The position numbers were made by a program, and so were the translations under genes. DNA of 39,417 nucleotides, taken from a virus. Positions 1 through 39,417 of this stretch are shown here, one piece after another. The notes under the pieces are model-generated. The model was not told the DNA's origin. It made no database searches and worked only from the letters and a program-made list of their open reading frames with translations. The stretch spans positions 1-39,417 of IMG/VR virus record IMGVR_UViG_3300032285_000935, one strand, 5' to 3'. The stretch's first letter is position 1. The number at the start of each line of letters is the position of its first letter.

Positions 1-574
1 CAAAAGCGTGATAGTAGTAGTTAGCATCTTGGGTAATAACACCGCCAGTTGCGTAAGCACCTACATCGGCGTTGGCTATGCCGTAGACGGTAAAGGTTGA
101 GCCAACACCAAGATTTTTTGATACATCTTTTAATAAAATAGAAGTAATTGCTTGTGGAGTCGCTCTCCATAAATGAACTTGTGATTCAACTGAGCCACTT
201 GCATTGCCAATACGACTTAATACAGTTTTGTAAGCTGTAGTATTGGCATAATTCATAACATTTATTTCGCAAGTAACTGGCGCTGTTGAATTCATAGTTG
301 AGCCATCATAATTTAGATATGTATATGTGGTTGAATTTTTGCCAGAAAATGCTGAACTGCCCGTACCCCACATACCAGTATCTGAATAAGTGCTAGTTGT
401 GTCTCCGTTAAATTGCATAACTAAATAACCACTGGCAGCAGATGAAGGAATTACAGAACAAGATATAAATAAATCTGTATAACCAGTAATACCAGTTAAA
501 TCTAAAGTAACGGAAGCCGCAGATGAACCAGTTACGGTTGTAGTCTTTAGCGCCACATAAGTATTAGTTGACAT
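1..574 (-). CDS. tail fibre / receptor-binding protein, C-terminus cut off by window edge
   Basis: The frame opens at ATG 574, after an AAGTGG-type ribosome-binding site, and runs off position 1, giving 191 codons. The product is rich in Ser, Thr, Gly and aromatic residues with alternating beta-strand character and no recognisable enzyme motif. Its last visible residues (YYYHAF) match an internal segment (YWYHAF) of the glycine-rich protein at the right edge. There the segment is followed by SSGTFTPAKG and a glycine-rich shaft, so the same continuation is expected here off the edge. The central part also resembles the neighbouring 191-aa protein (…FSLYGIK). It is the promoter-distal member of the visible late operon. 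Role as adhesion fibre is inferred from composition and position. Confidence 0.75.
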   Translation of the reverse strand, partial: MSTNTYVALKTTTVTGSSAASVTLDLTGITGYTDLFISCSVIPSSAASGYLVMQFNGDTTSTYSDTGMWGTGSSAFSGKNSTTYTYLNYDGSTMNSTAPVTCEINVMNYANTTAYKTVLSRIGNASGSVESQVHLWRATPQAITSILLKDVSKNLGVGSTFTVYGIANADVGAYATGGVITQDANYYYHAF

Positions 575-588
575 TATTTTACCACTTT

Positions 589-1164
589 CTACTTAATGCC
601 GTATAGGGAAAATTGGGTGTATTGATTATAATTAGAGCCATTACCAAATATTTTAATGGTGTTAATTGCTGAAGTAGATTGCCAAACTCCTGATTGAAGT
701 TCAATAAATTGACCGTCAGCGCCACCATTAGTATCAAAACCATCTAAAGTTTTAATAGTTTTGAATTTATTTCCATTGGCATAATCTAGTATATCTATAA
801 CTCCAGCACCAAAATAACTACCAGAACCTAAGCCGCCGCCACCCATAGCGATTGCGCTATAACTTGTTCCAGCCAAAGCAGAAGCGCCAGCAACAGAACC
901 AGTGCCGTAAAGATTATGAGCGTAATAATTAGCGCCAGTCGTATCTGAATTGAATTGAATTTTTTGATAGGTATTGCTTGCATTATTGGCAATAAATCTA
1001 ATCTGCAAATGCTTATATCCAGTCTGCGGAATAGCAGAGAAAGTAATACTAGAAGCACCACCGCTAGGTACGGTTACGGTAGATAACGCATCATAAGCAC
1101 CAGTAAGGTTAAATAGATGCCCCGAAATCTGCGAGGCAAACACGCCTGTCAGTAAGGGAGTCAT
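589..1164 (-). CDS. tail fibre-like protein (191 aa)
   Basis: ATG 1164 overlaps the stop of the upstream gene (TAATG), indicating translational coupling. The product is a Ser/Gly/Asn-rich beta-type protein. It contains an N-terminal segment GYKHLQIRF, an internal NYYAHNLYG, a glycine run near residues 108-117, and ends in QFSLYGIK. That ending corresponds to the STFSLYGLA segment inside the glycine-rich protein at the right edge, so this appears to be a free-standing copy of a domain fused into larger fibres there. No catalytic motif is seen. It is probably a distal fibre or fibre-tip domain; the function is inferred from position among fibre genes. Confidence 0.7.
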   Translation of the reverse strand: MTPLLTGVFASQISGHLFNLTGAYDALSTVTVPSGGASSITFSAIPQTGYKHLQIRFIANNASNTYQKIQFNSDTTGANYYAHNLYGTGSVAGASALAGTSYSAIAMGGGGLGSGSYFGAGVIDILDYANGNKFKTIKTLDGFDTNGGADGQFIELQSGVWQSTSAINTIKIFGNGSNYNQYTQFSLYGIK

Positions 1165-1622
1165 TAGGCTATGTCACCCACGATGGTGAACGTGTTGCTT
1201 GCAGTGCAGATTACTTGGGCACCAGCGTACTGGGCTCTAATTTTTGGAGCAGCAGCAGTTCCGCCAGTAGAAGTAATTGTTACACCTGAGCCAGCAGCGA
1301 AGGTTACTTGACCTGCACCAGTTTGAAGTACTGTAACAATATCTCCAGCAACATAGACTGATGGAGGGACTGTGATTGTAATTGCAGAAGCATTGTTTGC
1401 TGTTACTACCTTGGAAGCATCTGCAGCAACAAGAGTATAGGTTGTTCCTGTTTGAGCATTAAGAGAAGGACGTTGTTTCATCAATGGTACGCCACCTGCG
1501 GTGGAACCATCATGGACAACTACTACTTTCTTATCGGTATCAACTGTGAGTTCAGCGTTCAATCCAGTGAATGAAGCGTGTTGAGCAGTTGTACCTCTGC
1601 GACGTTGAAATGCGAAGGACAT
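1164..1622 (-). CDS. tail fibre domain protein (152 aa)
   Basis: The chosen start is ATG 1622, which overlaps the previous stop as TAATG. A longer frame opening at 1655 would overlap the upstream gene by 34 bases and is less likely. The N-terminus (FQRRRGTTAQH, then a segment ending DGSTAGGVPL) is typical of phage fibre modules with an RRGT start and a D-G-T/S-x-G-G beta turn. The remainder (TLVAADASKVV, AITITVPPS, GAGQVTFAAGSGVTI) reads as a beta-roll fibre shaft. It lies between a long Ala/Ser/Thr-rich fibre and another fibre-like protein. A structural role in the adhesion apparatus is likely. Confidence 0.72.
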   Translation of the reverse strand: MSFAFQRRRGTTAQHASFTGLNAELTVDTDKKVVVVHDGSTAGGVPLMKQRPSLNAQTGTTYTLVAADASKVVTANNASAITITVPPSVYVAGDIVTVLQTGAGQVTFAAGSGVTITSTGGTAAAPKIRAQYAGAQVICTASNTFTIVGDIA

Positions 1623-2962
1623 TAGATTGTACCCCAATCGGATATACTGACCCACGAAGCGGACGTTCCGTCTGTGGTAAGGAATTTGCCACTGTTACCA
1701 GTTTGTGTTGGTATGTAACTTGCAGCAGTTGTGGCGCTTGCTGCAGCGTTGGTAGCCGATGTGGCTGCATTGGTAGCAGAGGTTGCTGCTGCCGATGCTG
1801 AACTAGCCGCATTAGATGCGGATGTTGAAGCAGCAGATGCACTTGATGAGGCGTTGCTTGCATAAGTAGAAGCATTGGTTGCTGAGTTAGAAGCAGATGT
1901 TGCACTTGAACCAGCATTGGTTGCGTAAGTTGCTGCACTATCTGCAACGGTTGAGATGCTGATGTACGTAGCAGTTGTACTATCAGTATCAGTAATTGCA
2001 CCCATATCACGGACAAGACCAGAACCAGTCATACCAGTAATTGTGGTTATAGCATTAGTTGCAGTCGACGCAGAACCAGATGCTGAGGTTGCACTTGATG
2101 CTGCATTAGTTGCTGATGTGGAAGCATTACTTGCTGATGTAGATGCAGCCGATGCGCTGTTAGAAGCATTAGTAGCATATGTGCTAGCAGAAGTTGCGGA
2201 GTTGGCAGCATTGGTTGCAGAAGTAGCCGCATTGGTTGCGGAAGTGGCTGCATCAGAAGCCTTGGTAGTTGCAGTAGTCGCAGAACTGGAAGCACTTGTT
2301 GCATAACCTGAGGCTGTTGTTGAATAGCCAGAAGCAGACGTAGCAGAATTTGCGGCGTTTGTAGCACTTGTAGCAGCGTTAGTTGCGCTAGTAGCAGCAG
2401 CACTTGCACTAGAAGCGGCTGATGTTGCTGAGCCTAGGATTCCATCTACGTAAGTCTTGTTGGTAGCATCCCCACCAGCAGATGGTGTAGGTACGCTAGT
2501 AATTGTTGCACCAGAGATTGTACCATTTGTAATTGCTGGGGTAGTAATCGTTGGTGTTGTAAGAGTCTTGTTGGTCAAGGTCTTTGTATTTGTAGTTGTA
2601 ACTACATCTGCAATTGTAAGTCCGTGAGCAGTAGTAACATTTTCAATGTGTTGATTGGCTTCGCGATAATCGCGACCAATTGCCATGTGTCGAACAACTG
2701 CGCCAGCAGAGTGGACTTGGCCAGTAGAGCCATCAATGTTACGGGTAAAAGTTAGGGTATTGCCAGAGGTCGCGGTGACATCTACAATTTCTTCAAGGGC
2801 TGTATCTGGGTCAATGACAACCGTAAAGGTTTCTCCAGAGGAGATTGTAACTCCACCAAGAAGTGTTGTTGCAGATACGACTGTTGCAGACGTGGCAGTT
2901 GAGTTAAGACCTGCACTCAATGTTGTTTGCTGAGAACGGGAGGAGTATTTTCTTGTTGTCAT
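1622..2962 (-). CDS. long Ala/Ser/Thr-rich tail fibre protein (446 aa)
   Basis: Residues about 1-110 form a beta-rich head with a FTVVIDPDTALEEIVDV segment. Residues about 125-165 hold the Thr/Ile repeat NKTLTTPTITTPAI, common in phage fibres, followed by ATNKTYVDG. From about residue 175 to 420 the protein is almost entirely Ala, Ser, Thr and Asn in SATNAATSATNAA-type repeats. The C-terminus (GKFLTTDGTSASWVS) is a typical fibre-tip motif. The repeat region also opens long spurious frames on both strands. The stop overlaps the next start. It probably forms an extended trimeric shaft; trimerisation is family knowledge, not visible here. Confidence 0.85.
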   Translation of the reverse strand: MTTRKYSSRSQQTTLSAGLNSTATSATVVSATTLLGGVTISSGETFTVVIDPDTALEEIVDVTATSGNTLTFTRNIDGSTGQVHSAGAVVRHMAIGRDYREANQHIENVTTAHGLTIADVVTTTNTKTLTNKTLTTPTITTPAITNGTISGATITSVPTPSAGGDATNKTYVDGILGSATSAASSASAAATSATNAATSATNAANSATSASGYSTTASGYATSASSSATTATTKASDAATSATNAATSATNAANSATSASTYATNASNSASAASTSASNASTSATNAASSATSASGSASTATNAITTITGMTGSGLVRDMGAITDTDSTTATYISISTVADSAATYATNAGSSATSASNSATNASTYASNASSSASAASTSASNAASSASAAATSATNAATSATNAAASATTAASYIPTQTGNSGKFLTTDGTSASWVSISDWGTI

Positions 2963-2970
2963 TTATTTAC

Positions 2971-3891
2971 CTATCGGCGGGCGTAGTGGACACGGATTGG
3001 GTAATGCCGTTGTTGTTCAATAATTTCCTCATCAAGACGTTGTTTGTACATCTGGAAGAGTTGCTTGGTAATACCAGAGGTAGAACCATAAGGACGCTTT
3101 GAATCTGTTTCATCTGCTTGAGGTGAAGTCATTGAAGCACGTGCTGGGTCAATGAACTGCATCAAACGATAACAAGCACCAAGGACTACAACGTCCTTAG
3201 TTGATTCTTGGTATCCAAGGTCTGTTAGTGTCTCATCGTTAGATGCAAAATAATCTGGGTCTTTTGCATAAATGACTTTTACTCTACGCCCCGGAGTAAT
3301 ATAATCTCCGACAGTAATAGTCTGTGCATCAGCACCAAACACTGTTTCATCTGCAGCAACATCCCAATCCCAGTGACGAACCGGAATCCATTCTTTGGTT
3401 GGGCCAGTTGATTGCCAAGATAATGATAGGATATTACGGATTCCCAAACCGTTGAATCCATAAGTATTCTTTGGAACTTGATATGTAAACTCTGTACGAC
3501 CTACTGAATAAAGAACAGAGGACATAGCCTTGACTGTATCATTAATAGCACGTCGGATAGCAGAGCGAGGAAATGTAGGGCTTACTGTAACCTTATCTCC
3601 TGCAGAGTGTGTAGTAGCAGTTGTACCTTGATATCCACGACCATAAGGAGATATTGTAGCAGTATTAGCAATACGGTCATAAGAATCAACCCACAATAAT
3701 TCTTCGCCAATTTCGATTGTACCCTTACCGATGTTTTCAGTAGAACCCAATTGAAGGATTGTAGGCGAAGCAATAGTAGATGTGGTGCTGGTCACATTGG
3801 CTGTGAGGTGAGTAGCGCGGTCTTGTTGAAGTGTGTAACCTGAAAGGTTATAGGATACTTCGTCCATTAGGGTTGCTAAAGATGAACTCAT
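2971..3891 (-). CDS. putative head-tail connector / tail adaptor protein (306 aa)
   Basis: The protein starts with a helical segment (SLATLMDEVSYNLSGY). A beta-rich middle (TIEIGEELLWVDSYD, YGRGYQGTTATTHSAGDKVTV) resembles fibre-attached beta domains. A helical part (FPRSAIRRAINDTVKAM) follows, and the basic C-terminus contains QLFQMYKQRLDEEIIEQQRHYP. Helix-rich ends enclosing a beta insert, and position between virion genes and fibres, fit a connector or adaptor that links portal and tail. The assignment is by context and composition; no diagnostic motif was recognised. ATG 3891 overlaps the upstream stop at 3888 by four bases. Confidence 0.55.
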   Translation of the reverse strand: MSSSLATLMDEVSYNLSGYTLQQDRATHLTANVTSTTSTIASPTILQLGSTENIGKGTIEIGEELLWVDSYDRIANTATISPYGRGYQGTTATTHSAGDKVTVSPTFPRSAIRRAINDTVKAMSSVLYSVGRTEFTYQVPKNTYGFNGLGIRNILSLSWQSTGPTKEWIPVRHWDWDVAADETVFGADAQTITVGDYITPGRRVKVIYAKDPDYFASNDETLTDLGYQESTKDVVVLGACYRLMQFIDPARASMTSPQADETDSKRPYGSTSGITKQLFQMYKQRLDEEIIEQQRHYPIRVHYARR

Positions 3892-4163
3892 AGGTTTATG
3901 CTCCGTAATGCTGACACAGGAGCCTTGCCTGTAGTGCCCGCTAACTCGTTACAAACGGCCTGTAAGCCCTTGTAATCCTTTGGTTGACGTGAGGAACTGG
4001 CCTTGACATTAAGAGCCCCTACGACGCCTAGACCTGTAGTCCCAGCCCATTTATTGGCTGCTCCTTGTTCGTCTAGAAATAGGGTACGGTTAGGGTATGT
4101 GCCACCATTGGCAAGTCTATTCAACTCACCGCAAAATTCACTACCAGCGAAACCAGTTGCCAT
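3888..4163 (-). CDS. small virion-module protein, unknown (91 aa)
   Basis: I do not recognise a named family. The sequence begins MATGFAGSEFCGELNRLANGG and contains a Gly/Ala-rich middle (GTTGLGVVGALNVKA) and the element YKGLQAVCNELAGTTG. LNRLANGG and CNELAGTTG look like two copies of a short helix-plus-glycine-turn unit, each preceded by a Cys. It is co-transcribed with the connector-like gene (ATGA overlap) and the basic protein upstream. A structural or head-tail completion role is only an inference from its place. Confidence 0.6.
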   Translation of the reverse strand: MATGFAGSEFCGELNRLANGGTYPNRTLFLDEQGAANKWAGTTGLGVVGALNVKASSSRQPKDYKGLQAVCNELAGTTGKAPVSALRSINL

Positions 4164-4175
4164 TGTCTACCTCTC

Positions 4176-4466
4176 TTACTTAGATTTATTTCTCTTTGAA
4201 ATTGCTGCTGCTTTTTTCTTTGCATCTGCTTTAGATGATGCGCCCCACGCTTGTAGGGATAAAAGCAATCTTGTAGGTTCACCGTTAGGTTTTCTTTCAG
4301 GCCCCGGTGCATTACCCATACGAGCAAGGAATGATGCTCTACGAGGATTATCTCCTGACTTAACAGGAGGCCTTAGGGTTCCACCCTTATATGATGCTCT
4401 GCCTTTGGCATTCAATCCACCATTTGGATTCTTGCCTTCTTTACGTTGCCATGCTGGAGATGTCAT
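4176..4466 (-). CDS. basic conserved phage protein, DUF6321-like (96 aa)
   Basis: The motif series AWQRKEGKNPNGGLNAKGRASY, PPVKSGDNPRRASFLARMG, GPERKPNGEPTRL and LSLQAWGASSKADAKKKAA is one I associate with the DUF6321 family, found widely in aquatic phages; the family name is from memory. The protein is strongly basic (many Lys and Arg) with an Ala/Lys-rich C-terminal tail, suggesting nucleic-acid contact. Its position, between a glycosyltransferase and the connector region, puts it in the virion operon. The biochemical function of the family is not known to me. Confidence 0.75.
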   Translation of the reverse strand: MTSPAWQRKEGKNPNGGLNAKGRASYKGGTLRPPVKSGDNPRRASFLARMGNAPGPERKPNGEPTRLLLSLQAWGASSKADAKKKAAAISKRNKSK

Positions 4467-4473
4467 ATGCTAC

Positions 4474-5196
4474 CTACCTTGGTGTAATAATTTTGCTCTT
4501 AGGTTTAGCCTGTACCTTAGGCTTCTCTAAGAATGCTTTGTAGTAATGTTCGTCAAATGAGAATCGCTTCATGTGTGGGACTAGGGCTGAGGTGTCGCAC
4601 CATAGTGGTACTTCTGCCTTGCCAGCCAACATATAGAAGTAAACATCCTCACCGATAAAGGTATTATCAATTCCTGCCTCAGCAAAGAATGGAGTACCTT
4701 CTGGAAGAATCTCTTTAATCTTTTCTACTGCACTGCGGTGCATTAGGACAAATCCAAACCCTGCTGCATCAACCTTCATAAAACTATTCTCAGGTAGTGG
4801 GTGAACTGCATTGATTGTAAATGCACCTTCACGCTCTACAAAATTGTAGATGGTTGGAAGTGGAACCATAAGTGGTTCCTCTGGAGTTGTGGTTGTAAAG
4901 TAAACTCCAGTCAAGAGTGGCTTAGTTAAAGCATCTCTCTTATTCCAAAGTTTTAAAAATGTTTCTGGGCTAATAACTACGTCCGAGTCTACCCACAAAA
5001 GCCAATCAGACTTATTGTTATCATACCAATAGTTGATGACCTTGTTACGCTGTCTTGCTATTTGATTTCCATTGCTACGCAATGTAGTCTCAAATTTTAC
5101 TCCTGAACGCAAGAGGACATCGGTAACGCCTTGCATAAAGCGACCATCTACGTTACCGTTGTCACACCAAGCGATTGCTACTGTTTCTTGTTCCAT
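4474..5196 (-). CDS. GT-A fold glycosyltransferase-like protein (240 aa)
   Basis: The N-terminus (TVAIAWCDNGNVDGRFMQGVTDVLL) reads as the nucleotide-sugar-binding strand/helix of GT-A enzymes. The sequence LLWVDSDVVISPETF near residues 66-80 carries the DxD motif used to hold the metal and sugar nucleotide. A conserved acidic GEDVYF follows around residues 183-188, with CDTSALVPHMKRF beyond. The length suits small phage-borne GT2-like enzymes. The start follows an AGGGGACA ribosome-binding site. It could glycosylate virion proteins or a host surface polymer. Embedding in the structural operon favours the virion, but the acceptor cannot be read from sequence. Confidence 0.8.
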   Translation of the reverse strand: MEQETVAIAWCDNGNVDGRFMQGVTDVLLRSGVKFETTLRSNGNQIARQRNKVINYWYDNNKSDWLLWVDSDVVISPETFLKLWNKRDALTKPLLTGVYFTTTTPEEPLMVPLPTIYNFVEREGAFTINAVHPLPENSFMKVDAAGFGFVLMHRSAVEKIKEILPEGTPFFAEAGIDNTFIGEDVYFYMLAGKAEVPLWCDTSALVPHMKRFSFDEHYYKAFLEKPKVQAKPKSKIITPR

Positions 5197-5210
5197 TGTC
5201 CCCTGCTATC

Positions 5211-5492
5211 TTAGTAGTTGTACTTGCTTAACTTGTTTGGGATAACCGAGTTCTTGATAGGTCCCGGTGAGTTTTGCGCCTTGTACATTGCGTTCTGGTA
5301 GCGTTGGTCTCCGTACATACGACGAACACCTTCTACGAATGCGGTTGCAGTTGTATCTCCAGCACCACCAGCAGCAGAAGCGCCAGCGACAGAATTGAGA
5401 GCGCCTGTCATTCCCATTTTCTTGATTGTATCAATTGTGGATTGAGGAACTTTAACCTTCATATCCCAAGATGACTTGTCAATCTTTGCCAT
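5211..5492 (-). CDS. small virion-module protein, unknown (93 aa)
   Basis: No family recognised. The N-terminal third is basic (MAKIDKSSWDMKVKVPQSTIDTIKK). A Gly/Ala-rich stretch follows (SVAGASAAGGAG), then a helical, Tyr/Arg-rich region (VEGVRRMYGDQRYQNAMY). Its ATG directly abuts the stop of the lysine-rich protein upstream (TAA-ATG). It belongs to a run of four small basic proteins between the capsid and fibre genes. Possible roles include capsid decoration, DNA condensation or head completion, but nothing in the sequence decides. Confidence 0.6.
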   Translation of the reverse strand: MAKIDKSSWDMKVKVPQSTIDTIKKMGMTGALNSVAGASAAGGAGDTTATAFVEGVRRMYGDQRYQNAMYKAQNSPGPIKNSVIPNKLSKYNY

Positions 5493-5672
5493 TTACTTGC
5501 CCTTCTTTGTCACGCCAGAGATTTTCTTTAGACGTGGATTTGCCTTAATTGCCTTTGCTGATGCCTTGCGGGCACCTGCTGCCAAGATTGCTCCAGCACG
5601 TTCTTTAGAAATGCCTTGCTTCTTAGCAATACCTGCAGCGACTTTCTTAAAACCGGGATGTGCTGTTTTCAA
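5493..5672 (-). CDS. lysine/alanine-rich small protein, TTG start (59 aa)
   Basis: This gene is short. It reads from TTG 5672, which overlaps the TGA of the upstream gene (TTGA), to TAA 5493-5495. The product begins MKTAHPGFKKVAAGIAKKQG and continues with KASAKAIKANPRLKKIS. It has about 15 Lys, three Arg and one acidic residue, with helices rich in Ala. The coupled junctions on both sides and the lack of any other frame in the gap support it. The composition is that of a histone-tail-like DNA-binding peptide; function unknown. Confidence 0.7.
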   Translation of the reverse strand: MKTAHPGFKKVAAGIAKKQGISKERAGAILAAGARKASAKAIKANPRLKKISGVTKKGK

Positions 5673-6025
5673 TTGGTGTACCGTCTTCCTTGAAGGATTG
5701 CTCCACCAAGTTGTCCAAGTTGCTTATCTGCTTTTCTACCTGCAGCATCAGCCTTAGCATTTAATTCAGCGCGCTTCTCTGGTGGATATGATTTTGCATC
5801 CATTTGAGCCATAGTAGTATCAGCATATGCCTTTGCGACATCTTTGATTTCTTTGCCGACATTACCAACATATGAAGTCACTGTGTTTATTGCACGGTTA
5901 ATTGGATTAACCTGCTTATTGGTAATGCCCGGAGTCGTACGAGGATTATCCAAATTAGCGCGATTCCAAAGTGGGTCTTTATCTGCGTTGAATCTTTTTT
6001 CAACTGGTTTGTTGTTTGTAGCCAT
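5669..6025 (-). CDS. small virion-module protein, unknown (118 aa)
   Basis: No family recognised. The N-terminus is polar and basic (NKPVEKRFNADKDPLWNRANLDNPRTTPG). A middle segment, INRAINTVTSYVGNVGKEIKDVAKAYADTTMAQMD, is predicted helical. A Lys/Ala-rich stretch (KRAELNAKADAAGRKADKQLGQLGG) precedes the end. ATG 6025 follows the TAA of the 54-aa gene directly. It is one of four adjacent small basic genes. The DPLWNRANLDNPRTTPG part may be an unstructured arm. Virion association is inferred from operon position only. Confidence 0.65.
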   Translation of the reverse strand: MATNNKPVEKRFNADKDPLWNRANLDNPRTTPGITNKQVNPINRAINTVTSYVGNVGKEIKDVAKAYADTTMAQMDAKSYPPEKRAELNAKADAAGRKADKQLGQLGGAILQGRRYTN

Positions 6026-6190
6026 TTACTTCTTCTTTCCCATTTTCTTTACAGAAACTTTCTTAGCAGACTTGACAACATCTTTGATACCTTGCTTCTT
6101 TTCAAAAGCAGCCATCTTCTTGCCTTCGCCTTTTTCGTGAGCCTTCATCGCACCCTTAGATGCGTACATTTCTACTTTGCCTTTAGCCAT
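6026..6190 (-). CDS. very basic 54-aa protein
   Basis: The frame runs from ATG 6190 to TAA 6026-6028, and the next ATG follows immediately at 6025. The product (MAKGKVEMYASKGAMKAHEKG at its start, ending KKVSVKKMGKKK) has about 17 Lys and no Arg or Cys. ATG 6190 lies just after the upstream zinc-finger-like gene. It is too small and repetitive in composition to assign. Its high charge suggests it binds DNA or an acidic protein such as the scaffold. Confidence 0.65.
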   Translation of the reverse strand: MAKGKVEMYASKGAMKAHEKGEGKKMAAFEKKQGIKDVVKSAKKVSVKKMGKKK

Positions 6191-6191
6191 T

Positions 6192-6650
6192 TTATACTCC
6201 TAGTTCTTTCATTACTCCTGCGACTTTTTTGTCGATTTGGTGTGCTGGTGCCATCTTCTCAGAGTTATAGGCTTTGCCCATATTCTCAGAAGCGGTTCTT
6301 GCTGCTTCTATGTGTGCCCTTGTAGTTCCTCCGGGTTGAATACCTTCGGCTCTTGCCTTCTTGTATTCGTTTAACTCAGAGGTCCACTTCTTGTCTGGAA
6401 TGTCCCGAGTGGCATCTCCAGCATTCATTTGTAATGTCTTGACCTTGCAGCCAAAGCAATCACAATTTTCCTTACAGGGTTCCTTGACTATGGTATATTC
6501 ACCAAAGCCCGGCCATATAGTTGGTGATGTCTCATCACACTTTAGGCAACCGTATTCTATGGTGTATTCGTTTACATTACCATCTTCAAGTCTGTATTCC
6601 CATTTGGTTTCTTTACCAACATGGCCATTTACTTTGCAGTCATATTCCAT
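6192..6650 (-). CDS. Cys-rich, zinc-ribbon-like protein (152 aa)
   Basis: The N-terminal half has one Cys in MEYDCKVNGH, a CxxC-type pair (YGCLKCDE, residues about 34-37), then CKENCDCFGCK around residues 58-67. This could hold one or two zinc ions. The C-terminal half is helical and charged (WTSELNEYKKARAEG, ARTASENMGKAYNSEK). The start is preceded by AGGGGACA. It lies in the virion operon just beyond a 89-aa gene next to the capsid gene. I do not recognise a named family; a structural or assembly role is possible. Confidence 0.65.
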   Translation of the reverse strand: MEYDCKVNGHVGKETKWEYRLEDGNVNEYTIEYGCLKCDETSPTIWPGFGEYTIVKEPCKENCDCFGCKVKTLQMNAGDATRDIPDKKWTSELNEYKKARAEGIQPGGTTRAHIEAARTASENMGKAYNSEKMAPAHQIDKKVAGVMKELGV

Positions 6651-6658
6651 AGTGTCCC

Positions 6659-6928
6659 CTATGCTGTTTTAAAGTTAGCCTCTGTTACTCCGATATTTGC
6701 AGCAATGATTGCTGATTTGGTTGCACTATCTACAATGTAGTCACTACCACCAATGTAATATTCTTGAGCAGAGTTTACATCTGATTGCATTGAGTAACGT
6801 TCAATTTGATAAACGCCACCACGCTTTGCCACACTCACACCACGCTTTAGTCGGTAGAAGGTAAATAGACGTGATGCGCCTGATGGACCTTCTTCAACCG
6901 TAGGTGTTGAGAAAATATAATTAGTCAT
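6659..6928 (-). CDS. small protein downstream of the capsid gene, unknown (89 aa)
   Basis: The start has a strong AAGGAG ribosome-binding site. The product is beta-rich at its start (YIFSTPTVEEGPSGASRLFTFYRL), with the basic segment LKRGVSVAKRGGVYQIERYSM, then a helical end. The position immediately after the major capsid gene is often taken by head decoration or head completion proteins, so that is a reasonable guess. The sequence itself does not prove it. A stable hairpin (6951-6980) separates it from the capsid gene, so it may be expressed at a lower level. Confidence 0.6.
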   Translation of the reverse strand: MTNYIFSTPTVEEGPSGASRLFTFYRLKRGVSVAKRGGVYQIERYSMQSDVNSAQEYYIGGSDYIVDSATKSAIIAANIGVTEANFKTA

Positions 6929-6950
6929 TGTTCTCCTTAGTGGACTTACT

Positions 6951-6980
6951 CTAATGCAGGAGCCGAAGCCCCTGCACTAG
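6951..6980 (-). promoter_or_regulatory. stable UUCG-loop hairpin after the capsid gene
   Basis: On the minus strand this is a 13-bp stem (two G-U pairs) closed by C-TTCG-G, an exceptionally stable tetraloop. It starts 11 bases after the capsid stop codon. No T-run follows, so it is not a classical intrinsic terminator. A transcript stabiliser, processing barrier or partial attenuator is more likely. Confidence 0.7.
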
Positions 6981-6991
6981 CGTCAACCAAC

Positions 6992-7948
6992 TTATGAAGC
7001 GATTGATGAACCTGATTCGATGCGGTATAGAGCCTCTTCACGGTAACGTGCGAAGCCAAGTACACCGTACCAGCCCATTGGACGATGACGCATCAAGCGG
7101 TCAACGACTGGTCCGATAACGACATGTGGTTCTTCGGCAACTGCTTGTGCAAGTGCCTGTTGTCCCGCAATAATTGTGCGGTAGTTACGCGCTGATGAAG
7201 CACCATCAGTTGCGTTGTACAGACGTGGAGACTCTACGAAGAATGCACCTTCGTATGTTCCAATTTCGCCTGTCCAGATGCGGTTCTGGTCTGAACCGTA
7301 TTGGTTAGGGGTTAGCCAACCTGCTGAACCTGTTTCTGCACGAAGGTCGTGTGAAACTTCTGGGTGAATACCTGCCCAGAATAGTGAGCCCTTGCGAGGA
7401 ACTGCCTTACCTGCACGTAACTTAGCAACAGCCTTGCGGATGTTAGCAGAAGTTAGAGTTGCAGCAGCAGTGATTGTTGCTGTTGATGTTGCAGTTGCAC
7501 CTGCGTAGATGACGTTTGAGCCAGCACGTAGGGTTGTCATTGCAACGTTGTCGATTGAGTCGGCAAGGTTGTAAGCAATGATGTTAGCAATTGCTGGGTC
7601 AACATCTGCAAGTGAGAACAACTCAAGTGCGCGAGTTACGAGAACTGAGTTACCGTATTCTGCAAGAGTAATTGTTACTGTTGTTGGTGTTGAAAGTGCT
7701 AGAGAATCAACGTCAGAAGTTTCTGTTAGTGTTGATGTCTTTGGGTCTAGGTCAACGTAGCGTTGTAGTACAACTGTTGAACCCGGAATGCTCTGCTTTG
7801 CTGGGGTCTTATCTGCGACATCGCGGATTAGAGGAGTAGCGCGGAGAGCAAACTCTAGTAGACGGTCATAAGCCTTTTGGACTAGACCTGCACCACCTGA
7901 TGTACCTCCGAGGGATGAACTCGAGGTATCTGTGTATGATACTGTCAT
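6992..7948 (-). CDS. major capsid protein, N4-gp56-like (318 aa)
   Basis: The sequence shows features I associate with the N4-gp56 family of HK97-fold capsid proteins. These are an N-terminal helix with AYDRLLEFALRATPLI, a strand segment TVVLQRYVDLDP, then TVTITLAEYGNSVLVTRALEL and IANIIAYNLADSIDNVAM. The C-terminal half includes SLFWAGIHPEVSHDLRAETG and VIGPVVDRLMRHRPMGWYG. The length of 318 aa is in range for such shells. It has the best ribosome-binding site in the window (AGGAGG, nine bases before ATG). It lies downstream of a scaffold-like gene, the usual order. Assembled on scaffold it would form the icosahedral head. Confidence 0.88.
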   Translation of the reverse strand: MTVSYTDTSSSSLGGTSGGAGLVQKAYDRLLEFALRATPLIRDVADKTPAKQSIPGSTVVLQRYVDLDPKTSTLTETSDVDSLALSTPTTVTITLAEYGNSVLVTRALELFSLADVDPAIANIIAYNLADSIDNVAMTTLRAGSNVIYAGATATSTATITAAATLTSANIRKAVAKLRAGKAVPRKGSLFWAGIHPEVSHDLRAETGSAGWLTPNQYGSDQNRIWTGEIGTYEGAFFVESPRLYNATDGASSARNYRTIIAGQQALAQAVAEEPHVVIGPVVDRLMRHRPMGWYGVLGFARYREEALYRIESGSSIAS

Positions 7949-7953
7949 TTGTT

Positions 7954-7968
7954 GTCACCTCCTGTGAC
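7954..7968 (-). promoter_or_regulatory. hairpin presenting the capsid ribosome-binding site in its loop
   Basis: On the minus strand the arms GTCAC and GTGAC enclose the loop AGGAG, which is the core of the Shine-Dalgarno sequence for the major capsid gene (start 7948). Presentation in a small loop could raise or modulate initiation. The stem is only 5 bp, so it may be fortuitous. Confidence 0.45.
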
Positions 7969-7981
7969 TAGGAACTATGAA

Positions 7982-8464
7982 TTATTGCCCTTGAATCATT
8001 GCAATAATCTCTTCGGCGCTTTGGGCACCATCGAGTCTTGCAAAAGCATCTTGAGCCTGATTTGGCGTAATTGCCGATTGGGTTACTATGTCCTGCTGAC
8101 GTAATGCAGCACGGTCCATTTCAGTAGCCGCAGGCGCTTCTTGAGCAACTGATAATCCAAATAAGTCCGCGTTATCGTCAAGCCAGTTATTAACTGACTC
8201 TTCGCTAACATCTTCCAAATCTTTTAGGATTAAGCGAGTTGCCTTTGAGTTTACGCCCTTCTTTTCTAGGACTTCCTTGACGGTGCGCTCACGTTGAATT
8301 TTGGACAAACCGTCCAATTGTTCTGTAAGTTCCTTGATACGCTTTTCGTCTGCTCGCTTGGCTTTGCGAAGTTTCTTTAACAAGTCACTTCCATCACCAA
8401 CCATACCAGAGTAATCGGTATCTAAGTTGTCGTCGTCTTCGTCTTCCCAGTTGATGTTGCTCAT
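7982..8464 (-). CDS. capsid scaffolding-like protein (160 aa)
   Basis: ATG 8464 is chosen because an AGAAGGGTGG site precedes it. The frame stays open 12 codons further upstream, to 8500, but without such a site. The product is acidic at the N-terminus (NINWEDEDDDNLDTDYSG). It then has a charged coiled-coil region (LLKKLRKAKRADEKRIKELTEQLDGL, residues about 28-53) and a helical C-terminus ending SAEEIIAMIQGQ. Position directly upstream of the major capsid gene, coiled coil and high charge are the standard profile of a scaffold. No protease domain is fused to it. A separate protease candidate lies near the portal. Confidence 0.75.
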   Translation of the reverse strand: MSNINWEDEDDDNLDTDYSGMVGDGSDLLKKLRKAKRADEKRIKELTEQLDGLSKIQRERTVKEVLEKKGVNSKATRLILKDLEDVSEESVNNWLDDNADLFGLSVAQEAPAATEMDRAALRQQDIVTQSAITPNQAQDAFARLDGAQSAEEIIAMIQGQ

Positions 8465-8589
8465 AGCAACTATCCACCCTTCTATTCGTTTGAGTCGCAA
8501 ACCTCAGATTGCACTAGGGGAAGTGCGTCTGGCTTTTGCTACCGGTCTATTACTCTACTCAGTGCCGGTGTATCCGAGTAGGATTCTAT

Positions 8590-9939
8590 TTAGAAGGTGC
8601 CAGCACCAGTGCCAAATGATGTACGGCTAATTCCGTATTGGCTCTGTTGTGTACCACTTTGACCACCAAATTGACCTTGTTCGGCCTTGATTAGGTTGGT
8701 CTGATTTGTATTTGCTTGTGCTACGTTTCCGTAGTTAAAGGATTGAGCAAGTGCTTCGGTTGTTCCATATCCACCATAACGCTTGCCGTAAATTTGATTG
8801 AACATATCCATGCCAGTAGCAGATTGAGATGCTTGCGCAAACTTTGCTGCTGAGGTTTCATATGTATTACCTAAAGCGGATAAGTCGCCTGCTTGGGCTG
8901 ATGTCATTCCAGCCAATCCTTGGGCTGATGCTTGAGTCATAAGACCAGTTGTCTCAACACGCTTTTGCAAAGTATCTACTGTATCTGTTCCACCAAGGAT
9001 GGCCTTGGCTAGGGATACTCTGTCTAGTGCAGCAAAACTTGTATTCATAGCATCTTTGAATGCTTGAGGCGCATTGTCAATACGACTAAACACTGATGTA
9101 ATTTTATCTGTTACGCTCTTTACTGAGTTGCCTGCTCCAAGAATATCGTTGATATATTTTTGAGTAGCAAGGTCTCCAAGACCAGCATTGTTTAGAGTTG
9201 CTGCAATATCATTTTCGGATGCTATGTATTCGGCAACTGTTGGAATCTTAACTGCAAAACCCTTTTGTTGCTTATCCATTAAAGAAAAAATTCCAGCAAA
9301 ACGGTCTGTAAATTCTGGGATAGATTTGTCAACCATAGCCTGACGAACTGCCAAATTGATGGAGTCATCCATAGATGCTCCAGTTTTGTAGAAGCCAGCA
9401 ACTAGGTCATACAGTTTTCCAACGTATGCTTGACCTGCTTCTTTGGCTCCAAAGATTAAAGAAAATGTGCTATTAAAAGTATCACGAGCAAGTGTAGGAA
9501 TTGCTGCAGTACCAGAAGTCTTTGCCCCTGATTGTGAATTAACTGATGTTGTTCCACCGTGACCATCAGCAACAATTTGAGTTACTGAAAATGTACCATC
9601 TCCATTTGGAGTTTGAGATGAACTAATAACTGTACCTGCTGCAGGATATGCAGAGTAAGTTGGATTAACGGGAGCAGTTGCTCCAGTTGCTACTGGTCCT
9701 TGCGTTGTTGCACTTGCTACTGGAACCTTTGCTCCACCTGCAAGAGTGACTGTTCCAGTTGGTTGTACTGGAGTGAAAGTTGTAGGAGTTGGGGTTACGC
9801 CCGGAGTTGCATTTGCAGATGCTGTGGATGCGGCTTGCGCTGTGTTTGCTTTTGCAATTGCTGCTTGAGCATTGGCTGCTGCAATTTGGGCAGGGGTTTG
9901 ATATGCTGGCGCAAATGCATCTAATGGATTATAAGCCAT
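8590..9939 (-). CDS. putative virion structural protein (449 aa)
   Basis: ATG 9939 overlaps the upstream stop (TAATG). Residues 1-65 are Ala/Gln/Thr/Pro-rich and low in complexity (AQAAIAKANTAQAAS, then TPTPTTFTPVQPTG). Residues about 150-380 are helical, with LIFGAKEAGQAYVGKLYDLVAGFY, VKIPTVAEYIASENDIAATLNN and FSRIDNAPQAFKDAMNTSF. The C-terminus is Gly/Gln-rich (FGGQSGTQQSQYG, TSFGTGAGTF). It lies between scaffold and the larger putative internal proteins. Composition suits an internal virion or ejection protein. No enzyme motif is visible and the exact role is unknown. Confidence 0.65.
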   Translation of the reverse strand: MAYNPLDAFAPAYQTPAQIAAANAQAAIAKANTAQAASTASANATPGVTPTPTTFTPVQPTGTVTLAGGAKVPVASATTQGPVATGATAPVNPTYSAYPAAGTVISSSQTPNGDGTFSVTQIVADGHGGTTSVNSQSGAKTSGTAAIPTLARDTFNSTFSLIFGAKEAGQAYVGKLYDLVAGFYKTGASMDDSINLAVRQAMVDKSIPEFTDRFAGIFSLMDKQQKGFAVKIPTVAEYIASENDIAATLNNAGLGDLATQKYINDILGAGNSVKSVTDKITSVFSRIDNAPQAFKDAMNTSFAALDRVSLAKAILGGTDTVDTLQKRVETTGLMTQASAQGLAGMTSAQAGDLSALGNTYETSAAKFAQASQSATGMDMFNQIYGKRYGGYGTTEALAQSFNYGNVAQANTNQTNLIKAEQGQFGGQSGTQQSQYGISRTSFGTGAGTF

Positions 9940-10787
9940 TATAGACCGGCTCCTAACGCTTTACCTAGGGAGATGGCGGCATCTCGTGCCATGCCATTTG
10001 CTGCAGATGTTTTTTCAAAATCAGGAGTCTTCATAAGCATTTGCTTTGCATCATAGATAGACATCATTGGTACTTTACCTGCAGTTCCATCTGGACGAAT
10101 CATCTTCTCCAAATAAGGATTGTTCAACTCAACACTTCCTTCTGGAATCTCAAGGGTATCAGCAATTAGTTTGATGTATGGTTGTACAAGACTCTTGACT
10201 GTTGCTCCCGGAGTATCTGACAAACGGTCAGCAAGTTGAGGATAATCAAAGGCTGCTTTTTTGTTTAACATAGCAGTTAGGTCATTGGTACTTAAAGTAC
10301 CCTTACCAACTTGACGAGCATAGTTTTGCATCTCAACTAGAGATACTGTATAGGCTCCAGAATCATTTACAATCTCACGTACCTTGGTAATAGCATCTAA
10401 TGCTTTTCCACCAAGGTTCTTGCTCATTGGACCAAAGTCAACCTTTGACCAAATGAAATCTTGAGCAAATGTATTAGCATCAAAGTATGATGGATATTGG
10501 GTTTGAATGGTATTAGTAATTGCATTCTGACGGTCAGCAGTTGTTGCTCCGCTACCAGTTGTTGTTGTCTTGGTAGAGGCTACAACTTCTTCCATTTGCT
10601 TAGAGGCTTGTTCATTGTACTTGTCCATGAAAATCTGGACATCTTCTTTGCTAAGTTCTCCTACATATCCAGCCTTAACAGCCTCTTGGGCTAGTAAAGA
10701 TTTTGCTGAATTAAATGTAAGTTTAGTTACACGTTGCTGTGTTGTGGTACCACTCGTATTTAGTGCCGGATTTAGGTCCGTTACCAT
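9939..10787 (-). CDS. putative virion structural protein (282 aa)
   Basis: ATG 10787 sits one base after the TAA of the 1697-aa gene and is taken as start. A GTG nine codons upstream (10814) is possible and has no better ribosome-binding site. The product is mostly helical: LLAQEAVKAGYVGELSKEDVQIFMDKYNEQ, then KALDAITKVREIVNDSG and LVQPYIKLIADTLEI. It shares helical style and operon with the following 449-aa protein, so both may be parts of an ejected internal complex. No family recognised. Confidence 0.65.
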   Translation of the reverse strand: MVTDLNPALNTSGTTTQQRVTKLTFNSAKSLLAQEAVKAGYVGELSKEDVQIFMDKYNEQASKQMEEVVASTKTTTTGSGATTADRQNAITNTIQTQYPSYFDANTFAQDFIWSKVDFGPMSKNLGGKALDAITKVREIVNDSGAYTVSLVEMQNYARQVGKGTLSTNDLTAMLNKKAAFDYPQLADRLSDTPGATVKSLVQPYIKLIADTLEIPEGSVELNNPYLEKMIRPDGTAGKVPMMSIYDAKQMLMKTPDFEKTSAANGMARDAAISLGKALGAGL

Positions 10788-10788
10788 A

Positions 10789-13700
10789 TTAGTTGCTGCC
10801 ACGTGATACCTCACTTAATGAATCATTGTTCATACGCATTTGAATAAGTTCTTGCAATTTAGGGTCCCACTGTCCGATGTACTTTTCAACTATGGCAGGG
10901 TATTGGCGAAGGATATAACTCTTAACCTTACTTCCAGTAGGGTATGAATTGTAAACCTTTGCCATCTCTTCACGGGCTTGGATGAAATCCTTGGCATCTT
11001 GCCAGAACTTGCTTTGACCGTGTTTAGCCATAAACTTATCATCGTGTGTCAACATCCAGATTCCACGACCCCAGATAAACGATTTATTGCTTGTCTGTTG
11101 TGGCATATAATCTGAGTTGTACCAGTCAGGGTTTTGAGCAGAGAGAACCTTATCAGCATAGGCAGCCATCTCTTCGGAGGCTCCCTTAATCTTTGAGAAG
11201 TTCTCAATAGTAAATCCAGCAGCCTTGATATTAGGCAAGTCTAGTATTGCTTGCTTGTGAGCAAAGTATAGAGTCCAAGTCTTTTGATTCTGCAGAAGTC
11301 TTTCCTTCTCAGCAGGACTTGGGATAATCGTATTCATTGGTTGCCCATTAGACAATTTAGCATTAGGGTCATTGAATAGATTATATACTGTATTGTTGAA
11401 CTTTGCATCACGAGGAATATCATAAGTCAATAGTTCAAGAATCTTAGGGTCCGTCTTATCAAGACTATATAAGCCAGAAACTAAATCAGGGAAATCATGT
11501 GTTAAACGATTGTATGAATCCCACGTAGGTGGCTTGTAGAACTTTTGAATTTTGTTGCTCATTGCAGCACGTTCTACAGGGAAGTCTGCTCCAAGATGAC
11601 TAATCATCTCTTCGCCAGCCTTCTTCTTGGCCTCATCATAAGGCAAGCCTTGAGAAGTAAACTTATTGAACAAAGTCTTGTAGTAATCAACGATTGTTTG
11701 GTAAGGGCGTGTATCTACCTTTACTGGTACACCATAAGGTGATGCAAACTCGAAGAATGCTTTTACATGGAATAGGTGTGTAGTCTCATCAATGACCTGC
11801 TTTTCAGTAGGCATTGGATTCTTAACTGGGTCCATATCATGCAGAGTAGCGTGGTAATCCCATACTGATAGTAGAGATTCTTGCCAGTCTTTACGACCCT
11901 TTGGACCACGTAGGTAACTGAAACCATCACGTGCCCAACCCGGAGTCAATGACTCTAGAACATTTGTTTGAGTTCCAAATGGGAATATGATGTCGTAGTA
12001 TTGACCCATCATGTTCTTCATTGTATCTTCGGCATTTGGATAGTTATGCTGAACTGCACCAACAACCAATGTTGTATATACAGATGGGCTAGGATAGTTA
12101 AGCAAGAAACCAAGAGACTTAGCGTTCAAGCGAACTGGCTTGTTATCCAAGATAGTCCAGTTACCAATCTTTAGATTGATATCCTCTGTTCCCGGTACAA
12201 TTAAATACTGTGCTTGCATTGGGTCTTTGACGTGATTACCATATTCATCTACACCAAAGTTACCGAATGCTCCATCATAGTAGTGCAAGAATCCAAGAGT
12301 ACGATATGGGTTCTGCGCAGCAAGACGAGCATAACGATAGAAAGCACTAAAGGTAGCAGTTGGGAACGAAGCAACTAAACGTGCCGCTCTCATCATACGT
12401 AGTTCACGACGAACTGTATAGAATGTCTTTTCAGTATCTTTTACAACTTCACGTGCTGCTGCTTGGCGAAGCGCATTAAGACGTTCAATGCCTTTTGCGC
12501 CATCAAAACTTACACCTTGTTTGGCAAGGATTTCTGCTTTCTTTGCTACTGTATCTGCAAAACGAGCATCTGCATAAGCCCAACGAATTGGATTTTCAGG
12601 CTTTGCTAGTTGTTGGAATATGCGAGATATACCAGAGTTTAAGCCAGCCTCGATGCGACGAGTTCCCTTTAGGAACCCACCTTCGATGTCGCTTTGTGCG
12701 CTCATCATATCGTAGTTGATGTCTGTAGGTTGTAGAGCAGTTAGTTGCTCTTCATGACGAGATAGCATCTTCTTAAGTTCAAGGTCATTTACTTCGCGTT
12801 CCAAAAGCAATGCTTTAACATCTTCATTTGGAATATAGCGGTTTACTAATGAAACCTTTTCCTTGACATATTCTGCTAGGTTAACTGGACCATTGTTGCC
12901 CCATTGCTCTAGGTAAGCAGGGTTTTGGTCTAGCCATTTAACCAATTCTTTTTCGCTCTTGTTAGCAAAGATTTGCTGGAATAGAGGGTCATTGCGCCAT
13001 AGGCGATTGAATACGTGTGCAAGTTCTGGGAAGTAATCTGTATTGTAAATCTCGATGGTTCCATTTGGCCTGCGCTTTTGAAAGATTGCTTGGCGTGAGC
13101 CAACATTCAAATCTCCAGCATAGGTTTTAGCAATAGTCTTAGCATTGCTTAGTTCATCACGCATTGCTGCGCCATATAGGTTCTCATCAAATAGGCTAGG
13201 AACACTTACATACTGACCATTTACCATACGGTATGTAGATTCTTTTCCATAGTAACGCTTCTTAAAAGCATTACTCTTGCCAAATACATCGGCTTGTTGC
13301 TCGTGTACTGAACCAAGGTTCTTTACTTGAAAGTTAATATCCTCATATGATGCTGCTAGTCTATCATTGAGTTCTGCTAATGTGGTGCCATCTGGGCCTA
13401 CTGAAACAAGTTCTTTCTTTAGGGCATTGATATTCTTCTTAGCATCTGCAATTTGCTTCTTCATTGAACGACGAAGCGAAGGCACATTTTGCTCGATATA
13501 AGCAATTCTATTTTCTAGAGAAGCAACACTAGGAACTGTGGTTGGTTTCATACCCAATGGACGCACTGCGTCATTAAGTTCTGCTTCCATAGCCTCTACG
13601 CGCTTATCAGCATCCTTTAAAAGGTTTTTGATATAAGCACCATTTTGCTTGCGGGTTACTGGACTAAGAATTTTGCCTTGGAACATAACATCCCAGTTGG

Positions 13701-15882
13701 CATGAAGATGGTCTCTATCGTCAATAGCCTTCTTAAGTTGCTCTTGGATATGAGTAACTGTATTGGCGATTGCTTTGCGCTCTTCATATGTACTGACCTT
13801 GGCAGATGCACCAAGGACTCGGTTTGACATATTCTTAAAAAAGTTAGTTGTCATATTTGGAATATTACCAACTAGGAAGTCTGCGCCTTGCGCTAGACCA
13901 GCACTAATGATAGGTTCCATGAATGATTGCTTAAAGATAAATGCTGGGCGAGCAAGTACGTCAAATGACCAGTACTTAATTCCGTCTTCAAATACAGACT
14001 TGGCTACTTCGCCACTCGTACGAGCACTCTTTGATACAACATTCTTGGCTTGCATTCTCTTGATATCAGATTCAAATACATCCCAAGGAGAGAATCGATA
14101 TGCTTGAGCCAATTCAGATTGGGTATTAGGGTCAATCATTAGGCGTCCATGCATATCAATGCCGAATCCCTTTTTGATTAATCCTGAGTATGCGCCTTGA
14201 GTAGCATTCTTTACTGCTGCAATATAACCAGCAATATCCTCAGAACTTGTAATGCCATAATGCTTTCCAATGATATGACCTAAATGACCATCCATTGATT
14301 CAACAATTGCACGACGACCAACATCTGTAGTTGCTTGTGAGTAGGCTGTTAGTATAGCCTTGCGATAATCTGATGCAAGTGCTGTCTTTCCCCACTCATA
14401 TTCAATTACTTGATTGCCATTTTTGAATACATCAAGGGCGTCAAATTGAGCATTGATTTCAGCATACGCATCAAATGGGCGTACTCCTGTAAACTTTACA
14501 ATACCCATAGGCATACGAGTTGTTGAAAGACGTACCATTCTTGTGGCTAAAGCGCCACCAATTGTACGTACATCAAATCTACCGTAGTCACCTAGTTTAA
14601 CAAAGTCACGTGTTGCTGCAGATGCAGATAGTTTATCCATTGCATTGCGAACACCAATAACTTGCTTGGCTCCTAGGATTGGTTCAGCCGGCATATAGCC
14701 AGTTCCACCAACTTCTAGGTTGCCTTTAGAGTCCATGAAAGCATCTCTAAAACGTGCGTGTTCTGGAGTACGAGCAATTGAATCATCAAATGCTTTGTTA
14801 ATTTTGTTTAATGCTTCATCTGGAAGGTGAGATAATGAGTTATTATTCATTATTGCTTCTGATGTTAAACGATGGTTAACGTCGCTCATTAGCATTAGAT
14901 AGTCAGAACTGCTACCTTCGGCAAGACGTTGCAATGCTGGAAGGTGCCCATTATCAGCAAGAATCAAATCTCTTACTAATTGTGGGTCAGTTGCTTCGGC
15001 AACAAGAGGAATCAAGTTAGGGTTAGTTGTATACTTCTCTAACTTAGGTAAAAGAATCATTGGGTCGCTGGTCTGAGACATTTGAATAATGTCATTACCG
15101 CGAACTGTAGGAGCACCTACGCCAGTAAGATGGTTATTGATGCCAGCATTGATATCTTGTTCAAACTGTACTAATGACTTTTCTTTGGTTCCAGCAGAGA
15201 TAGCAGACTCAACTGCTAATGCTTTACCTGCTTTAGCAGCAGTTCCAAGAATCTTTCCTACGCCAGCCATAGCAACTGATGTTTCTAGGAAGTCACCTAC
15301 ACCAGTAAACCACTTACCAACTACGTTATCATGAAAATTCTTTTGAATACTTTGGTCGTCCCATAGGTCAACCTTATCTACATTAATTCCACCAGCGTGT
15401 AGAATGCCACTTGTCCAAACACCAACAAGTGGAATGCCCTGATATAGGTCAGACTTAACAAGTGCTTGAAATGGACTTACGAACTTACTGCGGTTATATG
15501 CTGTTCCAAAGTCGTCCCATTGGAATCCGTCTGCATATAAAGGCTTAGAACTAAAGTCTGTCATTAATGCTGCAGTTGAAAGAGGACGAGTTATATACGG
15601 AGATATAATTTTATCTTCTGCAAATACTGCAGTCTTTAAAAGAAGGTCTTGGCTAGGCTTGATTGGCTTAGGTTTGAATGGTGCATTAGCATCAATCTGT
15701 TCTCTAGCAATCTTATCACGGTCTGCAGCAGTAGTGATTGGAGATTTAGCCAATCCTTCTGCGCTTGAACGTGCAGCAGTCTCTAAAGTGACACCAAAGT
15801 TAGGTATAATCTTAGCAGCATTATTAGCAATTACAGAAGTGTAATGGCCTAGTGTTGCTGTAAAATCACCCCAACTCGCCAT
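10789..15882 (-). CDS. giant virion-associated protein, probable internal/ejection protein (1697 aa)
   Basis: At 5.1 kb this is the largest gene of the window. The N-terminal 250 residues have Ala/Gly-rich helices (SVAMAGVGKILGTAAKAGKALAVESA). Residues about 690-860 are charged and helical with coiled-coil character (RKAIANTVTHIQEQLKKAIDDRDHL, KKQIADAKKNINALKKELVSV). Later segments are aromatic-rich and globular (AARLVASFPTATFSAFYRYARLA, FPFGTQTNVLESL). It has no tape-measure signature such as a long hydrophobic repeat region, and no lysozyme or transglycosylase motif I can recognise. Placed between small proteins after the portal and scaffold/capsid, it could be an internal core protein delivered with DNA. 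It is read as one intact frame. Confidence 0.75.
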   Translation of the reverse strand: MASWGDFTATLGHYTSVIANNAAKIIPNFGVTLETAARSSAEGLAKSPITTAADRDKIAREQIDANAPFKPKPIKPSQDLLLKTAVFAEDKIISPYITRPLSTAALMTDFSSKPLYADGFQWDDFGTAYNRSKFVSPFQALVKSDLYQGIPLVGVWTSGILHAGGINVDKVDLWDDQSIQKNFHDNVVGKWFTGVGDFLETSVAMAGVGKILGTAAKAGKALAVESAISAGTKEKSLVQFEQDINAGINNHLTGVGAPTVRGNDIIQMSQTSDPMILLPKLEKYTTNPNLIPLVAEATDPQLVRDLILADNGHLPALQRLAEGSSSDYLMLMSDVNHRLTSEAIMNNNSLSHLPDEALNKINKAFDDSIARTPEHARFRDAFMDSKGNLEVGGTGYMPAEPILGAKQVIGVRNAMDKLSASAATRDFVKLGDYGRFDVRTIGGALATRMVRLSTTRMPMGIVKFTGVRPFDAYAEINAQFDALDVFKNGNQVIEYEWGKTALASDYRKAILTAYSQATTDVGRRAIVESMDGHLGHIIGKHYGITSSEDIAGYIAAVKNATQGAYSGLIKKGFGIDMHGRLMIDPNTQSELAQAYRFSPWDVFESDIKRMQAKNVVSKSARTSGEVAKSVFEDGIKYWSFDVLARPAFIFKQSFMEPIISAGLAQGADFLVGNIPNMTTNFFKNMSNRVLGASAKVSTYEERKAIANTVTHIQEQLKKAIDDRDHLHANWDVMFQGKILSPVTRKQNGAYIKNLLKDADKRVEAMEAELNDAVRPLGMKPTTVPSVASLENRIAYIEQNVPSLRRSMKKQIADAKKNINALKKELVSVGPDGTTLAELNDRLAASYEDINFQVKNLGSVHEQQADVFGKSNAFKKRYYGKESTYRMVNGQYVSVPSLFDENLYGAAMRDELSNAKTIAKTYAGDLNVGSRQAIFQKRRPNGTIEIYNTDYFPELAHVFNRLWRNDPLFQQIFANKSEKELVKWLDQNPAYLEQWGNNGPVNLAEYVKEKVSLVNRYIPNEDVKALLLEREVNDLELKKMLSRHEEQLTALQPTDINYDMMSAQSDIEGGFLKGTRRIEAGLNSGISRIFQQLAKPENPIRWAYADARFADTVAKKAEILAKQGVSFDGAKGIERLNALRQAAAREVVKDTEKTFYTVRRELRMMRAARLVASFPTATFSAFYRYARLAAQNPYRTLGFLHYYDGAFGNFGVDEYGNHVKDPMQAQYLIVPGTEDINLKIGNWTILDNKPVRLNAKSLGFLLNYPSPSVYTTLVVGAVQHNYPNAEDTMKNMMGQYYDIIFPFGTQTNVLESLTPGWARDGFSYLRGPKGRKDWQESLLSVWDYHATLHDMDPVKNPMPTEKQVIDETTHLFHVKAFFEFASPYGVPVKVDTRPYQTIVDYYKTLFNKFTSQGLPYDEAKKKAGEEMISHLGADFPVERAAMSNKIQKFYKPPTWDSYNRLTHDFPDLVSGLYSLDKTDPKILELLTYDIPRDAKFNNTVYNLFNDPNAKLSNGQPMNTIIPSPAEKERLLQNQKTWTLYFAHKQAILDLPNIKAAGFTIENFSKIKGASEEMAAYADKVLSAQNPDWYNSDYMPQQTSNKSFIWGRGIWMLTHDDKFMAKHGQSKFWQDAKDFIQAREEMAKVYNSYPTGSKVKSYILRQYPAIVEKYIGQWDPKLQELIQMRMNNDSLSEVSRGSN

Positions 15883-16098
15883 TTAATGTCCTTTGTTATA
15901 TAATGAAATGTAATTTGTAGTAGTTCCACCCTTTGGTGGTTCACCCGTAATGCTTGCTATAAATCTATCTCTATCTTCTACTGAGTTCCAAGGTATCATT
16001 GCGAACTTCATTACTAAAGCCGCATTTTCATGTCCTAAAGAACTAGCAAATTTATCGATAGTATCGAATAGACCGCCTGGCCTCCATAGGTTTTTCAT
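15883..16098 (-). CDS. small virion-module protein, unknown (71 aa)
   Basis: The gene is coupled on both sides: ATG 16098 overlaps the upstream stop as ATGA, and its TAA abuts the ATG of the 1697-aa gene. The product begins with a Trp/Arg/Pro-containing helix (NLWRPGGLFDTIDKFASSLG). It continues with ALVMKFAMIPWNSVEDRDRFI and a short basic tail. It may be a chaperone or partner of the giant protein, given the tight coupling; this is inference. Confidence 0.65.
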   Translation of the reverse strand: MKNLWRPGGLFDTIDKFASSLGHENAALVMKFAMIPWNSVEDRDRFIASITGEPPKGGTTTNYISLYNKGH

Positions 16099-16550
16099 TG
16101 AAGCGTATCTGCCAGAAATCCGATAAATTGTTTAAATGAATCTGGAGTATCTGGGCTTTGAGCAGCGTGTAGAAATAGGGGAAGGTATTGCTTTGCAATT
16201 GCTTGGTTCTCTAATAGGCGAGAGTCTGCAGTTATTTGCTTAGGCAACACGCTTGAATCTCCACCGCGTCCAGTATCTGAACCGTGTGAAATAAACTCAT
16301 CTGGGTTAGCAGGTGTATCATGTAGTGCACCAATGCCAGCAAACATACCTGAAAGAGATGCAGTATCAGGAGTTGCTTGCTTAGTATCGATTGGTGCTGC
16401 TTTACGTTGATTATTAACTTCTTGATTTTGGCTATATGGCATACCAGTATAGTTTATATTACCACTCTGTCCATCGCCACCTGTGGCTGATACATTGGCA
16501 GGGCTATATTGAGGTCCTCCGTTTGGACCACCGCTTCCTACTCCACCCAT
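16095..16550 (-). CDS. Gly/Asn/Pro-rich small protein, unknown (151 aa)
   Basis: AAGGAG precedes ATG 16550. Residues 1-95 are of low complexity and look disordered (GGVGSGGPNGGPQYSPANVS, later TPDTASLSGMFAGIG). The last 45 residues form a helix-rich end (LLENQAIAKQYLPLFLHAAQSPDTPDSFKQFIGFLADTL). It lies directly after the HslV-like gene and before the giant virion protein. No family recognised. The long disordered region followed by a compact C-terminal helix pair could suit a scaffold-like adaptor or a protease substrate, but there is no direct evidence. Confidence 0.6.
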   Translation of the reverse strand: MGGVGSGGPNGGPQYSPANVSATGGDGQSGNINYTGMPYSQNQEVNNQRKAAPIDTKQATPDTASLSGMFAGIGALHDTPANPDEFISHGSDTGRGGDSSVLPKQITADSRLLENQAIAKQYLPLFLHAAQSPDTPDSFKQFIGFLADTLQ

Positions 16551-16559
16551 TGTATCTCC

Positions 16560-17105
16560 TTACTTAGAATATTGCGTCATTGTTTGAAATGGTGCATCTG
16601 AATAGATGCTAAGTTTAACTGCAATCTTGATTGCTTTAAGTGGTGCTGCTCCCGCGTGTAGTGCTCCTAGTGCAAACATTGCACCTGAACCTACTGCGTA
16701 GAATCCATCCCCACTGCGCATAACTGCTAAATCGTCACCCACATCAAACAGTTCGCCATTTACTGCTATTAAGAATTCAAATCTAGGACCATCATTCTTA
16801 TCCTGCGGTTCATCAAAGTTGTACCCATTAGCCTTTAAACACTCACGTAGTGAGGGCATTGCCTTGGTTATCATGAAATGATAAACATCTTTTTTGTCTG
16901 CAGCAGTTAACTTTGGTGGGCTCCAAATATGCTGGGCAATATCGCAAGGTTGAACTTCACCACTACCAGCGATAATAAACTCGCCACGTTCATTCATCTT
17001 AGTCATATCTGGATGATTCCAAGTACGACCACTATCATCACTAACTAAACTGTCAGCAACCAAAGTGCAACTGTCTTCATACTGCACACCGATGATTGTT
17101 GTCAT
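16560..17105 (-). CDS. HslV / proteasome beta-type Ntn-hydrolase, candidate head-maturation protease (181 aa)
   Basis: The product begins MTTIIGVQYEDSCTLVADS. After Met removal Thr1 would be the catalytic N-terminal nucleophile. Asp17 (VADS) and a Lys in TKM at position 35 match the Thr-Asp-Lys triad of HslV and proteasome beta subunits, with a small insertion before the Lys. The C-terminal block (YAVGSGAMFALGALHAG followed by AIKIAVKLSIYSD) matches the family's GSG turn and helix. Length is normal for HslV. There is no HslU-like ATPase in the window. Location immediately after the portal gene, where phages usually place the prohead protease, suggests capsid maturation. Degrading host proteins is the alternative. 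Fold call is firm; role is inferred. Confidence 0.85.
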   Translation of the reverse strand: MTTIIGVQYEDSCTLVADSLVSDDSGRTWNHPDMTKMNERGEFIIAGSGEVQPCDIAQHIWSPPKLTAADKKDVYHFMITKAMPSLRECLKANGYNFDEPQDKNDGPRFEFLIAVNGELFDVGDDLAVMRSGDGFYAVGSGAMFALGALHAGAAPLKAIKIAVKLSIYSDAPFQTMTQYSK

Positions 17106-17119
17106 TGTCCCCTACTTAG

Positions 17120-18910
17120 TTATTTACGTGTTTGGCTTGTTCTTACGCTTGCGTTTGCTTTTCCTGAACTTGTTAAAGTTGATATTAAGTTTTGAATGCT
17201 AGGTACTCCACCTTGAGGGATTGGTACTTGTGGTGCGTTTTGTGGTTGTGGTGCAAGAGAGCCTCCTGCTGGAGCACCAGCGGGAACAGGGGACGTTTGC
17301 TCAACCGGAGGATTGGCCCCAACAGGAGGATTCTGAGGCGCGAAAATCTCCCCAATGGCATCTTCAACTGCTTTGCCACCTTGACGCGCTTTAATTACTT
17401 GTGCTACCTTAGCAATGATAGCAGTTGGGTCCCCACCTGATGCAGCCATTTGCGGAATTGCTTGAGTATATTGTTGAAGTGAAGCAATAAGCGCACTACG
17501 CATATCCTCAACTTCAATCTTTTCTTGCTCTTGTGTAACATTCACATTGAATGGAAGTTCTCTCATAGCCATATCCTTAGAGATTAACTTACCACCAAGT
17601 GCTTGTAGCATAAAGATAAGTCCCTGTGCTGGGTTAAGACCAGCCAACATACCATAGCGAACATCTGCAGAGTGGTCTCCCTTGATGTCCTTGCCCGGTG
17701 TATATGTGATTACGTATGGTGAACCAGCGTCTACACCACGAATTGTCTTTTCAAAGTTAAAGTAAGTCTCATCTACTTGGAAGCATAGGCTGATTACATC
17801 ACGTAATGCTGCCGCAAAGATAGCCTGAGATGACTTAACTTGGGTATCAAATGCACCCATAAGTGCTTGAACGCCTTGACCTGTAACAACAGAGGCATTA
17901 ATGTTTCCTGTACGTCCCTCAGGATAACGAGCACCAACTCGAAGTTCTTGATTGAGAAGTGTTTGTTCTGTAAAGGCACCTTGTGGTAGAGTAAGTTCTA
18001 CACGACGAACACCAGCAGGGTTAGATGTACGGATAACTGCATCTCCACCTAGTTGAAGTTCTTGTACATCTTGTGGGAGTACGATTGGTGACTGTACTGA
18101 CTTTTCAGCGGCTTCCATTGCAAGCATCGCAAAGCGATTACGAAGCAATTGGATACCTAGAACGTCATCAAATTGTCCACGCATCTCATTATCAATGGAT
18201 GGACGCTTGGCAATAACAACCATCATCTTGCCAAGTGGGTTCTTTGCTTGTGAAAGAACTAAGTTTTGACGAGATGGTACATATACAACCGATTGGTCCT
18301 TATCGTAGTAACGATAAATATCAATCATGCTGTTTAAATCTTGACGATATCCTTCATTGCCTAGCAATTGAGGTTGGAATTCAGGGAATTGGGCTACCAA
18401 TTCACCTAGTGTCATCATATATCTCTTAGCAAAAGCAACGCATCGCCCGTAGCGGTCAAATTCCGGATAGGATTGACGAGGGTTCTCGATGCGGATGCGA
18501 GGCAGTCCGGCCTCTTCATCAAGTTCTACAATGAATGGGATGAATCCGTATGTGATATAGTAGTCTGCACCAGTATACATATGTACAGAAAGGTCAGAGT
18601 GAACAAAATAATTGGAAGCAATACGAGTACGCTTGTCAGCAAAAGACCTTGCACGGTCTGATACTTGATTCGCCGCAGAACAGTTGACGGCTGGGAGAGG
18701 TGCCATAACCTCTGATAGGTCACGTGCAACAACATCAATAAAATTCGCAACGACATTTGCATCTACGCCATCTGGAAAGAAGTCAGGATATACTTCTGCA
18801 ATCTTACCTTGACGAACCGATAGAACGTCATTGGCTGTAGCATCGCGCTCAGTGGAGCGGTAGCGCAGGGAATCAACCCGTGCTGCAATCTGCTCAATTG
18901 TTAATGCCAT
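17120..18910 (-). CDS. portal protein (596 aa)
   Basis: The order terminase–portal and a size of 596 aa fit a portal. N-terminal residues include an ANVVANFIDVVARDLSEVMAPLP helix typical of portals. Then come YYITYGFIPFIVELDEEAGLPRIRIENPRQSYPEFDRYGR in the wing and beta region, and MLAMEAAEKSVQSPIVLP in the stem. The C-terminus (from about residue 535) is Pro/Gly/Gln-rich (NPPVGANPPVEQTSPVP) and ends in a basic tail. A ribosome-binding site (ATAGGAAACC) lies in the 7-base gap after the terminase stop. It would form the dodecameric DNA gate and the terminase docking site. There is no single diagnostic motif, so confidence is high but not complete. Confidence 0.85.
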   Translation of the reverse strand: MALTIEQIAARVDSLRYRSTERDATANDVLSVRQGKIAEVYPDFFPDGVDANVVANFIDVVARDLSEVMAPLPAVNCSAANQVSDRARSFADKRTRIASNYFVHSDLSVHMYTGADYYITYGFIPFIVELDEEAGLPRIRIENPRQSYPEFDRYGRCVAFAKRYMMTLGELVAQFPEFQPQLLGNEGYRQDLNSMIDIYRYYDKDQSVVYVPSRQNLVLSQAKNPLGKMMVVIAKRPSIDNEMRGQFDDVLGIQLLRNRFAMLAMEAAEKSVQSPIVLPQDVQELQLGGDAVIRTSNPAGVRRVELTLPQGAFTEQTLLNQELRVGARYPEGRTGNINASVVTGQGVQALMGAFDTQVKSSQAIFAAALRDVISLCFQVDETYFNFEKTIRGVDAGSPYVITYTPGKDIKGDHSADVRYGMLAGLNPAQGLIFMLQALGGKLISKDMAMRELPFNVNVTQEQEKIEVEDMRSALIASLQQYTQAIPQMAASGGDPTAIIAKVAQVIKARQGGKAVEDAIGEIFAPQNPPVGANPPVEQTSPVPAGAPAGGSLAPQPQNAPQVPIPQGGVPSIQNLISTLTSSGKANASVRTSQTRK

Positions 18911-18917
18911 TGGTTTC

Positions 18918-20774
18918 CTATCCGTAAGTTTCTACCCATTGCTCTGCAAAGGCTTCATCTAGTTGTATGGACGCTCTAGCACTTTTTTGTGCTCTAGTGG
19001 CCCATCTGTTGTTTTGATATTGACTAATCCTGCTTGATTGTTGCATTAACTCGCGTATGCGGATAATAGCAAACCATAAAGCCATAACTGTATCTGTTGG
19101 GTTCTTGGTATCTGGCTTCCAAGTGATGAGTTGCTGGACTAAGGTCTTGAGACCCTCAGAACCTTCGTTGCTCGGAAGTTCGATTATATTGTTATCTTGG
19201 AAGCGAGTATCTCTAATCGTTCCAAATAACGAAGCCATAGAGGCTACACCATAGGATGTATCCCACTTATTCTTACCAGTAAAGTGTGACTCTAGACGGG
19301 TACCATACTGGGCTAGCCAGTTACGTAGGTCATCATCTAGGGCGTAAGCCTTCTGGTGTGCGTTAATCTCAATACGAAGTTCTTGTGGGCGGTACTTCTC
19401 TACCCACTCTTCGATAAGAGCGCGAATTTTCATTGGGTTAGGTTCTGTCATATTGACAGCATCTAATATGTAAATTTTACCGTCTGCACGATTGTAAGTA
19501 GCAATCACTGCGCCGGTATTACCAGTCATCGCTGGGTCGAGACCCATAACTGTGTAAGAAGATTCAACGTGCTTTGGGTGTCCGGGATTGCCCGGTTTAA
19601 GCGGTCCTCTTCTGCGCATACCGTTGACGCTTCCTGCAATGCAGGTTGGTGAGAAGATGGAGTTTTCGACAACATCTTCCTGCTGGTATACCATAGCCCA
19701 GACCGACGGAGCAACCTCAGACCTTCTCGTAAAGAGCGAGGGTCCATCCCACTTTGTATATAATCCGTTTTCATCTGGTTCGTCCACATCGCCTTCGGGC
19801 CTGTCAGTCTTAGGCCAAAGGGCTTTCCACTTCTTAGGGTCTTCGTCAAATTCAAGTACTGCTGGTTGCGAGAAGTAAGTGAAGGGGCTTTTGCCACCCG
19901 TCCATTGCCCACCATCTCGAATCATTTTATATAAATCTATAGGAGCGACGCGGGTTCCTACTATAAGTAGTTTGCCGTGTCGCCCTAAGCGCGTGATAAC
20001 TTCCTTTTGAAGCCATTCGATTTGCTTCTCCCACTCGTGGGCATTCGAGGACATCACAACGTCGTCTAGGATAATCAGGTCGGCGCGAGCACCGTAAATC
20101 TGAGAACCAAAGCCTAAGGCTTGGACCGTAGGGTCTTTTTCGCCTGAGTCTCGACCTGTTCCTAAATATATCATATCTGCAGACCATTGGGTCGCATCTT
20201 GCTTGTACCCACCCTGCGGACCAAAGGCTACCTGTAGTTTGGTGTAGGCTGGGTGTGAAAGTCTAGTCTTGATAGCCCCAAGGAACTTGCGGGCCATACC
20301 TTGAGTTTTAGAGACGATAATGACTCGGGCATTAGGATTAGTTACAATTTTGTAGACCACATAGTTGGTCGTGATGACCGTAGACTTAGCGTGTTCTGGC
20401 GGTACGTTAATTAGGACGCGGTTGCTTGCCCCGGGTTCGTACTGCATTGCTGGGTGTAGCCATCTTGGCTCACGACCCTCGATTAGGTCTACCCAGTCTA
20501 GGTGGTGGTCAAAGAGTTTGCTCTCTAAGAACTGCTCACAGAAGTCGGGGTAGGAAATATCCTTGAGTTCTGACAACTCGGCTTGTACGCCTTTGCCTGA
20601 AAGGCGGGCCTTCTCAGAAGCCTCTTTAAACTCTGGGTCTATAAAGCACCATTGGCGGTAGGCAGCCTCGGTACGTCCCGTTTGTTCCATAGCATTCTTG
20701 ATGGTAGAGCCCTGTGCTAGGAGGGCGAGAACCATCTTTTGGGACTCGTCTTTCCCTAGTTTCTTGCCTGCCAT
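18918..20774 (-). CDS. terL: terminase large subunit with N-terminal DNA-binding segment (618 aa)
   Basis: The packaging motor ATPase and nuclease. PPEHAKST around residues 125-132 is the Walker A-like site. LIILDDVV around 233-239 is Walker B. A later block starting VMGLDPAMTGNTGAV holds the first nuclease Asp. The first 70 residues (ALLAQGSTIKNAMEQTGRTEAAYRQWC) look like a small-terminase helix-turn-helix fused to the large subunit, and no separate small subunit is evident. ATG 20774 is preferred: it follows AGGGAC, and a TATAAT-like -10 (20793-20798) lies just upstream. A GTG 17 codons earlier (20825) is possible but lacks a ribosome-binding site. Confidence 0.93.
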   Translation of the reverse strand: MAGKKLGKDESQKMVLALLAQGSTIKNAMEQTGRTEAAYRQWCFIDPEFKEASEKARLSGKGVQAELSELKDISYPDFCEQFLESKLFDHHLDWVDLIEGREPRWLHPAMQYEPGASNRVLINVPPEHAKSTVITTNYVVYKIVTNPNARVIIVSKTQGMARKFLGAIKTRLSHPAYTKLQVAFGPQGGYKQDATQWSADMIYLGTGRDSGEKDPTVQALGFGSQIYGARADLIILDDVVMSSNAHEWEKQIEWLQKEVITRLGRHGKLLIVGTRVAPIDLYKMIRDGGQWTGGKSPFTYFSQPAVLEFDEDPKKWKALWPKTDRPEGDVDEPDENGLYTKWDGPSLFTRRSEVAPSVWAMVYQQEDVVENSIFSPTCIAGSVNGMRRRGPLKPGNPGHPKHVESSYTVMGLDPAMTGNTGAVIATYNRADGKIYILDAVNMTEPNPMKIRALIEEWVEKYRPQELRIEINAHQKAYALDDDLRNWLAQYGTRLESHFTGKNKWDTSYGVASMASLFGTIRDTRFQDNNIIELPSNEGSEGLKTLVQQLITWKPDTKNPTDTVMALWFAIIRIRELMQQSSRISQYQNNRWATRAQKSARASIQLDEAFAEQWVETYG

Positions 20775-20792
20775 ATTGGTGTCCCTAATGCT

Positions 20793-20798
20793 ATTATA
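20793..20798 (-). promoter_or_regulatory. TATAAT-like -10 box before terminase
   Basis: The minus-strand hexamer TATAAT lies 18 bases upstream of ATG 20774, but I see no good -35. It overlaps a small inverted repeat (CCGTTA/TAACGG, 20800-20815). A promoter for the late operon is plausible; the phage sigma-like factor might read a different -35. Tentative. Confidence 0.4.
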
Positions 20799-20872
20799 AC
20801 CGTTAGATATAACGGTAGTACTCACCCAATTGATTATATTATATTATATATATATTATATATATAGGAGGAG

Positions 20873-20897
20873 CGGAGTCTTAAACGGAGCGACTCCG
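20873..20897 (+). repeat. inverted repeat 1 of intergenic cluster
   Basis: Arms CGGAGTC and GACTCCG, 7 bp perfect, enclose an 11-base loop. It is immediately followed by the next inverted repeat. Confidence 0.6.
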
Positions 20898-20919
20898 TAT
20901 ATGTAAAACATTACATATA
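20898..20919 (+). repeat. inverted repeat 2 of intergenic cluster
   Basis: Arms TATATGT and ACATATA, 7 bp perfect, with an 8-base loop. It abuts repeat 1 without a gap. Confidence 0.55.
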
Positions 20920-20923
20920 AGAT

Positions 20924-20954
20924 AACCTGTTCAAAACTGAAAACCGAACAGGTT
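20924..20954 (+). repeat. inverted repeat 3 of intergenic cluster
   Basis: Arms AACCTGTTC and GAACAGGTT, 9 bp perfect, with a 13-base loop. It is the longest of the tightly spaced repeats. A short T-run follows the right arm on the plus strand, so a weak terminator reading is possible. Confidence 0.6.
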
Positions 20955-20971
20955 TTCGGGATATATTTATG

Positions 20972-20995
20972 AAATCGGGTAATAATGTCCGATTT
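20972..20995 (+). repeat. inverted repeat 4, sharing halves of the phage palindrome in reverse order
   Basis: Arms AAATCGG and CCGATTT with a 10-base loop. The right arm is part of TGTCCGAT (20986-20993), the exact left half of the recurring 17-bp palindrome, and the left arm contains ATCGG from its right half. The two halves are thus present but turned outward. Confidence 0.5.
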
Positions 20996-21006
20996 ATACA
21001 TATATA

Positions 21007-21084
21007 GAGGGGGGCTATATAACAGATATTTATGATGGGATTCTAGTATAGGGAATTGCTTCGCAATTTAACAATGCCCCCCTC
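21007..21084 (+). repeat. inverted repeat 5: 9-bp GC-rich stem enclosing an inner hairpin
   Basis: GAGGGGGGC (21007-21015) pairs perfectly with GCCCCCCTC (21076-21084). The 60-base interior contains a second stem, AATTGC/GCAATT at 21054-21068 with loop TTC. It is the most GC-rich spot of the intergenic region and would form a strong RNA or cruciform. Confidence 0.6.
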
Positions 21085-21370
21085 AAAAGTTCTCGGGGAG
21101 ATTGTTTTATTTCTTTCGTTATTCGCTCAATTCATAGCCCTATTTATTCTTAATCGGTCTTAATTGTTTTTTATTTAATGGCGAGATTAAATTCTTGATG
21201 GTTGATAGTCTGCCCACCCTTTCCCCCCTTGCGTTAATTAGTTGAAAGTTAAATTAGATAGTTGAAAGTTCAACTAAATTTCCCTAGCCACTAGCTTCTT
21301 TTTATAAATTCCAAAGGTGCCGGAATCGGGCAGAATCGACCCGCCCCGCGCCCCGCGTATCCCCGCATGG

Positions 21371-21387
21371 TGTCCGATAATCGGACG
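21371..21387 (+). repeat. 17-bp palindrome, copy 1
   Basis: TGTCCGATAATCGGACG: outer pair T·G instead of T-A. It lies in the leader of the plus-strand operon, about 120 bases before the first gene. All nine copies have the unpaired centre as A on the plus strand. Confidence 0.9.
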
Positions 21388-21506
21388 CCTAAACCCCCTA
21401 AATGAGCGTAAAAAAAAATAAAATAAAAGGGTGCGAAAGTTGAAAGAATTGCCAAGATATGAGAGGGTTCTCTTAGTGGCAAACCCGCCACCAAAGACCC
21501 AAAGAA

Positions 21507-22187
21507 ATGGACGTTAAAAAAATGGCTACAAAGACAGCGAAAGTAACAGCACCAAAGGCACCAAAGACAACTGCACCAAAGGCTCCAAAGATTAAAATCG
21601 AAAACGCATTAGACAATCAACTGGTGAAAGAATATTCTGCACTGGCGCAAGAATCTCGCCAAGATGAAATTCTATTTATTGCGTCCACCGTCGGACGTCT
21701 AAATGCGGGCACCCTTTCGGTTCGTATCGGCAAGGCGTCAATCAAAGAGGCAGAAAAGTCGGGCAAAGCACCGACTATCCGCGCCTCTCATATTGAACAC
21801 TTTAAGACCGCACTGCAAATTATAAACCTAGAAGGTGCGGATGATAAGAGCCTCGCCGAAATTCTAAAATTAGCGACCCGCGCAGACACCGCCTACGGCG
21901 TCGAAAAGGCAAAGGTCGAAATCGCAAAGGCTAAAACCTACGCAGACGCAGACACCGCGACCCCTACCATTGCCGAAAGCGCAAGCGCAAAGCCAAAGGC
22001 GGGACGCAAGACCAAAGCCAAAGTACAAGCACCAAAAACCCTTGAGGAGAAAATTCTCGCTATGGTTCAATTACTAGCCACCGAAAAGAATCTCAAGGAC
22101 GCCAAGACCAGCGACCTAAAATCACTAAAGGCAGTACTAGGCGCACTAAGCCAAGTAGCCCGAAATAGCGAGGCAAAGACCGCCTAA
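21507..22187 (+). CDS. Lys/Ala/Pro-rich basic protein, first gene of the plus-strand operon (226 aa)
   Basis: The start may be ATG 21507 or the in-frame ATG 21522 (MATKTAKVTAP); neither has a strong ribosome-binding site. The N-terminal 35 residues are histone-H1-like (KVTAPKAPKTTAPKAPK). The middle (about 36-140) is a helical globular part (DNQLVKEYSALAQESRQDEILFIAS, LVRIG-like turns, ILKLATRADTAYG). A second Lys/Ala/Pro-rich linker (about 165-180) precedes a helical end. Arms around a globular core suggest a DNA-binding or nucleoid-type protein. It is expressed as its own unit, since a strong terminator follows. No HTH was recognised. Confidence 0.75.
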   Translation: MDVKKMATKTAKVTAPKAPKTTAPKAPKIKIENALDNQLVKEYSALAQESRQDEILFIASTVGRLNAGTLSVRIGKASIKEAEKSGKAPTIRASHIEHFKTALQIINLEGADDKSLAEILKLATRADTAYGVEKAKVEIAKAKTYADADTATPTIAESASAKPKAGRKTKAKVQAPKTLEEKILAMVQLLATEKNLKDAKTSDLKSLKAVLGALSQVARNSEAKTA

Positions 22188-22201
22188 GCAATAGAAAGGA
22201 T

Positions 22202-22231
22202 AGCCCCGCCGAAAGGCGGGGTTATTTTTTT
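22202..22231 (+). terminator. intrinsic terminator after the first plus-strand gene
   Basis: A perfect 7-bp GC stem CCCCGCC-GAAA-GGCGGGG with a GNRA-type tetraloop is followed by TTATTTTTTT. It sits 14 bases after the stop of the 226-aa gene. It separates that gene from the rest of the plus-strand operon, which has its own promoters downstream. Confidence 0.93.
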
Positions 22232-22364
22232 GCCCTAAAAAATTTTGAAAAAATTTTCCAACACAAACCAACACAAACTTTTTGCGATAGGCGCCGGACG
22301 ATTTGGCGTTGCGAAATTCCGCTATCAGTGCAGAAGTTGAGGGCTAAACGGGGCAGATGGGTGT

Positions 22365-22393
22365 TTGACTTAAAGGCTAGGCTAGGATACCTT
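22365..22393 (+). promoter_or_regulatory. promoter-like pair P1
   Basis: TTGACT (22365-22370) and TACCTT (22388-22393) are 17 bases apart. The -10 is a poor consensus match. The -35 and its flank (TTGACTTAAAG) recur exactly in P2 114 bases downstream, which supports function. Palindrome copy 2 begins 66 bases after the -35 start. Confidence 0.5.
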
Positions 22394-22430
22394 TAGAGAG
22401 TGAAAGTCTGCTTAATAACGAATTCCCAGC

Positions 22431-22447
22431 CGTCCGATAATCGGACG
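22431..22447 (+). repeat. 17-bp palindrome, copy 2
   Basis: CGTCCGATAATCGGACG: the outer pair is C-G, a compensatory change relative to the T-A of the common form. It follows P1 and has no gene directly after it. Confidence 0.9.
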
Positions 22448-22478
22448 CTGAGAGTGCGGAAAGTGGATAGCACAAGGC

Positions 22479-22507
22479 TTGACTTAAAGATGGGGTTAAT
22501 ATATCCT
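22479..22507 (+). promoter_or_regulatory. promoter-like pair P2
   Basis: TTGACT (22479-22484) and TATCCT (22502-22507), spacer 17. It reads towards the 61-aa gene at 22585. The -35, spacer length and distance to the next palindrome are the same as in P1. Confidence 0.58.
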
Positions 22508-22544
22508 TATCTTATGGTTGAGGCAGGGATGTCCAAAACCTAGC

Positions 22545-22561
22545 CGTCCGATAATCGGACA
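22545..22561 (+). repeat. 17-bp palindrome, copy 3
   Basis: CGTCCGATAATCGGACA, outer pair C·A mismatched. It ends 23 bases before ATG 22585, just ahead of that gene's AAGGAG site. Confidence 0.9.
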
Positions 22562-22584
22562 GTTACTAACAAGGAGAAAAGAAA

Positions 22585-22770
22585 ATGAACGAAGTTGATA
22601 CAGACTTAGATTTTCTAAGTGATGATGAACTAGCAGAGATTCTTGCGATTGAATCTGACCTCGGAGTAGATATATCCCTAGATGAAATTGAGTATGAAGT
22701 AGCGGGTTACGCTATGGGTTATGACGTTGATGATGAAGATGAGGACGAGTACTCAGATTGGGCTGAGTAA
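22585..22770 (+). CDS. acidic small protein, unknown (61 aa)
   Basis: ATG 22585 follows AAGGAGAAAAGAAA. About a third of residues are Asp or Glu, including a C-terminal acidic run (YDVDDEDEDEYSDW). The only hydrophobic part is a short helix LAEILAIESDLGV. Small acidic early phage proteins often mimic DNA or bind host enzymes such as polymerase or nucleases. That is a generic possibility, not shown here. The gene is first after promoter P2 and is followed by a tRNA-like element. Confidence 0.72.
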   Translation: MNEVDTDLDFLSDDELAEILAIESDLGVDISLDEIEYEVAGYAMGYDVDDEDEDEYSDWAE

Positions 22771-22781
22771 TACCCTCGGTA

Positions 22782-22829
22782 GCCCGCGCTGGTGGCGTGG
22801 TTCGTAGGTTCAATTCCTACGGCGGGCAC
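22782..22829 (+). ncRNA. truncated tRNA-like element lacking an anticodon arm
   Basis: The 3' part is canonical. A T-arm with stem GTAGG/CCTAC and loop TTCAATT (22805-22821) is followed directly by a 7-base acceptor strand GGCGGGC and a discriminator A. The 5' strand GCCCGC (about 22783-22788) pairs with six of the seven acceptor bases. Only about 14 bases lie between, enough for at most a small D-like stem (CGC/GCG), so no anticodon arm exists. The element is about 47 bases long against a normal 72-90. It may be a degraded tRNA, an attachment-site remnant or a tRNA mimic. Confidence 0.6.
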
Positions 22830-22831
22830 TG

Positions 22832-22848
22832 TGTCCGATAATCGGACA
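22832..22848 (+). repeat. 17-bp palindrome, copy 4
   Basis: The consensus TGTCCGATAATCGGACA. It directly follows the tRNA-like element and ends 22 bases before ATG 22871. Confidence 0.92.
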
Positions 22849-22870
22849 CTATTAGACAGAAGGAGAAAAT

Positions 22871-23008
22871 ATGTACCTATCACTCGGAGATAGTTTCGCT
22901 ATAACCCTAGCGTTAATCTCATTAGTCGCAGTGCTAACCCTAGCCTTCCGTAGGATTGCAGTGTTAGAGAAGCAAGCAATTAAGTATCGTAGGGAGTTAC
23001 GTAAATGA
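22871..23008 (+). CDS. small single-span membrane protein (45 aa)
   Basis: AAGGAGAAAAT precedes ATG 22871. Residues about 8-27 (SFAITLALISLVAVLTLAFR) form one transmembrane helix. A basic tail follows (RRIAVLEKQAIKYRRELRK). The topology is short outside, long basic cytoplasmic end. Its stop overlaps the next start (ATGA), so it is coupled to the 70-aa gene. Function is unknown; small membrane proteins in such regions may affect superinfection or lysis timing. Confidence 0.7.
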   Translation: MYLSLGDSFAITLALISLVAVLTLAFRRIAVLEKQAIKYRRELRK

Positions 23009-23217
23009 TTGTTGAAAGTAAAAATGAATTGCTAATGCTACTCATTGGATTAGAGTGTGCTTCGGAGATGATTCTGCAACACGCTAGAGCAGAGGAGTGG
23101 CATGAGCGCACCTTCGTCAGTCTATTTAACAAAGTGGCTGACGAATATAATCAGATGGTCGAGGATGAAGAAAGTCTAATCGTTGAACTAATATCAGAAG
23201 GGAAATTCTATGATTAA
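23005..23217 (+). CDS. small helical protein, unknown (70 aa)
   Basis: ATG 23005 overlaps the membrane gene's stop. The product is entirely helical and acidic. It starts MIVESKNELLMLLIGLECAS and runs on through EMILQHARAEEWHERTF and LFNKVADEYNQMVEDEE. The end overlaps the following gene by eight bases. No family was recognised. Confidence 0.65.
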   Translation: MIVESKNELLMLLIGLECASEMILQHARAEEWHERTFVSLFNKVADEYNQMVEDEESLIVELISEGKFYD

Positions 23218-23380
23218 ACTAGAGTTATCTATCAGGGAGATTGAGGTCATCCGTCAGGCCCTACGCTCCCAAGAGGACGCGCATAAGCGCAATGGCTTTA
23301 AGGGTTTAGTCGCTGAGGACTCAGCCCTTAGAGCCAAGATTAGCAACGCGCTACTTGACTATTTGCGCGTTGAAGTGTAA
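23210..23380 (+). CDS. small helical protein, unknown (56 aa)
   Basis: The frame runs from ATG 23210, inside the end of the 70-aa gene (GGGAAATTCT upstream), to TAA 23378-23380. The product is MIKLELSIREIEVIRQALRS followed by a charged linker and a second helix ending ISNALLDYLRVEV. Two amphipathic helices joined by a polar loop suggest a small dimeric or partner-binding protein. The tight overlap with the upstream frame supports translation. No named family recognised. Confidence 0.62.
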   Translation: MIKLELSIREIEVIRQALRSQEDAHKRNGFKGLVAEDSALRAKISNALLDYLRVEV

Positions 23381-23410
23381 GGTTATACCTAGAAAGTGAA
23401 AGACCCTAGA

Positions 23411-23427
23411 TGTCCGAGAATCGGACA
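23411..23427 (+). repeat. 17-bp palindrome, copy 5
   Basis: TGTCCGAGAATCGGACA. The only change (T to G) lies in the three-base centre, leaving both 7-base arms intact. It ends 25 bases before ATG 23453. Confidence 0.9.
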
Positions 23428-23452
23428 CTAGATTGAGCGAAAGGATAGGTTA

Positions 23453-29828: not shown

Positions 29829-30268
29829 TTAGCCCACTTTCCTCTCAGTACGAGCAACCCAATGATTGCATAGTTTGCCATATCCTTAAACGAATCCTCT
29901 AGTGATTCGTGTTCAGGGTCTCTGTTGTTATCTACTAGGTTATTAATACGTGCTAACTTGTCGTGCATACGCACACGCAATCCATTGACTGCTCCTCCGG
30001 GAGCATCTGCAATATTACTTGGACCGTAATCCTTATGCTTGGACAACAATAGGTCCATCAACTCATCAAAGGTATCCTCTACATCCATCGCAAAAGTAGC
30101 GTTTTTAACTGCTTTTGGAGCCTTATATGACTCATCTGTATATGGCTTAGGTATCACGCGCTTTGGTTGAGGCGAGGAAATCTCACTGTTAAGTCTATGG
30201 TATTCTTGTTCACCTCGTACGATGTAACTTGGAATCCTTGGTTCCTCAGGTGCTCTATTATCGCCCAT
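29825..30268 (-). CDS. DUF1599-like protein, possible nucleotide metabolism (147 aa)
   Basis: The C-terminal two thirds carry LLLSKHKDYGPSNI, GLRVRMHDKLARINNL, and ESLEDSFKDMANYAIIGLLVLRG. This combination is what I associate with the DUF1599 domain, an all-helical relative of the MazG-type NTP pyrophosphohydrolases. The N-terminal 60 residues are Pro-rich and look disordered. If active it would hydrolyse a (modified) nucleotide. The acidic residues of the metal site are compatible but not complete enough to be certain. Gene spacing shows it is part of the replication operon. Confidence 0.72.
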   Translation of the reverse strand: MGDNRAPEEPRIPSYIVRGEQEYHRLNSEISSPQPKRVIPKPYTDESYKAPKAVKNATFAMDVEDTFDELMDLLLSKHKDYGPSNIADAPGGAVNGLRVRMHDKLARINNLVDNNRDPEHESLEDSFKDMANYAIIGLLVLRGKWAK

Positions 30269-30274
30269 AATTCT

Positions 30275-30634
30275 TCACTCTCCACTTTCTTCAAAGGGTA
30301 TCTCATTGTCTATTAGTTCTTTTAAGTCCTCATCAAATGTACTCATATGGTCTTGAACGATTAGTTCTTCAACTATAGTTTTCATTTCATTTGGATTGGT
30401 TTCTGCTGCATATAGTGTTGCGTATGTTGATTGCGTTATCTTTTTTATTTCCTCTGGTTTATCTGCGGCTGCATATATACACCGTAGTAATGAACCAACC
30501 ATTAATGAATAGCCACTAGGGAGAATTAACTTAGGGTCAAACTCTTCCTCGTTCTCTTCAAGTAGATGGTCTGTTGCTTCAAAGATGTTATCAAACTCTT
30601 CCCCACAAGTGGGGCATGGTGGTACTTTATTCAT
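30275..30634 (-). CDS. acidic zinc-finger-like protein, unknown (119 aa)
   Basis: The N-terminus CPTCGEEFDNIFEATDHLLEE looks like one C2H2-type finger (Cys-x2-Cys … His). The remaining 90 residues are helical and acidic (ILPSGYSLMVGSLLRCIYAAADKPEEIKKI, MKTIVEELIVQD). Its ATG lies inside the stop region of the TOPRIM gene, so both are translated together. It may be a replisome accessory; function is unknown. Confidence 0.65.
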   Translation of the reverse strand: MNKVPPCPTCGEEFDNIFEATDHLLEENEEEFDPKLILPSGYSLMVGSLLRCIYAAADKPEEIKKITQSTYATLYAAETNPNEMKTIVEELIVQDHMSTFDEDLKELIDNEIPFEESGE

Positions 30635-31253
30635 CGTTTAATCCTGCCTTCTCACGAATATAATCGGCTCCGTATTTAACGTATGCTGAGTTGACGTCTT
30701 CTCCGTCGGGAAGTTGTACGATAGTAACTGGTAGTTCTCGGGCAAGACTACGGGCAAATTCCGTTCCCGGTTGGTCTCCATCTGCGAAAACAAAGATGCG
30801 TTCAAAGTCTGCAAGGAGTCTATTGTAATGTTTCTTCCAACTGTTTGCACCCGGAACTCCAACGCAAGGTATGCCAACGCAACCGCTAAGAGTAATTGTA
30901 TCCAATTCACCTTCGCATACCCCAATCCAATCGCCTGCTTTTTCTATATCTAATACATTAAACATTTTAGTTTCTGCACCAGTCATACCCATGTACTTGG
31001 GTTCAACTGCTGGATTCAAACTTCTAAATCTTAAATCTACTACACCAGTCTTAGTGATGTATGGTATTGCTAGTCGTCCAACGAATGCTTCGTGACCAAC
31101 CTCAGGCTCCGAGACTACGCCTAAACGCGCCAGTCGTGCTACTTCCCTTGTTATTCCCCGACTTGCTAGGTAATCTTCTGCCTGATGAATATTTACCGCG
31201 TACTTGGCTGTTGCTTTGGCCAGTAATTCCTTCTGCGAAAGATTTTGCTTCAC
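30627..31253 (-). CDS. DnaG-type primase, TOPRIM core (208 aa)
   Basis: The TOPRIM motifs are clear: VCEGELDTITL with the catalytic Glu (about residue 114), GVPGANSWKKH, and FADGDQPGTEF with the DxD pair (about 158-160). The first 90 residues (AEDYLASRGITREVARLARLGV, and LRFRSLNP) match the N-terminal part of the DnaG catalytic core. The zinc-binding domain is missing from this protein. It is encoded by the preceding, overlapping gene. Together the two would make RNA primers for replication. Confidence 0.88.
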   Translation of the reverse strand: MKQNLSQKELLAKATAKYAVNIHQAEDYLASRGITREVARLARLGVVSEPEVGHEAFVGRLAIPYITKTGVVDLRFRSLNPAVEPKYMGMTGAETKMFNVLDIEKAGDWIGVCEGELDTITLSGCVGIPCVGVPGANSWKKHYNRLLADFERIFVFADGDQPGTEFARSLARELPVTIVQLPDGEDVNSAYVKYGADYIREKAGLNDE

Positions 31254-31479
31254 GTATATCCACCCTTTCTTGCTTCGCTATAATTTGTAAACTGTTGCCT
31301 TGCATTCCACAAGCGAAACAATTGAAGATGTTTTCTCGTGTATTAAAACTTGCACTTGCGTGTGAATCATCATGGAACGGACACTTGATATTCACTTGTC
31401 CACTTGTACGAGATGGGTTAGCACCGTAGTGCTGGAGCACCATCACGATATCGGGTAAATCATCAGTCATCAAAGACAT
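31102..31479 (-). CDS. primase CHC2 zinc-finger domain on its own gene (125 aa)
   Basis: CPFHDDSHASASFN and FNCFACGMQGNSLQII (about residues 33-66) show the CHC2 pattern C-x2-H … C-x2-C of the DnaG N-terminal zinc domain, which reads the template. The last 40 residues (SNSQVRGKYSSGRRLPSKSG) are basic and low in complexity. They overlap the TOPRIM gene in another frame by 152 bases. ATG 31470 is an alternative start. The domain probably acts in trans with the TOPRIM protein. Confidence 0.85.
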   Translation of the reverse strand: MSLMTDDLPDIVMVLQHYGANPSRTSGQVNIKCPFHDDSHASASFNTRENIFNCFACGMQGNSLQIIAKQERVDIREAKSFAEGITGQSNSQVRGKYSSGRRLPSKSGNNKGSSTTGAFRRSLGA

Positions 31480-31831
31480 CGCCCAACCTTAATACTAAAT
31501 AGGAATCTGCTATCGATTTGCCTCTTGCTTTAATTATGACGGCAGGAAGTACCGCTTCGCGTCCGATTTTTCTTGCTTCTGAATAATGCGTTGCTTCGAC
31601 TTGAGATTCTTTTTGCCAAGCAGAGAGGTCAATGCGACCTGATTGGCCCGGCGCCTTACACTCGATGATTCCAATAGAGCCGAGGAAGTCCGCTTTAACA
31701 ACCACATCTCCCTCATCTTTGGCACCAGCACGAGCCAAACGCTCGGCGTCATAGCCCCTAGCACGAAACCAATCACGAATATCTGTTTCAAATGTTGCTC
31801 CTCTTGCCTTGTGTGATTTTCTAGTTGTCAT
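31463..31831 (-). CDS. Holliday-junction-resolvase-like PD-(D/E)XK nuclease (122 aa)
   Basis: ATG 31831 (MTTRKSHKARGATFE) is preferred; an ORF ten codons longer overlaps the previous gene more. ATFETDIRDWFRARGYDAERLA gives the N-terminal Glu and helix. GDVVVKADFLGSIGIIECKAPG gives the D and the E-x-K catalytic core. A later TVE-free helix and a strand (LPAVIIKARGKSIADSYLVLRLGD) complete the fold. The layout is typical for Hjc/VRR-type nucleases. It probably resolves branched replication intermediates before packaging. Confidence 0.82.
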   Translation of the reverse strand: MTTRKSHKARGATFETDIRDWFRARGYDAERLARAGAKDEGDVVVKADFLGSIGIIECKAPGQSGRIDLSAWQKESQVEATHYSEARKIGREAVLPAVIIKARGKSIADSYLVLRLGDVFDD

Positions 31832-32390
31832 TTTTCTGTATCCAAATCTGATATGAATCAACTAGCAACTTGTATTGTCCCTTATGTTCCTCGAGGAAGT
31901 TATCAATTGCTGGCTTAGGTGTGGTATGTTCAGGGTAATCCCTGCCCCATAGGTAATCATCAAAGGCTAGGATTCCACTAGGCTTCAATATATTCCAAGC
32001 ATATATAGCATCTTGTGCTACCGCCTTAGCGGTATGGTCTCCATCAATGTAGATGAAATCGAATCCCTCTTTAAGTGCTGATAGTACATACTGTGACTTA
32101 GCGCGGAACGTTGTAAGGTTTTTATACTCTGATGTACGCTTGAAGTAGTAATCTTCTACCTGTGCAAAGTTAATCTTTTCATGTTCTGATTCATCTGAAC
32201 CCTTAAATGTATCAACATCAACCAGTGTAGATGTTGGATGGGTCAGGATATTATCTAGCAACCATACGGTTGCATCTCCAGTGTAGGCACCAACCTGCAA
32301 GAATCTTAGGTTAGGCAATCCTTTGAACTCACCTAACTGTTCTTCAAAGTTATGGCGTTGGCCATCAAACCAATTAGGAAATGTTGTCAT
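31821..32390 (-). CDS. class I SAM-dependent methyltransferase-like protein (189 aa)
   Basis: LRFLQVGAYTGDATVWLLDN (about 29-48) is a motif I-like Gly-rich loop. STLVDVDTFKGSDESE is the motif II acidic strand. FDFIYIDGDHTAKAVAQDA (about 110-128) and GILAFDDYLWG complete a Methyltransf_24-like fold. Its first residues include FEEQLGEFKGL. These enzymes often act on sugars or small molecules; the substrate here is unknown. Coupling by ATGA to the ATPase gene means it is transcribed with replication genes. Confidence 0.82.
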   Translation of the reverse strand: MTTFPNWFDGQRHNFEEQLGEFKGLPNLRFLQVGAYTGDATVWLLDNILTHPTSTLVDVDTFKGSDESEHEKINFAQVEDYYFKRTSEYKNLTTFRAKSQYVLSALKEGFDFIYIDGDHTAKAVAQDAIYAWNILKPSGILAFDDYLWGRDYPEHTTPKPAIDNFLEEHKGQYKLLVDSYQIWIQKNDN

Positions 32391-33169
32391 GAGTTCTCCG
32401 GGATATCTTCTATGTACATATACTCAGGATTAAATGCTAACCAAGTCATAAGAGTCCCTCCTGCATCTGCTCTACCGTAGCGATTCTTGACAGACGCCAC
32501 GCCCATTGAAGTCCCCACAGTCCCAAGCGTACAAATGAGGGCAGGAAGTTGTGATACTTTGCCTTGTATAGCGGACCTTGGTTGGCAAGGGGTACCAAGT
32601 ATCGCTTCACTAGTATGATGAAGCACCACAATCGCTGCATTTGTAGCCCTAGCAAGATACTTTAACTCCTTCATAATTGCTCGCATTGAAGCGAATTCTT
32701 CGCCACCATCAGTGGCAACATCCATTAAGTTATCGAGAACTATTAGGGATGGTGGACATCCCCATAGTTCCTCGAATGCTTGCACCTCTTCACCGATATC
32801 TTCAAGTGTAGGTGACGATTCAAAGCACCAAACAATGTGACTTCCTTTTTGGAGGACTGCTTTAGTCCAACCAACATCAGTATTAAGTTTCTGTTCCACA
32901 TCACTTTGCGACTTGCCTGATATCATAGATGCTAATCGCATCGCCATTGTGTGAGCGTTGGTATCTGCTGATATGTAAAGCGTTGGAACGTTAGTCTTGA
33001 GTGCAAGTGCGAGAGCAAGTGTTGATTTACCTGCTCCCGGAGCACCCGCAAACATTGAAACTTCTGAACGTCTAATGATTATCTTATTTGCTTCAAAGGC
33101 TTTAAAACAACTAGGAAGAGGTTCCCCCCCAATAGAGGCTCGTCCTACTGACCGTGCTAGAGTTCTCAT
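32387..33169 (-). CDS. RecA/DnaB-type ATPase, putative replicative helicase core (260 aa)
   Basis: Walker A is GAPGAGKST (about 42-50), followed by YISADTNAHTMAMRLA. Walker B is PPSLIVLDNLMD (about 138-149). VLHHTSEA around residue 180 is the DnaB-like sensor segment. It lacks the N-terminal domain of full DnaB, so it is either a minimal SF4 helicase or a RepA-like/RecA-like ATPase. A GGAAGGGAG site precedes ATG 33169. The primase halves are in the same operon, supporting a role in replication fork opening. Confidence 0.85.
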   Translation of the reverse strand: MRTLARSVGRASIGGEPLPSCFKAFEANKIIIRRSEVSMFAGAPGAGKSTLALALALKTNVPTLYISADTNAHTMAMRLASMISGKSQSDVEQKLNTDVGWTKAVLQKGSHIVWCFESSPTLEDIGEEVQAFEELWGCPPSLIVLDNLMDVATDGGEEFASMRAIMKELKYLARATNAAIVVLHHTSEAILGTPCQPRSAIQGKVSQLPALICTLGTVGTSMGVASVKNRYGRADAGGTLMTWLAFNPEYMYIEDIPENS

Positions 33170-33216
33170 TGGACTCCCTTCCTAGTTATCTTAAAATGGA
33201 AATAGTTCTGTTTGAC

Positions 33217-33600
33217 TTAGTTTACTGGACGGCACTGCTCCGGGCCCTGAGGCATTGGACAGACCCACATTGCGTATGGCTTGCCCGTCTTGCTGGAGAC
33301 TCCCGACTTGTACTTCCGTGCTCCGTGCTGGCACGTTGGAGCCGAGGTACCTGACGCTTCCCCCACCGGGGTCGGAGCCGAGTACTGCGGTTGCTCGGTG
33401 CTTGTAGTGGTAGTTGGCGTCGATAAAGGGCTCAGAGTATAAGCACCCACCACCAACTTTTGCACAGATGAAATCTGTGTAGCGTAATCGCCAACACCTT
33501 CAAGTAGTACAGATAGTTCATCCGCAGTATGTGCACGGACGTTTATCATATCACCTGCTGGTGTCTTATATGAGACTTGTAACTTCCAGTCTTCTGCCAT
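33217..33600 (-). CDS. zinc-finger protein with Pro/Thr-rich linker, possible ssDNA-binding protein (127 aa)
   Basis: Residues 1-50 are a small alpha/beta domain (WKLQVSYKTPAGDMINVRAHTADELSVLLEG). A Pro/Ser/Thr linker (LSTPTTTTSTEQPQYSAPTP) joins it to a zinc-ribbon-like end with CQHGARKYKSG, WVCPMPQGPEQC. The lone pair of end cysteines plus the Cys-His of the first motif could bind one zinc. It lies between the nuclease and ATPase genes, so single-strand DNA binding or recombination is likely, though unproven. Confidence 0.65.
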   Translation of the reverse strand: MAEDWKLQVSYKTPAGDMINVRAHTADELSVLLEGVGDYATQISSVQKLVVGAYTLSPLSTPTTTTSTEQPQYSAPTPVGEASGTSAPTCQHGARKYKSGVSSKTGKPYAMWVCPMPQGPEQCRPVN

Positions 33601-33716
33601 TATTCTTCCTCCTTCTTTTCGTTTACCTTAAAACCTAGTGCTTGTCTTGCTTCATCTGCTGAGATGATTCCGAGTTGGAATGCACCTAGTAGTTCGCTTA
33701 CCGTTGGTTCGCTCAT
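33600..33716 (-). CDS. 38-aa peptide with portal/recombination-style motif
   Basis: Frame from ATG 33716 to TAA 33600-33602, coupled on both sides (ATGA upstream, TAATG downstream). The core LLGAFQLGIISADEARQALGF is the short helix-turn motif (GIISADEAR) that recurs at the ends of various phage proteins. The tail is acidic/basic (NEKKEEE). It may be a partner peptide for either neighbour. No further assignment is possible. Confidence 0.6.
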   Translation of the reverse strand: MSEPTVSELLGAFQLGIISADEARQALGFKVNEKKEEE

Positions 33717-34348
33717 TTATCTTCCTTCTTAGTAGAGAACGGACAGTACTCCGTGAGGCCACATTTGTACTGACAGTTGTTAGTGTTTGGTAGAAAAACT
33801 TTAGCCTGACGAGCACGTTCAAAGTTCTCGACTAGGTATTCCATCTTGTCGTATGTATAACCTGATAGGTCAATCATTGAGGCAGTTCCGCTATCGCGGG
33901 ACATATAGTAGTTACCCCATTTGATTTCTCCACCAAGAGCATCAGTGCCGAAGGTAGTCTCAAGACCTAACTTGTAGAATCCAAGTTGTAGCGTAGAGGC
34001 TGGTATCTGTTGTGAAGTCTTGAGGTCTACGATTACAAGTTCACCATTGACTTCAAACACACGGTCAATAATCATCTTGATAGGTACACCTGCTACGATT
34101 GGCATGAGTGCAAGTTCGATTGCTGGCACACCCTGAGGTGTTACCCAAATCTTCCAATTGCTATTAGCCTTACGCCAAGCGATATAGTTCTCAACCCACT
34201 TAGGTCCAGTTTGGTGCCAAAAGTTTTCGTCTTCCTTGTTTGGATTAGCCTTGGTAGCACGACCACCAACACGAGCATTGGTTAGGTCAATGTCACCCTT
34301 GGACTCAAGCCAAGATTGGTACCATAAATCTTTGACGTCATTTATCAT
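33713..34348 (-). CDS. RecB/Cas4-like PD-(D/E)XK nuclease, C-terminal part (211 aa)
   Basis: The nuclease core is PIKMIIDRVFEVNGELVIVDLKTSQQ: the Asp of IIDR and the D-x-K of VDLKTS. A Gln helix motif follows (QLGFYKLGLE). The C-terminus NCQYKCGLTEYCPF carries three cysteines like the iron-sulphur cluster of Cas4/AddB-type nucleases. The N-terminal part (SYSAITTY … GSAFHLACE) that normally completes this enzyme is encoded by the previous frame. The two overlap by ATGA. Likely role: 5' or 3' end resection in phage recombination. Confidence 0.82.
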   Translation of the reverse strand: MINDVKDLWYQSWLESKGDIDLTNARVGGRATKANPNKEDENFWHQTGPKWVENYIAWRKANSNWKIWVTPQGVPAIELALMPIVAGVPIKMIIDRVFEVNGELVIVDLKTSQQIPASTLQLGFYKLGLETTFGTDALGGEIKWGNYYMSRDSGTASMIDLSGYTYDKMEYLVENFERARQAKVFLPNTNNCQYKCGLTEYCPFSTKKEDK

Positions 34349-34536
34349 AGGTTATCCTTGTCGTAGATTTCACAGGCAAGGTGGAAAGCAGAACCACCAA
34401 CAGACCAAACTGATGGTGCCTCCTGCTTTTGGAGTAGACGACCTAGGTAGTACTGAAATCCGCAGTCGATGTAAGTTGTAATAGCCGAGTACGATATGTG
34501 CTCGGGTAGATTATATTCTTCGATTTGAATTGACAT
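34345..34536 (-). CDS. RecB/Cas4-like nuclease, N-terminal part on a separate frame (63 aa)
   Basis: HISYSAITTYIDCGFQYYLGRL is the characteristic first helix of PDDEXK_1/Cas4-like nucleases, including a Cys. WSVGGSAFHLACEIYD supplies the conserved G-x-x-x-H…E helix. The protein stops at TGA 34345, exactly where the rest of the domain continues in the -1 frame from ATG 34348. ATG 34536 lies only seven bases after a -10-like box, so its mRNA may be leaderless. Either a split enzyme or a frameshift; the reading depends on sequence accuracy. Confidence 0.78.
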   Translation of the reverse strand: MSIQIEEYNLPEHISYSAITTYIDCGFQYYLGRLLQKQEAPSVWSVGGSAFHLACEIYDKDNL

Positions 34537-34543
34537 ATGGAGT

Positions 34544-34572
34544 ATACTAAAGGTTGGTTATCATTTTGTCAA
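34544..34572 (-). promoter_or_regulatory. leftward promoter, probably leaderless
   Basis: On the minus strand TTGACA (34567-34572) is followed after 17 bases by TAGTAT (34544-34549). The predicted start of transcription falls at or next to ATG 34536. There is no room for a ribosome-binding site, so leaderless initiation is expected. It would drive the replication operon. Confidence 0.6.
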
Positions 34573-34588
34573 ACACTTATTTAAGTGA

Positions 34589-34616
34589 TTGACATATCAA
34601 AATTAATGTGTATAAT
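34589..34616 (+). promoter_or_regulatory. rightward consensus promoter TTGACA-N16-TATAAT
   Basis: TTGACA (34589-34594) and TATAAT (34611-34616), both perfect hexamers, spacer 16. It reads towards the small gene at 34705. It is the best promoter match in the window and stands back to back with the leftward promoter. Confidence 0.78.
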
Positions 34617-34641
34617 TGGTAATTAATTACATATAATATAT

Positions 34642-34663
34642 ACAAACGCCTAAGGGCGTTTGT
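34642..34663 (+). promoter_or_regulatory. leader hairpin between promoter and gene
   Basis: A perfect 9-bp stem (ACAAACGCC/GGCGTTTGT) with loop TAAG lies 25 bases after the -10 and 41 before the start codon. The following sequence is AT-rich but mixed, so it may be a regulated attenuator or a 5' stabiliser. Confidence 0.6.
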
Positions 34664-34704
34664 TATTATATATAATATATATATTATAATATCTAAGGAG
34701 TACT

Positions 34705-34884
34705 ATGTCAAGCACTTTTTTAGCAACGTTTTATGCGTTTCTTGCAGCAGGAATCCTACTTAAGTTAATCGATGAGGCAGTGGTTGAGTTTCGCTCACGG
34801 CAAAGGGACAAGCGGTTGAGTAGGCTACTCGGACATCTAGAGGATTTGGATGACCTAACCGACTATGAGATAGTCAAAGAGTAG
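34705..34884 (+). CDS. small membrane protein, isolated plus-strand gene (59 aa)
   Basis: ATG 34705 follows AAGGAG at four bases. Residues 3-20 (STFLATFYAFLAAGILLK) form one membrane span. The rest is a charged cytoplasmic tail (FRSRQRDKRLSRLLGHLEDL, then acidic LDDLTDYE). It has its own strong promoter and a terminator right after it, an unusual investment for so small a gene. Position beside the lysis cassette but on the other strand suggests superinfection exclusion, lysis control or a membrane-bound early function. Confidence 0.75.
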   Translation: MSSTFLATFYAFLAAGILLKLIDEAVVEFRSRQRDKRLSRLLGHLEDLDDLTDYEIVKE

Positions 34885-34896
34885 TCCAGAAACGAC

Positions 34897-34946
34897 AAAA
34901 GAACCCCCTCGCCCTAGGATAATACCTAAGGTAAGGGGGTTTCTTG
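34897..34946. terminator. bidirectional terminator between converging genes
   Basis: A long imperfect stem: CCCCCT (34904-34909) pairs with AGGGGG (34934-34939), with further pairs inward to the loop. T-rich sequence follows on each strand (TTTCTTGTCTT to the right, TTCTTTTGTC to the left). It lies between the plus-strand membrane gene and the end of the leftward lysis operon, so it can stop both. Confidence 0.85.
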
Positions 34947-34977
34947 TCTTAAAAGGGGCTTTAAAGCCGTTTAAGGG

Positions 34978-35175
34978 CTATTTTTTGGAGCCTAATCCAA
35001 AGTCTTTCTCAGCCTTGTCAGCCCACTTAGCCAATGGTGCGGCTACTGAGCCAATCAGGATAGCATACTCAGGCTTCAAGTTAGATGCCAAAGCGATTGC
35101 CATTGTGACTGCTGACGCTAATACGGCACGTAGGTAGGACATACCAACTGCCTTCAACTTAGGGTCTAGTTTCAT
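34978..35175 (-). CDS. holin-like membrane protein (65 aa)
   Basis: Two hydrophobic segments, about residues 10-30 (GMSYLRAVLASAVTMAIALAS) and 34-48 (PEYAILIGSVAAPLA), are joined by a short turn. The charged C-terminus (KWADKAEKDFGLGSKK) is usual in holins. The gene directly follows the CHAP endolysin with a TAATG overlap, the normal lysis-cassette partner. It would permeabilise the membrane to release the endolysin. Another membrane protein (35669-35872) lies on the other side of the endolysin, so which is the true holin is unsettled. Confidence 0.75.
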   Translation of the reverse strand: MKLDPKLKAVGMSYLRAVLASAVTMAIALASNLKPEYAILIGSVAAPLAKWADKAEKDFGLGSKK

Positions 35176-35672
35176 TACTTACTCCATTTCGGTCTGCCAA
35201 ACCCCGTGATGAACACCGAGAGTTTGCGCTTATTGTTTGGCTTATAGGCACGGATACGCTCCGCTACCTCTCCACCATTGTCTTGCGAACCCTTTGCTTT
35301 ATGCTCTGGGCTAGTGTTGCCTTCGATAGTTGTGACCGTTCCGTCACCGTTGTCTCTGACAACAATTCCAACGTGTTCTGTTGGTGCCCCGCCTTTAACA
35401 AAATCAAAAAATACTATGTCCCCGGGTTGTGGCTTTGCAGTTGCCACATTGAACCAAGTCCCAAGTCCCTGAAATCCTGCCACTCCTGCTGGTGTATATA
35501 CACAATTAGGAACCTTAACCCCAACTTGTGCTGCGCACCACATGACAAATGAGCCACACCAAGGTTGTCCATCGTGCTTAGTGAAAGCACCATACTTGGT
35601 TAGGTTATCGCCAGTCTCAACGGTGCCAACTTCTTTGATGGCCACGCTAAGAAAGTCACTTACTGTGTTCAC
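35175..35672 (-). CDS. CHAP-domain endolysin (165 aa)
   Basis: Cys39 in QPWCGSFVMWC and His100 in TEHVGIVV are the catalytic pair of the CHAP amidase/endopeptidase fold, with Glu117-Asn119 (IEGN) as the third site. QPGDIVFFD is the typical strand before the His. There is no separate cell-wall-binding domain; the last 40 residues are basic (RIRAYKPNNKRKL). It starts with GTG 35672 overlapping the previous stop. It cuts peptidoglycan stem peptides or the amide bond at the end of infection. Confidence 0.92.
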   Translation of the reverse strand: MNTVSDFLSVAIKEVGTVETGDNLTKYGAFTKHDGQPWCGSFVMWCAAQVGVKVPNCVYTPAGVAGFQGLGTWFNVATAKPQPGDIVFFDFVKGGAPTEHVGIVVRDNGDGTVTTIEGNTSPEHKAKGSQDNGGEVAERIRAYKPNNKRKLSVFITGFGRPKWSK

Positions 35673-35872
35673 ATCTTCTCCGCTATAAGTTTGAATAACT
35701 CATCGACACGACTCTCTAGTCTGCATACTGCGTCTTTCAATGATGAGCCACTATTAGGTTTTAATTCATTGAGATAGTGGATTACCATAAAGCGGAACAT
35801 AGCACTGAGTCCAGTGATTACTGTGACTGTTGCTATGGCAATTGCAGCCCAAGTGCCTGCGTCGATTTTCAT
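35669..35872 (-). CDS. single-span membrane protein, possible second holin or anchor (67 aa)
   Basis: Residues about 8-30 (WAAIAIATVTVITGLSAMFRFMV) form one transmembrane helix. A polar linker then leads to a short coiled coil (KDAVCRLESRVDELFKLIAEK). The start overlaps the tail protein's stop (TAATG) and its end overlaps the endolysin's GTG. The layout, one span with a coiled-coil tail, resembles actinophage lysis membrane proteins but also small anchors. Lysis involvement is inferred from position. Confidence 0.72.
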   Translation of the reverse strand: MKIDAGTWAAIAIATVTVITGLSAMFRFMVIHYLNELKPNSGSSLKDAVCRLESRVDELFKLIAEKM

Positions 35873-37902
35873 TATACCGTCCTGAGTTGTAGTTGGATGA
35901 TGCCACCAAAGCCAGTGAATCGCTTATCAGGTGGAGTCATGCGAGTGAATACAATTTGCTCAATTACAACCGGGAAAGATTCGTTTGTGTTGAAATCTTG
36001 CCAAGTCACAATATCACCGTTTTCTTCTGTTTGTTCTAGAGAGCGGAGACGAGACAAAGCACTGCCTTCGTATCCAACAACTGCATTATATCTATCTGTT
36101 TCAACGTCATAGCAATATACAGGAATCTGGATAATGCGGTGACGAGCAGTAGCAATAAGGGCTTTGATTTGGTATCCCTTAAATATAGGTCCCTGTGTGG
36201 TATCAGTTGTATCACGGTACAACTCAAACTTATATGATAGGAATTCAGTCGCAGCAGATGGAGGTTCTGTAGTTACCTCAACATTGTTGATTGTAGAATT
36301 ATATGTGATGTGGTCATACTGAGCATCATCTTTATCTACAGTCAAAAGAATCATAGAGCCGTAGGTGTAATCACCACGAGCAATCATACGCTCAAAGTGC
36401 TTGGCCTCTAGAGTGTTAAAACGAATTCTACCTGTTTGTAGGTATCCTTCTGTTGCCTTAACTGAGGCATCCTCTACATAGACATAGCCAACTTCTGTGC
36501 CAACTTTATCGGTACAGAAAGCAACTCTATCTGTATTGCCTATGAATGCTACACCAGTAGTAGAATGACCGGCAACCTCTGCCACGTAAACGTCATTAGA
36601 CCAACCAAATCGAAGTGATTCAACGATTGCACCGATGTCAATACGAGTAGTTCCGGGCTCGCCAGCAACTCCAGTAGCACACCAAATGTAATGATTGTAT
36701 CCAGCAAAACCATAGCAAGGTTGAGTAGATTCGATAGTTAATGGGCCATAGGTAAGGGAACCGTCTTGGTCACTAACTAGGGCTAGACGCACACCCTTGC
36801 TGGTTCCAATAGCCATAAGGCCAAGGTAATAGTAAATGCTATATACAACTTCACTAGCAGGCAACTCTGCTGCGGTAAGAGCAGATGTAAGAGTTGGCAT
36901 ACTGCCAGCAGATGTTAGTGTAAACTTTTGAATACTTGATTTGATACCATTATAGCCAGCAACATAGATGGCTGGTCCAGAGGATGTAATGCTTGTATAT
37001 ACATATGCAGAGTTTGGATGAGTGTATACTGGGCTAGGCAAAGCCGAAGCAGTTGTGGCAAACTCATATACAGAATTGTTTACGCAAAGAACGATACGTT
37101 CCTTTACATAATCCATAACTGCATTTGCAGCAACTACACCATTAGCAGTGAACATAAGGGTTTCATCTGCCGTACTGGTAGCATCTCCATTGAGAGGTTT
37201 TTTATAAACGTGTATTTTATTTGCTCCACCAGCAACAGCATTAGTCACCCAATAAGCATAGGTTCCATCATCACACGCAGCATATACTGGCTCTGCAGTT
37301 CCCGTGTTGTAATCAACAAAGTGGACTACTGAACCATCAGATTTAATCTTATCTAAGTCCCAACCATCATGGAGTAAAACTCCATCGTAGGTTACGCTAC
37401 TTGTTGTCCATTGGATAGAACGCAATTGTTGGCGAGGTCGTTTATTGGTGGCAGCAACAGTTGTAACATTGTGACCTTGATTCATTTGGCGAAGCAGGGT
37501 TACTTGTCCCTTATCCCACACATTTACGTTCTTGCTATCTGCATAGCGGTAGGTTACTGTGTCTCCTGCTGCGGGGTCATAGAACTTAATGCCTGAACCA
37601 TGATGAAAGGATGATTGAGAACGAATCCACCAACCAGTAAGTGATTGTTCACCGGGTTCTGTTTGATTATCGAACTGGTCTTTCTTAAACGGTGCAGTCT
37701 GACGAACGTATGGACGTTGGTCATTAATTGCATAAATAAAAGGTTGACCACCAAGGGCTAAGTCGTAAGCAACATCTGTATTCTGCCATAGGGCAGATGA
37801 GGATGTAATACCTACATCTGTATATCCTCGAGCAATTGGCAGACCGTCTCCTGCTAAAGCGTAGACTCCACTGGAGCCTTCGGTAATATCACGACCTGCC
37901 AT
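35872..37902 (-). CDS. large tail protein, possible beta-propeller tail nozzle (676 aa)
   Basis: The whole protein is beta-rich with repeated strands of YAAC/WVTN/AVAGG type (e.g. DGTYAYWVTNAVAGGANKIHVYKK, YKFELYRDTTDTTQG). There are several GxYxY-style blades around residues 210-450, as expected for a propeller. AAGGAG precedes ATG 37902. Its size and its place between lysis genes and fibre genes suit a tail tube/nozzle protein such as the T7 gp12 type, but no conserved motif proves it. It could also be a large fibre-attachment protein. Confidence 0.6.
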   Translation of the reverse strand: MAGRDITEGSSGVYALAGDGLPIARGYTDVGITSSSALWQNTDVAYDLALGGQPFIYAINDQRPYVRQTAPFKKDQFDNQTEPGEQSLTGWWIRSQSSFHHGSGIKFYDPAAGDTVTYRYADSKNVNVWDKGQVTLLRQMNQGHNVTTVAATNKRPRQQLRSIQWTTSSVTYDGVLLHDGWDLDKIKSDGSVVHFVDYNTGTAEPVYAACDDGTYAYWVTNAVAGGANKIHVYKKPLNGDATSTADETLMFTANGVVAANAVMDYVKERIVLCVNNSVYEFATTASALPSPVYTHPNSAYVYTSITSSGPAIYVAGYNGIKSSIQKFTLTSAGSMPTLTSALTAAELPASEVVYSIYYYLGLMAIGTSKGVRLALVSDQDGSLTYGPLTIESTQPCYGFAGYNHYIWCATGVAGEPGTTRIDIGAIVESLRFGWSNDVYVAEVAGHSTTGVAFIGNTDRVAFCTDKVGTEVGYVYVEDASVKATEGYLQTGRIRFNTLEAKHFERMIARGDYTYGSMILLTVDKDDAQYDHITYNSTINNVEVTTEPPSAATEFLSYKFELYRDTTDTTQGPIFKGYQIKALIATARHRIIQIPVYCYDVETDRYNAVVGYEGSALSRLRSLEQTEENGDIVTWQDFNTNESFPVVIEQIVFTRMTPPDKRFTGFGGIIQLQLRTV

Positions 37903-37926
37903 TTAGTCTCCTTAAATAGTTATTTC

Positions 37927-38160
37927 TTACTTTGTTATTGCTGCAATTTCTTCGCCAGTTAAACCTAGCGCGGCTAACTTAGCCTGTGCTGATAACTTAG
38001 CATCTGCTTCTGCTTGTGCTGCTGCTTCGCGCTCTGCGCGTTCAATCGCTGCAGCCTGTGCATCAACTTCACGTTGAGCAATCTCTTCTGCAGTCAAAGG
38101 GATAATCTTTGTCTCACCTGTTGCTAGGTCAGCGACAATCTTTGTTGGTGTATCGGTCAT
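37927..38160 (-). CDS. small Ala/Glu-rich tail-associated protein (77 aa)
   Basis: ATG 38160 overlaps the previous stop as ATGA and is preferred to a frame starting at 38205. The product MTDTPTKIVADLATGETKII leads into a long charged helix (AEEIAQREVDAQAAAIERAEREAAAQ). It ends in a small hydrophobic cap LAALGLTGEEIAAI. Similar helix-plus-cap proteins accompany fibres as assembly factors. That role is inferred. Confidence 0.68.
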   Translation of the reverse strand: MTDTPTKIVADLATGETKIIPLTAEEIAQREVDAQAAAIERAEREAAAQAEADAKLSAQAKLAALGLTGEEIAAITK

Positions 38161-38423
38161 TGTGTTATCTCCTTGATTTGGTGTGCTTCGTTTGAACAAT
38201 CCCATAGGTAAGTCTCCTGATTCAGTGTCGCTTCATCGTGGCACTTAGGCGGGAAGAATCCTGTTCCATCCCAGCCGTAACCAATTCCTGCATAGTTCTT
38301 ATTGAAAGAACCTTCATAACAAGTTTCGACCCAAGTACCGCCGATTGAATCCACGAAGGATTGGTCTGCGACAATAACTTGTGTAACAACATTGTCTTTA
38401 ACTTCTGCGAAGTATTGTGTCAT
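38157..38423 (-). CDS. small tail-associated protein (88 aa)
   Basis: Strong AAGGAG site before ATG 38423. The sequence starts MTQYFAEVKDNVVTQVIVADQSFVDS and has aromatic/Gly-rich turns (NYAGIGYGWDGTGFFPP). Proteins of this make-up are often located next to fibre genes in aquatic phages. No enzymatic motif is present. It is likely a fibre assembly or baseplate-edge protein by context. Confidence 0.7.
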   Translation of the reverse strand: MTQYFAEVKDNVVTQVIVADQSFVDSIGGTWVETCYEGSFNKNYAGIGYGWDGTGFFPPKCHDEATLNQETYLWDCSNEAHQIKEITQ

Positions 38424-38432
38424 TTTATCTCC

Positions 38433-39417
38433 TTATATCGCATATCTAACAATAACAATTCCTGAACCGCCTTTACCGCCGCTGTAATTATTTGAGCCAC
38501 CGCCTGCGCCTCCACCAGTATTAGGAGTAGCGTTTATACCGTTGGTTTCTCCACCAGCCGCACCGCCACCAAGTCCACCAGCACCTTTAGTTCCAGTGCT
38601 AGCAAAGTAAACACCACCACCTCCACCACCTGCAAAGTAATAATGTCCACTTGATAATTGACCTAAACCAGTTAATGCGCCTAAGCCATCGGTAACTGCA
38701 TTGTAAATACCAACACCACCAGCACCTGCAACGCTATTGCTTTGATTACCTTGTCCTGCTCCACCTGCTCCACCGCCACCTGCGCCTGAGTATGGAGAGC
38801 CGTGATAACTGTTTAATCCACCATCATAACCTTGGCCAGATGTTCCAGCGCCGTAGTTACCGTTACCTGATGAATAAACAGCACCACCACCTGAGCCACC
38901 AGACATTGCGACATTAGGATTGCTTGCGTTTTGCTCAGAACCAGTACCACCACCACCGCCACCGATAGCAGTTAGTGAAGCAAATGTAGTATTACCACCA
39001 TTACTTCTTCCAGTTGGGTCAACATAGTTAGAGTTAGCACCAGTACCACCAGCACCGATAACTACTGTATAAGCAGTATTAGATGTAAGTGATAATGCTA
39101 AACCGCCAACATTTGTTAACAATCCACCAGCACCTGCACCTCCACCACCGCTACCGCCTCCGCCTGCAACCATTACATAGTTACAGTTCAAGCCCTTAGC
39201 AGGGGTAAATGTTCCTGATGATAGGAAGGCGTGATACCAGTAAGTACCATCGGTTTCAATAATATCTCCACCGCTTGCGTATGGGGCTATAACAGGAGTA
39301 GTGCCTACTGCGGCTAGGCCGTATAGGGAGAAGGTTGAGTATTGGGCATAGGCAGTTGTAGCAATAATTTTAATAATTGTTATTGCGCCTGTGCCAGTCC
39401 AAAGCCCTGCTTCTAAA
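38433..39417 (-). CDS. glycine-rich tail fibre / receptor-binding protein, N-terminus cut off by window edge
   Basis: The frame enters open at the right edge (328 codons to the stop) and has no start inside the window. The 252-aa piece beginning with TTG 39191 is only its C-terminal part. Visible order: a beta domain (TIIKIIATTAYAQYSTFSLYGLA), the linker DGTYWYHAFLSSGTFTPAKG, then about 240 residues dominated by Gly with Ser, Asn and Ala. GGGGSGGGGAGAGG and GGGAGGGSNNYSGG stretches precede the end SGIVIVRYAI. Poly-glycine helix sandwiches of this type cap fibres and bind receptors in other phages. The same beta domain recurs in the genes at the left edge. Confidence 0.8.
   Translation of the reverse strand, partial: LEAGLWTGTGAITIIKIIATTAYAQYSTFSLYGLAAVGTTPVIAPYASGGDIIETDGTYWYHAFLSSGTFTPAKGLNCNYVMVAGGGGSGGGGAGAGGLLTNVGGLALSLTSNTAYTVVIGAGGTGANSNYVDPTGRSNGGNTTFASLTAIGGGGGGTGSEQNASNPNVAMSGGSGGGAVYSSGNGNYGAGTSGQGYDGGLNSYHGSPYSGAGGGGAGGAGQGNQSNSVAGAGGVGIYNAVTDGLGALTGLGQLSSGHYYFAGGGGGGVYFASTGTKGAGGLGGGAAGGETNGINATPNTGGGAGGGSNNYSGGKGGSGIVIVRYAI

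Follow-up and report, generated by a model that had tools for sequence, protein, structure and literature searches.

Dispersed palindromes of a phage early operon switch in concert with an adjacent candidate regulator gene

The window, a 39,417-base IMG/VR virus record considered here over its whole length, carries nine copies of the palindrome GTCCGATAATCGGAC in a rightward early operon. Among related phages, the palindromes switch in concert with the gene at 21507-22187 (plus strand), and one residue of its product covaries with one palindrome base; the sites, their restriction to the early operon, and both of these associations are direct observations. We propose, with a probability of about 0.62, that the palindromes are operators of a phage-encoded dimeric regulator, the product of this gene, which would silence the early operon in an immunity-like manner. 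We are confident that regulator and palindromes are a cognate pair and moderately confident that the regulator acts as a repressor; what we infer comprises binding, dimerization, repression rather than activation, roadblocking, and immunity.

The gene content of the window (WhiB, an amidoligase, a class-II glutamine amidotransferase or GATase, a phage sigma factor, a DnaB-like helicase, and a terminase) points to an actinophage. Its terminase is 80% identical to that of 'Caudovirales sp. ct2KA10' and about 46% identical to those of Streptomyces phages. The DNA of 21300-25700 had no match in the phage collection, two genome scans for host or prophage relatives found none, and tblastn returned no relative of the first early gene product (61 aa). 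The amidoligase and class-II GATase genes are adjacent (23453-25497) and lie between candidate operators; they are also neighbors in Marvin-type mycobacteriophages.

The palindrome set of the window

Seven of the nine copies are exact and two carry one mismatch, all with a central A on the plus strand. They are confined to 21372-28148, a 7-kb stretch forming the rightward early operon, and the only site elsewhere is a three-mismatch one at 37661. When up to three mismatches are allowed on both strands, 19 matches are counted, a number reached by 0 of 100 dinucleotide shuffles (shuffle mean 0.57). Copy 1 (21372-21386, exact) lies 5' of the regulator gene, and relatives likewise have a palindrome before theirs. 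Copy 2 (22432-22446) stands 3' of one promoter-like stretch (P1) and 5' of another (P2), while copy 3 (22546-22560) ends 24 bases 5' of the start codon of gene 22585-22770. Copy 4 (22833-22847) is 23 bases 5' of gene 22871, and copy 5 (23412-23426), with its one mismatch changing the central TAA to GAA, precedes the amidoligase gene at 23453. Copy 6 (24298-24312, exact) falls within the amidoligase coding sequence, where it reads SDNRT, so that an operator-like site seems to be retained at the price of five codons. Past the amidotransferase stop codon, copy 7 (25501-25515) abuts the next ribosome-binding site; copy 8 (27589-27603) is at the 3' end of the ORF 27437-27625, before a start at 27622; and copy 9 (28134-28148, one mismatch) lies where the early operon ends, within the 3'-terminal part of the convergent sigma-factor gene. 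All nine are given on the plus strand.

A terminator-like stem read by eye, CCCCGCC GAAA GGCGGGG with a T run, lies 3' of the regulator gene (22203-22229, plus strand). Adjoining copy 4 on its 5' side, positions 22782-22828 could form an RNA element resembling a T-arm and acceptor stem, with neither D nor anticodon arm; many relatives have an equivalent, and single-sequence folds of these often give both helices with the sequence changed. ARAGORN found no tRNA in the window, this element included, and no Rfam family reached its gathering score there. In viral contigs, the exact palindrome occurs as a single match in 41 of 42 stretches, which is about chance by a rough estimate. The exception, L025, has five copies of the same palindrome core at 4397-6673 (four of them exact 15-mers), in both central-base orientations and with no recognisable regulator. 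In open-licence papers we found no description of the palindrome family.

A preliminary description of this DNA had drawn attention to two promoter-palindrome modules of equal geometry, and this pair is a small part of the larger nine-site system. Direct reading bears out the geometry. TTGACTTAAAG begins at 22365 and again at 22479, 114 bases apart; a 17-base spacer and a -10-like hexamer follow in both (TACCTT at 22388-22393, TATCCT at 22502-22507); and GTCCGATAATCGGAC comes at 22432 and 22546, each 67 bases past the start of the -35 (66 to the preceding C). P1 (22365-22393, TTGACT, 17 bases, TACCTT) is promoter-like by consensus match only, and P2 (22479-22507, TTGACT, 17 bases, TATCCT) is promoter-like as well, both on the plus strand; TTGAC-type promoters are enriched before palindromes in relatives. 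Across the 114-base repeat, the promoter ends are 71% identical over 31 nt and the palindrome ends 95% identical over 22 nt. On the plus strand of the window TTGACTTAAAG occurs only at 22365 and 22479, and seven of the nine palindrome copies are without such a promoter.

The description had also taken the equal spacing as a sign of selection on the exact promoter-palindrome distance, and this part has to be given up: in relatives the distance from -35 to palindrome ranges from 49 to 85 bases, mostly 55-68, and such variability is what the description itself had regarded as evidence against its claim. Because relatives range so widely, the matching 67 and 67 of the window is not a conserved distance; close palindrome-palindrome spacings in relatives run from 70 to 123. 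Its other suggestion, an old duplication, is plausible as a tandem event, and in G001-G004 three palindromes are each separated from the next by a promoter-like stretch.

The candidate regulator and its covariation with the palindromes

The candidate palindrome-binding regulator (21507-22187, plus strand) has 221 aa from its probable start at 21522 and 226 aa from 21507. By BLAST, it is 29-44% identical to counterparts in 9 of 26 relatives and undetected in the rest, against 74-92% identity for the terminase in every one of them; even so, wherever the region is complete, a syntenic protein of ~200-230 aa is present. A profile search found regulators in 125 of 226 sequences, and 64 are distinct, of which the profile recognized 63 and position alone identified the last (L328). 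The regulator gave no match worth reporting in Pfam, PHROG, NCBIfam, or PDB sequences, and two members searched against 50,697 phage records gave no protein match at E up to 1. AlphaFold2 predicts the window regulator to be all helical with a mean pLDDT of 80; across most of the central domain of two all-helical models the pLDDT exceeds 90. The N terminus is basic, rich in K, A, and P, and of low confidence in the model, with seven basic residues and one acidic residue among the first 30.

For comparison, the best 80 of 137 GATase relatives were fetched, and further loci were added later. Most relatives carry a repeated palindrome of their own, and 18 half-site classes occur among 63 regulators. 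There are two main geometries, 15-mers with seven-base arms around one central base and 14-mers of the form N5-YTAR-N5; one group (L112, L119, and L122) has a 17-mer. In 25 relatives with a recognized motif, a count that leaves out a 26th (G025, whose 17-mer was recognized later), the sites are concentrated in the homologous early operon, with one stray two-mismatch site in G004. The layout recurs: one palindrome precedes the regulator gene, two or three lie close together around the early promoters, and further sites follow before or between later genes. Among 489 palindromes in 59 loci, 279 (57%) are followed by a ribosome-binding site and start, against 31% of random positions.

Regulator and palindromes are also present or absent together. 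All 63 distinct regulators found by HMM adjoin a repeated palindrome, with at least six copies in 59 of them, four in L104 (left out of the statistics), and five to six of the 17-mer in L112, L119, and L122. Conversely, the regulator and any palindrome repeated at least three times are both missing from 14 of 14 distant loci for which the region was available, and ct2KA10 (OX376641) keeps the backbone with regulator and palindromes both absent. In the distant phage L328, a different protein occupies the regulator's place (2953-3621), and the locus has its own palindrome, CTTTCTAATAGAAAG, eight times. The L328 protein has a weak HTH match (PF01381, E 0.2), and a profile comparison of A1 with it gave no match; the arrangement suggests a nonhomologous replacement within the same kind of system.

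Regulator identity predicts whether two phages share a motif with an AUC of 0.949 for 62 proteins, the pairs not being independent. The corresponding values for eight other genes are 0.820 (GATase), 0.793 (g27753), 0.788 (sigma), 0.749 (amidoligase), 0.748 (terminase), 0.692 (g26695), 0.663 (WhiB), and 0.530 (phosphoesterase). No two regulators with different motifs are more than 67% identical, while other genes reach 92-100% identity with different motifs. At least 18 motif changes are needed on a GATase tree of 35 rows. The clearest instance is the pair L126 and L268, whose DNA is 90.7% identical over 4,128 columns: all three palindrome slots in this block are switched from GTCATAT-type to GCTGTAT-type with their flanks conserved, the regulators are 43% identical, and the GATases are 92% identical. 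To judge from such sequence pairs, related phages look as though they have swapped regulator and palindromes together, as if evolving private control codes.

Within the regulator, the covariation centers on residue 92, a Glu in the window (codon 21795-21797, plus strand) and the fifth residue of a predicted helix, 88-101. This residue follows base 3 of the 15-mer: Glu or Asp occurs with C, Gln (one His) with A, and Pro or Ser with T. The adjusted mutual information of 0.94 is the first of 1,140 tests, the next being 0.65, in a set of 21 representatives of 33 proteins from which L112, L119, L104, and L328 were left out. By z score, residue 92 ranks second to residue 116; we preferred adjusted mutual information, which is less inflated for near-invariant columns. 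On the independent GATase tree, all supported independent pairs are concordant (6/6 for C with an acid, 4/4 for A with Gln or His, 4/4 for T with Pro or Ser), with sign-test p values of 0.031, 0.125, and 0.125, four-pair tests being unable to reach 0.05.

The pattern of acid with C, Gln with A, and Pro with CTATAT was fixed before ten further regulators were known (G002, G007, L222, L260, L266, L268, L295, L296, L298, and L299), and 10/10 fit it, although several closely resemble known members and G002 and G007 had palindromes that were seen beforehand. His (L053, with A) was grouped with Gln, and Ser (L069, with T) with Pro, only after being seen. The code holds for the 15-mers and the 17-mer and has no simple carry-over to the 14-mers, where TCCGY and TTCGG both go with Pro. 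GCCGTAT with Asp (L108) and GCTGTAT with Pro (L268) form a near-minimal pair, and other codes include Glu with GTCATAT (L126) and Gln with GTATGAT (L054).

How the sites may act

We propose that the regulator binds the site before its own gene and so would limit its own synthesis, and that it also binds the two sites flanking P2 and others in the short intervals that separate early genes. The sites ~30 bases past the presumed P1 and P2 starts, and ~30 bases 5' of the P2 -35, could block initiation or escape, either alone or via looping over about 114 bases, and those in gene gaps could roadblock elongating polymerase. A TTGAC-type promoter lies 40-90 bases 5' of the palindrome in 104 of 489 cases (21%) in 59 loci, compared with 2.5% of random positions, and this association makes a promoter-proximal block by a bound protein a good candidate. 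Since specificity differs between lineages, the action of the regulator might, like that of an immunity repressor, be limited to co-infecting phages that share its specificity. A classical lysogenic state is unsupported, because integrase, resolvase, and ParA families (PF00589, PF00239, and PF13614) were found in 0 of 27 records, some of them possibly incomplete.

It is also conceivable, though we think it unlikely, that the cognate pair is right and the regulator is instead an activator, an architectural protein, or an early-to-late timing factor. The window sites flank promoters and fill gene gaps while leaving -10 and -35 uncovered, and the basic K/A/P-rich N terminus and the absence of integrase and ParA from the 27 records would suit such a role. 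However, the internal sites, far from recognized promoters and just before start codons, resemble polymerase-blocking stoperators more, and specificity switches as numerous as those on the 35-row tree (at least 18) fit immunity-type selection.

The preferred reading of the palindromes as DNA operators draws on their symmetry, which extends to the axis in the 524 sites counted. In 15-mers, position 6 is complementary in 240/241 sites and position 7 in 229/241, and a hairpin would be unable to pair position 7 across a single base; in 14-mers, positions 6 and 7 are complementary in 177/283 and 236/283, and the inner positions are YTAR, with both C-A and T-G tolerated. Among the five outer pairs, the mismatches are 18 G-U and 22 A-C. 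A dyad that reaches the axis, together with this mismatch pattern, favors a dimeric protein that recognizes double-stranded DNA. On the coding strand, A occupies the center of 225 of 266 15-mer sites and is the majority base there in 12/12 classes, an excess larger than the bias in coding-strand composition (A 0.316, T 0.244), and a symmetric dimer leaves this central-A bias without explanation.

An RNA hairpin in the early mRNA, serving as an attenuator, stability, or antitermination element, would account for the central-base bias naturally, and the nine window copies do share one orientation relative to transcription. We nevertheless judge this very improbable: the symmetry includes positions 6-7, the would-be loop; wobble is not preferred (outer-arm G-U 18 versus A-C 22); within any one genome the copies have nearly the same sequence, more than structure by itself would demand; and some copies sit 5' of promoters. 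The preliminary description had offered an attenuation or roadblock device, and its second half survives as a good candidate in light of the promoter association, whereas attenuation by an RNA hairpin is disfavored by a dyad that reaches unpairable positions.

A similarly poor prospect is that another protein (the phage sigma factor, WhiB, or a host regulator) binds the palindromes and that the neighboring gene covaries by linkage only. Sigma and WhiB are present in the same phages and the regulator gene is near several sites, yet among pairs at least 85% identical the motif is shared in 25/25 for the regulator, in just 45/93 for sigma and 30/47 for WhiB, and in 51/92 for GATase. The GATase gene, which lies between palindromes, is unlinked to the switch (92% identity in L126 and L268), and a host factor is unlikely to vary among phage lineages in this way. 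As palindrome partners, sigma and WhiB were rejected on the AUC values and the pair comparison.

Neither AlphaFold2 model can be securely matched to a known DNA-binding fold. The top three fold matches of model 1 are KorB (1r71_D, Z 4.6), ParB (6s6h_B, Z 4.4), and 6t1f_C (Z 3.8), the KorB match being weak (rmsd 4.6, 96 aligned); KorB and ParB matches are not listed for model 2, of the 14-mer class. At E up to 0.001, Foldseek gave none for model 1 (PDB, BFVD) or model 2 (PDB), an absence that does not argue for a new fold. The ParB/KorB family is likewise absent from the Pfam matches listed (25 of 28) for 48 members at E up to 1. Least probable of all are parS-like partition or plasmid-maintenance sites bound by a ParB/KorB-like protein, for which the model 1 matches to KorB and ParB DNA-binding domains and the dispersed operators of KorB itself (PMC11790492) might be cited, and against which stand the lack of ParA (PF13614) in 27 records, the lack of ParB/KorB among the Pfam families listed for 48 members and of such a match for model 2, and the placement of the palindromes at gene boundaries and not in one cluster.

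Some of the phages may add a further input to the switch. GAACN4GTTC, a form that we take to be the actinobacterial LexA box, occurs within 500 bases 5' of the regulator gene in 15 of 62 regulator loci. There are 20 boxes in the 30,885 nt upstream, compared with 18 in the other 816 kb of these loci, a density ~29 times higher; examples at 11438, 11498, and 11591 in G001 and at 8531 in G003 are close to or interleaved with the regulator's palindrome. The upstream boxes are found only in 15-mer-class phages, with none 5' of the window regulator, and they hint at an SOS input through which damage to host DNA may act on the switch of those phages.

Taken as a whole, the sequences tentatively suggest a larger and more doubtful picture: a new DNA-binding protein family acting as an immunity-like system in phages with neither an integration nor a partition module, with a private code written about nine times per early operon, a compact recognition helix that varies the specificity and has one residue reading one base pair (acid-C, Gln-A, Pro/Ser-T), diversification driven by competition in co-infection and not by lysogeny, and a host LexA input in some lineages. 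The natural regulator-operator series (18 half-site classes, 63 regulators) contains near-minimal pairs, some on ~90% identical backbones, and makes it testable how a regulator and its network of some nine sites come to change specificity jointly. It would also bring a further protein family into the set of regulators known from uncultured actinophages.

Comparison with known systems

The lambdoid CI repressors use dyad operators about a central base pair, and regulator and operators co-vary into immunity groups. The present system shares the dyad sites about a central base pair and the joint variation of regulator and sites; unlike lambdoid operators, the sites are spread through an operon instead of being clustered at two promoters, and the protein family is unrelated as far as searched. 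The start-associated sequences of Cluster K mycobacteriophages are reportedly a repeated motif just 5' of start codons, whereas the sites here are palindromes, occur 5' of promoters and within genes too, and change together with the regulator gene. KorB of plasmid RK2, a ParB-family protein, is a global regulator with dispersed OB operators near and far from promoters (PMC11790492). Dispersed sites are common to both, and one of our models weakly resembles the KorB DNA-binding domain, but the all-helical 221-aa model is without an N-terminal CTP-binding domain.

The closest functional parallel appears to be the stoperator system of Cluster A phages. The Cluster A repressor (L5 gp71 or TipsytheTRex Rep) has many short dispersed sites, mostly in gene gaps and mainly in one orientation; these are similar within a phage and differ between phages, and repressors prefer their own sites (PMC6550527, PMC9283540). 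The Cluster A sites are 13-14 bp long, have no dyad symmetry, and are bound by a monomer with two DNA-binding domains. Here too near-identical sites are dispersed in gene gaps. Cluster A phages have an integrase or parABS, and none was found here in 27 records; orientation is seen at the center of the site alone (A in 225/266). The sites described here are, unlike stoperators, palindromes of 14, 15, or 17 bp with a dyad that extends to the axis, and this dyad symmetry is a defining point of difference between the two systems.
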